A stretch of DNA of 64,000 nucleotides from Spirochaeta thermophila DSM 6192 (GCF_000147075.1 NC_014484.1:1257501-1321500), one strand, 5' to 3'; positions 1 through 64,000 are shown, counted from the first letter of the stretch. Translations and numbers: made by a program. Notes: generated by a model not told the origin, from the sequence alone.

Positions 1-831
1 GAGGAAATGGAAGAACCCCCTGGGAGGGGGCTCCACCTCAGCATAGAGGAGACTCGCCATCTCGAGAAGACGCCTCTTCAGATCGGGATTCTCCCATCCG
101 GGTGAGGAGATCTTGCCCTTTCCCTCCCAGAACGAGAGGATCGTCGCATAGGGGAACTCGCACACTTGCTTGAGATATGAGAGGAGTCGGGCGGCTCCCT
201 GCATCCTCTTCCGGGTCGTGGTGGGAATATAGGAGAAGATCCGTTCCATGCCCTCCGAGAGTCGCCTCTTTATCTCCTTCCGCCTCTCGGGAAATGCAAG
301 TCCCGGCGCCTCACGTTCGACCCTTTCCTCCATACGATCCACGAGGAGAAGCTGTTGCAGTTCCGTGTCGACCTCGGGGCTCACGAAGGCGAAGAGGGCG
401 GCGAGGAAGGCATCTTCGTGGTCCCTCGTCCAGAGGGGGCCGAGCTCTTCCCTGAGGATGCTCGTCTTCCGGGCGATCTCCCGGATCCTCTCGTAGAGCC
501 TCACCCCCAGGCGTTTCTCCGGAAAGTGGAGGAGGAGGGGGTCCTTCCGCTGGATACGCCCCCGCACCTTCCTGAGAAGATACTGTTTGATGGAGAGCTC
601 CCGTGAGATGCCCGTGAAGAGTTCCTTGAGGAAGACCAGGAACTTCTGGATGAGGGAGAGCCGGTCCCACACCTCCTCATAGTTCTGATCCTCCAGGTGG
701 AGCTCCTCCTCCGTGGCACCCAGGGGAAGATCCTCGGGGTGCGTCTGCTCGTCGAGGAGCTTCTTTCTCAGGGCTTCACGTTCTTCGGCCGAGAGTTCTC
801 TCACCAGGCGGGAGAAGACGCTCGCTTCCAT
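1..831 (-). CDS. DUF5312-like spirochaete protein (3' part cut off by window edge)
   Basis: An open frame runs on the minus strand from an ATG at 831 to the left edge without a stop, giving 277 codons of an incomplete protein. It starts MEASVFSRLVRELSAEER and is rich in Lys, Arg, Glu and Leu, with no signal peptide. A short hydrophobic stretch near residues 60-70 (SLIQKFLVFLKELFTG) could touch a membrane. The N-terminal pattern (RLV.ELS.EER, then W..LS) resembles the DUF5312 family of spirochaetes, whose function is unknown; I recall this from the family and could not search it. The gene is divergent from the EF-G gene with 85 bp between starts. The start is the first ATG of a long compositionally normal frame. 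Confidence 0.6.
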   Translation of the reverse strand, partial: MEASVFSRLVRELSAEEREALRKKLLDEQTHPEDLPLGATEEELHLEDQNYEEVWDRLSLIQKFLVFLKELFTGISRELSIKQYLLRKVRGRIQRKDPLLLHFPEKRLGVRLYERIREIARKTSILREELGPLWTRDHEDAFLAALFAFVSPEVDTELQQLLLVDRMEERVEREAPGLAFPERRKEIKRRLSEGMERIFSYIPTTTRKRMQGAARLLSYLKQVCEFPYATILSFWEGKGKISSPGWENPDLKRRLLEMASLLYAEVEPPPRGFFHFL

Positions 832-916
832 AGGGACAGTATAACCGAGTATCGAAAGGAAATACAGGCCTTCTCTTTTCCCCCGGAATATGCTACGATC
901 GGTCGCACGAGGAGCT

Positions 917-2965
917 ATGGACAGGACGAGAATTCGCAACATAGGGATCATCGCACACATCGATGCCGGCAAGACGACCACGACCGAGCGGATCCTCTAC
1001 TATACGGGGAAGACCCACCGTATCGGAGAGGTGGACGACGGCCAAGCGACCATGGACTGGATGGAGCAGGAACAGAACCGCGGTATCACCATCACGGCGG
1101 CCGCCACCACCTGTTTCTGGAAGGATCATCAGATAAACATCATCGACACCCCGGGCCATGTGGATTTCACCGTGGAGGTGGAACGCGCCCTCCGGGTGCT
1201 CGACGGCGCGGTGGTGATCTTCTGTGCCGTGGGGGGAGTGGAACCGCAGTCCGAGACGGTGTGGCACCAGGCCGACACCTACGGGGTGCCGAGGATCGCC
1301 TACGTGAACAAGATGGACCGCATGGGGGCGGATTTTTTCGCCGTGCTGGAGGAGATGGAGAAGAAACTCGGTGCGCATCCGGTCCCCCTCCAGATCCCCG
1401 TGGGGAAGGAACAGTCGTTCCGGGGGGTGATCGATCTCATAACGATGAGGATGATCGAATGGAACCAGGAGGTGCAGGGGGCGGAATACCACTACCTGCC
1501 GATCCCCGAGGACATGGAGGAGATGGCCGCCGCGTGGCGTGAACGCCTGCTCGATTCCCTTTCCACCTACTCTGACCGGATCACCGAGCTCTTCCTCGAG
1601 GGCAAAGAGATACCGGAGGACCTCATCCTGCGCACCATACGTTCGTGCACGCTCGCACGTCAGATCACACCGGTGTTCTGCGGGAGCTCTCTCAGGAACA
1701 TGGGCGTGCAACCTCTTCTGGATGGGGTGATCTCGTACCTCCCCTCACCAGCCGACCTGCCGCCCATCAAGGCCTATCATGTGAAGAAGGAAAAGGAGGT
1801 GGAGATACCGCAGGAGGAGTCGAGTCAACCGCTCGGCCTGATCTTCAAGATCCATGCGGACAGGGATGCGGGGAACCTGTGCTTCGTCCGAATGTACGCC
1901 GGAAGCATCAAGACGGGCACCACGGTCTACAACGTGGCGAAGAAGAAACGCGAACGGATCACCCGCATCTTCCGGATGCATGCGAACCGTACCGAGCCGC
2001 TCGATACGTTGAGGGCCGGGGACATAGGTGTGGTCGTGGGGTTCAAACTCGCCCAGACAGGCGATACCGTCTCCTCCGAGGGACAGCCCGTGCTCCTCGA
2101 GCGCATGCACCTGCCCGAACCCGTCATCTCCATCTCGGTGGAGCCGAAGACGCTCTCGGACAGGAAGAAGCTCCTCGACACCCTCTCCGTCCTCACCACG
2201 GAGGACCCGTCCCTGGCCATGAAAGAGGACGAGGAGACCGGGGAGATCCTCCTCTCGGGAATGGGGGAACTCCACCTGGAGGTGGTGGTGACCAGGATAA
2301 AGGACGAGTTCGGCATGGACGTGAGGACGGGCAAGCCGAGGGTCACCTACCGCGAGACCATCACCAGGGAGGCCACGGTCACCGAGACCTTCGACAGGAT
2401 CATCGGCGGGAAGGAACAGCGCGCCACCGTCACGATCGCGGTGCGGCCCAGAGAGCGGGGAACGGGCAACCGCTTCGTCTCTCAGGTGAGGGGGAACAGG
2501 ATTCCGGAGGAGATCCTGGAGGCGATACGCCGCTCGGTGGAGGCCTCCTTCACAGGCGGCATCCTCCTTGGATACCCCCTCGTGGACGTCGAGGCTGAAC
2601 TGCGCGAGGTGGAGTTCGATCCCGAGACCGGTACGGAGTTCGCCTTCGAGGCGGCCTCGAGCGGGGCCTTCGAGCGGGCCTGCAGGGAGGCGGCCCCCGT
2701 GCTACTCGAGCCCATCATGCGTATCGTGGTCATCACCCCCTCGGAGTTCCTCGGGGAGGTGGTCAACCAGCTCTCCGGCCGAGGAGGAGTCATACAGGGG
2801 ATCGAGTCCCGCGGCACCGTGGAGGAGATACATGCGCAGGCTCCCCTCGAACGCATGTTCGGCTACAGCACCGCCTTGAGGAGCGTCACCCAGGGACGGG
2901 CGAGCTTCTCCATGGAATTCAGTCACTTCGCCCCCAAGGAGGAGCAGGCGAGACCGCGTTCGTAG
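917..2965 (+). CDS. fusA2: Elongation factor G paralogue, recycling-type (EF-G2/spdEFG2-like)
   Basis: Translational GTPase of about 682 residues, normal EF-G size. GTPase motifs are intact: AHIDAGKT (P loop), RGITIT (switch I), DTPGHVDF (switch II), NKMD and GSS. The start at 917 gives the usual beginning [18 protein letters not shown]; an in-frame ATG at 890 lacks both a ribosome site and family support. Domain IV differs from translocating EF-G: the usual HKKQTGGxGQY loop is replaced by [11 protein letters not shown], and domain V carries RGGVIQG. Those features fit the mitochondrial EFG2 / spirochaete EF-G2 branch, in which the Borrelia protein splits ribosomes with RRF rather than moving tRNA. 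Recycling is therefore the likely role by family inference. Confidence 0.88.
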
Positions 2966-3007
2966 ATGCACGCGTTCCGAGGTGCGATCAGACCGGCTTC
3001 ACACGTC

Positions 3008-4936
3008 CTATTCCGCCTGAACCGCCGATGCGTCCGGCTCCTCCTCGATCCTGAAGGTCTCCACCACCTTGTGGAGTTCCACCATCCGGTTGCGGCTCTC
3101 CTGGGCGAGGTCGCTTATGGTGTTCACCGCCTGGAGGATCTCCCTGGTGCCGCGTTCGATCTCTTCCACCCCCTTCCTCACCTCGAGGGAGATGTTTCGA
3201 GATCCCTCCGCAGCATCCCGGATCTGCCCTGCCCTCTGCATCATGTCCTCCGCTCCTTCCCGTACACGGGTGGTGATCTCGTTGATGGCGTGCGTGGCGG
3301 AGAGGATGGAGGAGCTCGCGCGTGAGAGCTCGGTCATGCTGGCGGCGATCTCGTCGAGGGCGGTGGCGAACTGGGAGACGTCACGGCGGATGTTCTCGAA
3401 GGCGTGGTGGCTCTCGTCGCTGGCGTGAAGGGCCTGCTGGATGCGGTCTGTGATGCGGGAGAGGGACTGGCTGATGCGGTCGGCGTGCTCGCCGGTGGAC
3501 TCTGCGAGCTTGCGGATCTCCTCGGCGACGACGGCAAAGCCGCGGCCGGCCTCGCCGGCGTGGGCGCTCTCGATGGCGGCGTTCATGGAGAGGAGGTTGG
3601 TCTGCTCGGCGACGGTGTCGATGATCTCGATGATCTCCTGGATGTCGGAGATTTCGCGGTGGATGGAGGAGATGACCTCGTTGGTGGTGCTGACCTTTTC
3701 TCCGCCGTCGTGGATGACGGAGAGGAGGTCGGCGGTGCGGGCACGGCGGTCCTCTGCGAGGGAGGCGACGTGCTGGACGGAGGCGTTCATCTGTTCGATG
3801 GCGGCGGAGCTTTCGGCGATGTTGCGGGCCTGGGTCTGGATCTGGGAGACGACGGAGTGGATGCGGTCGACGATGGAGGAGATGGCGGAGGAGGTGGCGT
3901 CGAGGTTGGCATCGAGGCGGGTGACGAGGTCGCGGATGGACTCGATGGTGCGGGTGATTTGGTTGAGGGCGCTGGCGGACTGGGCGGCGCCGCCTGCGAG
4001 GACGTCCTTGAGCTCCTCGACGTTGCGGGAGGCCTCGCGGACCGAGAGGAGGAAGTCGCGCAGGGTGTCGAGCACCTCGTTGAGGTTCCTCGCGAGGCTG
4101 CCCAACTCATCCCTTCCTTCCACCTTCGCCACGACCATGAGATCACGGTCCTTCACCTGGTTCATCACCTGCTCGAGGTGAATGATCCTCCTCGCGAGCG
4201 TCGAACTGATCCGGACCACGAAGAGGGAGGAGAGGATGATCACCGCCAAGGTGAAGAGCACGAGGGCGATCTGGCTCCAGAGGGTGATCCGGGCCACCTC
4301 TGCATCGACCTTCTCTATGACCCCTTCCACCCGGGTGGCGAGGAAGTCCTTTATCACCCTTCGGGCGATCACCACCTGGTTCCAGGCCTGCTGGATGCGG
4401 GAGAGGGCGAGCCCCACTGTAGATGCGATACCCGCATCCTCATGATGGAGGGTCTCCTGTTGCTGATAGAGGAAACTCTGTATCTGGAGGATGCCGAAGA
4501 GCCTGTCCCTCGGGATCTCGCTGGTGTTGATGATGGCCTGAAGGTACTCGTAGGCCACCTCCATGCGGAGGGGGATGTCCTCCTTCTCCCAGGACTCATA
4601 GGCTGCGTCGAGTTCCTGCTGGAGCCCCTTCGGGAGGAGCCGCTTCCCGGGGTGCGACACGAGGGCCCCGAGCGCGCTGCCGAGGTGGTCGATGCTCTGC
4701 CTCCACTCCTCCACCACGGTGTCGAGGTACACCCCGCGTTCCTCGTGGTCGTAGGCGAGCACCTCGGCGGTGCTCTCCAGGAAACCATGGGCCGCGAAGA
4801 GCACGTCGTAGCCAGCCGACTGGAGGGCCCCAAGAGCGGTGACGAGATTGTTGCGGATGGTGATCCCTGCGAGAATGAGCCCTATCCCGGTGACCACCGT
4901 GACGAGGAGGAGGATCAATCTCGTTCTGATGCGCAT
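3008..4936 (-). CDS. Methyl-accepting chemotaxis protein
   Basis: Membrane chemoreceptor of about 642 residues. An N-terminal membrane helix ([19 protein letters not shown]) is followed by a mostly helical periplasmic region of about 190 residues without a recognisable PAS or Cache domain, a second membrane helix ([19 protein letters not shown]), HAMP, and a long coiled coil. The conserved hairpin tip is present ([19 protein letters not shown], then [16 protein letters not shown]), so it should bind CheA and CheW. No C-terminal CheR-binding pentapeptide is seen. The start at 4936 ([10 protein letters not shown]) has GGGAG 7 nt upstream and its own TTGTGC-N17-TATAAT promoter, so upstream in-frame ATGs are not needed. 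It lies convergent to the EF-G2 gene. Confidence 0.93.
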
Positions 4937-4964
4937 CCTTTGTCTCCCGTATGATAATGCTCTC

Positions 4965-4993
4965 ATTATACACGTAATCAATCAACTGCACAA
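4965..4993 (-). promoter_or_regulatory. Sigma70-type promoter of the chemoreceptor gene
   Basis: On the minus strand TTGTGC (4988-4993) and a perfect TATAAT (4965-4970) are 17 bp apart. The predicted start of transcription lies about 20 nt before the chosen ATG, leaving room for the GGGAG ribosome site. Confidence 0.65.
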
Positions 4994-5015
4994 GAAACGA
5001 TCCAGAATATTTTTC

Positions 5016-5045
5016 TTGACAACTCTTTTTCCCCGCCCCTATAGT
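5016..5045 (+). promoter_or_regulatory. Promoter of the EF-G-like gene
   Basis: TTGACA (5016-5021) and TATAGT (5040-5045) with an 18-bp pyrimidine-rich spacer. The divergent chemoreceptor promoter lies within 25 bp, so the two genes share one compact intergenic region. Confidence 0.7.
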
Positions 5046-5085
5046 AGTAAGACCTAGATGTATCACCAGGGGAAAGGAGTGCGCC

Positions 5086-7167
5086 ATGTCTGTGAGTACC
5101 GCCACCATCCGAAACCTCTCCGTAGTGGGACACGGGGGAACGGGGAAGACCACCCTCGTAGAGCACATCCTCTACGCCGCGGGGGTGATAGACAAGCCCG
5201 AGACCGTCGAGTCCGGCAGAACGGTGAGCGATTTCCTCCCCGAGGAGATAGAGAACCGTTTTTCGATAAAGACCGCACTCTCCGCCTTCACCTGGAAGGA
5301 CATAAAGATCAACCTCTTCGATACCCCGGGAGCCGGCGACTTCATAGGTGAAGTGATCTCCGCCTTCCGGGCATCCGACTGCGCCCTCATGGTGGTGGAC
5401 GCGAAGTCCGGCGTCCAGATAGAGACGATCAAGCTCTGGCGAAGGCTCGACATGCGCAACATGCCGCGGATGGTCTTCATCAACAAGATAGAGCTCGACA
5501 ATGCGGGCTACAACAAGACCGTGGAGGACCTCAAAGAACGATTCCAGAAGACCTTCATCCCGGTGACCATCCCGCTCGGTGAGGGAACGGACTACAAGGG
5601 TGTGATCAACCTGCTCACCATGAAGGCACATGTCATGGATGACGGGCAGGAGAAGGAGGTCGACATACCGGAGGAATACCGGGAGGCGGCGGAACAGGCC
5701 CATCTCGAACTCATAGAAGCGGCGGCCGAAGGGGATGACGAGCTCACCGAGAAGTACTTCGAGGCCGGGACGCTCACCATCGAAGAGGCGAAACGCGGGC
5801 TCGCCGAAGGGCTCAAGGAGAACAAGTTCGTGCCCGTGCTCTGTGGATCTGCCCTCCTCCACTCCGGTATCAACGATCTGTTCCACGTCATAAACGAGAT
5901 CGCCCCCTCTCCCGAGGCCCTCTCGGAACCGATCCTCCGGAACGGGGAGGAGGATCGCCTGCCCGTGGATCCGAATGCGCCCTTCTGCGGATACGTGTTC
6001 AAGACATTCTACGATCAGTTCTCGGGAAAGCTCTCCTTCATAAAGGTCGTACAGGGGAGTCTCACACCCGGCACCGAGGTCCTCAACCTCTCCGAACAGA
6101 AGAAAGAACGGATCTCCAAGGTGTTCACCGCGATCGGGAAGAAACTCGTCGAGACCTCGGGGGCAGTGGCAGGGGATATCGCCGTGGTGACAAAGGCCGA
6201 CTCCCTCAGAACGAACGACACCCTCGCCGCGCAGGAGGTCGATTTCCGGTTCAAGCCACTCGCCCTCCCTCAACCGATCTTCTCGCTCGCGATCGGGACG
6301 GACTCCAAGAAGGAGCAGGACAAGCTGGGCGAACTCCTCCACAGGGAGGCCGAGGAAGACCTCACCTTCACCCTCACCTACAACCCCGAGACGAAGGAGA
6401 CCGTGATCTCAGGAATGGGCGAGCTCCACATCAACATGATCCTCAACAAGATCAGGGAGAAGTTCAAGATCAACGTGCACACCAAGACCCCGGAAGTGGC
6501 CTATCGCGAAACCATCACGAAACCGGCCTCCGCGGAGTATACCCACAAGAAACAGACCGGGGGGCACGGACAGTACGCCCGTGTGGTCATGGAGATCAAA
6601 CCCCTTCCCAGGGGAGAGATCTTCGCCTTCCACAACGCCATCCACGGCGGCGCCATCTCCAAGAACTACATCCCCGGCGTGGAGAAGGGCGTGCGAGAGG
6701 GGATGGAAGCGGGCATCCTCGCCGGGTATCCGGTGGTGGACTTGGAAGCCACCGTGGTGGACGGCAAGGAGCACCCGGTCGATTCCTCGGAGCTGGCGTT
6801 CAAGATCGCGGCCCGGGAGGCGCTCAAGGACGCCCTCACGAGGGCGGGCTGCGTGCTCCTCGAACCCATCATGAAGCTCACGGTCTTCATCGAGGAACAG
6901 TATCTGGGCGACATCCTCTCCGACTTGAGCGGACGACGGGGGAAGGTCTTGGGACAGAAGCCCATAGGAGGAGGGATCGTCGAGGTCGACGCCCTGGTTC
7001 CGCAGGCGGAGCTCCTCCGCTACGCCATCGACCTCAAGTCGATGACCTCCGGAACGGGGTCCTTCGAAATCGAGTTCAGCCACTACGAGCCGATATCGGG
7101 TAGAATCGCCGAGGAGGTGATAAAGAGAGCACAGTCGCGCCAGGAGGAGGTAAAGGCAGGTCAATAG
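5086..7167 (+). CDS. EF-G-like translational GTPase with atypical G4 motif
   Basis: A 693-residue second EF-G paralogue with AAGGAG upstream. The P loop is GHGGTGKT instead of AHIDAGKT, switch II is DTPGAGDF, and the guanine-specificity motif reads NKIE (FINKIELDN) where NKxD is expected. Domain IV keeps HKKQTGGHGQYARVV and domain V keeps LSGRRGKVLG, so the tRNA-mimicking end is complete. This matches the EF-G-like subfamily found beside standard EF-G in many thermophiles, for example the second EF-G of Thermus. Those proteins associate with ribosomes, but their role is unsettled. A normal translocating EF-G must be elsewhere in the genome. It ends in a strong terminator shared with the convergent citrate synthase gene. 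Confidence 0.9.
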   Translation: MSVSTATIRNLSVVGHGGTGKTTLVEHILYAAGVIDKPETVESGRTVSDFLPEEIENRFSIKTALSAFTWKDIKINLFDTPGAGDFIGEVISAFRASDCALMVVDAKSGVQIETIKLWRRLDMRNMPRMVFINKIELDNAGYNKTVEDLKERFQKTFIPVTIPLGEGTDYKGVINLLTMKAHVMDDGQEKEVDIPEEYREAAEQAHLELIEAAAEGDDELTEKYFEAGTLTIEEAKRGLAEGLKENKFVPVLCGSALLHSGINDLFHVINEIAPSPEALSEPILRNGEEDRLPVDPNAPFCGYVFKTFYDQFSGKLSFIKVVQGSLTPGTEVLNLSEQKKERISKVFTAIGKKLVETSGAVAGDIAVVTKADSLRTNDTLAAQEVDFRFKPLALPQPIFSLAIGTDSKKEQDKLGELLHREAEEDLTFTLTYNPETKETVISGMGELHINMILNKIREKFKINVHTKTPEVAYRETITKPASAEYTHKKQTGGHGQYARVVMEIKPLPRGEIFAFHNAIHGGAISKNYIPGVEKGVREGMEAGILAGYPVVDLEATVVDGKEHPVDSSELAFKIAAREALKDALTRAGCVLLEPIMKLTVFIEEQYLGDILSDLSGRRGKVLGQKPIGGGIVEVDALVPQAELLRYAIDLKSMTSGTGSFEIEFSHYEPISGRIAEEVIKRAQSRQEEVKAGQ

Positions 7168-7204
7168 GAGTGAAAGAGAAAAAGGAGGCCTCGCAAGGAG
7201 GGAT

Positions 7205-7234
7205 GGGAGGGAGGTTCAACCTCCCTCCCCTTTT
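7205..7234 (+). terminator. Rho-independent terminator after the EF-G-like gene
   Basis: A perfect 10-bp stem GGGAGGGAGG (7205-7214) / CCTCCCTCCC (7220-7229) closes a TTCAA loop and is followed by CTTTT. It sits between two convergent genes. Confidence 0.85.
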
Positions 7235-7266
7235 CGTGCCCCGGGCCGGGCCACGCACATGACCGC

Positions 7267-8628
7267 TCAACCCCGCCGGTCGAGAGGGACGTACTCGCGT
7301 TTCCCTATCACATTCTTGTAGGCGGGACGGATGATCCTCCCTCCGCTTATGAGCTCCTCCACGAGGTGGGCCGACCACCCGGCGATCCGGGCGATGGCGA
7401 ATATGGGGGTGTAGAGTTCGGTGGGGATCCCCAGCATCTTGTAGACGAAGCCGGAATAGAAGTCCACATTGGGTGCTATCACCTTGTTCGACTTCTTTAT
7501 CTCGGCGAACAGCTCCGGGGTGAGCCGGGCGATGAGTTCATAGAGACCGAACTCTTCCTCGAACCCCTTCTCCTTCGCGAGTGTCTCTGCCTTCTCTCTG
7601 AGGAGCACCGCCCTGGGGTCCGAAATCGTGTAGACGGCGTGTCCCATGCCGTAGACGAGACCGCTCCGGTCGAAGGCTTCCTTGTTGAGGATCTTGACGA
7701 GGTAGTCCCTCACCTCCTGCTCGTCGCTCCAGTCCTTCACGTGGGCCTTGATGTCCTCCATCATGGCCATCACCTTGATGTTGGCTCCGCCGTGCTTGGC
7801 CCCTTTGAGAGAGCCGATGGCCGCCGCGACCGCGGAATACACGTCGGTGGCCGCCGAGGTGACCACGTGTATCGTGAACGTGGAGTTGTTGCCTCCGCCG
7901 TGCTCCGCATGGAGGACGAGGGCGAGGTCGAGGATCTCCGCCTCGCTCCTGGTGTACTCCTTGTCGGGGCGTATCAGGTACAGGAAGTTCTCGGCGGTGG
8001 AGAGATCGGGCTGAGGAGGATGTATGTAGAGGCTCTCTCCGTGGTAGTAGTGGCGCTTGGCCTGATAGCCGTACGCCACCAGTACGGGGAATCGGGAGAT
8101 GAGCTCTATGCTCTGTCTGAGGACATTCACTATGGACAGATCCTCAGGATTGGGATCGAAGGAATAGAGGGTGAGCACCGATCGTGCGAGTTTGTTCATG
8201 ATGTCGGAACTCGGGTTCTTGAGGATCGTGCTCTCGGTGAAATCCCCGGGGAGATCGCGGTTCTCTCCCAGCACGGCCTGAAACTCCTCGAGCTCGCTCT
8301 TCGTAGGAAGGTACCCGAAGAGGAGGAGGAAGGCGGTCTCCTCGAAGCCGAAACGACCGTCGGCCTGGAAACCCGCCACGAGATCCTCCACCGAGATGCC
8401 CCGGTACAGGAGCCTTCCAGGGACGGGAACCGCCTCTCCCTCGTCGATCACATAACCGTGTACCTCACCTATCTCCGTAAGCCCCACGAGGACACCGCTT
8501 CCGTCCTCGTTGCGCAGGCCGCGTTTCACGTTGTAGCGTGAGTAGAGGGCGGGGTCTATGGTGTTGTTCTTTCGTGCGATCGGGGTGATCTTCTCGAGAA
8601 AGGCCTTCTCTCTGGCTGTGAGTTCCAT
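7267..8628 (-). CDS. gltA: Citrate synthase family protein
   Basis: A 453-residue cytoplasmic enzyme that should condense oxaloacetate with acetyl-CoA; a 2-methylcitrate synthase cannot be excluded. The catalytic triad is visible: His in HAEHGGGN, His in GMGHAVY and Asp in APNVDFYSG. The N-terminal extension of about 60 residues resembles citrate synthase variants of anaerobes. No other TCA genes are nearby. The start ATG at 8628 follows AAGGGGGA at about 5 nt. The promoter region carries a perfect dyad over the -10 box, which suggests repression by a dimeric regulator. Confidence 0.9.
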   Translation of the reverse strand: MELTAREKAFLEKITPIARKNNTIDPALYSRYNVKRGLRNEDGSGVLVGLTEIGEVHGYVIDEGEAVPVPGRLLYRGISVEDLVAGFQADGRFGFEETAFLLLFGYLPTKSELEEFQAVLGENRDLPGDFTESTILKNPSSDIMNKLARSVLTLYSFDPNPEDLSIVNVLRQSIELISRFPVLVAYGYQAKRHYYHGESLYIHPPQPDLSTAENFLYLIRPDKEYTRSEAEILDLALVLHAEHGGGNNSTFTIHVVTSAATDVYSAVAAAIGSLKGAKHGGANIKVMAMMEDIKAHVKDWSDEQEVRDYLVKILNKEAFDRSGLVYGMGHAVYTISDPRAVLLREKAETLAKEKGFEEEFGLYELIARLTPELFAEIKKSNKVIAPNVDFYSGFVYKMLGIPTELYTPIFAIARIAGWSAHLVEELISGGRIIRPAYKNVIGKREYVPLDRRG

Positions 8629-8645
8629 CTGTTCCCCCTTGCATA

Positions 8646-8668
8646 TTTTTGCAGTATACTAGCAAAAA
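8646..8668 (-). promoter_or_regulatory. Dyad operator over the -10 box of citrate synthase
   Basis: TTTTTGC (8646-8652) and GCAAAAA (8662-8668) form a perfect inverted repeat around a 9-bp centre holding TATACT on the minus strand, the best -10 for gltA. Further copies of TTGCAAAAA at 8690 and an outer imperfect pair GCATATT (8641) / AATATGC (8708) surround it. The regulator is unknown. Confidence 0.5.
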
Positions 8669-8717
8669 TCGGGGAAAAATTCAATATTCTTGCAAAAAAA
8701 ACGTAAGAATATGCAGT

Positions 8718-9407
8718 TCACCCCGGAGAGGAGGTCCGTTTGAACAGGAAGACCTCCCAGATGGGGTGGTGCTCCCTCGCCCCCTTCCGCTCGTACTTGG
8801 TCACGGGCCGCCACACCTGCCTCGGAGCGAACCCCCCGTACTCGTTCACGAACGCCGGATGGGAGGAGCATACCTGGAGGATCTGGGAGGCATAGTCCTC
8901 CCAGTCGGTGGTGATGTAGAGGTAGGCGCCCTCCTTCATGAAGGGATGAAGGATGTCGAGGAACGGGGACTGGATCATCCTCCGCTTGTGGTGCTTCCGC
9001 TTAGGCCAGGGGTCGGGGAAAAAGATGTGTACCCCGTCGAAGGAGTCCGGGAGGAGGAGCTGTTCGAAGACGAGGAACACGTCCGCCTGCACCACCCTCA
9101 GGTTGTCGAGTCCCTTCGTATGGATTTCCCTCAGCACCTTCCCCACTCCGGGGGAATGGATCTCCACCCCCAGGAAGCCCGTCCCGGGAAACCGCTCCGC
9201 GAGTGCCACGGTGGCGTCCCCCATGCCGAAACCGATCTCGAGCACGTAGCGATCGAACGGGCGGGGGAAGAGCGACGCCACCGGCCGCCTCCCACCTGTG
9301 AGATCCACGGCGTAGAGTGGTTTCAGTGCATCGAGGGCACGCCGTTGTCCTTTCGTGATCCGCCCCTGACGCGGGGCATACGTCCTCACACCCCATCCCG
9401 ATGTCAT
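8718..9407 (-). CDS. trmB: tRNA (guanine-N7-)-methyltransferase
   Basis: A 229-residue SAM-dependent enzyme that makes m7G46 in tRNA. The SAM loop LEIGFGMGDATVALA, the acidic VEIHSPG strand, DPWPKRKHHKRR and the C-terminal TDWEDYA ... TKYERKG blocks match the TrmB family throughout. The start at 9407 (MTSGWGVRTY) gives the normal length. The frame continues upstream but overlaps the C-terminal coding region of mfd with no family similarity, so that extension is rejected. No clear ribosome site is visible. It lies 40 bp after mfd on the same strand and is probably co-transcribed with it. Confidence 0.9.
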   Translation of the reverse strand: MTSGWGVRTYAPRQGRITKGQRRALDALKPLYAVDLTGGRRPVASLFPRPFDRYVLEIGFGMGDATVALAERFPGTGFLGVEIHSPGVGKVLREIHTKGLDNLRVVQADVFLVFEQLLLPDSFDGVHIFFPDPWPKRKHHKRRMIQSPFLDILHPFMKEGAYLYITTDWEDYASQILQVCSSHPAFVNEYGGFAPRQVWRPVTKYERKGAREHHPIWEVFLFKRTSSPG

Positions 9408-9447
9408 GTGCGCAATGGTAGGGGAAAATGAGTCCTCTTGCAAGACT

Positions 9448-12400
9448 TTAGAGCAGCCTTCCCAGTTGCTGGACGAGGTATTCGGCCTTCTCTTTGAGCC
9501 CCACCGAATCGCCGGTGAGGCGGAGGACGTGCGGCCTGTGGGCATCGAGGCGTATCCTCCCCTTGCCTTCCCGTATGAGCCTGAGCACCTTGTCCGGGGA
9601 AAGGAGGGAGACCTTGCCGAACTCCACCTCCACCTCTCCCTTTCGTTCCCTGATGGCGCGGATGGCCAGTTTCTTCGCCAGGATCTGGAGCTCGGCGATC
9701 CCGAGAAGGCTCGCCACTTCGGGAGGCAACGGACCGTATCTGTCCTCGAGCTCCTCCTGGACGGCCGCCAGATCCTCCTCCGTGCGCACCGAGACGATCT
9801 TCTTGTACACCACCATCTTTTCCTGGGGTTCCTGTATGTAGGAATCGGGAATGAAGCCGGTGTACTCGAGCTCGAGGTAGACCTCTTCCTCGGGCCGCTC
9901 CTCCTTCTGTTCGAGTTCGCGTATGGCCTCGTCGAGCAGTCGGAGATACATGTCGAAGCCCACGGAGTGGATATCACCGCTCTGTTCCCGTCCCAGGAGG
10001 TTCCCCGCGCCCCTCACCTCCAGATCCTTGAGTGCCACCTTGAACCCGGCGCCGAGTTCGGTGTGGTCGGCGATCACCTGCAGGCGCTTGGCGGCGAGTT
10101 CGGAAATCTCACGTTGGGCAGGATAGAAGAGATAGGCATAGGCCGTGCGGTCGGAGCGGCCCACCCTCCCCCTCAGCTGGTAGAGCTGCGCGATGCCGTA
10201 CATGTCGGCCCGGTCGATGATGATGGTGTTCGCGTTGGGAATGTTGATGCCGTTCTCTATGATGGTGGTGGAGACGAGCACGTGAAACCCGCCGTGGATG
10301 AACCGGTGCATGATCTCCTCGAGCTGGTGAGAACTCATCTTGCCGTGGGCGACCTCCACCATCACCTCGGGGACGAGGCGCTCGATGAACGTCTTCACCT
10401 GGGGAAGGGTTTCCACCCGGTTGTGGAGATAGAAGACCTGGCCTCCGCGCTCCACCTCGCGGCGGATGGCCCGGGCGATGATCTCCTCAGAGAACTCGAG
10501 GATGTGCGTCTCTATGGGGCGGCGTTCCCTGGGCGGTGTCTCGAGGAGCGAGATGTCCCGGATCTTGAGGAGCGACATGTGGAGGGTGCGCGGTATCGGG
10601 GTTGCGGTGAGGGTGAGACAGTCCACCGAGGCCTTGAGCTCCTTGAGGCGCTCCTTGTCCTTCACGCCGAAACGCTGCTCCTCGTCGATGACGAGGAGTC
10701 CGAGATCCTTGAACACCACATCCTTCTGGAGGATACGATGGGTTCCTATGAGTATGTCGACCTTTCCCTCCCGGAGGTCTTTCAGGATCTCCCTCTGTTC
10801 CGGGACCGGGACGAACCTCGAGAGCATGGCCGCTCGTACGGGAAAGCCTTCGAGGCGTTCCTGGAAGGTCTCGTAGTGCTGCTCCACCAGGATGGTGGTG
10901 GGGGCCAGTATGGCCACCTGTTTTCCGGCCGTCACCGCCTTGAAGGCGGCCCTGAGGGCGATCTCGGTCTTGCCGAAGCCCACGTCCCCGCACACGAGGC
11001 GATCCATGGGCCGGGGAGACTCCATGTCGCGCTTCACCTCTTCGATACAGCGCAGCTGGTCTTCGGTCTCCTCGAAGGGGAACCGGGCCTCGAACTCCAT
11101 CTGCCACTCGGTATCGGGAGGAAAGGCGAATCCGTGGGCGAGCTTCCGGCGCGAGTAGATGGCGAGGAGACGCTTCGCGAGGTCCTCCACCGACTTCTTG
11201 ACCCGTTCCTTGCGCTTCTGCCAGCTCGAGGACCCCAGTTTGTCGAGACGGGGTGCTGCGTCGGAACTCCCTATGTAACGCTGGACGAGGTTCACCTGTT
11301 CGATGGGAACGAACACGTACTCCTCGCCGGCATACTCGAGGTGGAGATAGTCCCGCTCGTTCTCCCCCACCTTCATCCGTTTTATCCCCAGGAAGCGGCC
11401 TATGCCGTGGTGAACGTGCACCACGTAGTCGCCGGGGGAGAGCTCCACGAAACTGTCTATGGGCGCGCTCTTCACCCGCTTGACCGAGGCGGGGGTGCGT
11501 CTCCTGCGGCCGAAGATCTCGTTCTCGTGGAAGACGGCGCGTTTCGCCTCCGGGAGGACGAAACCGGTGGAGAGACCGGTGAGCTCCACCTTCACGTCCG
11601 GGAACTCACGCAGGAGGAAGGCGAGGCGTTCCCGCTGTGGCTCGGAATCCGTGAGGATGTACACACGGTAGCCGAGGGAGAGGAGCCGGGAGAGTTCCTC
11701 CTTGAGGAAATTCACGTTTCCGAAGAAGACTCTGGGCCCTTCGCAGGAGAAGTGCACCATGGAGTCTTCCCCTTCGAGAAGGAAGATCTCGATCCTGTCG
11801 CGACGGGTCTCGAGGTGCGAGAACGGAAGGAGGACATCCTCCGGCGTGGGTACCGGCCTCAGATGTCTCACCTGTCCATGTACGGTGGAGAGCTCGGTCC
11901 TGTAGGCCTCGTCGGCGTGGATGAGCCGCTCCTTGCCCATGAGGAGCAGGAGGGGGGTGCCGGGCACGTAGTCCAGGAGTGAGGAGGAAGTCTCGTAGGC
12001 GAGCGGCCAGTAGAGCTCCTCCCCTTGCATCCGCCCCCGCGCTGCAAGCTCCCCGACGAGGCCGTCCACGTCGAGCCTGGGGGCGCGGGCTTTGAGGGCC
12101 TCCCTCACGCGGGAGAGCCCCTCCTCCTCCCACAGATATTCCCTCAAGGGCGGGACCACGATCCGGTCCTTCTCCTCCAGGGTGCGTTGACTCGAGGGGT
12201 CGAAGAGCCGGATGCGCTCGATCCGGTCGAAGTCCACCACCAGTCGGAAGGCCCCCTCCTCGCCCGGGGCGAAGACGTCCACCACCTCTCCTCGCACCGC
12301 ACACTCCCCTCTCAGGGACACCCGCGGCACCCGGAAATACCCCATCTCCACGAGACGCCCGGTCAGAGCCGCAGGATCCACCTGCTGCCCCCTCCTCAGG

Positions 12401-12831
12401 ACGAGGAGCCGCTCCCTGAACCGATCCGCGGGCGGCAGGCGCCAGAGAAAGGCCCGCAACGAGGTACACACCACCCCGAGCTCACCCGCCAGGAGCCGGG
12501 CGAGGACCTCGGCGCGCCTTCCGAACACCGGCGCGTGCTCCGCGAGCCCTTCCCCGTAGGGCGTGACCCCCCACTCGGGGAAACACTCCGCCTCCACCCC
12601 CAGGGCACGGAGACTCTCCACCGCATCCTCGGCCTCCTTCTCGGTGGGGAAGACCACACAGAGGGGGCGTCCCAGTCCGGAAAGCCGCGCGAGGAAGAAG
12701 GACGAGAATCCACCCTGCACCCCTCGAACACCTATGGGCAGCTCTCCCCGGTTGTACCGGGAGAGCAAGTCCTTCCACGCCCTGGACGAGGAGAGGACGG
12801 AAAATATATCCTGAAAAAATAAGGAATCCAT
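9448..12831 (-). CDS. mfd: Transcription-repair coupling factor
   Basis: A full-length Mfd of 1127 residues. It displaces RNA polymerase stalled at DNA damage and recruits UvrA. Visible parts in order: a UvrB-like N-terminal module (residues 1-350, with VRGVQGGFSSFFLARL), the RNAP-interacting region including DYVVHVHHGIGRFLGIKRM (about 500), the RecG-like motor with Walker A GDVGFGKTEIALRA (about 625) and DEEQRFGVKDK, then GRVGRSDRTAYAYLF and TRCF/TRG block. The start is ATG 12831; a GTG one codon earlier is possible. It is divergent from the secreted-protein gene at 12870. Confidence 0.96.
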   Translation of the reverse strand: MDSLFFQDIFSVLSSSRAWKDLLSRYNRGELPIGVRGVQGGFSSFFLARLSGLGRPLCVVFPTEKEAEDAVESLRALGVEAECFPEWGVTPYGEGLAEHAPVFGRRAEVLARLLAGELGVVCTSLRAFLWRLPPADRFRERLLVLRRGQQVDPAALTGRLVEMGYFRVPRVSLRGECAVRGEVVDVFAPGEEGAFRLVVDFDRIERIRLFDPSSQRTLEEKDRIVVPPLREYLWEEEGLSRVREALKARAPRLDVDGLVGELAARGRMQGEELYWPLAYETSSSLLDYVPGTPLLLLMGKERLIHADEAYRTELSTVHGQVRHLRPVPTPEDVLLPFSHLETRRDRIEIFLLEGEDSMVHFSCEGPRVFFGNVNFLKEELSRLLSLGYRVYILTDSEPQRERLAFLLREFPDVKVELTGLSTGFVLPEAKRAVFHENEIFGRRRRTPASVKRVKSAPIDSFVELSPGDYVVHVHHGIGRFLGIKRMKVGENERDYLHLEYAGEEYVFVPIEQVNLVQRYIGSSDAAPRLDKLGSSSWQKRKERVKKSVEDLAKRLLAIYSRRKLAHGFAFPPDTEWQMEFEARFPFEETEDQLRCIEEVKRDMESPRPMDRLVCGDVGFGKTEIALRAAFKAVTAGKQVAILAPTTILVEQHYETFQERLEGFPVRAAMLSRFVPVPEQREILKDLREGKVDILIGTHRILQKDVVFKDLGLLVIDEEQRFGVKDKERLKELKASVDCLTLTATPIPRTLHMSLLKIRDISLLETPPRERRPIETHILEFSEEIIARAIRREVERGGQVFYLHNRVETLPQVKTFIERLVPEVMVEVAHGKMSSHQLEEIMHRFIHGGFHVLVSTTIIENGINIPNANTIIIDRADMYGIAQLYQLRGRVGRSDRTAYAYLFYPAQREISELAAKRLQVIADHTELGAGFKVALKDLEVRGAGNLLGREQSGDIHSVGFDMYLRLLDEAIRELEQKEERPEEEVYLELEYTGFIPDSYIQEPQEKMVVYKKIVSVRTEEDLAAVQEELEDRYGPLPPEVASLLGIAELQILAKKLAIRAIRERKGEVEVEFGKVSLLSPDKVLRLIREGKGRIRLDAHRPHVLRLTGDSVGLKEKAEYLVQQLGRLL

Positions 12832-12869
12832 CACTTCATCCGATGATAATAACAGTCAGGAAGGTACAC

Positions 12870-13814
12870 ATGAAGAGATTGCACACGATCGTGCCCGCCC
12901 TGTTCCTCGCATGCCTTGCACTCCCGGCTCAGGACGTGAGCGGGCTCGAGTTCTCCATCCGCCTCTACAACCAGCGCATCTACTATCCCGATTCCCCCAT
13001 ACAGATAAAGATCACCCTCACCAACGCCGGCGCGCGGGACATCTCGTTCAAGATCGCGGATCAAAGGATTCATTCCTTCGGATTCGATATGAGGACCATC
13101 TCAAACACTCGGGTCCCGGAGTCTGAGTTTTTTATCACACACCGGATCCAAAATCAACCGGTGTTCTACCGTACCATCACCTTGCTCCCGGGTGAGGAGT
13201 ACGCCATCGTGGAAGACCTGAAGGACTACTGCGCCGTCACCGAACCGGGGGTCTACGTCATCCAGGGGCTCTTCTACCCCGACCTCTACACGGCATCGTC
13301 CACCCCCATCCTCTCCAACCGGCTCATCCTCACCGTCCACCCCCCCATGGATACCCTCAAAGAGGCCGGGGTACGGGTGGAAACGCAGACCGGAGAGGTC
13401 CTCAAGGCCCAGCCCCTGCCTCCCGACGAAGTCGTGCGCACCGTGATAGAGGCGCGACAGAAAGGACAGTGGGAGAGGTTCTTCCTGTTCATCGACCTCG
13501 AGGCCCTCTACACCCGCGACCGGACACGCCGGCAACGCTACCTCAACGCCGCGGAAGAAGACCGCATCCGGCTGCTCGAGGAGTTCAAGAGAGGACTCAC
13601 CCAGCAGGTGGTCGATCAGGACATCGTGCTCATCCCCCAGGAGTTCGAGATCGTGAAGACCGAGTACACCTCCAGGGAGGGGTCGGTACGGGTCATCGAG
13701 AAGTTCAAGTATCCCACCTACACGGAGGTCAAGGAGTACACCTACTCCCTCCAAAAACGCGACGGAATCTGGTATATTGTCGACTATACCGTGCAGAACC
13801 TGAGGACCGAATAG
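12870..13814 (+). CDS. Secreted protein with BsuPI-like immunoglobulin-type domain
   Basis: A 314-residue exported protein. The signal peptide is MKRLHTIVPALFLACLALPAQ with a probable cut after AQ, and an AGGAAGG ribosome site sits just upstream, which decides this start over ATG 12843. Residues about 25-150 look like an all-beta domain (IRLYNQRIYYPDSPIQIKITLTNAG) similar to BsuPI-type or NEAT-like Ig folds. The C-terminal 130 residues (FEIVKTEYTSREGSVRVIEKF) look like a separate alpha/beta domain. The function is unknown. It is followed after one base by the PilZ gene. Confidence 0.75.
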   Translation: MKRLHTIVPALFLACLALPAQDVSGLEFSIRLYNQRIYYPDSPIQIKITLTNAGARDISFKIADQRIHSFGFDMRTISNTRVPESEFFITHRIQNQPVFYRTITLLPGEEYAIVEDLKDYCAVTEPGVYVIQGLFYPDLYTASSTPILSNRLILTVHPPMDTLKEAGVRVETQTGEVLKAQPLPPDEVVRTVIEARQKGQWERFFLFIDLEALYTRDRTRRQRYLNAAEEDRIRLLEEFKRGLTQQVVDQDIVLIPQEFEIVKTEYTSREGSVRVIEKFKYPTYTEVKEYTYSLQKRDGIWYIVDYTVQNLRTE

Positions 13815-13815
13815 C

Positions 13816-14529
13816 ATGAAGGTGCTCCTCGTCACCGACAGAGAGGATCTGCCCCGTCTCGTGGAAGGGGCCTTTCCCCCGCACATGCTGGAGGTGGTGC
13901 ACTACTGGCATCCGGTGAAAGCCATGGACAACCTCGAGGAGGTGGATCCCGACCTCGTGATCTTCAACGCCGAGGACTTCCCCAGACACTGGAAGACCTT
14001 CACGAGCTTCCTCAAGGCCACCCTTCCCGCTCCCGTCCCCGTGGTCCTCCTGGTGGGAGACTCGTTTTCCGAAGAAGAGAGCGCAAAGGCCACGACCCTC
14101 GGCGTCCGTGCCCTCCTGAGCAGCAACCTCGAGGAGAGAGAGGAACGCCTGCGGCTCAGGCAGATCATCACCCGGTACGGCGAGTTCAGGGAGCAGAGGC
14201 GGCACGGCAGGTATGTCCCCACTCCCGGCGAACCCGTGCGGTTCATCTTCACCCATCCGGGAAGGAACCGCCTCGTCTTCGGCTCGGTCGAAGACATCTC
14301 CGAACAGGGTATGCGCTTCAAACCGGAGGCCCCCCATCTGGTCTCCGATCTCAAACAGGGACAGCTCCTCAGCACATGCTCGCTCAGGATAGGAGACCGC
14401 ATCCATACCCTCTCGTGTACCGTGGCATCCCGCGACGACTCCCTACACCTCGTCTTCACCGAGGCCACCGAGGACTTCTTCCTCGACGTGAAGCGGTACA
14501 TAGAGACCCACACCGCCTCCCGGCTCTGA
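13816..14529 (+). CDS. Receiver-like plus PilZ domain protein
   Basis: A 237-residue cytoplasmic protein. Residues 1-110 look like a degenerate response-regulator receiver fold (MKVLLVTDRED, DLVIFNAEDF, VPVVLLVGDSF). Residues 120-235 are a PilZ domain with both c-di-GMP binding signatures: the RxxxR element in EQRRHGRYVP and DxSxxG in VEDISEQGMRF. It should bind cyclic di-GMP and could regulate motility or envelope functions. It starts 1 nt after the stop of the secreted-protein gene, so the two are probably one operon. Confidence 0.85.
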   Translation: MKVLLVTDREDLPRLVEGAFPPHMLEVVHYWHPVKAMDNLEEVDPDLVIFNAEDFPRHWKTFTSFLKATLPAPVPVVLLVGDSFSEEESAKATTLGVRALLSSNLEEREERLRLRQIITRYGEFREQRRHGRYVPTPGEPVRFIFTHPGRNRLVFGSVEDISEQGMRFKPEAPHLVSDLKQGQLLSTCSLRIGDRIHTLSCTVASRDDSLHLVFTEATEDFFLDVKRYIETHTASRL

Positions 14530-14536
14530 GATTTCC

Positions 14537-14566
14537 TTGACATCTTCCGTGATCTTTCATTACTCT
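14537..14566 (+). promoter_or_regulatory. Candidate promoter for the 14639 gene
   Basis: TTGACA (14537-14542) and TACTCT (14561-14566), 18 bp apart, directly after the PilZ gene. The TTG of the -35 box can be read as a start codon, but that frame has no ribosome site. Confidence 0.5.
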
Positions 14567-14638
14567 GATGGTAGACCCGTCGGGAACGACTACGCCGTCC
14601 CGCTGCCGCGGGCGGATGGGACGAGGGAGAGCGGGGAT

Positions 14639-14950
14639 ATGGCGCAGAAATACCTCGAGGCCCAACCACTCCACGCCTTGCAGCTTCGACACCGATATAC
14701 CGACTACGCCCTGGAAGGGGTGCCCTTCTCGGGAACCCTCAAGAAGCATCCCTATGATCCGCACAAGGTGCTTCTGTGGGAACCCCCCTTCAAGGAGGAG
14801 GCGGGGTTCTACGAGTTCATCATCGACGACATCCTCCATGTCGAACTCGAGGCCACCCTCGGAACCGAAGAGGGCCTCGCGGTTCAAGTGGTCACCGTAT
14901 GGGTGAGAAAGGGGACCCGGGCCGTGAAGATACAGCCCTTCGTGGTATGA
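14639..14950 (+). CDS. Small protein of unknown function
   Basis: A 103-residue soluble protein starting MAQKYLEAQPLHALQLRH, with GGAG/GCGGGGA just before the ATG and a promoter about 75 nt upstream. It has no signal peptide, membrane segment or known motif; the sequence suggests a mixed alpha/beta domain with a beta-rich C-terminus (LAVQVVTVWVRKGTRAVKIQPF). Its stop overlaps the start of the radical-SAM gene (ATGA), so the two are translationally coupled and may work together. Confidence 0.7.
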   Translation: MAQKYLEAQPLHALQLRHRYTDYALEGVPFSGTLKKHPYDPHKVLLWEPPFKEEAGFYEFIIDDILHVELEATLGTEEGLAVQVVTVWVRKGTRAVKIQPFVV

Positions 14951-15822
14951 CCATGGACGACGCGCTTCCGGAGGCACGGTACTACACCCCCTTCGAGGAT
15001 TCGGCTGTACGGTGTGAGCTCTGCCCCCATCGGTGTATCATACGTGAGGGGAAGACCGGGGTCTGCACCGTGCGCCTCAACCGCGATGGCAGGCTCATCC
15101 TTCCCTATTACGGCAAGATATCCTCCATCGCACTCGACCCCATAGAAAAAAAACCGCTCTACCACTTCCACCCCGGCTCGGTGATCCTGAGCATCGGGTT
15201 CTTCGGTTGCTCGTTCAAGTGTCCCTTCTGTCAGAACTTCGAGATCTCCCAGGAGTATCGGACATACCTCCGCACCGCGCTCGAGATACCCACCGAGAGG
15301 CTCATCCATCAGGCCAAGGCCTACCACTCGATCGGTATCGCCTACACCTACTCGGAACCGCTCATCCACTTCGAGTACGTAATGGAGGTGGCCGTCGAGG
15401 CGCGGAGACACGGGCTCAAGAACGTGCTCGTGACCAACGGGTACATCAACCCCGAACCGTCCGACGAGCTCCTCGAAGTGGTGGATGCGGCCAACGTGGA
15501 CCTCAAGAGCTTCAACGACGAGTTCTATCGCAAGGAGATCAAAGGGAGCCTCGAGCCGGTCCTCGCCTTCATCGAAAAGGCTGCGAAAAAGATCCACGTG
15601 GAGGTGACCACCCTCCTCATCCCGGGGAAGAACGACAGCGAGGAGGAAGTGCGGAGCATCGCCCGCCGGCTCGCCGGCATACGCAAGGACATCCCCCTCC
15701 ACCTCTCCGCCTATTTCCCTCGCTACAAGTACACCATCCCCCCCACACCCCGAGCGACCGTATATCGGGCAGTGGAGATCGCAAAAGAGTACCTCGACTA
15801 CGTGCACGCAGGGAATGTGTAG
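14947..15822 (+). CDS. amrS: AmmeMemoRadiSam-type radical SAM enzyme
   Basis: A 291-residue enzyme. An N-terminal Cys block (CELCPHRCIIREGKTGVC) precedes the radical-SAM cluster motif CSFKCPFC and the family blocks NFEISQ, YTYSEPLIHFEY, NVLVTNGYI and NVDLKSF. It belongs to the pyruvate-formate-lyase-activase-like branch known as AmmeMemoRadiSam. These usually occur with AMMECR1 and Memo domain proteins, and neither is in this window. The start ATG at 14947 overlaps the preceding stop; ATG 14953 is the alternative. The reaction is unknown for the family. Confidence 0.85.
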   Translation: MTMDDALPEARYYTPFEDSAVRCELCPHRCIIREGKTGVCTVRLNRDGRLILPYYGKISSIALDPIEKKPLYHFHPGSVILSIGFFGCSFKCPFCQNFEISQEYRTYLRTALEIPTERLIHQAKAYHSIGIAYTYSEPLIHFEYVMEVAVEARRHGLKNVLVTNGYINPEPSDELLEVVDAANVDLKSFNDEFYRKEIKGSLEPVLAFIEKAAKKIHVEVTTLLIPGKNDSEEEVRSIARRLAGIRKDIPLHLSAYFPRYKYTIPPTPRATVYRAVEIAKEYLDYVHAGNV

Positions 15823-15824
15823 AC

Positions 15825-16670
15825 CTATTCACTCCGGACCAGCGGGAGTCCCTTTCTGGATGGAATTCTAAGTTCACGCCTCCCTTCCCTGTGCTGTATC
15901 CACACCCGCCATCCAGGAGTGATCACCTGCGCGTAGAATTTCCCCTCCTCTGGCCAGCCAAGACTCGCATCCGGCCACCATGCTTCCATCATTTCCACCA
16001 CCCACCCTTCTCCCCACCTCTCCCTTGCCCACCCCTCTACCCATCGGGCCCTTCTTGCAGCCCCAGCCCACGTCTCCACCACCTCGTGCGCCTCCTCGAG
16101 CCATCCTGGAAGCCCCGGCGCCCACCACCGGCCCTCTTCGCCCGCCTGTACCACGCGCACCTGCACCCCATCCGCCACAGCATTGCCCCACACCCCTCCC
16201 TTCACCTTTTTCCACACTCCCTCAAGCACATCCCTCGCCTCAACCGCCGTCTCTATCCTCACCCACCCTGCCCCTCCACTCACCACATATCCTTCACCAT
16301 TCGCTCCTAGCACCACCATATCCCTGAATCCTACTACGCCCCCCACATGCCAGATCGCCCATGTCACCACCTCAGGCCATGTCGCTTCCCATCTCACTAC
16401 ATTCACCACCACCCCTTCAGGTGTGGCGTACACCACCACTCGATACCGCCCCCACTCCCCCATCCCAGACATCCCGACCCCCGGTACCACCCCATCTGGA
16501 CTCACAAGGGCCCCTCTGAGCCCCTGAAACCCCATCCACACCCCCTCACACAACACCTCTCTCCCTACCAACTCCTCAGCCCTTTCGAGAACCTGCCCTA
16601 CTGTCAGAACCTCCTCTCCAAAAAGACTCGATACATACACCAGTATCAGCCACACGTATCGCACTTTCAT
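15825..16670 (-). CDS. Exported protein of unknown function, Trp/Gly/Val-rich
   Basis: A 281-residue protein with signal peptide MKVRYVWLILVYVSSLFGEE and a good AAGGGG ribosome site before ATG 16670. The mature part begins VLTVGQVLERAEELVGREVLCEGVW, which is reminiscent of an OB-fold strand pattern, and is very rich in Trp, Gly and Val. No family is recognised. The coding strand is conspicuously poor in C (GTG, GGG, GAG and TGG dominate), unlike its neighbours. It ends 2 bp from the radical-SAM stop in tail-to-tail orientation and shares a divergent regulatory region with ferredoxin. Confidence 0.7.
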   Translation of the reverse strand: MKVRYVWLILVYVSSLFGEEVLTVGQVLERAEELVGREVLCEGVWMGFQGLRGALVSPDGVVPGVGMSGMGEWGRYRVVVYATPEGVVVNVVRWEATWPEVVTWAIWHVGGVVGFRDMVVLGANGEGYVVSGGAGWVRIETAVEARDVLEGVWKKVKGGVWGNAVADGVQVRVVQAGEEGRWWAPGLPGWLEEAHEVVETWAGAARRARWVEGWARERWGEGWVVEMMEAWWPDASLGWPEEGKFYAQVITPGWRVWIQHREGRRELRIPSRKGLPLVRSE

Positions 16671-16687
16671 ACTAAACCCCTTACGAG

Positions 16688-16703
16688 TGTAACCCTCGTT
16701 ACA
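16688..16703. promoter_or_regulatory. Perfect dyad TGTAAC-N4-GTTACA between divergent genes
   Basis: TGTAAC (16688-16693), CCTC, GTTACA (16698-16703). A further half-site TGTTACA lies at 16742-16748. The dyad is 18 bp before the exported-protein start and about 55 bp upstream of the ferredoxin -10 box, so a repressor here could control either gene. Confidence 0.5.
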
Positions 16704-16757
16704 GATTATTTCCAGTAATAACAAGTCAAGACTTCTCATTTTGTTACATTGTGTGAG

Positions 16758-16763
16758 TATAAT
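16758..16763 (+). promoter_or_regulatory. -10 box of the ferredoxin gene
   Basis: A perfect TATAAT at 16758-16763, 32 bp before the ferredoxin ATG; the -35 region is poor, so an activator may be needed. Confidence 0.55.
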
Positions 16764-16795
16764 ACGGCTAGGAGACCAATACTGAGGAGTGTGCC

Positions 16796-16987
16796 ATGGC
16801 GAAGAGAGTGGTCATCGACCGCGATGAGTGCATAGGGTGCGGCAGCTGCGCCGACGCGTGTCCCGATGTCTTCGAGATGGACGACGAGGGCAAGGCCCGC
16901 GTGATCCTCCCGGAAGGAGGAGATGAAACCTGCATAGAGGAGGCCATCTCCATCTGTCCTGTGGAATGCATCCACTGGGAGGAGTGA
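16796..16987 (+). CDS. Small single-cluster [4Fe-4S] ferredoxin
   Basis: A 63-residue electron carrier beginning MAKRVVIDRDECIGCGSCAD. The cluster motif CxxCxxC (CIGCGSC) with a distant CP near residue 54 (ISICPVEC), and two extra cysteines (ACPDVF and ETCIEE) that form a disulfide in relatives, match the mono-cluster ferredoxin of Thermotoga. An AGGAG site precedes the ATG. No redox partner gene adjoins it. Confidence 0.93.
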   Translation: MAKRVVIDRDECIGCGSCADACPDVFEMDDEGKARVILPEGGDETCIEEAISICPVECIHWEE

Positions 16988-16997
16988 TCAAAAATAC

Positions 16998-17027
16998 TTG
17001 ACAAAGCCCCGGCGGTCGGGATATAGT
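16998..17027 (+). promoter_or_regulatory. Promoter of the tRNA-Asn gene
   Basis: TTGACA (16998-17003) and TATAGT (17022-17027) with an 18-bp spacer, 19 bp before the mature tRNA 5' end. Confidence 0.75.
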
Positions 17028-17046
17028 CACGGCACCTACCGGACAT

Positions 17047-17119
17047 TCCGGCGTAGCTCAGTCGGTAGAGCGGGTGGCTGTTAACCACTAGGTCGCAGGT
17101 TCGAGTCCTGCCGCCGGAG
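17047..17119 (+). tRNA. tRNA-Asn (anticodon GTT)
   Basis: A cloverleaf can be drawn by hand: acceptor stem TCCGGCG (17047-17053) with CGCCGGA (17112-17118), D arm GCTCAGTCGGTAGAGC, anticodon stem GGTGG/CCACT around the loop CTGTTAA, and T arm ending GGTTCGAGTCC. Discriminator G at 17119; CCA is not encoded. Confidence 0.96.
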
Positions 17120-17125
17120 CGAGAG

Positions 17126-17149
17126 CCCACCGTATGAGGTGGGTTTTTT
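17126..17149 (+). terminator. Rho-independent terminator of tRNA-Asn
   Basis: The stem CCCACC (17126-17131) / GGTGGG (17138-17143) is followed by six T residues. Confidence 0.85.
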
Positions 17150-17458
17150 CATGCCCGCGCGGCACGATTTTCCCATTTCCTCTATAGCCTCTTTAATTGC
17201 AGGGAACTGCTTCACACTCCTCCTGTGGTGGGCCACAAGGGAGAGCCCCCCACTCACCCCTCCCCTCCCGTCCGGCCCCAGAGAAACCACCACTACCACT
17301 AAAGAACCGATTCACCTTGATCCCCATGACACTCTCCAGTAGAATAAGATCCGTATATTCTCAAACGGACAGGTGGGCATGAACAAAAAGGAGGACCTGT
17401 TGGACGATCTTCTCCGGAAGATCGTCCACGCCTAGCATCTCTAGGCACTGTCAAGGAG
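17150..17458. other. Gene-poor stretch beside the insertion sequence
   Basis: No convincing gene. It holds an 18-codon frame with ATG at 17379 and TAG at 17433-17435 (MNKKEDLLDDLLRKIVHA) preceded by AGGTGGG; its second half is a perfect inverted repeat GGACGATCTTC (17402-17412) / GAAGATCGTCC (17417-17427), and CCTAG/CTAGG follows at 17431-17445. The peptide could be the truncated start of a gene broken near the IS end, or chance. Confidence 0.4.
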
Positions 17459-18689
17459 GAGTGTTGAAATTGAGCTGGAGCTGATAAGGGGTGCGTCTCC
17501 CACACTGCGAGTGTATCTGCATGCCCACCACGTAGAGGCCTACCGCCTCATCCGCATGGGCACGGCTCATATACCCAGGATACCGTCGAAGAAATGTCCT
17601 CATGTGCCGAAAGAGGTTCTCCACAAGGGCGTTCGTCCTCACCTTCTCCTTCCACTCATAGGGCAGCTCCAGATAGGAGAACAGTCGGTCCTTCCGCCAC
17701 AGGAGTGCGGCACTCATCCGCGGCGCACGGGCTCCCCACTCCTTCCAGAACCCTTCAAGGGCCTTCTCCGCCTCCTCCTTCTCTCGTGCCGCCAAAAGCT
17801 TCCGGTAGGCATCCCGAAATGCCCGCCGCATCTCCTGTACGTGCCTCTTCTCCTTACCTCTCAGTTCATTGAGGAGCGTCCGCTCAAGGGTCCGCTCAAG
17901 GTGCCAGAGGCATACCTGCTTCTTCGCCTCAGGATACACCGTCTCCACGGCCTGCCAGATCCCCTCAGCCTCATCGGCCACCACCAGCTCCACCTCATGA
18001 AGCCCCCGCTCATAGAGCCTGGTAAGCAGTCGCTCGTAGCTCGCTCGGTCCTCCCGCTCCGCAACGACCCAGTCGAGTAGCTCATGAGACCCGTCCTCCT
18101 TCACCCCCACGGCACTCAAGACCACCAGCCCCCTCCTCCCTTTTCCCCTCAGCTTTCCCCACACCCCATCCAGCACGAGCGCCTTCACCCCTGTAAGCGG
18201 CCGCCTCCGCCACCGCTCCTTCTCCTCACGAAGACGTCTGATGAGCCGCAGGAGTGTCTGCGGGTGGGCCTCGCCTATCCCTCACTCCCGTAACAGGATG
18301 GCATATCTCCGCGCGCTCATCCCTCCCACATACCCAAGGAGGAGCTGCTCGGTGAGGGCCACGAGCCTCTGCTCATAGGCGACCAACTTCACCTCCTTCC
18401 CCCCGCCGGTGCGGATCCGGGGCACGCGTACCTCCTCGATCGGCCCCCATGGGGTCTGCACACTCTTCCACTTCCTGTAGCCGTACCGGTAGTACGGTGG
18501 CTTCTCAGCCTCCCCTCGTGCATATCGCGGTCGCCCTACTGCCTCCTCTCTCAGTGCCTCAAGGAGGTGCTCCAGGTACGTCTTGTAGGTGTGGCGCACT
18601 TCCTCCCGGAGTTGGGCCTCTACTTGCTTCATGAGGCCAGAGAGGGTATACTGTGTCTCAGTCAGTGCGCGTGTCTTGCCGCGCTTCAT
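17451..18689 (-). pseudogene. IS256 (Mutator-type) transposase with in-frame stop
   Basis: The reading frame begins at ATG 18689 with AAGGAGGAG 7 nt upstream and runs 135 codons to a TGA at 18282-18284. It then continues in the same frame (GIGEAHPQTLLRLIRRLR ...) to the end, for about 412 codons in total, the normal IS256 size. DDE residues appear in VLDGVW, VVADEAEG and NALVENLFRHMR. The final stop, TGA at 17451-17453, lies outside the inverted repeat and is supplied by flanking DNA. The internal TGA should abolish transposition unless it is read through. Confidence 0.85.
17459..17503 (+). repeat. Left terminal inverted repeat of the IS
   Basis: Outer block GAGTGTTGAAA and inner block GATAAGGGGT then CTCCCACACT. 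The inner part lies within the 3' end of the transposase frame. Confidence 0.7.
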
Positions 18690-18722
18690 GGGGTATCTCC
18701 TCCTTGAAATAAAGGATTAGTG

Positions 18723-18769
18723 TGGTGGGAGATACCCCTTATCTTTTTTCCCCGCGTTTTTCAACACTC
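18723..18769 (-). repeat. Right terminal inverted repeat of the IS
   Basis: Reverse complement reads GAGTGTTGAAA, an unmatched stretch, then GATAAGGGGT and CTCCCACC. It lies upstream of the transposase start. Confidence 0.7.
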
Positions 18770-18817
18770 GATGTTACAGGCCCGTGCTTTCGCCACGGCC
18801 TTGACGAGGAGGTGATC

Positions 18818-18838
18818 ATGCTGAAAAATGGCCGATGA
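18818..18838 (+). other. Six-codon leader frame with very strong ribosome site
   Basis: ATG 18818 encodes MLKNGR and stops at TGA 18836-18838, overlapping the glycosylase ATG at 18835. The Shine-Dalgarno AGGAGGTGATC (18807-18817) is ideally spaced for this ATG rather than the gene's own. Confidence 0.45.
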
Positions 18839-19266
18839 GGCTGTGGTCTCTGCATCCGAAGTACCTTGACTCCAAGGGGTTGGTGGCAGTGTGGCGGGAG
18901 GGGTTGCTCGCCAAGGCAGTGCTGGAAGGAAAGACACGAGGGTATCGATCGCATCCTCAGCTCAGGCGGTTTAGGGCGCAGGAAGACCCGGTTGCTGCCA
19001 TCGATGCGTACCTGCACGCCGTGCTCGAGGAGGCACGGCGCCGCGGGTATCACTTCGACGAGACTAAACTCTCCCCTCACGCTCCTGTGAAGCCTATCGA
19101 AGTCTCTGTTGGGCAGCTACGGTATGAGTGGAGGCACCTCCTCTTCAAGCTGAAGAGAAGGGATCCGGCACGCTTTCAACGGCTGTGCACGCTGGAAGAT
19201 CCCGATCCGCATCCGCTGATGAGGGTCGTTCCCGGCGATATCGAGGCCTGGGAGGTAGTGCACTAA
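18835..19266 (+). CDS. Pyrimidine-dimer DNA glycosylase family protein
   Basis: A 143-residue protein beginning MRLWSLHPKYLDSKGLVAVW, the signature of the Pyr_excise family (T4 endonuclease V-related) in bacteria, with KTRGYRSHPQLRRF and RRRGYHFD blocks. A role in repair of UV dimers is inferred from the family. Residue 2 is Arg, not the Thr whose amino group acts in T4 endonuclease V, so the chemistry is uncertain. A perfect AGGAGGTGATC is placed for ATG 18818, whose 6-codon frame ends across this start (ATGA), suggesting translational coupling. Confidence 0.75.
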   Translation: MRLWSLHPKYLDSKGLVAVWREGLLAKAVLEGKTRGYRSHPQLRRFRAQEDPVAAIDAYLHAVLEEARRRGYHFDETKLSPHAPVKPIEVSVGQLRYEWRHLLFKLKRRDPARFQRLCTLEDPDPHPLMRVVPGDIEAWEVVH

Positions 19267-19444
19267 GTCTGCAGGGCACGCAGGAGCGCCCCTTCCCTGC
19301 GGTGAGGCGGTGCGTGTGCAGGAGGGCGGCGTCATCCTCCCCGTGCTCAAGCGAGCGGGGACCCGCATCAGCCCTCACCACCCACCCTCCCCGGGACGCT
19401 GCCGGTCCTGGGCTGGACCACCGGGTGGGTGCGCTCCTCCCTCA

Positions 19445-19852
19445 TCACGTGGCCGTGCCTACCGCCTTCCGTATGAGGGCACGGACCCGTGCCTCTACCT
19501 CGGGGTTCCACCCGGCAAGGGCGAATGCGGTGGGCCACATGGACCCCTCGTCGAGCGTCGCGACATCGGTGAACCCAAGGGTCGCGTACCGGGTCTTGAA
19601 CTTCTGCCCGCTCTGAAAGAAGCAGACCACCTTGCCCTCTCTGGCATACGCCGGCATACCGTACCAGGTCTTCGGCGTGAGCATGGGCGCCTCCTCCAGG
19701 ATGAGCCGGTGGAGTCGCTCCGCCATGGTCCGGTCGGGTTCGCCCATCTCGGCGATCTTCGCACGCACCTCCTCCTCTCCGGCTCCCCTCCCCTTCTTTC
19801 TCGTCCTCGCCGCATCTTTCGAGGACTCGCCCGGACCTCTGTCGACAGCCAT
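19445..19852 (-). CDS. DUF1801 (YdhG-like) domain protein
   Basis: A 135-residue soluble protein. ATG 19852 has GAGGAGG 5 nt upstream, which decides the start. After a basic linker (ARTRKKGRGAGEEE) comes a DUF1801 domain with the features PMLTPKTWYGMPAYAREGKVVCFF and LDEGSMWPTAFALAGW. Members are annotated as putative iron chaperones or are uncharacterised. It stands alone between the glycosylase and the AraC regulator. Confidence 0.78.
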   Translation of the reverse strand: MAVDRGPGESSKDAARTRKKGRGAGEEEVRAKIAEMGEPDRTMAERLHRLILEEAPMLTPKTWYGMPAYAREGKVVCFFQSGQKFKTRYATLGFTDVATLDEGSMWPTAFALAGWNPEVEARVRALIRKAVGTAT

Positions 19853-19984
19853 GGAAACCTCCTCATTACCAGTATAAGACATGAGGATATAGAAGACACG
19901 ACCAGGAGGCACACCGTCCCTCGATGCCGAAGTATTCTGCAGGCCCCCGGCTGCCGGAGGGCCTCCCCTCCTTCTCCTTCTTCC

Positions 19985-20896
19985 CTACGCCCGCTGGGCC
20001 ACTCCCTCCTCTCTCAGCCTGCGGATATCCTGGCTCGGAGGAAGGCCGAAGAGGCGCTTGTACTCGCGGGAGAACTGGGAGAGACTCTCGTATCCCACTT
20101 GAAAGGCGGCGCTCGTGGCATCGAGCCCCTGGAGCATGAGCCGGCGTGCCTCGTTGAGTCTGAGGCGCTTCTGGTACTGGAGGGGGCTCATTCCGGTGAG
20201 GGTACGGAAGTGCTGGTGGAAACTGGAAGGACTCATACCGATCAGAGCGGCGAGCTCCAGGATGCGCAGAGGCTCGGTGAAGTGCTCCTTGAGCCAGGTG
20301 ACGGCCCGGGCGATCTGGTGGGAGTGACTCCCTATGGTGGCGATTTGCTTGAGGCGTGCGCCCTGTCCGCTCAGGATGAGCCGGTAGAGGATCTCCCGGT
20401 GTACGAGAGGGGCGAGGACGGGGATGTGGTCGGGTTCCTCCAGGAGGTCGACCAGGCGTTCGAAGGAGGAAAGGAGGGGGGCGGTCATCTCTCCTATGGC
20501 CATGGCCCTGGAGGAACGGGCCTCGACGAACGAGACGACGTCGGGGTCGTAGACCACCTCGAGGAGGGCCTCCATGTCGAGCTCGAGGCGCATCCCTAGG
20601 TAGGGGGCCTCCTCCGTGGCCTCCACGATACAGGCCACCACCGGGAGGTCGAGCGAGGAGAGGAGGAAGTGGTGGGCGTCGTACCGGTACTCCTCCTCAC
20701 CGAGGACCACCCGCTTGGCCCCGCTCACCACCATACAGATGCTGGGGGGAAGCAGGTAGCTCACCGGCTCGGTGGGCCGGGTGATCCTGTGGATGAGGAG
20801 CCCGGGGATCTCGTACTCGATGTGTTCTCGCTCCGCGGTATACCGGAGCAGCTTCTCCGCGAGGCGCGAGCGTATCTCTTCGAACCTTTCGCCCAT
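19985..20896 (-). CDS. AraC-family regulator, YqhC-like
   Basis: A 303-residue transcription factor. The N-terminal 170 residues match the AraC_N type found in E. coli YqhC (YLLPPSICMVVSGAKRVVLGEE, then HHFLLSSLDLPV). The C-terminal domain has two helix-turn-helix units (LRILELAALIGMSPSSFHQHF and ATSAAFQVGYESLSQFSREYKR). Start ATG 20896 follows GGAGGAGGAT; the frame further upstream is not needed. It is divergent from an aldo-keto reductase, as expected for a local activator that senses aldehydes or other electrophiles. That role is an inference from YqhC. Confidence 0.88.
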   Translation of the reverse strand: MGERFEEIRSRLAEKLLRYTAEREHIEYEIPGLLIHRITRPTEPVSYLLPPSICMVVSGAKRVVLGEEEYRYDAHHFLLSSLDLPVVACIVEATEEAPYLGMRLELDMEALLEVVYDPDVVSFVEARSSRAMAIGEMTAPLLSSFERLVDLLEEPDHIPVLAPLVHREILYRLILSGQGARLKQIATIGSHSHQIARAVTWLKEHFTEPLRILELAALIGMSPSSFHQHFRTLTGMSPLQYQKRLRLNEARRLMLQGLDATSAAFQVGYESLSQFSREYKRLFGLPPSQDIRRLREEGVAQRA

Positions 20897-20944
20897 ATCC
20901 TCCTCCCTGCAGGCGGCCGTCCCTTTTCTCCATATTAAGGGTAG

Positions 20945-22072
<1,128 letters not shown>

Positions 22073-22124
22073 AGGCCCGCTCCGAAAAGAAGATGCATCG
22101 ACCATCAGGAAGGAGGATCCCACG

Positions 22125-23345
22125 GTGAGACGTTCCTTGGTGCTCATGGTGATCTGCGTAGGGGTTACCACCCTCTCCACCCTGCAGGGCTCCATCTTTG
22201 GGGCGGCCCTCCCCCTCATCGTAGGGGATCTGGGGATCGACTGGGGCCTCATGGGGCTCATGATAGCTGCGTGGACCGTGCTCTGCGCGCTTTCACCCTT
22301 TGTGCTGGGCCGCTACGTGCACGAGGCCCCTCCCCTCACGGCCGTCACCGTGGTGATGCTCCTTCTCTCCCTCTCCTCCATCGCCCTCACCGCAGTGAGG
22401 GACCTCGTGGCGCTCAACCTCGTGAGGGTGGCATCGAGTCTGGCGATCGCCTTCCCCTTCCCTCTTGCCGCACGGGTGGTCACCTCCCATGTGAGCGAGC
22501 ACCGACGGGGATTGGCCACCGCGATCTACGGGACGGGGTCCATGATCGGACTCGCCCTGGCCTACGTGGTCATCGCGCTCTCAGGGAGCCACTGGCGCCT
22601 CGCCACCCTCGTCGCAGGGCTTCTGGGGATCGCCTTCTTACCGGTGGCCTTCGGGCTGTGGAAGTACGCCTTCCCTTCTCCCGATGCTGAGAAGCCCCTC
22701 CAGGCTGATCCGGCTGGGAAGCCCGACCCGGACCGCACGATCGCCTCCGGGCCGTTCCCCTACGGGCTCGTGCTCCTCCTGATGCTGGGGCACTTCTGTG
22801 CGGTCTACACATGGAACCTCATGTTCAACTGGCTCTCCACCTTCCTGGTGCGCGATCTCGCACTCCCCTATGGCGCCATCGCCCTCTCGCTTTCGGCCAT
22901 GGCCCTGGTCGCGAGCGTGGCAGAGGTACTCATCGGAGTGCGCTCCGACAGGCTTAGGGGGTTCAGGGGGCGGGTGCTCCCCCTCTTCATGGGGTTCATC
23001 CCTTCGGTAGTGCTCCTCACGGTGGCCCCCTGGATTCCTTCTGCGCTCATCGCCGGGATCCTCATGTCGTTCGCGATCCTCACCTGGAGGCTCGCGAGCC
23101 CCTCCTTCTGGAGCATCTTCAGCGATCTCGTGCCCCTCGCGCACTTCGGGAAGGCGAGCAACATGTACATGCTCGCCGTGTTCGCCTCGGGGATCTCCTC
23201 GTCGGTGATCAACGGGTACCTCGTCTCTCTCACGGGGTCGATGAGATACCCCATACTCCTGAGCGCGCTCATTCTCCTGTTCTCTCCGCTCTTCTACACC
23301 CTGGCTGCGAAAAGGGTCTATTGCGCACACCCGGCAAGTGCATAG
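22125..23345 (+). CDS. MFS transporter
   Basis: A 406-residue inner-membrane protein with about 12 hydrophobic helices in two halves separated by a charged loop (residues about 190-205, PDAEKPLQADPAGKPDPDRT). The loop SEHRRGLATAIYGTGSMIG after helix 4 is typical of MFS carriers. The start is GTG 22125 with AAGGAGG 8 nt upstream. The substrate is unknown; in this cluster an efflux or uptake role for a carbonyl or aromatic compound is a guess. Confidence 0.88.
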   Translation: MRRSLVLMVICVGVTTLSTLQGSIFGAALPLIVGDLGIDWGLMGLMIAAWTVLCALSPFVLGRYVHEAPPLTAVTVVMLLLSLSSIALTAVRDLVALNLVRVASSLAIAFPFPLAARVVTSHVSEHRRGLATAIYGTGSMIGLALAYVVIALSGSHWRLATLVAGLLGIAFLPVAFGLWKYAFPSPDAEKPLQADPAGKPDPDRTIASGPFPYGLVLLLMLGHFCAVYTWNLMFNWLSTFLVRDLALPYGAIALSLSAMALVASVAEVLIGVRSDRLRGFRGRVLPLFMGFIPSVVLLTVAPWIPSALIAGILMSFAILTWRLASPSFWSIFSDLVPLAHFGKASNMYMLAVFASGISSSVINGYLVSLTGSMRYPILLSALILLFSPLFYTLAAKRVYCAHPASA

Positions 23346-23351
23346 GAGGAA

Positions 23352-23453
23352 ATGACGATCGATGACACGCTGAAGGCCGAGAAATCGGCGAACCGGAGAG
23401 CGGTTCACCGCCGAAAGGATCAATTCATACCCCTATATGGAGGGAGGCCATGA
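23352..23453 (+). CDS. Candidate 33-residue small ORF
   Basis: ATG 23352 lies just after the transporter stop with AGGAGGAA upstream and encodes MTIDDTLKAEKSANRRAVHR and a further 13 residues, ending in TGA at 23451-23453 that overlaps the cupin ATG (ATGA). The spacing to the ribosome site is short (2 nt). The geometry suggests translational coupling to cupin; whether a peptide accumulates is unknown. Confidence 0.35.
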   Translation: MTIDDTLKAEKSANRRAVHRRKDQFIPLYGGRP

Positions 23454-23866
23454 GAGACGACCTCTTCGAGAAAGGCAACAAAGGATCGGACGAGTTTTTC
23501 ACGGGCACGGTCTGGGTGAAGATGCTCGTCACCGATGAGAAGGGGATTTTCGACACCCAGGTGTACCACGTGGTCTTCGAGCCGGGGGCCAGAACCCACT
23601 GGCATGCACATCCTGGCGGACAGATCCTGATCGTGACGCGGGGAAACGGGTTCTATCAGGAGAAGGGTGCACCCGCGCGGCTTGTCACACCGGGGGACGT
23701 GGTGGAGATCCCGCCCGGTGTGGTCCACTGGCACGGCGCCGGGCCGGACGGGGAGTTCGCCCATATCGGGCTCAGCACACAGATCCACCGGGGACCGGCC
23801 CAATGGTTCGGCCCGGTGACGGACGATGCATATACAACCGAAACAGATCAACGAAGAGGAGGATGA
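23450..23866 (+). CDS. Cupin-domain protein
   Basis: A 138-residue single-domain cupin. Metal ligands appear as the two His of THWHAHPGGQILIV (cupin motif 1) and a His in IPPGVVHWHGA (motif 2). Similar proteins occur with carboxymuconolactone decarboxylases and aldehyde-responsive genes. GGAGG stands before the ATG. The stop overlaps the region of the alcohol-dehydrogenase ribosome site, 2 bp before its start. Enzymatic or sensing role unknown. Confidence 0.85.
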   Translation: MRDDLFEKGNKGSDEFFTGTVWVKMLVTDEKGIFDTQVYHVVFEPGARTHWHAHPGGQILIVTRGNGFYQEKGAPARLVTPGDVVEIPPGVVHWHGAGPDGEFAHIGLSTQIHRGPAQWFGPVTDDAYTTETDQRRGG

Positions 23867-23868
23867 CG

Positions 23869-25074
23869 ATGATGCACTTAGAGTACTACAATCCCACGAG
23901 ACTCGTATTCGGCGCCGGCGCCCTGGAAAGCCTGGGAGAAAGGGCGCGGGCGTACGGAAACAAGGCGCTGCTCGTCATAGGTAAAGGGAGCGTCAAGAGG
24001 ACCGGTGCGTTCGACAGGGCGGTGGCAAGCCTCGAGAAGGAGGGGGTCGAGGTGGTGGAGTTATCCGGGGTAGAGCCGAATCCAAGGTTTACAACAGTGC
24101 TCAAAGGTGCGGAGACAGCAAAGAAACACGGCTGTGACATGGTCGTCGCGCTCGGGGGTGGGAGCGTGATGGATGCTTCCAAGGTGATTGCGGCCACGGT
24201 GCGCTACGAGGGAGATCCCTCCGAGATGTTGATGCGTGCCGATCGGCCGCCGCGGCTCCCACGTGCGGCGCTCCCCATCATCACCGTACCCACCCTGGCG
24301 GCAACGGGATCCGAGACCAACTGCGGAGCGGTGATCACCCTCGATACGGGTGAAGAACCGCTCAAGACCTTCGTGATAGCCGAGGCACTCTATCCCCGAC
24401 TGGCGATCGCAGATCCCACGCTCACGCTTTCCGTGCCACCCGACCACACGGCGTACGGTGTCGCGGATATCCTCGCCCATGTCACCGAGGGATACTTCAA
24501 CGGCGTGGACGGCACTCCCATTCAGGACGGGTTCGCCGAAACGGTGATCCGCACCGTACTCGAGTGGGGTCCACGCGCCGTGGCCCACGGAGACGACCTG
24601 GAGGCGAGGACCCAGCTTCAATGGGCGTCGATCGTGGCCCTGAACGGGTGGGTGCAAACCGGCGTGCACGCTCCCTATCCCGTACACCAGATAGAGCACA
24701 CCCTCTCCGGCATCTACGACGTGCCCCACGGTGCAGGACTCGCGGTCCTCAACCCGGCATGGATGCGCTTCGCCGCAAAGTACAACCCGGATCGTTTCGT
24801 TCAGTTTGCACAGCGCATATTCGGGGTGTCCATGGAAGGTAGAGACAAACGAGAAGTTGCCATGGAAGGCATCTACAGGTTCGAGGAATTTCTGCGGTCG
24901 ATTGGATGTCCCACACGACTCTCCGAACTGGGAATCGGTGAGGTCGACGAGAAGGATTTTTCCCACTGGGCCGAGAAGACGTTGGAGGTGGTAAGGGACG
25001 AGGAAGGAAGACTCCCGGGCCGCCCCCCGCTCTCAAAAGAAGACATTGTGGAGATACTGGCATCGGCTCGATAG
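23869..25074 (+). CDS. yqhD: Iron-containing alcohol dehydrogenase, YqhD-like
   Basis: A 401-residue group III dehydrogenase, expected to reduce short aldehydes with NADPH. Visible: NADP loop VALGGGSVMDASK, TVPTLAATGSETN, and the metal ligands in ADILAHVTE, PVHQIEHTLSG and DVPHGAGLA. ATG 23869 (MMHLEYYNPTRLVFG) has AGGAGG at 6 nt, better than ATG 23863. E. coli pairs YqhD with a YqhC regulator and an aldo-keto reductase; the same three families occur here within 5 kb. Confidence 0.92.
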   Translation: MMHLEYYNPTRLVFGAGALESLGERARAYGNKALLVIGKGSVKRTGAFDRAVASLEKEGVEVVELSGVEPNPRFTTVLKGAETAKKHGCDMVVALGGGSVMDASKVIAATVRYEGDPSEMLMRADRPPRLPRAALPIITVPTLAATGSETNCGAVITLDTGEEPLKTFVIAEALYPRLAIADPTLTLSVPPDHTAYGVADILAHVTEGYFNGVDGTPIQDGFAETVIRTVLEWGPRAVAHGDDLEARTQLQWASIVALNGWVQTGVHAPYPVHQIEHTLSGIYDVPHGAGLAVLNPAWMRFAAKYNPDRFVQFAQRIFGVSMEGRDKREVAMEGIYRFEEFLRSIGCPTRLSELGIGEVDEKDFSHWAEKTLEVVRDEEGRLPGRPPLSKEDIVEILASAR

Positions 25075-25100
25075 ATACGTGGATGCAGGGAGGAAGACCG

Positions 25101-25577
25101 ATGAGCCGTGGGAGCACTGCTGTCGTCTACTACTCCTGGTCGGGCAACACCCGCCACGTGGCGGGTCTGATCCAGGCCCGTACAGGAGGGGTGCTGAAGG
25201 CACTCGAGCCGGAGGTACCCTACCCGTCTTCCTATGAGGCAACCCTCTCCCTTGCGAAGGCAGAGATACGGGAGGGAAAACTCCCTGCGCTCGCCCCCAT
25301 GGACCTGGCGATCCATGCGTACGACTTCATCTTCCTCGGGTCGCCCAACTGGTGGGGCACTATCGCGCCGCCGGTCGCCGCCTTCCTCTCGCAGTACGAC
25401 CTCGCGGGAAAGATCATCGCCCCCTTCATCACCCACGGTGGAGGGGGTGCCCAACGTACGCTGGACGAAATCCGGAAACGATGTCCCCGTGCGCAGGTCC
25501 TCCCCGCACTCGTGGTGTACGGGAGGGGCACCGGGGAGGAAGTGGAAGCCTGGATCTCGACGATACGTGCAGAATGA
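25101..25577 (+). CDS. Flavodoxin-like protein
   Basis: A 158-residue FMN protein. The phosphate loop is YYSWSGNTRHVAGLI and further FMN contacts are in FLGSPNWWGTIAPPV and FITHGGGGAQRT. GGGAGG stands before ATG 25101. It follows the alcohol dehydrogenase by 26 bp in the same direction. Related proteins act as electron carriers or small quinone/flavin reductases. Confidence 0.9.
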   Translation: MSRGSTAVVYYSWSGNTRHVAGLIQARTGGVLKALEPEVPYPSSYEATLSLAKAEIREGKLPALAPMDLAIHAYDFIFLGSPNWWGTIAPPVAAFLSQYDLAGKIIAPFITHGGGGAQRTLDEIRKRCPRAQVLPALVVYGRGTGEEVEAWISTIRAE

Positions 25578-25625
25578 AAAACGAGAAGTGTTATAGTACG
25601 CACGATACCCCATAGGAGGTGTGTG

Positions 25626-26147
25626 ATGGACTACTCTCCTCTCGCCCCTGAGAAGGCGTATACCATCTTCAACGGTGGAGGGCTCATCCTCGTGTGTACG
25701 AGGAGTCCCGAGGGCAGATACGATATGGCACCCATTGCGTGGACATGCCCACTCGACTATGAGCCGGTGACCCAGCTCCTCTTCGTGTGCGATCCCTCGC
25801 ATGCGACGTTCCACAACATCGAGGCCACGGGGAGCTTCATCGCCGCCCTTCCCACCTTCCATCAAAAGGATCTCGTGCTGAAGACGGGCGAGGTCTCGGG
25901 GCACAAGGTGGACAAGATCGCCCGGTTCGGTATACCCGTGAGGAAGGGAACGGTGGTGGATGCGCTCATCCCGGAGGGGGTCGCCGGATGGGCCGAGTGC
26001 GAGGTGAGTCAGGTCTACCGGCCGGGAGAGGTGGCGGTGGTGTGCGGCACGGTGAAGGCAGCCTTTGCGGTTCCCGAAGCCTGGAAACTCGTGCTCCACC
26101 ACGTGGAGAACGGCCTGTTCTACCAGCCGGGGGAACCCGTGTCGTAG
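25626..26147 (+). CDS. Flavin reductase-like (FMN-binding split-barrel) protein
   Basis: A 173-residue split-barrel protein with APIAWTCPLDYEPVT, NIEATGSFIAALPT and the C-terminal VVCGTVKAAF pattern of the flavin reductase family. AGGAGG 6 nt before ATG 25626 sets the start. It could supply reduced FMN or reduce a small substrate. Last gene of the rightward redox run; a near-perfect palindrome follows at 26164. Confidence 0.82.
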   Translation: MDYSPLAPEKAYTIFNGGGLILVCTRSPEGRYDMAPIAWTCPLDYEPVTQLLFVCDPSHATFHNIEATGSFIAALPTFHQKDLVLKTGEVSGHKVDKIARFGIPVRKGTVVDALIPEGVAGWAECEVSQVYRPGEVAVVCGTVKAAFAVPEAWKLVLHHVENGLFYQPGEPVS

Positions 26148-26163
26148 ATCATAAAACGCTTTA

Positions 26164-26187
26164 ATATGTATACTCGAGCATACATAT
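26164..26187. promoter_or_regulatory. 24-bp near-perfect palindrome between convergent genes
   Basis: ATATGTAT (26164-26171), an 8-bp centre containing CTCGAG, then ATACATAT (26180-26187); only one base pair breaks symmetry. There is no T tract, so it is not an ordinary terminator. It looks like an operator or a protein-binding site of unknown purpose. Confidence 0.45.
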
Positions 26188-26220
26188 GTGGCTATGGGCT
26201 CACCGCCCCTCGGAGGGGCC

Positions 26221-27012
26221 TCAGAAGAGTCCCTTCACCGCGCCACCGTCCACCGGGATGGTGGCGCCGGTGATGAAGCCCGCACGCTCCGAGCACAGGA
26301 AGGCCACCAGGTCGGCGAGTTCCTCCGGCTTCCCGAGCCTTCCCATGGGTATGTCGCCGATCCATCGTGAGAGGGCCTCTTCCGGGGAGAGGCCTTCTCG
26401 GGAGACGGCGGCCTGGATGAGCTGCTCCATCCTACTGGTTGCGATGGGGCCGGGCGCCACGGTGTTGAAGGTGATCCCCCGGGAGGCATAGACAGTGGAG
26501 AGGGTCTTCATGAGGGCGGTGAGGGCCGACCTCGTTGCATTACTCAACACGAGGGTGTCGATGGGCTGCTTCACCGAGATGGAGGTGAGCGCCACCACCC
26601 TTCCCCACCCCCGCTCCTCCATGTCGGGGAGCACGGATCGGATGAGCCTCAAGGCGCTGTAGAAGACGAGCTGAAAGGCGGCTTCCCAGTCATCGTCGGA
26701 AAAGGAGAGAGGTGGACCGGAAGGAGGGCCTCCGGTGTTCGTCACCAGGATGGAGACAGGCCCCAGTTCCCGACGGGCCGCCTCCACGAATCGCTCCACA
26801 TCCCCTCTCCTGGTGAGGTCCGCCACCACGGGGAGGACGGATGCTCCTGTCTCTCTCCGAATCCGTTCGGCCGCGCGCGTGATGCGTTCCTCCGAGCGGG
26901 CACAGATCGCCACACGTGCCCCTTCGGCGGCGAGACGCAGTGCCACCGCATACCCCAATCCCGAACTCGCCGCAGCGACGAGGGCCGTCTTTCCTCTAAG
27001 GCCGAGTTCCAT
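26221..27012 (-). CDS. SDR-family protein without the canonical Tyr/Lys pair
   Basis: A 263-residue Rossmann protein. The NAD(P) loop is intact but slightly unusual (AAASSGLGYAVAL), and NTGG replaces NNAG. Where classical SDRs have YxxxK this one reads VLSNATRSALTALMK, so the catalytic Tyr and Lys are replaced by Asn and Arg. That matches the BKR-like SDR subgroup described as having a non-canonical active site. AGGAGG 5 nt before ATG 27012 sets the start. It follows wrbA on the same strand across a 100-bp gap holding a hairpin. Confidence 0.87.
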   Translation of the reverse strand: MELGLRGKTALVAAASSGLGYAVALRLAAEGARVAICARSEERITRAAERIRRETGASVLPVVADLTRRGDVERFVEAARRELGPVSILVTNTGGPPSGPPLSFSDDDWEAAFQLVFYSALRLIRSVLPDMEERGWGRVVALTSISVKQPIDTLVLSNATRSALTALMKTLSTVYASRGITFNTVAPGPIATSRMEQLIQAAVSREGLSPEEALSRWIGDIPMGRLGKPEELADLVAFLCSERAGFITGATIPVDGGAVKGLF

Positions 27013-27073
27013 GTGCACCTCCTCATCGGGGAATGCCGTATGATACTCCCCGGTACCGCAGGCTCACAAGAGA

Positions 27074-27099
27074 GGGGCGCATGGCAGAGCATGCGCCCC
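27074..27099 (-). terminator. Strong hairpin between wrbA and the SDR gene
   Basis: A 10-bp stem GGGGCGCATG (27074-27083) / CATGCGCCCC (27090-27099) with a 6-nt loop. On the minus strand it is followed by TCTCTTGT, a weak T tract, so termination may be partial. Confidence 0.5.
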
Positions 27100-27113
27100 G
27101 ATCGTGCAGGACC

Positions 27114-27728
27114 TTATCCCTTGAGGGCTCGTGCCACACGGGCAAGCCGCGCTCCCAGGAAGCGGGCCCCCTCGAGTTCGTTTTGGGTGGGTTCCCTGCT
27201 CCCCTCCTCTCCTGCAAGCGCAATGGTGGACGCGCCGTAGGGAGAGCCACCGGATATCTCGTTCCTTTCCATCTGGCCCTGGAAGGTGTACGGAAGACCC
27301 ACCAGGATCATACCATGGTGGAGGAGCACGGTGTGGAAGCTCAGTATGGTGGACTCCTGCCCACCGTGCTGGGTGCTGGAACTCGTGATCACCGCCGCGG
27401 GCTTGTCCACGAGGGCGCCCTTCGCCCAGAGGGGGCCGGTCGCGTCGAGAAAGGCCTTCATCTGGGCCGCCATGTTCCCGAATCTGGTGGGACTCCCGAA
27501 GATGAACCCATCGGCTTCGGTGAGCTCTTCCACCGTGACGACAGGTACGTGGGCCTGCGCCTTGTAGAAGTCAAGGGCACCCATCTGGGAGAGGATCTCC
27601 TCCGAGACCGTCTCCGGTACGCGTCGGATCACCGCCTCTCCTCCCTCGGACTTGACCCCTTCGGCCGCCGCCTGGATCATCTTATAGGTGTGACCATACG
27701 TCGAATAGTAGACGAGATAGATCTTCAT
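27114..27728 (-). CDS. wrbA: NAD(P)H:quinone oxidoreductase, WrbA type
   Basis: A 204-residue flavoprotein that reduces quinones by two electrons. It has the FMN loop YYSTYGHTYKMIQ, the WrbA signature GSPTRFGNMAAQMKAF, and STQHGGQESTI. GGAGG stands 4 nt before ATG 27728. An inverted repeat with TACT/AGTA half-sites lies in its promoter region, recalling sites used by quinone-responsive HxlR-type repressors such as YodB of Bacillus; no such regulator gene is in the window. Confidence 0.92.
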   Translation of the reverse strand: MKIYLVYYSTYGHTYKMIQAAAEGVKSEGGEAVIRRVPETVSEEILSQMGALDFYKAQAHVPVVTVEELTEADGFIFGSPTRFGNMAAQMKAFLDATGPLWAKGALVDKPAAVITSSSTQHGGQESTILSFHTVLLHHGMILVGLPYTFQGQMERNEISGGSPYGASTIALAGEEGSREPTQNELEGARFLGARLARVARALKG

Positions 27729-27763
27729 ACCACCTCCGTGGACTATATAATCGTACACTTATA

Positions 27764-27778
27764 TTACTAAAACAGTAA
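27764..27778. promoter_or_regulatory. Inverted repeat TTACT-N5-AGTAA upstream of wrbA
   Basis: TTACT (27764-27768), AAAAC, AGTAA (27774-27778), 36 bp before the wrbA start inside an AT-rich promoter segment that holds TATATAG nearer the gene. Confidence 0.45.
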
Positions 27779-27909
27779 GAAATCGGCAAGGACACACCCT
27801 TCCCCGACCATGGGGAATCGACTGCTCCATGAGGCGGGTACAAGCGAAGGCGCGCCCCGGGGAAGCCCAAAGGGAGACTCGATGGAGGACGCCCGTGAGG
27901 GGTTCCGGC

Positions 27910-28752
27910 TCACCGTGCAGGGAGGTGAGTACGTACCCAGAGGAGCACTTCCTCCAGGACGTGCTGCCGAGCGAGGTCGTGCTCGAGCTTGTGCAGCCCC
28001 TCCTCGACCCAGAGGAGCCGTTTGTCGGAGCTCCCCGCGTGCTGGAAAAAACGTTCGGTGGCGGGCGGAGACACCACATGGTCTCTGCGGCCCTGAAGCA
28101 CGAGGAGGGGGATCGTGAGACCCGGCGCCCGCTCATGGCATCGTTCGATTGCCCCTTCCATCTCCACGACGAGCCTCGGACTCCCGAGTCCGTGGGAGAG
28201 GGGATCGGAGAGAAGACGCTTCAACATCACCGGATCCCTGGTGAGGCCGCCTGTATCGAGTCCCGAGGGGATACGGAGCCCGGGAAGAAGGGCGGCAAGA
28301 AGGCGTCCGAGCGTCCTTCGCCAGGGGGGAATCCCCTCGAGGGAGAGGGCGGGAGCCGAGGCGACCACACCGGCGAGCCCCTCACCCTCGGTGGCGGCGT
28401 ACTCGAGCACGATCGTGCCGCCCATGCTGTGCCCGTAGAGGAACACGGGCCGGTCGAGGAAGTCGCGTACGGCCTTCTCCCTGAAAAGGGAGAGCTCCCC
28501 ATGGAAGACGTCCCACGAGGGGATGTAGCCCCGTGCTCCCCCCGATTGTCCGTGGCCGTAGTGATCCGGCGCATAGACCGCACACCCTTCGTCGGCAAGC
28601 CGTCCCGCGAGTTCCACGAAGTTGCCCGAATGCTCCCCAAACCCATGGGCCACGATGACCACCGCCTTCACCCGGTCCGGGATCCAGAGCCGGTAAAAGA
28701 GTCGAACACCTGCATGGTCCACCACGTGTTCTTCGTAAGAGCGCAACGCCAT
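27910..28752 (-). CDS. Alpha/beta hydrolase, monoacylglycerol lipase/lysophospholipase type
   Basis: A 280-residue serine hydrolase. The nucleophile elbow is GHSMGG, the oxyanion HGFGEHSG motif is present, the acid is likely Asp in LQGRRDHVVSP and the histidine in EGLHKLEHD. This arrangement fits Hydrolase_4 lipases that cut monoacylglycerols or lysophospholipids. No signal peptide. GGAGGG precedes ATG 28752. It is divergent from the glycosyltransferase gene and separated from wrbA by about 180 bp. Confidence 0.9.
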   Translation of the reverse strand: MALRSYEEHVVDHAGVRLFYRLWIPDRVKAVVIVAHGFGEHSGNFVELAGRLADEGCAVYAPDHYGHGQSGGARGYIPSWDVFHGELSLFREKAVRDFLDRPVFLYGHSMGGTIVLEYAATEGEGLAGVVASAPALSLEGIPPWRRTLGRLLAALLPGLRIPSGLDTGGLTRDPVMLKRLLSDPLSHGLGSPRLVVEMEGAIERCHERAPGLTIPLLVLQGRRDHVVSPPATERFFQHAGSSDKRLLWVEEGLHKLEHDLARQHVLEEVLLWVRTHLPAR

Positions 28753-28836
28753 GTGTGCCCTCCTTTCTCTGCACTATGATGAAAATCTCACATTCCGCTC
28801 ACACCCGACTGACCCGTTCGGTGTATCTCTCGTGAC

Positions 28837-29865
28837 ATGAAACCACGACAGACCATCGCCCTGGGCATAAACGGAGAAGGAAGGGGCCATGCCTCCCGGG
28901 CCCTCAGCATCCTCCCCTCTCTTGTCGAACGGTATCGGGTGGTCGTCTACGCACCACACACCATCCGACCCCTCTTCCGGCCGTTCACGCGGGAAGGCGT
29001 AGAGCTCCGGGACCTTCCCCACATCCACTATATCACGGAGGAGTTCAAAATCAACTATCCGGCAACCATACGATCCAACCTCCCCCTCCTCCTCCGCTTC
29101 CCCACCATCCTCGCGACACTCCGCGCATCCCTGCGTGAGGAACGCGTGGACTTCGTGGTGAGCGACTACGAGCCGTTCCTCTCGAGGGCGGCAGTGAGGG
29201 AGAGGATCCCCTGTCTGCTCCTCAACCACCCGGGAGTGGTCCTGAGGAGCTTCTCACTCTTTCCCGATGCCTTGGCGGCGAAACTGGTGTCCCTCTTCAT
29301 GATGCCCTCCGGAGGCACACGCCTCCTCTCCTCGTTCTACCGGGGCACGGTGGGACCACTCATCCGCGAGGAGATCCGCGAGCAGGTCCCCACACCGGGG
29401 GAACGTTTCCTCGTGTACGCGAAACCCTGCTTCAAGGCACAGGTGGTGGAGATCCTGGAAGAACTGGGGGTGCCCTACGACCTCTTCCCGGACCCGCACA
29501 AAGACTTTCCCTCGCATCTCGCCCGGTGCAGAGGTGTGATCACCGGTGCAGGCCACCAGATCATCGCGGAATCCCTCTACCTGGGGAAGCCCGTGTGTGC
29601 CATCCCTTTCAAGGGGCAGTACGAGCAGAGGCTCAACGCGATCATGTTGGAACGATCGGGCCGGGGACTCCACGCCCCACCCTCCCGACTAAAGGAGAAG
29701 CTCACGGAGTTCATCCATCAGATAGAGACCTTTCCCCGGCAACCCTCTACGTCCGAGCCCATCTGCACCACGGATTCCACCGGGGCGGTGCTGAGATACA
29801 TCCGGGCTGCCCTCGCGAGGCGGCCCGTCGGAGTCTCACCCGTACCGGTGAAGGTGAACCCGTAA
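28837..29865 (+). CDS. Glycosyltransferase family 28-like protein
   Basis: A 342-residue cytoplasmic enzyme of the GT-B fold. The N-terminus GINGEGRGHASRALSILP and the C-terminal donor site RCRGVITGAGHQIIAESLYLGKPVCAIP are typical of the Glyco_trans_1_3 / UDP-glycosyltransferase group. Acceptor unknown; an envelope glycolipid is plausible. No ribosome site precedes the ATG, and a weak TATCTC lies 8-13 bp upstream, so this mRNA may also be leaderless, though there is no good -35. Confidence 0.8.
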   Translation: MKPRQTIALGINGEGRGHASRALSILPSLVERYRVVVYAPHTIRPLFRPFTREGVELRDLPHIHYITEEFKINYPATIRSNLPLLLRFPTILATLRASLREERVDFVVSDYEPFLSRAAVRERIPCLLLNHPGVVLRSFSLFPDALAAKLVSLFMMPSGGTRLLSSFYRGTVGPLIREEIREQVPTPGERFLVYAKPCFKAQVVEILEELGVPYDLFPDPHKDFPSHLARCRGVITGAGHQIIAESLYLGKPVCAIPFKGQYEQRLNAIMLERSGRGLHAPPSRLKEKLTEFIHQIETFPRQPSTSEPICTTDSTGAVLRYIRAALARRPVGVSPVPVKVNP

Positions 29866-29870
29866 AGTTT

Positions 29871-29899
29871 TTGACAGATGATCGGATACAGGATATACT
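29871..29899 (+). promoter_or_regulatory. Promoter placing +1 on the GTG of the MalK-type gene
   Basis: TTGACA (29871-29876), 17-bp spacer, TATACT (29894-29899). The expected +1 is 29906, exactly the first base of the start codon. Confidence 0.8.
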
Positions 29900-29905
29900 C
29901 ATAGT

Positions 29906-31048
29906 GTGGCAGAGATAAACCTCGTCCACGTGTACAAGTATTTCTACCCAGCGTTCAGTTTCAAGAACTTCTTTCGGAAGAAGGGGGCCCTCCTCGGCCC
30001 CAGAGAGCCTCACTTCGCCCTCACGGACGTGAATCTCACCATCCCCGATGCGCGAACGACCGTGGTCCTCGGTCCGACGGGATGCGGAAAGAGCACGCTC
30101 CTCCGCATCATCGGCGGGCTCCTCCCCCCCGACCAGGGGAAAGTGCTCTTCGACGGAAAGGACATCACAGAGCTCCCACCGGGCGAGAGACGGATCGGCA
30201 TGGTGTTCCAGGATTACGCACTCTACCCGCACCTCACCGTCAAGACCAACATCCTCTCCTACTTCTTCTTCAAGAAATGGACGAAGCAGTGGTCGGACGA
30301 GATGGAAATGGAAGCGGAAGAGAAGTACCGCCGCACGAGCCAACTCCTGGGGGTGAAGCTCGAACACCTCTCCGGCCGGTTTCCCCCCAACCTCTCCAGC
30401 GGGGAGAAACAGCGCGTCGCCATAGGGAGGTGCATCACCCGTGATCCCGCCCTCTTCCTCATGGATGAACCGTTCTCCCATCTCGACCAGCCGCTCAGGG
30501 AGGAATACCGGCGTCAGCTCAAGGCCCTCCTCTCCTACTTCGACGTGACCACGGTGTACGTGACCCACGACCAGCACGAGGCCCTCCTGCTCGCGGACCG
30601 GCTCGTGGTCATGCGCGAGGGGAGGATCGAGCAGGCCGGGACCCCCGAGGAGATCTACCAGGCGCCCCGGAACCTCTTCGTGGCCGAGTTCCTCCATCCG
30701 CACCCCTCTCTCCCGGCCATCAACCTGATCCCGGGGGATCTCATGGGTCCCGAGTACCGGGAGAAGGTGATAGGCATACGGCCCGAAGACTTTTCCCTCA
30801 GATCTCCGCGTGCCGCCGGTGACTACATCCTGCCCGCCCAGGTGGTCTCGGTCTTCAAGAGCCCCCTCGCCATGGAAGCAGCCATGCGGCTCAAAGTGAA
30901 GGACCGGGTGTTCGTGGAAGTGCCGGTCCCCTCGGGCACTTCCCCTTCGGAGGGCGACGAGGTGGGCCTCCTCCCCTCGCGGATGCACATCTTCGATCCT
31001 CTCACAGGAGAGCGGACCGCCACCCATCACATGCAAGTGCACCTCTGA
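29906..31048 (+). CDS. MalK/UgpC-type ABC transporter ATPase, orphan
   Basis: A 380-residue ATPase of the CUT1 sugar class. Walker A GPTGCGKST, Q loop FQDYALYPHLTV, signature LSSGEKQRVA (usually LSGGQQQRVA), Walker B ALFLMDEPFSHLD and H loop VTHDQHEA are present, followed by a C-terminal regulatory MOP-like domain (IGIRPEDFSL). It has extra basic and aromatic stretches at residues 12-35 (PAFSFKNFFRKKGA) and about 118-145 (FFFKKWTKQWSDEMEMEAEE). No permease or binding protein is nearby, so it may serve several transporters like MsmK. Start GTG 29906 coincides with the predicted transcription start. Confidence 0.92.
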   Translation: MAEINLVHVYKYFYPAFSFKNFFRKKGALLGPREPHFALTDVNLTIPDARTTVVLGPTGCGKSTLLRIIGGLLPPDQGKVLFDGKDITELPPGERRIGMVFQDYALYPHLTVKTNILSYFFFKKWTKQWSDEMEMEAEEKYRRTSQLLGVKLEHLSGRFPPNLSSGEKQRVAIGRCITRDPALFLMDEPFSHLDQPLREEYRRQLKALLSYFDVTTVYVTHDQHEALLLADRLVVMREGRIEQAGTPEEIYQAPRNLFVAEFLHPHPSLPAINLIPGDLMGPEYREKVIGIRPEDFSLRSPRAAGDYILPAQVVSVFKSPLAMEAAMRLKVKDRVFVEVPVPSGTSPSEGDEVGLLPSRMHIFDPLTGERTATHHMQVHL

Positions 31049-31072
31049 AATCCCGAGGCCGGACAAAAACAC

Positions 31073-31101
31073 TTGACGGGTGAGCGGATTGGGGCTACTA
31101 T
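31073..31101 (+). promoter_or_regulatory. Promoter of the RRM gene
   Basis: TTGACG (31073-31078), 17 bp, TACTAT (31096-31101); predicted +1 near 31108, leaving a 5' UTR of about 130 nt. Confidence 0.7.
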
Positions 31102-31107
31102 ACAAGC

Positions 31108-31238
31108 TGAGTAGCAGGAAACAGAATGTAGGATGTTGAGAGCTTCTTCGCCTTTCTCCATTCCTCACTGGTTCCGTATACTCCCCTATCGTAGATAGGG
31201 TGAATGATGACCCCGTTCGGGGAAAGAGGTTTTTTTGT
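31108..31238 (+). promoter_or_regulatory. Long structured 5' leader of the RRM mRNA
   Basis: The untranslated leader has hairpins CCCTATC/GATAGGG around 31184-31200 and CCCCG/CGGGG around 31211-31222, the second just before the GAAAGAGG ribosome site. This is the layout of cold-shock leaders whose folding sets translation; thermosensing is an inference. Confidence 0.5.
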
Positions 31239-31541
31239 ATGTCTTTCAAGATTTATGTGGGTAATCTCAATTACCAGACCACAGAGGACACTCTCCGCCA
31301 GCTCTTCGAGCAGTACGGAGAGGTCGAGTCGGTGAAGATCATCACCGATCGCGATTCGGGTTTTTCCAAGGGCTTTGGCTTTGTGGAAATGTCAAGCGAA
31401 GAGGCAGGAGAAGCAGCCATCAGCGCACTCAACCAGCATGAACTCGAAGGCAGACAGCTGAGAGTCAACAAGGCTCATGAGCGCCGTCGGTCCTCTTTCG
31501 GAGGCGATCGCTCCCGGAGCTCCTCATATCGCTATTACTGA
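31239..31541 (+). CDS. RRM-domain RNA-binding protein
   Basis: A 100-residue protein with one RNA recognition motif: RNP2 IYVGNL and RNP1 KGFGFVEM, then a short Arg/Ser-rich tail (RRRSSFGGDRSRSSSYRYY). Such glycine/arginine-tailed RRM proteins are cold-inducible in cyanobacteria and common in spirochaetes. The start at 31239 (MSFKIYVGNL) has GAAAGAGG upstream. It is monocistronic, with its own promoter and terminator. Confidence 0.93.
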   Translation: MSFKIYVGNLNYQTTEDTLRQLFEQYGEVESVKIITDRDSGFSKGFGFVEMSSEEAGEAAISALNQHELEGRQLRVNKAHERRRSSFGGDRSRSSSYRYY

Positions 31542-31559
31542 CCACTGAGAGTGATCGAG

Positions 31560-31585
31560 AAGGCCGGCTGTCGCCGGCCTTTTTT
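31560..31585 (+). terminator. Rho-independent terminator of the RRM gene
   Basis: The stem AAGGCCGGC (31560-31568) / GCCGGCCTT (31573-31581) is followed by a T run. Confidence 0.9.
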
Positions 31586-31721
31586 CGTCTTACCCTGGGA
31601 TGAAGGACGAAAAAAGGCTCCCAGAGAAAGGAGGAAAACTCTGGAAGCCAGTATCAAAAGGGGGGGACTGGAGGTTGTGTCTTTACTATACACATCGATC
31701 CCCGGATTGTCAAGAGAAAAA

Positions 31722-31757
31722 TTGAAGATTTTTGAGGTTTTTGAGATATTTGAGATT
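31722..31757 (+). repeat. Four degenerate 9-bp tandem repeats (TTTGAGATT type)
   Basis: Copies start at 31722, 31731, 31740 and 31749: TTGAAGATT, TTTGAGGTT, TTTGAGATA, TTTGAGATT. They lie in the AT-rich 290-bp gap before the acyltransferase and could form bent DNA or a promoter element. In the acyltransferase frame they would read as repeated Phe-Glu-Ile, but the chosen start is downstream. Confidence 0.6.
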
Positions 31758-31832
31758 TTTCCCGGCCGAGGCCCGCCATCGGCTATTGAAAAAAGGGAGG
31801 AACTCCTCCATCATGATGGATTGAAGCCACCG

Positions 31833-33128
31833 ATGAGCGACGTGAACCGTGAACGAGACTGGTTTCCTCTGGACAATGCGGCGAAGATCTTTCCTCCGAT
31901 CACGGGTCGGAGGAAGACGACGGTGTTTCGGATCTCCGCCACGCTGAAGAAACCGGTGGTGTACGAATCCATACGCGAAGCCCTCCGTCTCACTCTGCAC
32001 AGATTCCCCTACTTCCAGGTCAGGATAAGACGGGGGTTCTTCTGGTACTACTTCGATCGGATCTCCCATCTTCCCCCCCTCGAACGAGATCCGGAGTATC
32101 CTTGCATGTGGGACCCCACGAGGAGTCCCGGGATCCCCCTCCGCATCCGTATCTCGCACGGGAGGATCGCCCTCGAGGTGGCCCACGCCCTCACCGATGG
32201 AATGGGTGCCCTCGAGTTCCTCAAGACCCTCATGGCCTCCTATCTTTCCATAGAGGAAGGGCTCTCCATTCCATCCTCACCCCACCTCCTTTCCCCCTTC
32301 TCCACACCACATCCAGAGGAGACCGAGGACAGCTTCGCACGACATTATCAACCCGGGATTCCGAGTTCCTCGATCCCTCCCCGAGCCTTCCACGTTCTCG
32401 GATCTCTCATACCTCCAGGTCGTTACTACATCACCACGGGGCTCGTCCCCTCCGATGGGCTCAGAGGGCTCGCGCGGTCATACCACACCACGGTCACCGC
32501 CCTTCTCACCGCACTCTATTTCCTGTCGTTCCATACCATCATCCGTGAGGGCAAAGCCAAGGGGTCGAAACCCATCATCATCCAGATACCCGTGAACCTC
32601 AGGCGCCTCTTCCCCTCCCAGACGATGCGCAACTTCTTCCTCCTCATGTTCCCCAGGATCGATCCTCGGCTGGGCGAGTACGAGTTCGAGGAGATTCTCT
32701 CCTACGTGACTCATTTCATGAAGATGGAGAGCACACCGAAGGCCCTCGCTCCACAGATAAGGAGGAACGTGGGGGGAGAGCGCAACCCCTTCGCCCGATT
32801 CGTACCGGTGTTTCTCAAGGACCTCGTGCTCAGTCGGATGTACGAGATCATGGGAGACAGGAGGGCCACGAGCAGTCTCTCCAATCTCGGGGTGGTGCAG
32901 GTTCCGGAAGAGATGCGGCCGTACATCGAACGTTTCGACTTCTACCCTCCCCCCAATCCCATCATGAAGATCTGCGCGGGGGTGATCACCTTCGGGGATA
33001 CGGTTTCCCTGAGCTTCGGAAGGCTCATCCATGAACCGGTGGTGGAGCGGGTCTTCTTCCGATGGCTCACCGAGAAGGGACTCCCCGTTACCATAGAGAC
33101 CAATGTCCAGGAGGACTACCACCTGTGA
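31833..33128 (+). CDS. CoA-dependent acyltransferase (alcohol acetyltransferase/PapA-like)
   Basis: A 431-residue protein of the condensation/acyltransferase superfamily. The catalytic motif HxxxDG is present as HALTDGMGALEF. Two-fold layout with QIPVNLRRLFPSQTMRNFF and SNLGVVQVPEEM near the second half matches alcohol acetyltransferase-like proteins. The substrate is unknown; an acyl group on a membrane lipid or glycolipid is possible. The start is uncertain: ATG 31833 and TTG 31821 both lack a clear ribosome site. Its stop overlaps the next start (GTGA), so it is coupled to the DUF6320 gene. Confidence 0.78.
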   Translation: MSDVNRERDWFPLDNAAKIFPPITGRRKTTVFRISATLKKPVVYESIREALRLTLHRFPYFQVRIRRGFFWYYFDRISHLPPLERDPEYPCMWDPTRSPGIPLRIRISHGRIALEVAHALTDGMGALEFLKTLMASYLSIEEGLSIPSSPHLLSPFSTPHPEETEDSFARHYQPGIPSSSIPPRAFHVLGSLIPPGRYYITTGLVPSDGLRGLARSYHTTVTALLTALYFLSFHTIIREGKAKGSKPIIIQIPVNLRRLFPSQTMRNFFLLMFPRIDPRLGEYEFEEILSYVTHFMKMESTPKALAPQIRRNVGGERNPFARFVPVFLKDLVLSRMYEIMGDRRATSSLSNLGVVQVPEEMRPYIERFDFYPPPNPIMKICAGVITFGDTVSLSFGRLIHEPVVERVFFRWLTEKGLPVTIETNVQEDYHL

Positions 33129-33829
33129 AACGATGCAACTCCTGCGGGATCATGACGAGGGAGGAGAGGGACACATGCCCTCTCTGCGGGACGCCGTTCT
33201 CCGAGAGCGGCGCACATCCCGAGGAAGGGATGCACCGCACTTCCCCCAACAGCGAGGATCTTCCCGCCTCGGGCAACGCTTCCATCGTCCTTCCCCTGGT
33301 GACGGTGTTCTCCCTCATGACGGGCATGGTGGTGGCTGCGGTTGATCTCCTCGTGACCGGGGGCATCACCTGGTCCCGTTATCCTCTCGTCTCCATCCTC
33401 TTCGTCTGGTCCCTCACCCTCTCGGCCGCGGCACTCCACAAGAGGCCGCTCCTCTTCTCTGGATCCATCCCGGTGGCCGCTTCCGCATTTCTCCTCGTAC
33501 TGGATCTCCTCGACGATGGTGCACTCTCGTGGTCACTCAGGCTCGGTCTGCCGCTCGTACTGGTGAGCGCCCTCGCCCTTGTCGGCCTCACCGCCTTCAT
33601 CATCAAGGGCAAACACCACGGATACCTGGTCCTGGGAACCATCCTCGTGATCGTGGCCTTCGTCACCACCGCCGTCAATCTCATCACCAATCGGTATCTC
33701 GGGGTCCCGAGGATACTGGACTGGGCGCTCATCGTGGATGCGATCGCCCTTCCACTCTCCTGGTTCTTCTTCTATCTCCACTTCGGACTCAAGAAGGAAC
33801 TCCACCTCGAGAAGTTCTTCCATCTCTAG
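33125..33829 (+). CDS. DUF6320-like zinc-ribbon membrane protein
   Basis: A 234-residue protein. A zinc ribbon at the N-terminus (MKRCNSCGIMT ... CPLCGTPF) precedes about six membrane helices from residue 55 on (for example IVLPLVTVFSLMTGMVVAAV and YLVLGTILVIVAFVTTAV). This order matches DUF6320 proteins, which commonly lie beside alcohol acetyltransferase-like genes in Firmicutes, as here. GTG 33125 overlaps the acyltransferase TGA. The two products probably act together at the membrane. Confidence 0.75.
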   Translation: MKRCNSCGIMTREERDTCPLCGTPFSESGAHPEEGMHRTSPNSEDLPASGNASIVLPLVTVFSLMTGMVVAAVDLLVTGGITWSRYPLVSILFVWSLTLSAAALHKRPLLFSGSIPVAASAFLLVLDLLDDGALSWSLRLGLPLVLVSALALVGLTAFIIKGKHHGYLVLGTILVIVAFVTTAVNLITNRYLGVPRILDWALIVDAIALPLSWFFFYLHFGLKKELHLEKFFHL

Positions 33830-33848
33830 TGCACTCCAGTGCAAAAGA

Positions 33849-33870
33849 GGCCCTCCCCGCAGGGAGGGCC
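33849..33870 (-). terminator. Terminator of the HEAT/lipoprotein operon
   Basis: The stem GGCCCTCCC (33849-33857) / GGGAGGGCC (33862-33870) has a CGCA loop; on the minus strand it is followed by TCTTTT. Confidence 0.8.
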
Positions 33871-33896
33871 TGGAGGACCATGCACATGGTCGTGAC

Positions 33897-34616
33897 CTAT
33901 CGCTTTCTTTCCACCGCGATCTTCCGCAGCTCTTCGAGGACGGAGAGGGCTTTGAGCTTGACCATCCTCACGTAATTGCCCTGGGTGATCACTTCCCCGA
34001 TGGCGTTGATGAGCTCGGGGTTCGTCACCCCGTCATTGGCCTGCGCGAGTTTCTCGACGGCGAGGAGGGTGGAGAACGCGAGATTGTTGTCGGGAACGGG
34101 CTTGATGTTCTCCTGGTGGAGCCTGTAGGCGAGCACGTTCGTCACCTCTTCGTTCTCGTTGAGACCGATCCTCCCGAGGGCGTAGACCGCCTCGGCCACC
34201 ACCATGGGCTCCTCTTCCTTCAACACCACCGTCAGGAGGGAATCCTTGGCCTTTTCTCCACCTATACGACCAAGGAGGTTGCAGGCCTGTCGTCTCACCT
34301 CGGGGAAATTGTTCACCGTCCGGTTTCCCACCCTCACCTCCCGCGAGATGGTCTCGGTGGCGAGGGTCTCGAGGATCGCAAATGCGGCATCCTCGTCGCT
34401 CATCCGGCCTTCGTCCACCATGCGTTCGAGGTTCCTGAGGGCCAGAAGCTTGAGTTCCTCGCTGTTGGAGAAGGCTTCGTCCTGTATGAGTCTGAGCTCG
34501 ATATCCTGACTGAGATAGTATTCCTCGATCGTCGCCTCATCCCCCCCCGCCTCTTGACCGTGCAGGAGGAGGGCGGAGAACACACATACTGCCAGAAACA
34601 CCCCTTTTCGTTTCAT
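33897..34616 (-). CDS. Exported HEAT-repeat protein
   Basis: A 239-residue protein with signal peptide MKRKGVFLAVCVFSALLLHGQ and about five helical HEAT-like repeats (LKLLALRNLERMVDEG, VRRQACNLLGRIGGEKAKDS, VVAEAVYALGRIGLNENEEV). It is probably a periplasmic scaffold; no catalytic residues are seen. It lies 13 bp after the lipoprotein gene on the same strand. Confidence 0.8.
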   Translation of the reverse strand: MKRKGVFLAVCVFSALLLHGQEAGGDEATIEEYYLSQDIELRLIQDEAFSNSEELKLLALRNLERMVDEGRMSDEDAAFAILETLATETISREVRVGNRTVNNFPEVRRQACNLLGRIGGEKAKDSLLTVVLKEEEPMVVAEAVYALGRIGLNENEEVTNVLAYRLHQENIKPVPDNNLAFSTLLAVEKLAQANDGVTNPELINAIGEVITQGNYVRMVKLKALSVLEELRKIAVERKR

Positions 34617-34629
34617 GCCGTACTCCTCG

Positions 34630-35160
34630 TTAATAGATTTTCCACCCCCCCTCCTCCCGTCTGAGCCTGTAGAGGAGATAGGGGGTTTCGTTGATCACCA
34701 TATAGGCCTTCACTATATCCTCGGTCACGAACTCTATTTTGTCCAGCCGCACGCGGGACCGGCTCGGCACCACCACCTGCTGAAAGTAGTCCTCGAGCGT
34801 ACGGAGTACGACCCCCCTCTTCTTGAGTTTCGGCTCTTCCGAGACCTCGGCGAGATACGAGGGATCGCCCACCCTCGCGATGTAGTCCTGGGAGAGGTAG
34901 CTCTTCCACGTCTCGAAATCACGCTTCTGGATGATGAGGGTGAGTTCCTCGAGGAACGCCTCGATCTCGACGAAGGTACGTTCATACACTTCCTGGGAGA
35001 CTTCTATCGTCCCTTCCGAGTCGGAAACGACTTCTTCTTCCTCGACGATCGGAGGGGTCGGGGTGGGGGATGGAGAGACAGGGGCCTCCTGTCCAGAGAC
35101 ACACCCCGACACCAGCAAGACGACCGAGAACACCAGCACACCCCAGTCTCTGCTCTTCAT
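34630..35160 (-). CDS. Lipoprotein of unknown function
   Basis: A 176-residue protein with a lipoprotein signal (MKSRDWGVLVFSVVLLVSGC, lipobox LVSGC), a Pro/Glu-rich linker, then a domain of about 110 residues (TFVEIEAFLEELTLIIQKRD, FETWKSYLSQDYIARVGDP) that resembles NTF2-like folds. The start 35160 is chosen by the signal peptide and by the promoter, whose +1 lies 3 nt upstream. It forms an operon with the HEAT gene and is divergent from the 670-residue unknown. Confidence 0.8.
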   Translation of the reverse strand: MKSRDWGVLVFSVVLLVSGCVSGQEAPVSPSPTPTPPIVEEEEVVSDSEGTIEVSQEVYERTFVEIEAFLEELTLIIQKRDFETWKSYLSQDYIARVGDPSYLAEVSEEPKLKKRGVVLRTLEDYFQQVVVPSRSRVRLDKIEFVTEDIVKAYMVINETPYLLYRLRREEGGWKIY

Positions 35161-35169
35161 CTCACTTAG

Positions 35170-35199
35170 AGTGTAAGTGGTGATCTCGTGTTTTGTCAA
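35170..35199 (-). promoter_or_regulatory. Promoter with 3-nt leader for the lipoprotein gene
   Basis: On the minus strand TTGACA (35194-35199), 18 bp, TACACT (35170-35175); +1 about 35163, start codon at 35160. Confidence 0.7.
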
Positions 35200-35208
35200 C
35201 ATTCTTCC

Positions 35209-35237
35209 TTGCAAGACAAGGAAAAGCAGGATACTAT
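35209..35237 (+). promoter_or_regulatory. Promoter placing +1 on the ATG of the 670-aa gene
   Basis: TTGCAA (35209-35214), 17 bp, TACTAT (35232-35237); expected +1 is 35244, the A of the start codon. Confidence 0.65.
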
Positions 35238-35243
35238 TATTCC

Positions 35244-37256
35244 ATGAGCACAGAGGAAGGGAAACGACAGGCAGACGAGTTCAGGCGGCTCGTGGAGGCC
35301 TACTTCAGCAGATTCCGACATACCGAGATCCCCTTCAACCACTTCGCGGCCTACGCCATCCGGGAGGCCCAGAGGAACACAGACGAGTTCCCCTCCTTCT
35401 CCGCCCACACCTCGCTGGAATCCCTCTCCCGGGAGGTCGTCCGTCTCGCGAAACCGCTCGAACGGGAGGGGACGCTGATCCTCGATGCAGATCCCCACGG
35501 CACGATCCACACGCTCTACTACCTCGCACCCTATTACGAGCGTATCGAGGCCCACTATCAGGAGATGTCCCTCACACAGGATCTTCCGTTCCCCGACACC
35601 GGCCTTCTCGGTATAGCCCTCCCCGAACGTTTCTTCCTCACCCTCTCGGTAAAGGACGATTTCCTCCACTGGTTCGAACGCCACGAAGAGACGGGCGAGG
35701 GGAACACACTCATACGTCTCACCTTCCCGGACGGTCTCCCGGCCGTGGTCATCACCGAGAGGATCCTGCTCCAGAAGCTCTGTGAGCTCTGCGTCATCAA
35801 ACTGCGCGCCTACCTCACCAATGAACGGAACTCGGCCTACATCCTCCAGAAGATACGGCCTTTCTTCCGCCAGAACGAAACCATGCTCAGGAACATGCTC
35901 CACGCCGCCCTCACGCGGGCCGATCAGGCGCTCAGAGAGATAAGGGAACCCTCCGATACCGTGTACTACTTCTGGAACCAACTGGCCAATTTCCTCTACA
36001 AGGACATCACATCGAAGAAGGATCGACAGGAGGTGGAGACCTCCTACTGCCACGCCGCCTATCTTCTCACCTACTTCCTGCTCTACTACAAAAGCAAGGT
36101 GAGGAAGAAGAAGGAGAAGGAACGAGCCCTCCAGATCCTCGAACGCCAGCTCAGGAAGCGGCCTTACACCTTCACCCTGGGGGAGATCCTCTCCTTCACG
36201 GACGATCGAGGGATCCCGCTCCTCAAGCTCTGCGAGAGGGACGACATCGTGGAGTATGTGAAGGAACATTCCACGGCACCCGACCCCCTCTCCCTCCCTC
36301 CTCTCGTGAAGCTCAAGGGAGCCGACGACCAGGACTACTACATCCGGAGGGAACTCCTGCTCCCCGTGTTCGAGGAACGGCGATTCCTCCTCTCCATGGA
36401 GCTGAAGAGGGAATACACCAACCAGTGGTACCTCCTCCTCAAGAAGGACGAAGAGCTCCCTGAGATGTTCGACGACGAGGAATTCGCACGCGACGTGAGG
36501 GAACGCGTGGCGAGGAAAGACCCCGTGTTTCCGGGCTTCCTCCAGTTCCACCTCCTCTATCTTGCATGGGAGGGAACCGACCTCCCTGCTGCTCAGAAGG
36601 GTGAGCTCCAGAAGATCTTCGACGAACGGAACCGGCGTCTCAGGCCGCTCCCCGAAATCCTCGACCTCGACCGGGAGAAGCTCCTGAAGGACGCAAGACT
36701 CATGCTCCCCTTCTGGAAGGTGATACCGGTGGTGAGCACCATCATCAGATTCCTCAAGCGTCTCTTCCTGGGAAAGCCGACCCGTCCCCACAAGAAGAAG
36801 AAATCCTCACTGGTCCTCTCACCTTCCTCCGCACCTCCCCGACAGAAAGCCCCTCCGGTCCCGACCGACCGCGGCGAGGCGTCTCCCCCTCCGCCCACCC
36901 CCGCCTCGCAGCCGTATACCCCCCATCAATTCCGTGCGAGGATCCAGGAGTTGACGAAGGCATTCCTCCCGCCCGGCATGCGGATCGATGAAGCGCTCGA
37001 GTCACTCATCGAGCGGTGGAATCCGCTCATCGACGAAGAGTCGAAGGAGATCCTCGTGGAGGATGTGAACAATTTCGCGAAAGACTTCCTGCGGAAGATG
37101 CGTATTCTCAACAGGAGAAGGCCCCCGACCGAGGAGCAGATCCGGACCATGGCCCAGACCCTCTCGGAGAACAAGGCCTTCGAACGCATCAAGGAGAAGG
37201 AGGCCTTCCGCGAATACCTCGAACTCTACATGCTCAAGATACTCGGCAAGCTCTAA
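35244..37256 (+). CDS. Large protein of unknown function, probably spirochaete-specific
   Basis: A 670-residue, charged, mainly helical protein starting MSTEEGKRQADEFRRLVEAY. No catalytic motif is recognised. Residues about 300-330 are strongly basic (YYKSKVRKKKEKERALQILE). A hydrophobic stretch near 495-515 (LPFWKVIPVVSTIIRFLKRL) is followed by a Pro/Ser/Lys linker (PTRPHKKKKSSLVLSPSSAP) and a C-terminal helical domain. Overall it recalls spirochaete cytoplasmic proteins such as DUF5312, but I cannot name a family. No ribosome site; the ATG coincides with the predicted transcription start. It overlaps the convergent exonuclease gene by 4 bp. Confidence 0.8.
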   Translation: MSTEEGKRQADEFRRLVEAYFSRFRHTEIPFNHFAAYAIREAQRNTDEFPSFSAHTSLESLSREVVRLAKPLEREGTLILDADPHGTIHTLYYLAPYYERIEAHYQEMSLTQDLPFPDTGLLGIALPERFFLTLSVKDDFLHWFERHEETGEGNTLIRLTFPDGLPAVVITERILLQKLCELCVIKLRAYLTNERNSAYILQKIRPFFRQNETMLRNMLHAALTRADQALREIREPSDTVYYFWNQLANFLYKDITSKKDRQEVETSYCHAAYLLTYFLLYYKSKVRKKKEKERALQILERQLRKRPYTFTLGEILSFTDDRGIPLLKLCERDDIVEYVKEHSTAPDPLSLPPLVKLKGADDQDYYIRRELLLPVFEERRFLLSMELKREYTNQWYLLLKKDEELPEMFDDEEFARDVRERVARKDPVFPGFLQFHLLYLAWEGTDLPAAQKGELQKIFDERNRRLRPLPEILDLDREKLLKDARLMLPFWKVIPVVSTIIRFLKRLFLGKPTRPHKKKKSSLVLSPSSAPPRQKAPPVPTDRGEASPPPPTPASQPYTPHQFRARIQELTKAFLPPGMRIDEALESLIERWNPLIDEESKEILVEDVNNFAKDFLRKMRILNRRRPPTEEQIRTMAQTLSENKAFERIKEKEAFREYLELYMLKILGKL

Positions 37257-37849
37257 CCGACCAGTATCCCGTCGAGCGGGAGGGCCCCCTCTCCGGACGA
37301 GCGCTCTGCCAGGGCGTAGAAGAGATCCCCGCAGGCCCATGCGTCGCTCAGCGCCCTGTGATGGTGCTGGAGGGGGATATCCAGGGCTCGGGTGAGGGAT
37401 GCGAGGCTGTACCTGCCCAGATGAGGGAGGACGCTCCTGGCGAGGAGCCGGGTGTCGATGGCGCGGAACCCAGGATAGGGACGTCCACAACGGGCGTACT
37501 CCATCCTCAGGAAGGAGAGGTCGAAGGGAGCGTTGTGGGCCACCAGGAGGTGCGTCCCCACGAAGGACTCGAGCATGGGAAGCACGGACGGGAGGGGAGG
37601 TGCTTCCTCCACATCCTGATCGCCGATCCCGTGGATCTTCGTCACCTCGGCAGGAATGGGATGGGGAGGCTTCACGAGCAGGGAGAAGAAGGCACGGGGT
37701 TCTCCGCCCTGGAACTTCACGCACGCGATCTCCACCACCGAATGGCGCACAGGATCGAGCCCGGTGGTCTCGAGATCGAAGGTCACCACCACCTCCTTGC
37801 GCCAATCGATCGATACGGGATCTCTTCCAGGATCAGTCGAGGTTGACAT
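37253..37849 (-). CDS. DnaQ-like 3'-5' exonuclease
   Basis: A 198-residue DEDDh exonuclease. Motifs: FDLETTG (Exo I), HNAPFDLSFLRMEY (Exo II) and HRALSDAWACGDLF (Exo III). It resembles the epsilon/PolC exonuclease domain and could proofread or degrade short nucleic acids. AAGGAG stands about 8 nt before ATG 37849. The promoter of the divergent 94-residue gene overlaps its start. Confidence 0.9.
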   Translation of the reverse strand: MSTSTDPGRDPVSIDWRKEVVVTFDLETTGLDPVRHSVVEIACVKFQGGEPRAFFSLLVKPPHPIPAEVTKIHGIGDQDVEEAPPLPSVLPMLESFVGTHLLVAHNAPFDLSFLRMEYARCGRPYPGFRAIDTRLLARSVLPHLGRYSLASLTRALDIPLQHHHRALSDAWACGDLFYALAERSSGEGALPLDGILVG

Positions 37850-37871
37850 GCAGGGTCTCCTTCCCTACCAT
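37843..37871 (+). promoter_or_regulatory. Promoter with 1-nt leader for the 94-aa gene
   Basis: TTGACA (37843-37848), 17 bp, TACCAT (37866-37871); expected +1 is 37878, one base before the ATG. Confidence 0.7.
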
Positions 37872-37878
37872 CCGACAC

Positions 37879-38163
37879 ATGGATATCCAGAGGCTACTCC
37901 AGGAACACGATGTGGCGATCGACGATATCCGATGGTATCTCGCACTCACCACGGCCGAGCGTTTCCTCTCATACCAGGAAGTCCCGGAAGAACTCGCCCT
38001 CCTCATCTGGAGAGGTACGGTCGCGGACGAACTCTACGAGATGGAAGAACGGTGGCTCTCGCTCCAGAACCAGAAGCTCTCGGACGGCAGACTCGACGAA
38101 GCCGGGATCCGAGAGCTCATCAGGGAGATAAAGTCCGCCGCGGAAAGGAGGCCCCTCTCCTAG
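37879..38163 (+). CDS. Small protein of unknown function
   Basis: A 94-residue acidic helical protein (MDIQRLLQEHDVAIDDIRWY, ALLIWRGTVADELYEMEERW). No known domain. Repeated spacing of hydrophobic residues suggests a helical bundle. It lacks a ribosome site but has a good promoter with +1 at the ATG, which supports it as a real, leaderless gene. It is convergent with the phosphomutase gene. Confidence 0.75.
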   Translation: MDIQRLLQEHDVAIDDIRWYLALTTAERFLSYQEVPEELALLIWRGTVADELYEMEERWLSLQNQKLSDGRLDEAGIRELIREIKSAAERRPLS

Positions 38164-38171
38164 GGGCCTCC
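38147..38171 (-). terminator. Terminator hairpin of the phosphomutase gene
   Basis: A 10-bp stem GGAGGCCCCT (38147-38156) / AGGGGCCTCC (38162-38171); on the minus strand TTTCC follows. It overlaps the 3' end of the 94-aa gene. Confidence 0.6.
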
Positions 38172-38177
38172 TCGACA

Positions 38178-39926
38178 CTATGCGGGGATCCACCCGTCGA
38201 TCTGCCGTTGGACGACCTCCAGTTTCTCCTTGACCTCCCGCTTCGCCTCTTCCAGCGAGTCCTTCACCGGCGAGGTGCAGGAGGCATAGAACTTGATCTT
38301 GGGCTCCGTACCGCTCGGCCGAGCGCTCACCACACTTCCGTCCTCGAGCACGAACTGGAGCACGTTGGATGAGGGGAGATCGATGTTCTTCTTCCGCTCT
38401 CCCGAGGGGAGGTAGAGGGTGGTGCCGTCCAGGTAGTCGCGTATCTCCACCACCTTGAGGTCACCGAAGGCGAGAGGAGGATCGTTACGGAGTCGCTCCA
38501 TGATCCCTCTCATGACCTGGATGCCTTTTTCACCGGGGAACGTCTTCGTGGTGAGGATCTCTTCGAAGTAGCCGTGTTGCCTGTAGAGTTCCTCCAGCCT
38601 CTGCAGGAGCGTCTTACCCTGAACCCTGTGGTAGAGGGTCATCTCAACGGTGAGGATCGAGGCGGAGACGGCGTCCTTGTCCCTCACATCGGTTCCGACG
38701 AGGAATCCGTAGCTCTCCTCGGTACCGAAGACGTACTGGGGACCGCCCTTCTCCTCGAACTCGCGTATCTTGGCGGCGAAGTACTTGAATCCGGTGAGCA
38801 CCTCATGGCATTCCACGCCGTACGATTCGACGATCTTCCGCTGAAGATTGGTGGTGACGATGCTCTTGACGAAGGCAGGCCGCTCGGGAAGGGAACCCAT
38901 CTCTTTTTTCGAAGAGAAGATGTAGTCGGCCAACAACGCGCCGAGCTGGTTCCCCGTGATGAGGACATAGTCGTGTCCGTCGGGAACGGCGATGCCGAGT
39001 CGGTCGGAATCGGGGTCCGTGGCCATCACCACGTCGGCCTTCCGTTTCCGCGCGTACGAGAGGGCCAGCTCCAGAGCCGAGGCCTCCTCGGGATTGGGAT
39101 ACTCCACCGTAGGGAAGTCCCCGTCAGGCTCGGCCTGTTCGGGCACGGTGAAGACGTCGATCCCGAATCCTCTCAACACGGTCTCCACCGGCATCCTCCC
39201 GGTACCATGGAGCGGGGTGTAGACCACCGAGACCTCTCCTCCGTGTTCCTTGAAGAGGTCGGGACGGATCACCTGTCGTCTCACGGCGTCGAAGTAGGCC
39301 CGATCCACCTCCTCCCCGATGTAGGTGAGCAGTCCTCGGGCGAGGGCTTCCTCTTCCGGCATCGACCTGATCTCGGAGGTCACCTTCCGGACTTCCTCTA
39401 TGATCCCCTTGTCATGCGGAGGCACCACTTGCCCCCCATCCGACCAGTAGACCTTATATCCGTTATACTGGGGAGGGTTGTGACTCGCCGTGATCACGAT
39501 ACCGGCGGTGGTGCCGAGATGACGAACCGTGAAGGACAGCTCCGGAGTGGGCCTCAGGTCCTTGAAGAGGTAGGTCTTTATCCCGTTACCGCAGAGCACG
39601 AGCGCCGCTTCCCGGGCGAACACACGGGAGTATCGTCTCGAGTCGTAGGCGATGGCTACGGATGGATCCTTTAGTCCCTGGGAGAGAATGTAGTTGGCGA
39701 GGCCCTGGGTGGCCCTGCGCACCATGAGCGGATTCATGCGGAAGAATCCTCCTCCGATGATTCCACGCATCCCCCCTGTTCCGAATTCGAGGTCGGCGAA
39801 GAAACGGTCGTTGAGCGCTTCCCAGTCCTCTCTCTCGAGGAGTTCCTCTACTTCTCTCCTGAACTCCTCCCCGGTTTCGAGCTGAATATACATCCGGGCT
39901 TTCTTCTCCAGTTCACGCAGATCCAT
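38178..39926 (-). CDS. pgm: Phosphoglucomutase/phosphomannomutase
   Basis: A 582-residue enzyme interconverting hexose 1- and 6-phosphates. The phosphoserine loop is TASHNPPQYNGYKVYW, the metal site is DPDSDRLGI, the sugar loop is GTEESYGF and the phosphate site is RPSGTEPKIKF. The length fits the PgcA-like bacterial branch. ATG 39926 has GGAGGAG 3 nt upstream; the frame further up is not supported. It stands alone with its own terminator. Confidence 0.95.
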   Translation of the reverse strand: MDLRELEKKARMYIQLETGEEFRREVEELLEREDWEALNDRFFADLEFGTGGMRGIIGGGFFRMNPLMVRRATQGLANYILSQGLKDPSVAIAYDSRRYSRVFAREAALVLCGNGIKTYLFKDLRPTPELSFTVRHLGTTAGIVITASHNPPQYNGYKVYWSDGGQVVPPHDKGIIEEVRKVTSEIRSMPEEEALARGLLTYIGEEVDRAYFDAVRRQVIRPDLFKEHGGEVSVVYTPLHGTGRMPVETVLRGFGIDVFTVPEQAEPDGDFPTVEYPNPEEASALELALSYARKRKADVVMATDPDSDRLGIAVPDGHDYVLITGNQLGALLADYIFSSKKEMGSLPERPAFVKSIVTTNLQRKIVESYGVECHEVLTGFKYFAAKIREFEEKGGPQYVFGTEESYGFLVGTDVRDKDAVSASILTVEMTLYHRVQGKTLLQRLEELYRQHGYFEEILTTKTFPGEKGIQVMRGIMERLRNDPPLAFGDLKVVEIRDYLDGTTLYLPSGERKKNIDLPSSNVLQFVLEDGSVVSARPSGTEPKIKFYASCTSPVKDSLEEAKREVKEKLEVVQRQIDGWIPA

Positions 39927-40029
39927 GTACTCCTCCTCGGGATGTTTGGTCTCATAATAGAAATAACGGCTCAACGTATCAAGGCGGAAGATTTTCATTC
40001 TTCGGGAAATATACTACTCTTGGCGTGGT

Positions 40030-40863
40030 ATGAAGAGGATCGACAAGAGACCCAAGGGAGAAGAGGGCTTCCACGAGTACTATCGATCGCTCTTCGGGGA
40101 ACGGTGGGATGGTCTCGTGGCCTCGATGAGGACGGAATCACCCTACCATACCCTCTCCGAGGGGCTCCTCGCTCCCTACCACCTCGACCCCGCCTCCCTC
40201 TACCCCCCCGCCCTCCTCGCCCCCGAGCCGGGCCATCGCGTCCTCGACCTCTGCGCCGCCCCCGGAGGGAAGACCCTCCTCCTCGCCCTCGCCCTCAAGG
40301 GACGCGGGCTCCTCGTGGCCAACGAGTACTCCTCCTCGAGGAGGGCCCGGCTCAAGCAGGTACTCACCCTCCACCTGCCCACACACCTCCTCGCCCCCAT
40401 CCGCGTCGCCGGCAGGGACGGACGGACATGGGGGATCCACGAGCCCGAGGCCTACGACCGCATCCTGGCGGACGTTCCCTGCTCCTCCGAGGCCCATCTC
40501 CTCTCCTCCCCCTCCCACCTCTCCCGCTGGACCCCCGCCCGCATCCGCAACCTCACACACACCCAGTTCGCCCTCCTCTCCTCCGCCTTCCTCGCCCTCG
40601 CCCCCGGCGGCCTCCTCGTCTACGCCACCTGCGCCCTCACCCCTCAGGAGAACGACGGCGTGGTGGAGAAGCTCGTCACACGACGCGGGAACGCCCTCGA
40701 AATCGTCCAGGACCCGCCCCCGCTCCCCGCATCCCTCCCCCCCCTCACCCTCGAGCCGACCCGCTACGGCTTTCACATCCTCCCCGACACCTCACGAGGA
40801 GCCGGACCTCTCTACATGGCCCTCATACGAAAGACCCGATCCATCCCCCTTACACGCCCCTGA
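40030..40863 (+). CDS. RNA m5C methyltransferase (RsmB/RsmF/NSUN type)
   Basis: A 277-residue SAM-dependent enzyme. The SAM motif DLCAAPGGKTLLLALALKG, the catalytic motif IV DVPCSSEA and motif VI YATCALTPQEND carry the two cysteines expected for cytosine-C5 methylation of rRNA or tRNA. No N-terminal RNA-binding domain. The coding strand is unusually C-rich (CTC, CCC and CGC codons). No ribosome site; TACTCT at 40015-40020 with TTTTCA 17 bp upstream would put +1 at 40027, 3 nt before the ATG. Confidence 0.88.
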   Translation: MKRIDKRPKGEEGFHEYYRSLFGERWDGLVASMRTESPYHTLSEGLLAPYHLDPASLYPPALLAPEPGHRVLDLCAAPGGKTLLLALALKGRGLLVANEYSSSRRARLKQVLTLHLPTHLLAPIRVAGRDGRTWGIHEPEAYDRILADVPCSSEAHLLSSPSHLSRWTPARIRNLTHTQFALLSSAFLALAPGGLLVYATCALTPQENDGVVEKLVTRRGNALEIVQDPPPLPASLPPLTLEPTRYGFHILPDTSRGAGPLYMALIRKTRSIPLTRP

Positions 40864-40867
40864 GCGC

Positions 40868-40897
40868 TTGCGAAACCCCGCGAAACCGCACTACACT
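40868..40897 (+). promoter_or_regulatory. Promoter of the uridine kinase-like gene
   Basis: TTGCGA (40868-40873), 18 bp, TACACT (40892-40897). Confidence 0.55.
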
Positions 40898-40940
40898 GGG
40901 TGTGAGGCCCCTGTCGCGATACACCTATATGGGAGGCTCT

Positions 40941-42587
40941 ATGAACGAGATCCGTGTCATGCTTCCGAACGGCCACGTACTGGAAGTCCCCTACGGCACC
41001 CGGGTAGGAGACCTCTTGAAGGCCCATCTCCCGGACATCCATCCCGTAGCGGCGCGCGTGAACAACGAGCTCACCAGCTTCACCTACAAGCTCGAGTTCA
41101 ACAGCAGCATAGAGCCCGTCACCTTCGATCAGCCCGAAGGCATGATCATATACCGCGCGAGCCTCTGCTTCCTCCTTGCCATGGCTGCCCACAGGAGGGG
41201 CCTCAGACTCATCATAGGCCACTCCCTGGGCGACGGATACTTCTACACCCTCAGGGATCGCGAAGATGTCACCCCGAGAGAGGTGGACCTCCTCCAGGAA
41301 GAGATGCAGGATCTCATCCGCAGAGACATCCCCATCCAACGGAAGGTCCTCTCCTACCAGGACGCCATCTGGGAGTTCCAGGGAAGGGACCAGATGCAGA
41401 CCGTCAAGCTTCTCACGTTCAGGAACGAGAACAAGATCCCCGTCTTCTTCTGCGACACCTACTGCGACCTCGCCACCATCCCCCTGGTACCCCGCACCGG
41501 CCTGCTCAAGGGGTTCCGCCTTCAGCACTTCCCCCCTGGTTTCGTTCTCAGGTTTCCCAGGCATCCCGCACGACCCGTACCCGAGTCCTACGCACCCCCC
41601 CTCAAGCTCTTTCAGGTCTACCGTGAATACAAAGAGTGGGGGCGGACCCTCTCCGTGGCCTCGGTGGGCGACCTGAACACCCTCGTCGAGGCGAGAAAGG
41701 AGCGCGAGTTCATCCAGATCGCCGAGGCCCTCCACGAGCAACGAATCTCCCAGATCGCCTCCCGCATCGCCGCCGAGACACCCCGGATCAAACTCGTCCT
41801 GGTGGCGGGCCCCTCCTCTTCGGGCAAGACCACGTTTGCAAAGAAGCTCTCCATGTACCTCAAGGTCTTCGGACTCCGTCCCCTCGCCATAAGCCTCGAC
41901 AACTACTTCAAACCTCGGGAGGAGACCCCGCGGGACGAGGAGGGGAACTACGATTTCGAGGCACTCGAAGCCCTCGATACAGAAGTACTCAACCGTGATC
42001 TCATCGCCCTCTTCGAAGGCGGATCCATACGGGAACGCCTCTTCAACTTCAAGACAGGACGCCCTCTGCACACAGAGCGGACCATTACCCTTCCCGAGAA
42101 GGGGATCGTCGTCATAGAGGGCATCCACGGCCTCAACGAGGCACTCACCTCCCAGATTCCGAGAGAACAGAAGTACAAGATCTACGTCTCCGCCCTCACC
42201 CAACTCAACCTCGACGACCACAACCGCATTCCCACCACGGACAACCGCCTCATCCGTCGTATGGTGAGGGACGCCCGGTTCAGGGGAAAGACCGCCCTCG
42301 AGACCATCCAGATGTGGCCCTCGGTCCGCAGGGGTGAGGAGCGACACATCTTCCCCTTCCAGGAGGAGGCCGACATCCTCTTCAACTCGGCGCTCGATTA
42401 CGAGCTCGGCGTACTCAAGGTCTTCGCCGAACCCCTCCTGAGGACCATAAAGCCCTACCATCGGGAGTACGCCGAGGCGGTGCGTCTCCTCGGATTCCTG
42501 GAAAACTTCCTCCCCATCTCCTCCCAGCACGTCCCCGGGCGTTCCATCCTCAGGGAGTTCATCGGTGACAGCGAGTTCCACTACTGA
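40941..42587 (+). CDS. udk: TGS-domain uridine kinase-like protein
   Basis: A 548-residue fusion. Residues 1-60 form a TGS domain (MNEIRVMLPNGHVLEVPYGT), residues 60-240 a threonyl-tRNA-synthetase second-domain-like region (IIGHSLGDGYFY), and from about 290 a phosphoribulokinase/uridine kinase domain with Walker A AGPSSSGKTTFAKKL and SLDNYFKPREETPRDEEGN. This architecture is common in spirochaetes, Thermotogae and clostridia; nucleoside kinase activity is inferred. GGGAGG stands 4 nt before the ATG. Confidence 0.92.
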   Translation: MNEIRVMLPNGHVLEVPYGTRVGDLLKAHLPDIHPVAARVNNELTSFTYKLEFNSSIEPVTFDQPEGMIIYRASLCFLLAMAAHRRGLRLIIGHSLGDGYFYTLRDREDVTPREVDLLQEEMQDLIRRDIPIQRKVLSYQDAIWEFQGRDQMQTVKLLTFRNENKIPVFFCDTYCDLATIPLVPRTGLLKGFRLQHFPPGFVLRFPRHPARPVPESYAPPLKLFQVYREYKEWGRTLSVASVGDLNTLVEARKEREFIQIAEALHEQRISQIASRIAAETPRIKLVLVAGPSSSGKTTFAKKLSMYLKVFGLRPLAISLDNYFKPREETPRDEEGNYDFEALEALDTEVLNRDLIALFEGGSIRERLFNFKTGRPLHTERTITLPEKGIVVIEGIHGLNEALTSQIPREQKYKIYVSALTQLNLDDHNRIPTTDNRLIRRMVRDARFRGKTALETIQMWPSVRRGEERHIFPFQEEADILFNSALDYELGVLKVFAEPLLRTIKPYHREYAEAVRLLGFLENFLPISSQHVPGRSILREFIGDSEFHY

Positions 42588-42618
42588 AAGGCCTTCCTCA
42601 AGAGAAACCGACGCCCCC

Positions 42619-45600
42619 CTAGAACCGGAAGGCCTCGTCCTCGTAGTCGAGACTCGTCTCTATCTCGGGGATGGGCTTCCAGGCGAGTGTGAGCGAAAAA
42701 CTGGAGTCCCAGTACGTCTCGAGTATCCCGGCATCCGTGGTTCGGGTGGCAGGTTCACCCGAATACGAGAACGAGAGGTACCAGTCGCTCAGGTGATGGG
42801 TCACCGAGAGATCGAGGCTCTGCAGCTTGAAGAGCGCCTCCTCCCGGTCGTCAACGGAAAAGAAATTGAACGACCGGGCGATGTCCACGAGGGGGTTGAC
42901 CCACTCGAGCCCCACCTTCTCCGGGAGTCCGGGGATGTACCGATAGGCGGCCCTGTTGACCGATACGGAGGAGAGCGAGACCTCCACGAACTCCTGGATG
43001 AAGAAGGACAACCCGAAGGAGAGATCCCACCTCGAGTCGGTAACCCGAATGGGTGTGATGGTGTAGGTGGAGCTCGTGGTCGCCCTGATTCCCATCCGGT
43101 TCTTCCAGAGATACGTATCGGGAGTGGTGTAGCCGAGTCTCGCACTCACCTTCGAGAGGAGGAACTCCTTTTCATCCTCCTTGATCCACCCCACCCCGTA
43201 TCCGCCGAAGGTATAGGGATAGGTGTGGAGCCAGGTCGCCTGGAGGGTGAGGGGGTACAGTTTCGCCGTGAGCACATGCTGCTCGGGCCTGATCCTCGAC
43301 GCATCGTCTTCGTCCGGAACGAGCTTGAGGTTCTCCGTGAACTGGACGTTGTTTTCAAGGAACGAGAGTTTCTGGGTGAAGGAGAGGGATTCGAACTCCC
43401 AGGAATCCCCGTCCCCCCTCTGGTAATTGAGTGCGGTGGTCTGGGTCCACGGTCCCATGGTGTTGGACAGTCCGAACGACACCTCCTCGTCGAGAGGGGG
43501 GAGCACATAAGAGGCGGAAAGGGTGTGCCTCGTCCCGAGCACCGAGAGGACGATCGAAGACTGCACCTTGTGTTCCTTTATGTAGTCATCCTCCCATTCC
43601 ACGAAGTGATAGTCGTAGCGGGGGAGGCCGTCTGGTGAGATATCGATCACCTCCTCGTCGACGATCCTCGCACGGATGGTATAGGAGATCGAGGAATCCT
43701 TGAGCGGGAGGAAGAGGAGGAAGGGTTTTGTGACGGCCTGCACCCTCTGTTCGAGATAGAGATCGTTCTGCCTGAGGATGGGGTCTCGTATCCCCTCCCA
43801 TGTGTCGTCGGACATCTCGTCGTCGAGTCTCACGGGATAGTAACGATTCACGGAAAACGTGGTCTGCGCGGAAAGCTGCCCGAACCCGTCATAGAAGGTG
43901 GCGGTGTTGGTGAAGGTGTCGGTGAACCGCAGGTTGTGCTTCCCGTAGGAGGGGGACGAGAGCTCGACATCTTCCGGGGAATCGATGTCTGAGGGGTAGT
44001 AGTAGGTCGAGACCCACTGAGGGGTCATGGCGTATGCCGAGGAAAGACGGAGCGGGGTGAGGGAGGACGAGAGGGAAAGATCATCGAAGAGGGGAGGAAG
44101 GAGGTACTGTCCGAACGGCCCTTCCGGCGGTCCTTCCGAGGTCTCCTCCGACTCATCGGTCTCCCAGGGCGGGAGGAAGCCCTCCGGCAGTTCGGGAGAC
44201 GTCTCGCCGGCGCGTCCCCCCCCCGGATACGAGAGGAGCGTGCCGGAAAAGGAGAGGGAGAGGGAGGGAAACACCAGGGTGGTGGGATAGAAGTACGTCC
44301 GTTCAGGGGAGGTCGAGGGCACGTCGGAACGGCTCTTCACTCCCCACAGGAGGGTATTGGAAAGCGACACGCTGGTCCATCGGAAGAGGGTGCCCAGGGA
44401 GAGGCCCGGACTCACGCTCCCCCTCAGGAGCCACGAGATGGAGGTCTCTTCCGAAGGGGCCGCATCCTCATCGGTTCCGTCGGAGAACCCGAAGACCTGT
44501 TTCCAGGCGATATCCTCCTTCCGGTCCAGGAAGTCGGGCGCCACATACGGGTCCGAGAGGGCCGTGATCTTCCAGGAAAGGGAACCTCGGGGAATCTTGA
44601 GCCCTCCCTCCGAGAAAAGACGGTATCTGAGAGGCAATTCCGCGCTCCCGAAATGCGACTCGTCCCATCTGCTCACCACTTCTCCCCCTTCAAGGGTATA
44701 GGGGGTGTAGCCGTCTCCCGAGGGGAAGAGGGTTCTGCTGCGCGCCATGGCGATCTGGAGGTCGAGCCCCGAAAGGGGGCCGAGGGACTTCCAGTTCCCT
44801 TCCATTCCGGCGAACAGACCCAGCCCCGTATAGTAGTCGAGCATGAGTTTGAGCCGATCCTCCCGGGAATCGGCCTCCTCTTCTGAATCCGCTTCTTGGT
44901 CACCCAAAGGGGCGACAGGGATTCTGTGTATGAAAAGGCCGTGGCGCACGTACTTGAACGACTGATCTTCCGAGGGCGCCATAAAGGAGAAGGCGCCTTC
45001 GGTGGAGAGCGGTTTATGGCCGACCACATAGGTGGTGGTCTGGAGAAAGGTGCCCCTCCTCTCGTCGATACCGAAGACGGGATGGAACACCAGTTCGTCA
45101 CCCGCATAGAAGAAAAAAGGGATGTAGAGGACCGGGATCTCCCCCACCTTGAGGACGGCATGTTCCACCGCCCAGTCGCTCTGTCCGAAGAGCCACAGGC
45201 GGGAAGCGGCGAGCTGGTAGTAGGGAGGATCCCCCCGGGAGGAGGAGATGCTCACATCACGGGAGATCACAGCCTCGTCCTCCCCCACGATGTAGCGGAA
45301 GGCCTCGTCCGCGGTCGTACCGAAGGTGAGGGGCTCATCCTCTATCTTCTTCTCCTGAGAGAAGGTGCCCGAGAGAAAGAGGCCGCTCGCATCCTCCACT
45401 TTCACCAGGAGGAAGTCCCCCGAGAAGCGCTCCACCTCCTCTCCCGCCCGTCTCTTCACATAACCCACGTTTCCGTAGGCGGAAAGGGTCTTGAGGGCCG
45501 CGTTGTACACGACCAGGTCGGCCATGATGGTGTGCTCTCCCTGATCATCGGAGAACTCCAGGACGACCCCCCCACCGAGTTCCACGTATTCCTCGTCCAC

Positions 45601-45983
45601 CTCGGTGAGTGTGGTGTAGCGGGCGATCCTGGCCGAGGAGAGGGTGATGCGCCTCCCGGCCGGAGGAGGGGTCTCGGGAGGGGTGATCCCGTAGTGGGAG
45701 AAGAGACGGGCCTTGAGGGTCTCCCTGTCACCGGTGGCGGGGAGGCCGAGTCTCCTGCACCAGGCGGCGAGTTCGAAGAAAGAGGCCGTCATGATATCCT
45801 GGATGATGGTGCGCGTGAGGAGGTCATCGGGCTCACCGGCAGACTCCTGCGAGTCTGTCTCCGGGGACTGCACGACGGGAGGGGGGGGCGTAGGAGGAGT
45901 AGTTTCCTGAGCAGGAAGAGACGTGAGGACCATGGAGCAGAGTACGAACAGGAGAGCACGCCGCTCCGGTACTCGCCGCTCCC

Positions 45984-45987
<4 letters not shown>
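42619..45987 (-). CDS. lptD: LptD/OstA-like outer-membrane protein with a SAP-like segment
   Basis: A 1122-residue exported protein. Signal peptide ends near LTSLPAQE. Then a Pro/Thr linker, a SAP-like helix pair at residues 66-98 ([20 protein letters not shown]), an OstA-type N-terminal beta-jellyroll ([19 protein letters not shown]), the conserved [13 protein letters not shown]-like segment, and a large beta-barrel ending in F (YEDEAFRF). It matches the TP0515-type LptD proteins of spirochaetes, which may carry a non-LPS lipid. The start is GTG 45987, which overlaps the uvrA stop (GTGA). Confidence 0.88.
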
Positions 45988-48815
<2,828 letters not shown>

Positions 48816-48824
48816 ACCCACGCT

Positions 48825-48853
48825 ACTGTACGGACAAACCACGGAGGTTTCAA
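48825..48853 (-). promoter_or_regulatory. Promoter with 3-nt leader for uvrA
   Basis: On the minus strand TTGAAA (48848-48853), 17 bp, TACAGT (48825-48830); +1 about 48818, ATG at 48815. Confidence 0.7.
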
Positions 48854-49596
48854 GGTGAGGCATCGCCCAGGAGGCCGTGGAGGAAGCCCATGAGCCGTGC
48901 CGCATCGTGGAGTGCGTGTCCTTCCGCATCGTTGTCGAAGTAACAGAAGACCTCCCTCCCCTCCCCGCGCCATGCCGCCATCTTCTCTGCGAGTTCAGCG
49001 AGGTACTCGTCCGAGTATGATCCGCGATAACGGCCCAGAGCCCCGTGGAGTCTCACATAGACCGTAGGCGCGGTGACCACCCAGGGGGCGTGAAGGGGAT
49101 GAAAGTGGAAGATACAGAAGGAGACCCCGTAGGCAGAGAAGAGATCGTAGACATCCCGATCGAACCAGGAGTCGTGTCGTACTTCGACCGCGTACCTGAA
49201 GCCCCGCGGGAGCAGACGGAAGAATCGTTCGAGCCGATCGAGGTCCTTGTGGAGAGAAGGAGGAAGCTGGAAGAGCAGCACGCCCAGTCGGTCACCCAGG
49301 AGGGCCGCACGGGAGAGGAACCGCTCGATTTCTTCCTCCACGTCTCCGAGCTTCCGGAGATGCGTGATCACCCGACTCGCCTTCATGGAAAAGAGAAACC
49401 CCTCGGGAACCCTCCCCGCCCAGTTCCTGCAGGTCTTCTCGCGGGGGAGGTGATAGAACGAGGAGTTTATTTCCACCGTACGAAAGTGTCTGCTGTAGAA
49501 CTCGAGGAGCTGAGAGGAAGGAAGGTCCTCGGGATAGAAGAGGCCCGCCCAGTGGCGATAGGTCCAGCCGGACGTACCCACGTAGACCCCTTCCAT
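48850..49596 (-). CDS. DUF72 (YecE-like) protein
   Basis: A 248-residue TIM-barrel protein. The start [19 protein letters not shown] and the blocks [42 protein letters not shown] and [18 protein letters not shown] define DUF72. Function unknown. AGGAGG stands before ATG 49596. It follows the TPR gene by 9 bp and ends over the uvrA -35 box, so it probably belongs to the ispG-TPR transcript. Confidence 0.92.
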
Positions 49597-49605
49597 GACG
49601 GCCTC

Positions 49606-50511
49606 CTAGCGCACGCCTTCCTCCGGGGGAGCCACACGGGGCTCCTTCAGCTGACTGAAGGCGAGGTACTTCCATCGCCCCTCGGGCGCCCGGGCGGCGA
49701 CGAACGACCACCACTTCACCGCCTCCTCCCGGTGAGCCAGGCCATAGAGGGCGTTGGCGAGCCAGTAGAGGAGACGGTAGACCTCGCGATCCTCGAGATA
49801 GGAGAGGAAGAGATCTTCCCGTTGGATCTCCCTCCACAGGGCCTCCATCGACGAGAAGATGTAGAGATAGTCCTCTTCTCGTATGGTATCGACGAGGGTG
49901 GTGACCACCATCATCACTCCGATCGTGGCGTGTTCGAGGGCCTTGTCCATACGTCCGTTCTCTCCATAGAACTCGGAGAGCAGGAGATGGGCCCGGTAGG
50001 AGGCGTTCTCAGGACAGCGATAGAGCACGAGCAAGCGGTCGAGGCCTTTCTCCTTGAGGGTCGTGGTCCACACCTCCCGGTTCTTCCGGTTGCGCTCGCC
50101 GATGTAGGACTCATCCTCCGAGAGGATATAGGTGAAGAGGGTCTCCTCGAATTCGTGATACTTTCGCTCTGCGAGGTAGAGTTCGGCGAGGGTGTAGGCG
50201 ATGGGATAGAACGATGCCTCAACCGCAAGGTACTGTCTCTGCGCGAGGGCTTTGAGGAGATGACGTTCGGCGAGGGTGAACTCCCCTTCCCGGAAGAACA
50301 GTCGGCCCAGCTCGTACTCGGCCTCGGGGAAGGTGACTTCCCTGTCGATGGCCTCTTCGAGGAGTACGAGGGCCTCGGCGATCAGGCCTTCCTGCGCGAG
50401 GTCCCGTGCGCGCTCGTACATCACCCAGCTCGGCACCTCTTCCTGGGCGGACAGCGAGGCGAGGCACAAGAAGACGCTAAAGGAGATGCTGAATTTCTTC
50501 GAGAAACGCAT
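49606..50511 (-). CDS. Exported TPR protein
   Basis: A 301-residue protein with signal peptide MRFSKKFSISFSVFLCLASLSAQ and helical repeats of TPR type (ARDLAQEGLIAEALVLLEEA, EAEYELGRLFFREGEFTLAE). The start 50511 is chosen for the signal peptide with GAGG 7 nt upstream; 50523 is the alternative. Either overlaps the end of ispG by 35-47 bp. Probably periplasmic; role unknown. Confidence 0.78.
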   Translation of the reverse strand: MRFSKKFSISFSVFLCLASLSAQEEVPSWVMYERARDLAQEGLIAEALVLLEEAIDREVTFPEAEYELGRLFFREGEFTLAERHLLKALAQRQYLAVEASFYPIAYTLAELYLAERKYHEFEETLFTYILSEDESYIGERNRKNREVWTTTLKEKGLDRLLVLYRCPENASYRAHLLLSEFYGENGRMDKALEHATIGVMMVVTTLVDTIREEDYLYIFSSMEALWREIQREDLFLSYLEDREVYRLLYWLANALYGLAHREEAVKWWSFVAARAPEGRWKYLAFSQLKEPRVAPPEEGVR

Positions 50512-51577
50512 CGACAGCCTCATCGGGAGTAACCTCTCGAATCTTCTCTCCCTTTCTATAGAGGAAAATACCTCGACCGGTTCCGGTGATGGCCAGATCG
50601 GCATGCCGCGCTTCGCCGGGTCCATTCACCACGCACCCCATCACCGCGACCGTGAGCGGACGCTCTATCGAGAGCAGGTAGGGATACACGCGGTCGATGA
50701 ATCCCATCACGTCGAAGCTGTACCTGCTGCATCGAGGACAAGAGATGAGATTCACGCCCGTATTCCTGCGACCGCTCGCCCGGGCGATCTCCATACCCAC
50801 GAGCACCTCTTTCTCGCACGAATCCGAGAGGGAGACGCGGATGGTGTCGCCTATCCCCTCCGAGAGCAGGGGCACGAGGGCCGCCGTGGACTTCACGATA
50901 CCGGGGATGAGCGGTCCCGCCTCGGTGACGCCAAGATGGAGGGGAATCTCGTACCTCTGTGCGAAGAGCCTGTTCGCACGCACCGTGGTTTCTATATCGG
51001 ACGCCTTGAGCGAAACGATGACCCTCTCAAACCCGAGGGAACCGAGGATCTCGAGCTCTTCCTCCGCCGCCTTCACCAGGGCAGCCGCCACATCGGGATC
51101 ATGACGGAGGTGTTTCGGGAGGGAGCCGGAATTGACCCCCACTCGTATGGCGACTCCCTTCTCCTCGGCCTTTCTCACCACTTCTTCTACCTTCCATCGG
51201 GCTCCGATGTTACCCGGGTTGATCCGTACCTTGGCCACGGGGAAGTCCATCACCCTGAGCGCGAGACGCCAGTCGAAGTGGATGTCGGCCACTACCGGCA
51301 TGGGGCTTCGCTCGGCGATGCGCCCCACCACCTCCGCTGCAGCCATGTCGGGCACGGCGAAGCGCATGAGCCCGCACCCCATCTTGGAGAGCCGATCGAG
51401 TTCTTCCACGATCGTGGACACCGCCTCAGGGGTGAGAGGCCCCTTCCACATGGTCTGCACCACGAGAGGGGCGCCGCCTCCTATCACGAGGGATCCCACG
51501 GGTACGGCCTTGGTCGCATATACCTCACGTCCGCCTTCGGGCGGGACGGGGTGTTTTCTCCGATTCATGTCACCCAT
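50477..51577 (-). CDS. ispG: 4-hydroxy-3-methylbut-2-enyl diphosphate synthase
   Basis: A 366-residue [4Fe-4S] enzyme of the non-mevalonate isoprenoid pathway. Cluster ligands are in ISCPRCSRYSFD and MGCVVNGPGEARHADL; substrate blocks ADIHFDWRLAL, KVRINPGNIG and RVGVNSGSLPKH are present. The length fits the short bacterial form. TATAGT at 51585-51590 on the minus strand would put +1 at 51578, one base before ATG 51577; the -35 is poor. GGGTGAC before ATG 51568 gives an alternative start. Confidence 0.94.
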   Translation of the reverse strand: MGDMNRRKHPVPPEGGREVYATKAVPVGSLVIGGGAPLVVQTMWKGPLTPEAVSTIVEELDRLSKMGCGLMRFAVPDMAAAEVVGRIAERSPMPVVADIHFDWRLALRVMDFPVAKVRINPGNIGARWKVEEVVRKAEEKGVAIRVGVNSGSLPKHLRHDPDVAAALVKAAEEELEILGSLGFERVIVSLKASDIETTVRANRLFAQRYEIPLHLGVTEAGPLIPGIVKSTAALVPLLSEGIGDTIRVSLSDSCEKEVLVGMEIARASGRRNTGVNLISCPRCSRYSFDVMGFIDRVYPYLLSIERPLTVAVMGCVVNGPGEARHADLAITGTGRGIFLYRKGEKIREVTPDEAVDAFLEEIQHLL

Positions 51578-51584
51578 ACGTACC

Positions 51585-51590
51585 ACTATA
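51585..51590 (-). promoter_or_regulatory. -10 box of ispG with 1-nt leader
   Basis: TATAGT on the minus strand ends 8 bp before ATG 51577; only a weak -35 (TTTCCT-like) at 17 bp. Confidence 0.45.
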
Positions 51591-51610
51591 ACGAGGAACG
51601 GGACGAAAGG

Positions 51611-51634
51611 AAAAGCCCGTGCATCCGCACGGGC
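51611..51634 (-). terminator. Terminator of the V-ATPase operon
   Basis: The stem GCCCGTGC (51615-51622) / GCACGGGC (51627-51634) is followed on the minus strand by TTTT. Confidence 0.85.
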
Positions 51635-51680
51635 CCGGGTTCACCGTAGGGCGAGTCCATCCCGAGGAGATCGGATCTCC

Positions 51681-52112
51681 TCAACCGGTCACCCCCATCA
51701 TGAAGACCAGTACGAACACCGCCACGGTTTCCACGATTCCCAGGACGATGAGGTACTGGGCGGTTCCCTTGCCTGTCTCGGCCAGTGCATCCGCGGCGGC
51801 GGCACCGGCCTTCCCCTGGAAGGCCGCCGAGTAGCCCATGGCGAGACCTCCAAGTACACCGAGCCCGAGAAGCAGTCCCGGATCCATGGTGCCGAGCTTG
51901 TCCCGGAGGTTGTTCATGAGGATGAACCCGTAGAGAGTCTGGGTGAGAGGTGCGCCCGTGAAGGCGATGAGCATGAAGGGCGCCGGCTTGTTCTGGGCAT
52001 AGCACTTCTTCCACGCCCCTATGGCGGCCATGCCCGCCGTTCCGATACCGATCGCAGAACCCGCCGCAGCGAGTGCGAGCGCCCCGCCGATTCCTATGAG
52101 TCCCCAGTTCAT
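51681..52112 (-). CDS. atpK: V-type ATPase subunit K (rotor ring)
   Basis: A 143-residue proteolipid with four membrane helices, a duplicated hairpin. The ion-carrying Glu is in LGIVETVAVF. Positions corresponding to the Na+ ligands of Enterococcus hirae NtpK are kept: Thr-Gln in PLTQTLYGF, Gln in AFQGKAG, and the Glu. This supports Na+ coupling. AAAGGAG precedes ATG 52112, which overlaps the stop of subunit I by 4 bp. Last gene of the operon. Confidence 0.95.
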   Translation of the reverse strand: MNWGLIGIGGALALAAAGSAIGIGTAGMAAIGAWKKCYAQNKPAPFMLIAFTGAPLTQTLYGFILMNNLRDKLGTMDPGLLLGLGVLGGLAMGYSAAFQGKAGAAAADALAETGKGTAQYLIVLGIVETVAVFVLVFMMGVTG

Positions 52113-54013
52113 ACTGCACTCCTTTCTCGGATTGTTGTGTCCTTATATGTTCCCTCATCCCCCGCATCGCCTGCAGGAGTGGTGGGCTCCTTAAACGGGG
52201 TATAGTGAATCCCCGTCCATTCCATACCGAGATGCCCCGCGAACTCGAGGAGGTTGAGCCTCACGCCGTGTACCACCACGGAGAGGGCGGACATCACCAG
52301 ATTGAGGCCGTGTCCTATGAGGAGAATGATCCCTGCGATCAGGATTCCCACCAGACTCCCTCCCGCGCCGAGAGCCATGGTATTGAAGGCCTCGGCGAGG
52401 GCGACCGTAGCGAGTCCCACGGCGAAGAGCCTGATATAGGAGATGAGATCCCCGAACGAGCCGATCACATCCAGAACGGTGGTGAAGAGTCCGGCGAATC
52501 CTCGTGCGACCCCCTTGAGGAAGCCGTCGCCTTCCTGGCTGCCGAAGACCACCACCAGGAGGAGCCCGATCGCTATCCCGTACACCGAGACCGGGAGTAT
52601 GGGATACCGCGCGGCATCCACTACCAGGTTGAGGACCACGTTGAAGAGCCCCCAGATGATGGAGAGCCATCCCAGCTGCGAGAAGGAACGGACCACCATT
52701 CCGTCACGGATCTCCCTCACGAACCGCCACAGATGGGCGATCGAGAGGTGCACCAACCCCAGCCCGAAGCTCAGGAGCTGTACGGTCTGGGTGGCCTCGG
52801 GCTCCCATGAGGAGACCCCCTCCACCACGAACCACGAGAAGGGCGCCGTGCGGGCGAACCCTTCATAGCCGAACCACGTCCCCGTGAGCGCTCCCCATAC
52901 CACGGTACAGAGACTCATCCAGGCGATGAGCACTCCCGCATCGGTCACCTTTCCGGTGAGCCGGTACTCGCGTCGGAGGATGTAGAGGGAACTCGCCAGG
53001 AAGATGAGGCCGTATCCGGCGTCCCCCACGATCATGGCGAAGAAGACCGAGAGAAAGGCAAGGAAGACGAAACTGATGTCGAACTCTCGGTAGCCTGGTA
53101 CGATATCGAGGAAGTCAAAGAGCGGTCTGATGATCCGTATCGCCCTGGGGTTCTCCACCAAGGTGGGGACAGGGTCGTCCTCCCCTGGGTCGAGGAAGAG
53201 CGCACCCCAGGCCTGTTTCCTCGCATAGTCGGCGAGTCGGTCCTTCTCCCGTTCGGGCAGGAAACCCGTGAGCCAGACGAGCGGCCCCTCCTGCTCGAGC
53301 GACGCAGCCACCCGTTCGAACTCCCACGCGGGCCGCACCACCTCCTCTTTCATCCGGACGAGCTCCTCGTACGATCCCGCAGCCTCGAGGAGCGCCTCCT
53401 CCACCTCCCTCACACGCTCCCTCACCCTCATAAGGTTCCTCCGTACGCCCGCACGTCCTCCCTTCGGGATCCTCACCACCTCCACCCCCTCGGGCAGCGC
53501 CGGCTCCTCCCCTCTTCCCACCACCACGCACATCCGCCTCCCCCCCTTCACCCCCACCTCCACACACACCAAATCCTTCCCAAGGCGTGCACGCTGTTCT
53601 CCCGTCATGAGACAGAACACCACATGGACGCCGTGTTCACGGAGGAAGGCGATGTCCTCATCCGAGACATCGCCCCACGGCCCGAGCTCTTCGAGACGGG
53701 ATGACAGCCCCACCGCCTCCTCCTCGAGCCTCCGTCGCTCCTCGGCCAGGGAGAGGACGCGATCCACCAGGCCGCACACCTCCTCCGTGCCGAGCCGGCT
53801 CCCATTCCGCCCCTTCCTTCGCCTGCGATACTCGGCCAGCACACCCAACGCCCGTTCGCACCGCTCCAGCTCCCTGCGCCGCGCCTCCACCTCGTCCGTC
53901 TCGCGGTCCTGTACGTGGACGTGGACCGCGCCGAAACGACGGAGCGCCGTGAGGGCTTCCCTCGCCTCGGAGGCCTTCATCACCAGAAACACCTTCGTCA
54001 TCGGTACGATCAT
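52109..54013 (-). CDS. atpI: V-type ATPase subunit I (stator/a-type)
   Basis: A 634-residue protein: a soluble coiled-coil half (residues 1-330) and a membrane half of about seven helices. The essential stator Arg lies in SYIRLFAVGLATVALAEAFN. It forms the ion path against the K ring. ATG 54013 overlaps the subunit D stop (ATGA); the long upstream frame lies inside D and is rejected. The N-terminal half is rich in Glu, Arg and Val with G-rich codons. Confidence 0.94.
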   Translation of the reverse strand: MIVPMTKVFLVMKASEAREALTALRRFGAVHVHVQDRETDEVEARRRELERCERALGVLAEYRRRRKGRNGSRLGTEEVCGLVDRVLSLAEERRRLEEEAVGLSSRLEELGPWGDVSDEDIAFLREHGVHVVFCLMTGEQRARLGKDLVCVEVGVKGGRRMCVVVGRGEEPALPEGVEVVRIPKGGRAGVRRNLMRVRERVREVEEALLEAAGSYEELVRMKEEVVRPAWEFERVAASLEQEGPLVWLTGFLPEREKDRLADYARKQAWGALFLDPGEDDPVPTLVENPRAIRIIRPLFDFLDIVPGYREFDISFVFLAFLSVFFAMIVGDAGYGLIFLASSLYILRREYRLTGKVTDAGVLIAWMSLCTVVWGALTGTWFGYEGFARTAPFSWFVVEGVSSWEPEATQTVQLLSFGLGLVHLSIAHLWRFVREIRDGMVVRSFSQLGWLSIIWGLFNVVLNLVVDAARYPILPVSVYGIAIGLLLVVVFGSQEGDGFLKGVARGFAGLFTTVLDVIGSFGDLISYIRLFAVGLATVALAEAFNTMALGAGGSLVGILIAGIILLIGHGLNLVMSALSVVVHGVRLNLLEFAGHLGMEWTGIHYTPFKEPTTPAGDAGDEGTYKDTTIRERSAV

Positions 54014-54606
54014 GCTCTGGCCTCCAGCTTCTTCTTCGCGATCTTGCCGCGCACCACCGCCGCGGTCTGCTGATCCCCCAGGTAGATGGTGATCCTGCGG
54101 ATGTGATCCCTGGTCTCGGGGATCTTCACCTTCTCGAAGAGGTTCACCCTCTGGCTGGTGATCCGCAGCTCCTCCGAGAGCCTGCGCTTTTGCTCCTCCA
54201 GCACCATGATCTCCGCCTCCACCGCGAGGAGCTCCCTGAGGAAGAGCACCGCATCGTCCACCCACACGGGGAGGACGTACAGGTCGTAGGCGGGAGGCTC
54301 CCAGTCGACCCCCTCGAAGGTGGGTATATCCACCCCCGCGATGTTCGTCTCTCCGGTACGAACCTCCCTCACCTTCACCAGGTTCTCGAGACGCACGTCC
54401 TCTCCGAAGAGACGACGCCAGGCGCTCACCCCTTCCAGAAGTGCCTGTTTCCTGTTCCATGCCTCCGCGACCCGCGCCTCCACCTGGGTGATCACCAGCT
54501 GCAACTGTTGCTTCTTGAGCTGGAGCGTCGGCAGGTAGCGTTCGTAGCGCTTGAGGGCGTCCTTCTGACGCTTGAGCTCATTCTTGGTGAGCTTGATCTT
54601 GGCCAT
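54010..54606 (-). CDS. atpD: V-type ATPase subunit D (central shaft)
   Basis: A 198-residue coiled-coil shaft protein. The N-terminal [20 protein letters not shown] and the C-terminal [20 protein letters not shown] match the D family. Overlaps B upstream by 29 bp and I downstream by 4 bp; AAGAGGTGG precedes the ATG. Confidence 0.94.
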
Positions 54607-55912
54607 GCGCCACCTCTTGTTTCTTCGGCCAGAACCTGCGGATGAGATCGGACCGGAGTCCCGTCTCCTCGGGGGTGAAACACTCCGCCAGGATCTGCCA
54701 CCCCTTGTCGAGGGCCTTCTCGAGCGGGATATTCACCGAGAGATCCATGAGTTCCCTCTCGAACAACTGGCCGTAGGTGAGGAGCTTGTTGTCCCACTCC
54801 GACATCCTGAAACCCATGGCCTTCTTCTCGAGGGTCTCCTTGTAGGCCGCGTAGAGCTTGATCATGCCGTCCATGATGGCCCTGTGGTCCTCGCGGGTGT
54901 TCTTGTTCACGAGTTGCTTGAGCCTCGAGAGCGAGCCGAATGGCTCGATACGCCCGTTCCTCAGGTAGAACTGGCCCTCGGTGATGTAACCTGTGTTGTC
55001 GGGAATCGGGTGGGTCACGTCGTCTCCAGGCATGGTGGTGACCGCGAGGATGGTGATCGAACCAGCCCCCTCGAAGTCGACCGCCTTCTCGTAGCGGGCC
55101 GCGAGCTGACTGTAGAGGTCACCCGGGTATCCACGGTTGGATGGTACCTGCTCCATGGTGATGGCGATCTCCTTGAGGGCGTCGGCAAAGTTAGTCATGT
55201 CGGTGAGGAGCACGAGCACCCGTCTCCCCTTCAGCGCGAACCGCTCCGCCACTGCGAGCGAGATATCCGGTACCAACAGAGCCTCCACCACGGGGTCAGA
55301 GGCGGTGTGCACGAAGAAGATCGTCCGTGAGAGGGCACCACCCTCTTCGAGCGTGTTCCTGAAGAAGAGGTAGTCGTCGTACTTGAGGCCGATACCCCCC
55401 AGGATGATCACGTCCGCCTCGGCCTGAAGCGCGATGCGGGCGAGGAGCTGGTTGTACGGTTCCCCGGAGACCGAGAAGATGGGAAGCTTCTGGGACTCCA
55501 CCAGTGTGTTGAAGACGTCGATCATGGGGATACCCGTACGGATCATGTTACGAGGGATGATACGCTTGGCCGGGTTGACCGAAGGCCCGCCGATCTCGAT
55601 GAGCTCGTCCACGAGGTCGGGGCCGTTGTCCCTCGGCCTCCCGCTCCCGTCGAAGATCCGCCCCAACAGGTTGTCGGAGAAGGAGACCTGCATGGGGTGT
55701 CCCAGGAACCGCACCTCGTCGCCGGTCGATATCCCCCGCGTCCCGCCGTACACCTGGAGGGCCACGAGATCACCGTCGAGGCGGATCACCTCGGCCAGGG
55801 TCTTTCCTTGCCGTGAGACCACCTCGGCGAGATGCCCGTACCGCACGCCCTGCGCCCGTACCGTGATCACGTTCCCGGCTATGGACTCTATCCTGCTGTA
55901 TATCTTACGCAT
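54578..55912 (-). CDS. atpB: V-type ATPase subunit B (non-catalytic)
   Basis: A 444-residue regulatory subunit alternating with A in the headpiece. No Walker A. Family blocks: [57 protein letters not shown] and the arginine-containing [18 protein letters not shown]. The start overlaps the A stop by 8 bp. Confidence 0.96.
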
Positions 55913-57680
55913 GGCTCTCCACCTTTCTGGAAAGGATGTATTCCGCCTCCTCGTCCCTGCCCGTCGTCTTCTCTTCCACCATGGCCCGTATCTCGCTCTC
56001 GAGCCTCCTGAAATCGGCCGAATCCCACTCGGAGGTGTTGTAGTCCTTGAACTTCTGCGTGAGCAACGCGAAGAACCTGCGCGCCTCCTCCTTGGAGGTG
56101 AAGGAATAGAGGGCGCTCAGGATGTCGAAGACGATGTCGAAGGTGTGGCGTTGCCGTTCCACGCCCACCGCCGCGTCCACGGGATCGAAGGCGTCCTGCT
56201 GGAGGTAGACGTTGTCCAGGAACTCCGCCTTGAGATAGGTGACGAAGTCTTCGAGCGTGGTTCCCTCCTCACCCACCACCTTCATCATCTGGGCCACCTC
56301 GTTCCCGTCGAAGAGGACCTTGCGCGCATACTCGGTCTTCGCCGGGTCGGTCACCCCCCGGTACTTGCTCCAGCTCTCGAGGGGATGGATCGCAGGATAC
56401 TTACGGGCATCGGAGCGCTCCCGCGAGAGACCGTGGAAGGCCCCCACGACCTTGAGGGTGGCCTGTGTCACCGGCTCTTCGAAGTTCCCTCCCGCCGGGC
56501 TCACCGTGCCCCCGATGGTCACCGAACCGAGGGAACCGTCCTTGAGCCGGACGACCCCCGCCCGCTCGTAGAAGCTCGCGATCACCGACTCGAGATAGGC
56601 GGGGAAGGCCTCCTCTCCCGGGATCTCCTCGAGCCTGCCCGACATCTCGCGCATGGCCTGCGCCCAGCGCGAGGTGGAGTCCGCGAGGAGCAGACAGTCG
56701 AGCCCCATCTGCCGGTAGTACTCGGCGAGCGTGACCGCGGTGTACACCGAGGCCTCCCTGGCCGCCACCGGCATGGAGCTGGTGTTGCACACGATCACGG
56801 TGCGCTCCATGAGGGTCCGCCCGGTGCGGGGGTCGATGAGTTCGGGGAACTCCCGCAGGGTCTCCACGACCTCGCCCGCCCGCTCGCCGCAGGCCGCAAT
56901 GATCACGATGTCCACCTCGGCGTTCCGGCTGGTGATCTGCTGGAGGACCGTCTTCCCTGCTCCGAACGGCCCCGGAATACAGTAGGTTCCGCCGCGCGCC
57001 ACGGGGAAGAAGGTGTCGATGATGCGGATCTTAGTCACCATCGGTTCAGTGGGCTGGAGGCGTTCCGCATAGGCAGTGATGGGCACCTTCACCGGCCAGT
57101 AGAACGACATCGTGAGGGGGTACACCTCGCCCTGCGGGTCTTCCACCTCGGCCACCACGTCGTTCACCGTGTAGTCGCCGGCAGGCACCACCCGTCTGAC
57201 GGTGTACTGCTCCCTCATATTGAAGGGGACCATGATCCGATGCTGGAAGATGCCCTCGGGCACCGTACCGAGGGTATCCCCCCCGGTCACCACATCTCCC
57301 GGCTTCGCCACAGGGGTGAATGCCCACCGTTTCTCAGGATCGAGGGGATCCACATATACCCCCCGCTCGAGGAAGAACCCGCACTTCCGGGCGAGTTCGG
57401 GAAGGGGGTTCTGGAGGCCGTCGTAGATCTGGGCGAGGAGGCCGGGTCCGAGCTTCACGGAGAGGAGTTCTCCCGTGAACTCCACCAGGTCTCCCACGCC
57501 GATCCCCCTGGTGATTTCGAAGACCTGGAGCTCGGCGTGCTTCCCCCTGATCCGGATGACCTCGGACTTGAGTTTCTTGTCCTCCACACACACGTACGCC
57601 ACCTCGTTCATGCGGACGTTGCCGTCCACCTCCACGCGCACCATGTTTCCGTTGACGCCCACGACTCTTCCTGTAATCAT
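55905..57680 (-). CDS. atpA: V-type ATPase subunit A (catalytic)
   Basis: A 591-residue catalytic subunit. Walker [13 protein letters not shown], catalytic Glu in ACGERAGEV, Walker [12 protein letters not shown], and the non-homologous insert ([14 protein letters not shown]). Start ATG 57680 ([11 protein letters not shown]) overlaps the DUF2764 stop by 4 bp; the upstream in-frame stretch is not V-ATPase-like and is rejected. Confidence 0.97.
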
Positions 57681-58249
57681 TGTCTCTCTCCAAAGGGTAG
57701 TTTTTCCACTATGTCCTGGGTCCTCAGGTGCTGGAAGACCCTGTCGAAGATGTCGCTCCCCCGCTCCTCGGTCCTCTCTGCTCGAGCCGCAAGAAGCCGG
57801 AGTTTGAGAGCGTATACAATGAGGCTCTCGAGATCGAAGGCATGCCCTGCCCCGCACTCCTCGAGGAACTCCCAGACCATCCTGTCGTACGCGTCCTGCT
57901 TACCCGTGGGACTTTCGTGCTGGAAGACGGATTTCACCCGTTCGGCGTAGTACCCGTCGACCATGCCTCGTGTCCAGGAAAGGCCGTTCACCCCGAGCCT
58001 CTGCCCCCGAAGGAGGGCGAGGTTGTTGTGCACACCCTTCATCCATTCCCTGATCCTGAGGACGAGAGGGTGGTCCGTCTCCTCCCTTTCGTCGAGAGCG
58101 GCGAGCAGGACCGCACGGTCCTCGGGTGTGAGGTGCTGAGCGGCGAGGACGAGGAACTGGGTCTCCGAAAAAGGGGGCTCACTTTCGAACTGAAGGAGGG
58201 GGAGGGAGGCGCAGAAATAGTAGTATCGTGCCACGTCTCGCCCCTTCAT
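57677..58249 (-). CDS. DUF2764 protein of the V-ATPase operon
   Basis: A 190-residue helical protein (YYYFCASLPLLQFESEPPFS, LRIREWMKGVHNNLALLRGQ, WEFLEECGAGHAFDLESLIV). It sits between E and A, linked to both by 4-bp overlaps, as in Treponema and Borrelia. No separate C subunit gene is present in the operon, and this protein occupies its place, so it may be a divergent C-like (d-type) subunit. That is inference. Confidence 0.85.
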   Translation of the reverse strand: MKGRDVARYYYFCASLPLLQFESEPPFSETQFLVLAAQHLTPEDRAVLLAALDEREETDHPLVLRIREWMKGVHNNLALLRGQRLGVNGLSWTRGMVDGYYAERVKSVFQHESPTGKQDAYDRMVWEFLEECGAGHAFDLESLIVYALKLRLLAARAERTEERGSDIFDRVFQHLRTQDIVEKLPFGERQ

Positions 58250-58854
58250 TTCACCGCTTCTTTGAGGAGGGAAGCCACCTTGGGATTGAGATACGCGGCA
58301 AGGACCTCGGCGATCCCCTCTGCGGTGAAGTCATAGTAGGCCGACCCGTCCTTGAGCTGGATGCGGAACCCCCTGTCGAGACCTTTCACCGGCCGTATCT
58401 CGAGACCGGCGGCCACCTTCTCGGCGACACGACGCTTGAGCGAGGAGAGGACCTGCTCCTCCACGTCCTCGGGGAGCTGAAGGACCACATCGCCCACCGT
58501 ATCCTTGTCCCAGCTGTTCACCACGGCCACGACGGCCTCTTCGAGGGCCTTCCCGGAATAGGACTCCTTCGCCATCTCTTCCAGTACATGAGAGAAGAGG
58601 CGTTCGAGTTCGCGCTGCACGGAGAGGATGACGTCCCTTCCCGCCTGGCGGATGGCCTCCTCTGCGCTCTGTCGGAACTGAACCGCGGCCCGCTCCGCCT
58701 CTTCCCTCATGGACCTCGCCTGTTCTTTCGCCTTCTCTATGATCTGCTCGGCCTTTATCTCGGCGCTCCGGACGATCTCCTGGGCCCTCTTCTCTCCGGC
58801 CTCCACACCGTCCCGCTTGAGCGATTCGATGAGCTCCTGAATCACTGATTCCAT
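58246..58854 (-). CDS. atpE: V-type ATPase subunit E (peripheral stalk)
   Basis: A 202-residue protein: a long N-terminal coiled coil (RAQEIVRSAEIKAEQIIEKA) and a C-terminal globular domain. It links head and membrane parts. AGGAG stands 6 nt before ATG 58854. First gene of the operon. Confidence 0.9.
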   Translation of the reverse strand: MESVIQELIESLKRDGVEAGEKRAQEIVRSAEIKAEQIIEKAKEQARSMREEAERAAVQFRQSAEEAIRQAGRDVILSVQRELERLFSHVLEEMAKESYSGKALEEAVVAVVNSWDKDTVGDVVLQLPEDVEEQVLSSLKRRVAEKVAAGLEIRPVKGLDRGFRIQLKDGSAYYDFTAEGIAEVLAAYLNPKVASLLKEAVK

Positions 58855-58888
58855 GGGTCGCTCCTGTTGTGATGAGGTGATACTACCA

Positions 58889-58916
58889 TATTTAGAGGTG
58901 AGGGGAAAAAAGTCAA
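58889..58916 (-). promoter_or_regulatory. Candidate promoter of the V-ATPase operon
   Basis: On the minus strand TTGACT (58911-58916), 16 bp, TAAATA (58889-58894); leader of about 28 nt with a ribosome site. The 190-bp region to 59110 is AT-rich and holds no gene. Confidence 0.5.
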
Positions 58917-59110
58917 GAGGGCATATGGATAAAAAACTATTTATTATCGGTCGGGAGAGTTCTGGAGATCTGATCGCATGCACCCCATCGTGTCGAGACA
59001 CCACCAGGTGTTTCCCGGACGTGAATCCTCGAGGCTTCCTCACTACGGACGTGAGCAGCCCTTCATTCCAATCGGTCATGTCTGATATCTATTTGTATTA
59101 TAAAATTTTC

Positions 59111-59139
59111 TTGACATACGACCAGGGCGGGGGTATGCT
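59111..59139 (+). promoter_or_regulatory. Promoter placing +1 on the ATG of the cyclase
   Basis: TTGACA (59111-59116), 17 bp, TATGCT (59134-59139); expected +1 is 59146, the A of ATG. No ribosome site. Confidence 0.75.
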
Positions 59140-59145
59140 TCGAAT

Positions 59146-60585
59146 ATGAAAGGCATCGTTCCCATCACCAGGAAGGTGACCCTCCTCATATCGGGATCGC
59201 TCATCGTGGGAATCGGGCTCATCGTGGGGATCTTCACCACCAACATCGTGAACCTCATACGCGAGACCACGGCCGAGAGCCTCGTGACACAGAGCGAACT
59301 CCTCTACAACGCCATAGAGAACTTCATGATGCCGGGGGAGGCGCCCCTCGCGGTGAACTACTTCATGGACATCTCGGAGGACCAGCCGGGTACGAGAATC
59401 CGCCTCTTCCGGGCCGACGGCACCCCGGCCTTCAGTGACACCACCACCATTCTTCAGGTGAACACGCGTCTGGGCGGCCAGCGGTTCTCACCTTCGAGCC
59501 CACGGGCCTTCGTGGGAGTGCCCCCTCTCTCCGACGACCTCCTCGCCCGCATCGGTTCGCCCTACCCCCACCCCGTGCAGGTGCAGGACGAGGCGGAGGG
59601 CCGCACATACCTCACGGTGTACTCCCCTCTCATCAACCTCCCCAAGTGTACCGTCTGCCACGGAGAAGACCACACGGTCCGTGGGATCGTCGAGATACAG
59701 GACGACATCACCTCCTCGGTGCAGACACAACAGGCGAACGTGATCTTCGCAGGGAGCGCCTTCCTCACCATTGTGATCATCCTGGGGTGGGTCCTCACCT
59801 TCTTCCTCAGGCGATCGGTCCTCGAACCGGTCAGGAAGATCGGCGAGGTGTGCGCCGCCGTCACCAACGGGAACTTCCACGTCCGGGTGGATCTCCGCCC
59901 ACGGGACGAGATCGGGCTCCTCGGGGAGACGGTGAACACCATGGTGCAGGGGCTCTACGAACGCTTCGAGCTCTCGAAGTTCGTCTCCAGGACCACCATA
60001 CGGGCGGTACAGGACGCGAGCGAGGAAGGGGTGCGCACCACGATGGTGCTCCTCTTCTCCGACGTGCGAGGGTTCACCTCGTTCGCCGACAGGGAGGATC
60101 CCGCCCGGGTGGTGCATGCGCTCAACGAGCTCCTCTCCCTCCAGACATCGATCGTCCATGCCCACGAGGGCGACATCGACAAGTACGTGGGCGACGAGGT
60201 CTTCGCCTTTTTCCAGGGAATCGATGCGCCGCTCCGGGCGGCCCGCGCCGCCCTCGACATACAGCGCGTGCTCGAGGAGAGGAAGGATCAGGTGGCGGGC
60301 CTCTCCGTGGGGATAGGGATCCACGCCGGGGAGGTGATACTGGGAAAGATAGGGAGCGCCGAGAGGGCCGATTTCACGGTGATAGGCGACAGCGTGAACC
60401 TGGCCTCGAGGCTCTGCGACGTGGCGCCTCCAGGCAAGGTGGTGATCTCCGATGCCTTCCACCGGCTCCTCGGGGAGGCAGCCGTGGTGGAAGGCCCCTA
60501 TCGTCTCTCGGTGAAGGGCAAGAAGGAAGACCAGAAGGTGTACATGCTCGTAGGCCTGAAAGGAGAAGACGATGCAGAGGCGTGA
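59146..60585 (+). CDS. Membrane adenylate cyclase with periplasmic c-heme sensor motif
   Basis: A 479-residue protein. Helix at residues 11-32, a periplasmic sensor of about 160 residues containing CTVCH (168-172), a second helix about 197-218, HAMP, then a class III cyclase domain (about 295-460). The two metal Asp are in FSDVRGFTSF and KYVGDEVFAFF; Lys in KYVGD and Asp in ADFTVIGDSVNLASRL favour ATP over GTP; Asn and Arg of NLASR are kept. The CxxCH motif implies covalent heme, as in c-heme sensor domains of Geobacter chemoreceptors. Overlaps the P460-like gene by 14 bp. Confidence 0.9.
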   Translation: MKGIVPITRKVTLLISGSLIVGIGLIVGIFTTNIVNLIRETTAESLVTQSELLYNAIENFMMPGEAPLAVNYFMDISEDQPGTRIRLFRADGTPAFSDTTTILQVNTRLGGQRFSPSSPRAFVGVPPLSDDLLARIGSPYPHPVQVQDEAEGRTYLTVYSPLINLPKCTVCHGEDHTVRGIVEIQDDITSSVQTQQANVIFAGSAFLTIVIILGWVLTFFLRRSVLEPVRKIGEVCAAVTNGNFHVRVDLRPRDEIGLLGETVNTMVQGLYERFELSKFVSRTTIRAVQDASEEGVRTTMVLLFSDVRGFTSFADREDPARVVHALNELLSLQTSIVHAHEGDIDKYVGDEVFAFFQGIDAPLRAARAALDIQRVLEERKDQVAGLSVGIGIHAGEVILGKIGSAERADFTVIGDSVNLASRLCDVAPPGKVVISDAFHRLLGEAAVVEGPYRLSVKGKKEDQKVYMLVGLKGEDDAEA

Positions 60586-61117
60586 GAGGTCCCTCATGGG
60601 CGTGGTGGTCGTACTCCTGGTTCTGCCGGTGATCGCAGGATGCGAAAAGGAAAGAGCCTCCTATCGGGTGCCGGAGGGGTACCGCGCGTGGAAACGCACC
60701 ACCACGGTGGAGCTCGACTACCCCATTCCCGGACACGGGACCGCCTACCGAAGGATCTACGTGAGTCCGGAGGGGGAGACCCCCCAACGGGGGGCCGACG
60801 GATCCTACGTGTATCCCGAGGGGACCATGGTGGTGAAAGAGGTCTACCGGCAGCGGCCCACCGATCCGGAGCAGACACCCGATATGTTCACCGTGATGAT
60901 AAAGGCACCCGAGGATCCGCGGAGTCGGGGGGGATGGATCTGGCTGGTCCAATCGGGGGACGAGGTGATGATCGTATCAGATTCATTCTGCGAGAGCTGT
61001 CACGAGAATGCGAACGAACCGCATCCCTACGGTGACGGGAATCCCCGGGGAGTCTTCCGGGACTACCTGTTTTTCCCCTACCCTCCACCTCGTGGGAATG
61101 GGGAGGCAGCTCAGTAG
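60572..61117 (+). CDS. Cytochrome P460-like c-type lipoprotein
   Basis: A 181-residue lipoprotein (lipobox VIAGC) with a cytochrome P460 domain: EGYRAWKRTTTV, PEGTMVVKEVYRQ with the Lys that could cross-link heme, and FCESCHENANEPHPYGD with the CxxCH motif. P460 proteins act on hydroxylamine or NO or serve as heme binders. GGAG precedes ATG 60572, inside the end of the cyclase. Co-transcription with the heme-sensor cyclase suggests a joint role. Overlaps ccsA tail to tail by 7 bp. Confidence 0.85.
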   Translation: MQRRERSLMGVVVVLLVLPVIAGCEKERASYRVPEGYRAWKRTTTVELDYPIPGHGTAYRRIYVSPEGETPQRGADGSYVYPEGTMVVKEVYRQRPTDPEQTPDMFTVMIKAPEDPRSRGGWIWLVQSGDEVMIVSDSFCESCHENANEPHPYGDGNPRGVFRDYLFFPYPPPRGNGEAAQ

Positions 61118-61845
61118 GAGTGCAGCCCCTTGAAGAGGAAAGGCACGCCCACGAGGGTGAAGAGGAGCAGGAAAGCGCCCACTACGGGCATGAGGCGGAA
61201 AGGGGTGCGTCGGCTGAGCGAGGCCGGAAGGTGGAGATAGGCGGTGTACCAGAGCCAGACGATGAGTGACCAGGTCTCTTTGGGGTCCCACCCCCAGAAC
61301 CGCCCCCAGGCGAAGAAGGCCCATACCGCACCGAAGACGAGTGCCCCCAACGTGAAGAGGCCATAGCCAGCCCGGAGAAGCCCCTCCATAGTCGATGTCG
61401 TGGCGGCCGAGGAGGAGCGCCGGAGCGCGAGGACCGCGCCCGCCAGAAGGAGCACCTCGCCCACCGCCGTGGTGCCGACGTGGAGGACCAGCCACGCCGA
61501 GACCAGGATGGGGCGGGCGGAAGAAGGAGGCGGGGCCAGGGGGGAGAGGGCGAGGGAAGCGAGGGCCCAGGCCAGGAAGAGGAGGACCGGCTCGGACGGG
61601 CGCAGGAGGAGCCAGGCGGCAATGAGCCCCACGGAAAGGAAGAGGAGGAGGTGGAAGAGGGAGAGGAAGGCCGGTAGGCCCGTACGCGCGGATTCATAGC
61701 ACCAGGCGAGGACAAAGAGGAAGAGGGAGAGGCCAGCGCCCCAGCGCCCCACCCTCCACTCCCGCCCCCGGAGACGGCCGAGGCCCACCGCCACCATCGA
61801 GGCGAGGAGCACCCCCCACCCCGCGATCGTCAGTATACGTGTCAT
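61111..61845 (-). CDS. ccsA: Cytochrome c assembly protein CcsA/CcmC type
   Basis: A 244-residue protein with about eight membrane helices and the heme-handling WWD motif WGRFWGWDPKETWSLIVWLW. It is part of system II cytochrome c maturation, delivering heme to CxxCH. AAGGAGG stands 5 nt before ATG 61845, which overlaps the ResB-like stop. It follows bioB and the ResB-like gene in one operon and faces the two CxxCH proteins. Confidence 0.9.
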   Translation of the reverse strand: MTRILTIAGWGVLLASMVAVGLGRLRGREWRVGRWGAGLSLFLFVLAWCYESARTGLPAFLSLFHLLLFLSVGLIAAWLLLRPSEPVLLFLAWALASLALSPLAPPPSSARPILVSAWLVLHVGTTAVGEVLLLAGAVLALRRSSSAATTSTMEGLLRAGYGLFTLGALVFGAVWAFFAWGRFWGWDPKETWSLIVWLWYTAYLHLPASLSRRTPFRLMPVVGAFLLLFTLVGVPFLFKGLHSY

Positions 61846-62606
61846 GTGCGCCTCCTTCCGGGAATCCCGAGCAGCACCACCCCCGCCCCCATCGCCGCCA
61901 ACCCTCCCATCACTACCCACACGCCCTTCACCCTCCGAACCACCAAGCCCACGAACCTCCCCTCCTGCACCCGCACCACCTCCACACCCCCCAGCCGCTC
62001 ACCGGCACGCACCACCCTTCCCTCCTCTCCGATCCTCACCCTCCCCTCCCCTTCGAACCACACCTGCACCCCACCCACCGTCGCTCCCTGTCCGGGATAC
62101 AGCACATGATACCCATCCCGCACCCTGAGGACGAGCCGCTCTTCCTTCGTATCACCCAGGAAGACCCACCACACCCCCACCCTCACCGGCCTATTCGGCC
62201 CCACCCACTCCTCCCTCCCACCCACACGGAGCCGCACCTCCCCTCCCTCTGCCTCCCCCACCTCCTCCACCGTCACCACCTCACCCTCCACCGCGAACCC
62301 CTCACCCTCACCCACCCACACCACCCCGCCCCTCTCCCCCACCCCCCACACCACCCCGCCGGCCAGCACCGCCACGAGCCCCACATGCACGAGATCGGCC
62401 CCCAGCCCTCTCCTCCCCCTGAACGCCCTCCCCTTCCACAACCGGTAGCCCACACACCCGACCACCATCACCCCCAACCCCACCATCGCACCCGTGGCAA
62501 AGGGACTCGGGAGCCCCAGGAGCACTCCCACGAGCACCATGCCCCCCACCACCCCTACCCCCACCGCTCCCAGAAGGAGGGACCTCACCTCATTCCCCCC
62601 ACCCAT
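61842..62606 (-). CDS. Compact ResB/CcsB-like cytochrome c assembly protein
   Basis: A 254-residue protein with two N-terminal membrane helices, a third after a basic loop (DLVHVGLVAVLAGGVVWGV, with the conserved His), a periplasmic domain of about 130 residues and a final helix (GVWVVMGGLAAMGAGVVLLG). This is the ResB layout, but half the usual length. Pairing with CcsA by a 4-bp overlap supports the call. The coding strand is extremely G-rich and C-poor. It overlaps bioB by 22 bp. Confidence 0.72.
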   Translation of the reverse strand: MGGGNEVRSLLLGAVGVGVVGGMVLVGVLLGLPSPFATGAMVGLGVMVVGCVGYRLWKGRAFRGRRGLGADLVHVGLVAVLAGGVVWGVGERGGVVWVGEGEGFAVEGEVVTVEEVGEAEGGEVRLRVGGREEWVGPNRPVRVGVWWVFLGDTKEERLVLRVRDGYHVLYPGQGATVGGVQVWFEGEGRVRIGEEGRVVRAGERLGGVEVVRVQEGRFVGLVVRRVKGVWVVMGGLAAMGAGVVLLGIPGRRRT

Positions 62607-63586
62607 TCCCCCACCCCCTCCCTCCCGACCTCACACCCCAGCGCCTCGAGCATCCTCAGATCCTTCTCCACCTCGCGTCCGGCCACGGTGAGCAGATCCC
62701 CCACCATCATCCCGGTGGCCCCGGCATAGAAGATCATGGACTGCAGATCCCCCAGGAGGAGCCGGCCCGCACACACCTTGAGCTCAGCCGCAGGATTGAC
62801 CAGCCGCACCATCGCGATGCAGCGCAGGATCTCCACCGGCTCCATGGCCTTCATCCCACCGAGCCTCGTCCCCGGAACGGGGATGAGAAAGTTGAGCGGT
62901 ACCGAATCGACCCGCTCCTCGTAGAGGATGCGGGCAAAGGCCACCCGCTCCTCGGGCGACTCCCCCATCCCGAAGATCCCCCCACTGCACACCTCCAACC
63001 CCACCGCCTTCGCCGCCCGTACGGTGGCAAGACGCTCCTCGAACGAGTGCGTCGAACAGATCCTGGGAAAGAACGAGGGAGCGGTCTCGAGATTGTGGTG
63101 GAACCGTGTGAGCCCCGCCTCCTTCAGCCTGAGGAGCGCCGCCTTCGACAGGGCCCCGAGCGAGGCACACCAGCGCACCCCTTCCTTCACCGAGAGGGCC
63201 GCTCTCACCTCATCGAGCTCCTCCTCCGAGAGGCGTTCCCCGCTCGTCACCACCCCGAAGTGCCGTACGGGAAGCCGACGGGCCACTGCCCGATACTGTT
63301 CTTGAATCACCTCCGCACGCCTTAAGGGATACACCTCCACCTCCGTGCGGTGGTGGGCCGACTGGGCGCAGAAGGCACAGTCCTCGGTGCACGCCCCGCT
63401 CCGCGCGTTCATGATGGAGCAGAGGTGCACCCTGTGGCCGAAACGTGCGAGCCTCAGTCGATTGGTGTAGACGAAGAGCTCGGGGAGGCGCGAGGCCGGC
63501 ACCTCCAGCACCCTCAGGGCATACTCGTCGGGCAGGCTCTCCCCCGCCTCCACATACTCCCCTATCACCTTGAAGAGTCGCTCCAT
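62585..63586 (-). CDS. bioB: Biotin synthase
   Basis: A 333-residue radical-SAM enzyme that inserts sulfur into dethiobiotin. Cluster motif GACTEDCAFCAQS, then the family blocks RFHHNLETAPSFFP, CSGGIFGMGES and VPLNFLIPVPGT. The Arg/Cys ligands of the auxiliary cluster are plausible (VKEGVRWCASLG, FHHNLETA). Start 63586 is set by family length and by the promoter, whose +1 falls on this ATG. A BirA-type operator overlaps the -35. No other biotin gene is in the window. Confidence 0.95.
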   Translation of the reverse strand: MERLFKVIGEYVEAGESLPDEYALRVLEVPASRLPELFVYTNRLRLARFGHRVHLCSIMNARSGACTEDCAFCAQSAHHRTEVEVYPLRRAEVIQEQYRAVARRLPVRHFGVVTSGERLSEEELDEVRAALSVKEGVRWCASLGALSKAALLRLKEAGLTRFHHNLETAPSFFPRICSTHSFEERLATVRAAKAVGLEVCSGGIFGMGESPEERVAFARILYEERVDSVPLNFLIPVPGTRLGGMKAMEPVEILRCIAMVRLVNPAAELKVCAGRLLLGDLQSMIFYAGATGMMVGDLLTVAGREVEKDLRMLEALGCEVGREGVGEWVGGMR

Positions 63587-63592
63587 GCCCCG

Positions 63593-63621
63593 ATAATGCG
63601 ATACGGGGGAGGTTTCGTCAA
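63593..63621 (-). promoter_or_regulatory. Promoter placing +1 on the bioB ATG
   Basis: On the minus strand TTGACG (63616-63621), 17 bp, CATTAT (63593-63598); expected +1 is 63586, the A of ATG. No ribosome site. Confidence 0.65.
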
Positions 63622-63646
63622 CCAGGCTACATAAATGGTTAACATT
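63614..63646. promoter_or_regulatory. BirA-type biotin operator over the bioB promoter
   Basis: TTCGTCAAC (63614-63622), 15 bp, GTTAACATT (63638-63646). Half-sites and spacing match the TTGTTAAC-N15-GTTAACAA pattern of biotin repressor sites, with a few mismatches. It covers the -35 box, so binding should block transcription. Confidence 0.65.
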
Positions 63647-64000
63647 ACCCACCTACATGTCCCTGAACTGATGGAAACCATAGACACAGGATACATGTAA
63701 AAAAGAACCCCCGAGCAGCGACACACCCCCCGCAGGCACCATCGGGAACTGAACACGGCACTCCACTCCCCACACCGTAAAGGCATGGATCACCGATAGA
63801 GGAGATGACTTATAGTGTGTAATCCCCATCGGATCGGAAAAGACCCCTCATGCCCTCGTGAGCCCGAGCTCTCAGTCTATCCACGCGGGGCGAAAATTCA
63901 ATTGTGCGCAGCGCCCCTTCCCTTACACACGAGGATGTCTCAGCACAAGACTCAGTCTCGCGGAGGAGTATCCGTCTGTTCTCTCTCTTCTTTCATGTAG
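63647..64000. other. Right-end stretch without a recognised gene
   Basis: No frame here looks coding. It holds TATAGT at 63811-63816 without a good -35 and an interrupted inverted repeat GGGGCG (about 63887) / CGCCCC (about 63911). It may be the upstream region of a gene beyond the window or carry an RNA. Confidence 0.4.

Follow-up and report, generated by a model that had tools for sequence, protein, structure and literature searches.

The closest described relatives of the sensor analysed here form the sCache_heme family (PF11845, Tll0287-like; PF21563, Mcp40H-20_sensor), which a 2026 preprint presents as NO-binding. Its members carry an extramembrane single-Cache domain with a CXXCH helix between the late strands, followed by a transmembrane helix and a HAMP domain, and adenylate/guanylate cyclase (PF00211) is named among their output domains (PMC12889525). 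One HAMP-linked member displays the kinetics of a NO sensor and forms no stable O2 complex (PMC12889525). The closest solved sensor domains are those of GSU0582 and GSU0935 of Geobacter sulfurreducens (PDB 3b47 and 3b42), whose output is MCP/chemotaxis and not cAMP. Their hemes bind NO and CO, both of which displace the axial Met that binds the reduced heme, and Met60 exchanges with the redox state (PMC8396549).

The window studied here, a stretch of 64,000 nucleotides, spans bases 1257501-1321500 of the Spirochaeta thermophila DSM 6192 genome, which is one contig of 2,472,645 bases. The organism is a thermophilic anaerobe that probably lives by fermentation. Four genes described in the first-pass annotation (cyclase, P460-like lipoprotein, ccsA and resB) were recovered at the positions it had given. 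A transmembrane class III adenylate cyclase of 479 aa (59146..60585, + strand; PF00211 and HAMP above cut-off) is followed by a lipoprotein of the cytochrome P460/c′-beta fold, predicted to hold one heme c (60572..61117, +). The two reading frames overlap by 14 nt, in keeping with the overlap claimed by that annotation. The pair faces, as also claimed, a ccsA/ccsB-type cytochrome c heme lyase subunit (WWD motif protein; 61111..61845, −) and a compact protein assigned to ResB of System II cytochrome c assembly (61842..62606, −), with the 3′ ends of the P460 gene and ccsA overlapping by 7 nt; bioB (62585-63652) comes next after resB. Because they run convergently on the opposite strand, the ccs genes lie outside the cyclase operon in the window. 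A putative sigma-70-type promoter, TTGACA-17-TATGCT (59111..59139, +), was found once against 0.3 expected in shuffles, and its sequence is unchanged in a congeneric genome. It ends 6 nt 5′ of the cyclase ATG, and since the −10 element stands this close to the start codon, the cyclase transcript is predicted to be leaderless or nearly so.

Judged from its sequence, this is a real and conserved heme c sensing adenylate cyclase module, whose ligand and direction of control we infer. We give a probability of roughly 0.6 to the reading in which the block is a periplasmic heme c sensing module with cAMP output, NO or oxidation displaces Met61, and the P460 lipoprotein is an accessory. Heme loading, His/Met ligation, the NO or redox signal, the direction of the cAMP change and the role of the partner are the conjectural elements of this model. 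The Cache domain would carry one heme c on C168 and C171, with His172 proximal and Met61 distal, and a reduced, anaerobic periplasm would favour a six-coordinate His/Met heme. Binding of NO or oxidation of the iron would release Met61, upon which the Cache dimer would rearrange and, through TM2 and the HAMP domain, alter class III cyclase activity; the altered cAMP would be read by CRP-type receptors. The P460 lipoprotein is probably translated together with the cyclase and anchored in the compartment of the sensor domain; as an accessory heme protein it would bind the ligand or oxidant that the sensor binds, and either tune the sensor's input or pass it on. CcsA and ResB would be kept in this organism only for maturing these two proteins.

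The cyclase consists of a transmembrane helix, a periplasmic domain, a second transmembrane helix, a HAMP domain (59803..59955, +; PF00672, 46.7 bits) and a class III catalytic domain (60046..60552, +; PF00211, 77 bits). CTVCH (residues 168-172; 59647..59661, +), predicted to attach heme covalently and to supply the proximal His172, lies between the two transmembrane helices, which upholds the earlier description of a class III cyclase with a periplasmic CTVCH. All catalytic residues are present (D306, D350, K346, T411, N418 and R422), forming the residue set of class III adenylate cyclases: the metal-binding Asp pair, the Lys and Thr (or Asp) base selectors and the transition-state Asn and Arg. 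Among 23 readable orthologues, D306, D350, K346 and N418 are kept in 22 and R422 in all, and the nearest solved chains to the catalytic domain are adenylate cyclases. One relative (G201, L153:6229-7794) retains the heme motif, the Met and the P460 partner, with a degenerate cyclase domain that has lost its catalytic residues.

A search of 393 Spirochaetota genomes with a sensor profile gave matches in 23. A scan of the genome collection with the P460 alignment added a single locus, the 24th (L085, a MAG); the one named relative that came up is a Spirochaetales MAG. All 24 sensor orthologues, at 22-96% identity, contain CxxCH followed by a cyclase domain, so that a chance occurrence of the motif is ruled out; lack of such conservation was one of two outcomes that the first-pass annotation had named as refuting its proposal, and by this test the proposal stands. 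Met61 (59326..59328, +), the predicted distal axial ligand, is likewise invariant (24/24) and aligns with Met60 of GSU0935; counted along the alignment, GSU0935 His144 is position 110 of the 3b42 chain, so that Met60 falls at position 26. The annotation had pointed to the c-heme domains of Geobacter chemoreceptors as the nearest precedents, and both profile and fold place them first. For the single-Cache, sCache_heme-like domain (residues 33-200; 59242..59745, +), the best matches of the 24-orthologue profile are 3b47 (1.9e-6) and 3b42 (2.4e-5). The same two structures head the Foldseek matches of its AF2 model (pLDDT 81), at about 15% identity in structural alignment and with TM-scores of only 0.3-0.5, a modelled monomer being compared here with domain-swapped dimers. 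In the model, strands at positions 114-120 and 123-133 precede the CxxCH helix (136-142), which a strand at 148-157 follows; this is the Cache arrangement, with the helix placed as the preprint describes (PMC12889525). Relative to the Pfam families, the spirochaete subfamily sits at or below the cut-offs and is set apart by CHGxxHxxRG and the invariant Met61: the window's sensor scores 24.8 bits with PF21563 (cut-off 27) and 12.2 bits with PF11845 (cut-off 24.1), and 17/24 and 7/24 relatives, respectively, match at E<=0.01. Other PF21563 matches in Spirochaetota lie away from P460 genes; several of them, in open frames of about 205-230 aa, may be stand-alone sensor-type domains.

Genes beside the pair in other genomes bear on the nature of the signal. 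A Fur-family regulator, cydA, cydB and rubrerythrin adjoin it in G098, G022 and G201, with ferritin too in G022; Fur, rubrerythrin and ferritin do so in G005, and ferritin in G255 (loci L148, L150, L153, L155 and L141, from three families). These neighbours point to oxidant or NO stress. The window locus has no such neighbours and no NO-related gene beside the module, and no conserved target gene was found adjoining all pairs. Proteins that bind cNMP are present in the window's genome. Another protein of the same genome (L064:2-2089, −) combines 4Fe-4S, iron-only hydrogenase and MCP signalling domains and is a possible hydrogenase-type chemoreceptor.

The strongest competitor of the NO-or-oxidation model, though distinctly the less probable, is a sensor of oxidants or redox potential and not of NO, in which heme oxidation by O2 or peroxide entering the periplasm would release Met61, and the resulting cAMP change would set off the stress defence of an anaerobe. 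The stress genes of the five loci fit it, although three of the five come from one family; so do the likely strict anaerobiosis of the host and the redox-linked release of Met proposed for signalling by GSU0935 and GSU0582 (PMC8396549). Against it count the c′-beta fold of the partner, which is that of a NO/CO binder, and the NO-type kinetics and absence of a stable O2 complex in the signal-fused family member studied (PMC12889525).

The four genes are not a chance assembly, because their order and orientation are kept in a second genus with unrelated flanks, at 57-58/53/43/27% identity; in a congener the layout is the same at 95/83/89/82% identity. These genomes belong to a small order, represented in kinship searches by three genomes of two genera. 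More widely, a P460 gene adjoins the cyclase in 21 of the 24 loci. In a 22nd (G320), the contig runs out at the cyclase and a P460 match begins a separate contig, and two loci (G118 and G186) have no P460 beside the sensor cyclase. The partner lies downstream in 16 loci (type A) and upstream in 5 (type B), and the sensor and P460 trees both divide the types at 100/100. Two genomes, G332 and G344, are type B in both trees, though they share a family with the type A genomes G057, G270 and G342, which indicates that sensor and P460 travel together. By genome, P460 occurs in 20/23 with the sensor versus 15/370 others (Fisher 2.6e-21, a value that ignores relatedness), and high-scoring P460 genes occur in sensor-less spirochaete genomes (L086-L098).

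The assembly genes behave differently at the two scales. A PF01578 gene is present in 23/23 sensor genomes versus 116/370 others, so that the companionship suggested by the first-pass annotation exists at the level of the genome. Of the two linkages it proposed to count, that with P460 is conserved; that with Ccs is seen at only 5/24 loci, in three arrangements: convergent (the window, G002 and G001), cyclase-P460-resB-ccsA (G255) and P460-cyclase-resB-ccsA (G344). The window's ccsA scores 69.9 bits with PF01578 (cut-off 29.9), has the WWD motif with WGxFWxWDxKExW conserved, and is the sole such gene in the genome. Its ResB is unusually short for System II (254 aa) and reaches 18.3 bits with PF05140, below the cut-off of 24.6; a homologue that adjoins a sensor-P460 pair in another spirochaete is a clear ResB, at 107.5 bits. 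Across both strands of the whole genome, the CxxCH codon pattern occurs 70 times, against 105 for a reversed control pattern. Inspection of all 70 sites ruled out the explanation that the Ccs genes serve other c-type cytochromes. The genuine matches outside the module are cytoplasmic zinc or Fe-S proteins (UvrA, class I LysRS, DnaG, HIT, radical SAM, ferredoxin-type and zinc-ribbon proteins), and the rest are frames with neither a family match nor a coding signal. In this census, restricted to two cysteines at CxxCH spacing, the sensor cyclase and the P460 lipoprotein were the only exported proteins to turn up. The assembly system, with its single PF01578 gene, thus seems to act on two substrates, and the module encodes both.

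It is worth asking whether a shared need for heme c is all that joins these genes, with a P460 protein that scavenges NO or carries electrons on its own and has no effect on the cyclase. The scarcity of adjacent Ccs genes and the 15 spirochaete genomes with P460 but without this sensor leave some room for such a maturation cluster. We consider it improbable, as the pair is intact in 21/24 loci, mostly without adjacent Ccs, occurs in two gene orders with joint clade switching, and is not matched by other members of the sensor family in Spirochaetota, which do not adjoin P460.

The supply of heme raises a further alternative. Genes for hemA, hemL, hemB and a hemC-cobA-hemD fusion are present and clustered (L162, G000:C1:1766000-1784000), whereas ferrochelatase was not found in the genome and no AhbD exceeded the cut-off; heme may therefore be taken up from outside or arise by a pathway not recognised here. 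It is quite unlikely that CO, or the availability of heme, is what the module detects. Reduced GSU0582 and GSU0935 bind CO with high affinity (PMC3460858) and heme import is possible, but no recurring gene of carbon monoxide metabolism or heme uptake was noticed near the pair.

The P460 lipoprotein has a lipobox (..VIAGC), scores 55.3 bits with PF16694 (cut-off 27) and carries its heme motif, CESCH, at residues 140-144 (60989..61003, +). The motif columns C115, C118 and H119 of the P460 alignment are invariant in 21/21 partners. The family profile finds 7ead (1.1e-14) and 6hiu (1.3e-8) and matches TtCP-beta, McP460 and NsP460; 7ead and 6hiu are also the top Foldseek matches of the AF2 model (pLDDT 86). 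Adaptor-protein matches of the small profile among solved structures were at chance level and were set aside. Lys89 (60836..60838, +), aligned with McP460 Lys78 and TtCP-beta Phe61, occupies what the alignment marks as the heme cross-link site of cytochrome P460 sensu stricto, and a Lys stands there in 20/21 partners. At the position of McP460 Asp102 and TtCP-beta Gly82 the protein has Thr107, and the carboxylate is absent from 19/21 partners. A nearly invariant His is found at, or one residue off, the capping position. By these residues the partners resemble non-oxidising 'half-way' P460s; NsP460 likewise has the Lys without the distal carboxylate. While fold, CxxCH and cross-link-site Lys are shared with the P460/c′-beta superfamily (7ead, 6hiu, 6amg), the spirochaete protein differs in its tether to the membrane as a lipoprotein, in its pairing with a sensor cyclase, in the His near the capping position and in a C-terminal tail, ANExHPYxDGN..FRD, conserved in the 16 type A partners.

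Oxidation of NH2OH by P460 requires the distal proton-accepting carboxylate (PMC11928373). With Thr at this position, hydroxylamine oxidation by the partner is unlikely, its identification as a hydroxylamine oxidase was rejected, and hydroxylamine, one of the ligands first suggested, is disfavoured. An enzyme making NO from hydroxylamine for the cyclase to detect is for the same reason (PMC11928373) the least credible alternative, despite PF16694 membership, the Lys in 20/21 partners and the tight linkage with a probable NO sensor. The Lys-heme cross-link itself needs peroxide to form (PMC11928373), which suggests a speculative, rather improbable two-heme switch: the P460 lipoprotein would remain uncross-linked as long as the cell is anaerobic, and peroxide would convert it to the cross-linked form, changing the delivery of ligand or electrons to the cyclase, so that a covalent change to the heme would let cAMP register contact with oxidants.

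The first-pass annotation had regarded the coupling of periplasmic heme to cAMP as new. The 2026 preprint already includes the fusion of sensor and cyclase, without mention of a P460 lipoprotein partner (PMC12889525); what appears to be new is the pairing with P460 and the dedicated assembly genes. A search of the literature combining P460, adenylate cyclase and c-type cytochrome gave no hits, and the words cyclase and spirochaet- are absent from a 2025 review of the P460/c′-beta proteins (PMC11928373).

The module probably reports nitric oxide or oxidant stress, and spirochaetes thereby gain a candidate periplasmic NO/oxidant sensor with cAMP output. What is known of the P460/c′-beta fold comes mainly from nitrifiers and methanotrophs among the proteobacteria; its conserved pairing with a cyclase offers a testable signalling role for this fold. 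The genome of S. thermophila provides a natural minimal case, in which a cytochrome c assembly system has apparently two substrates and these belong to one signalling module.
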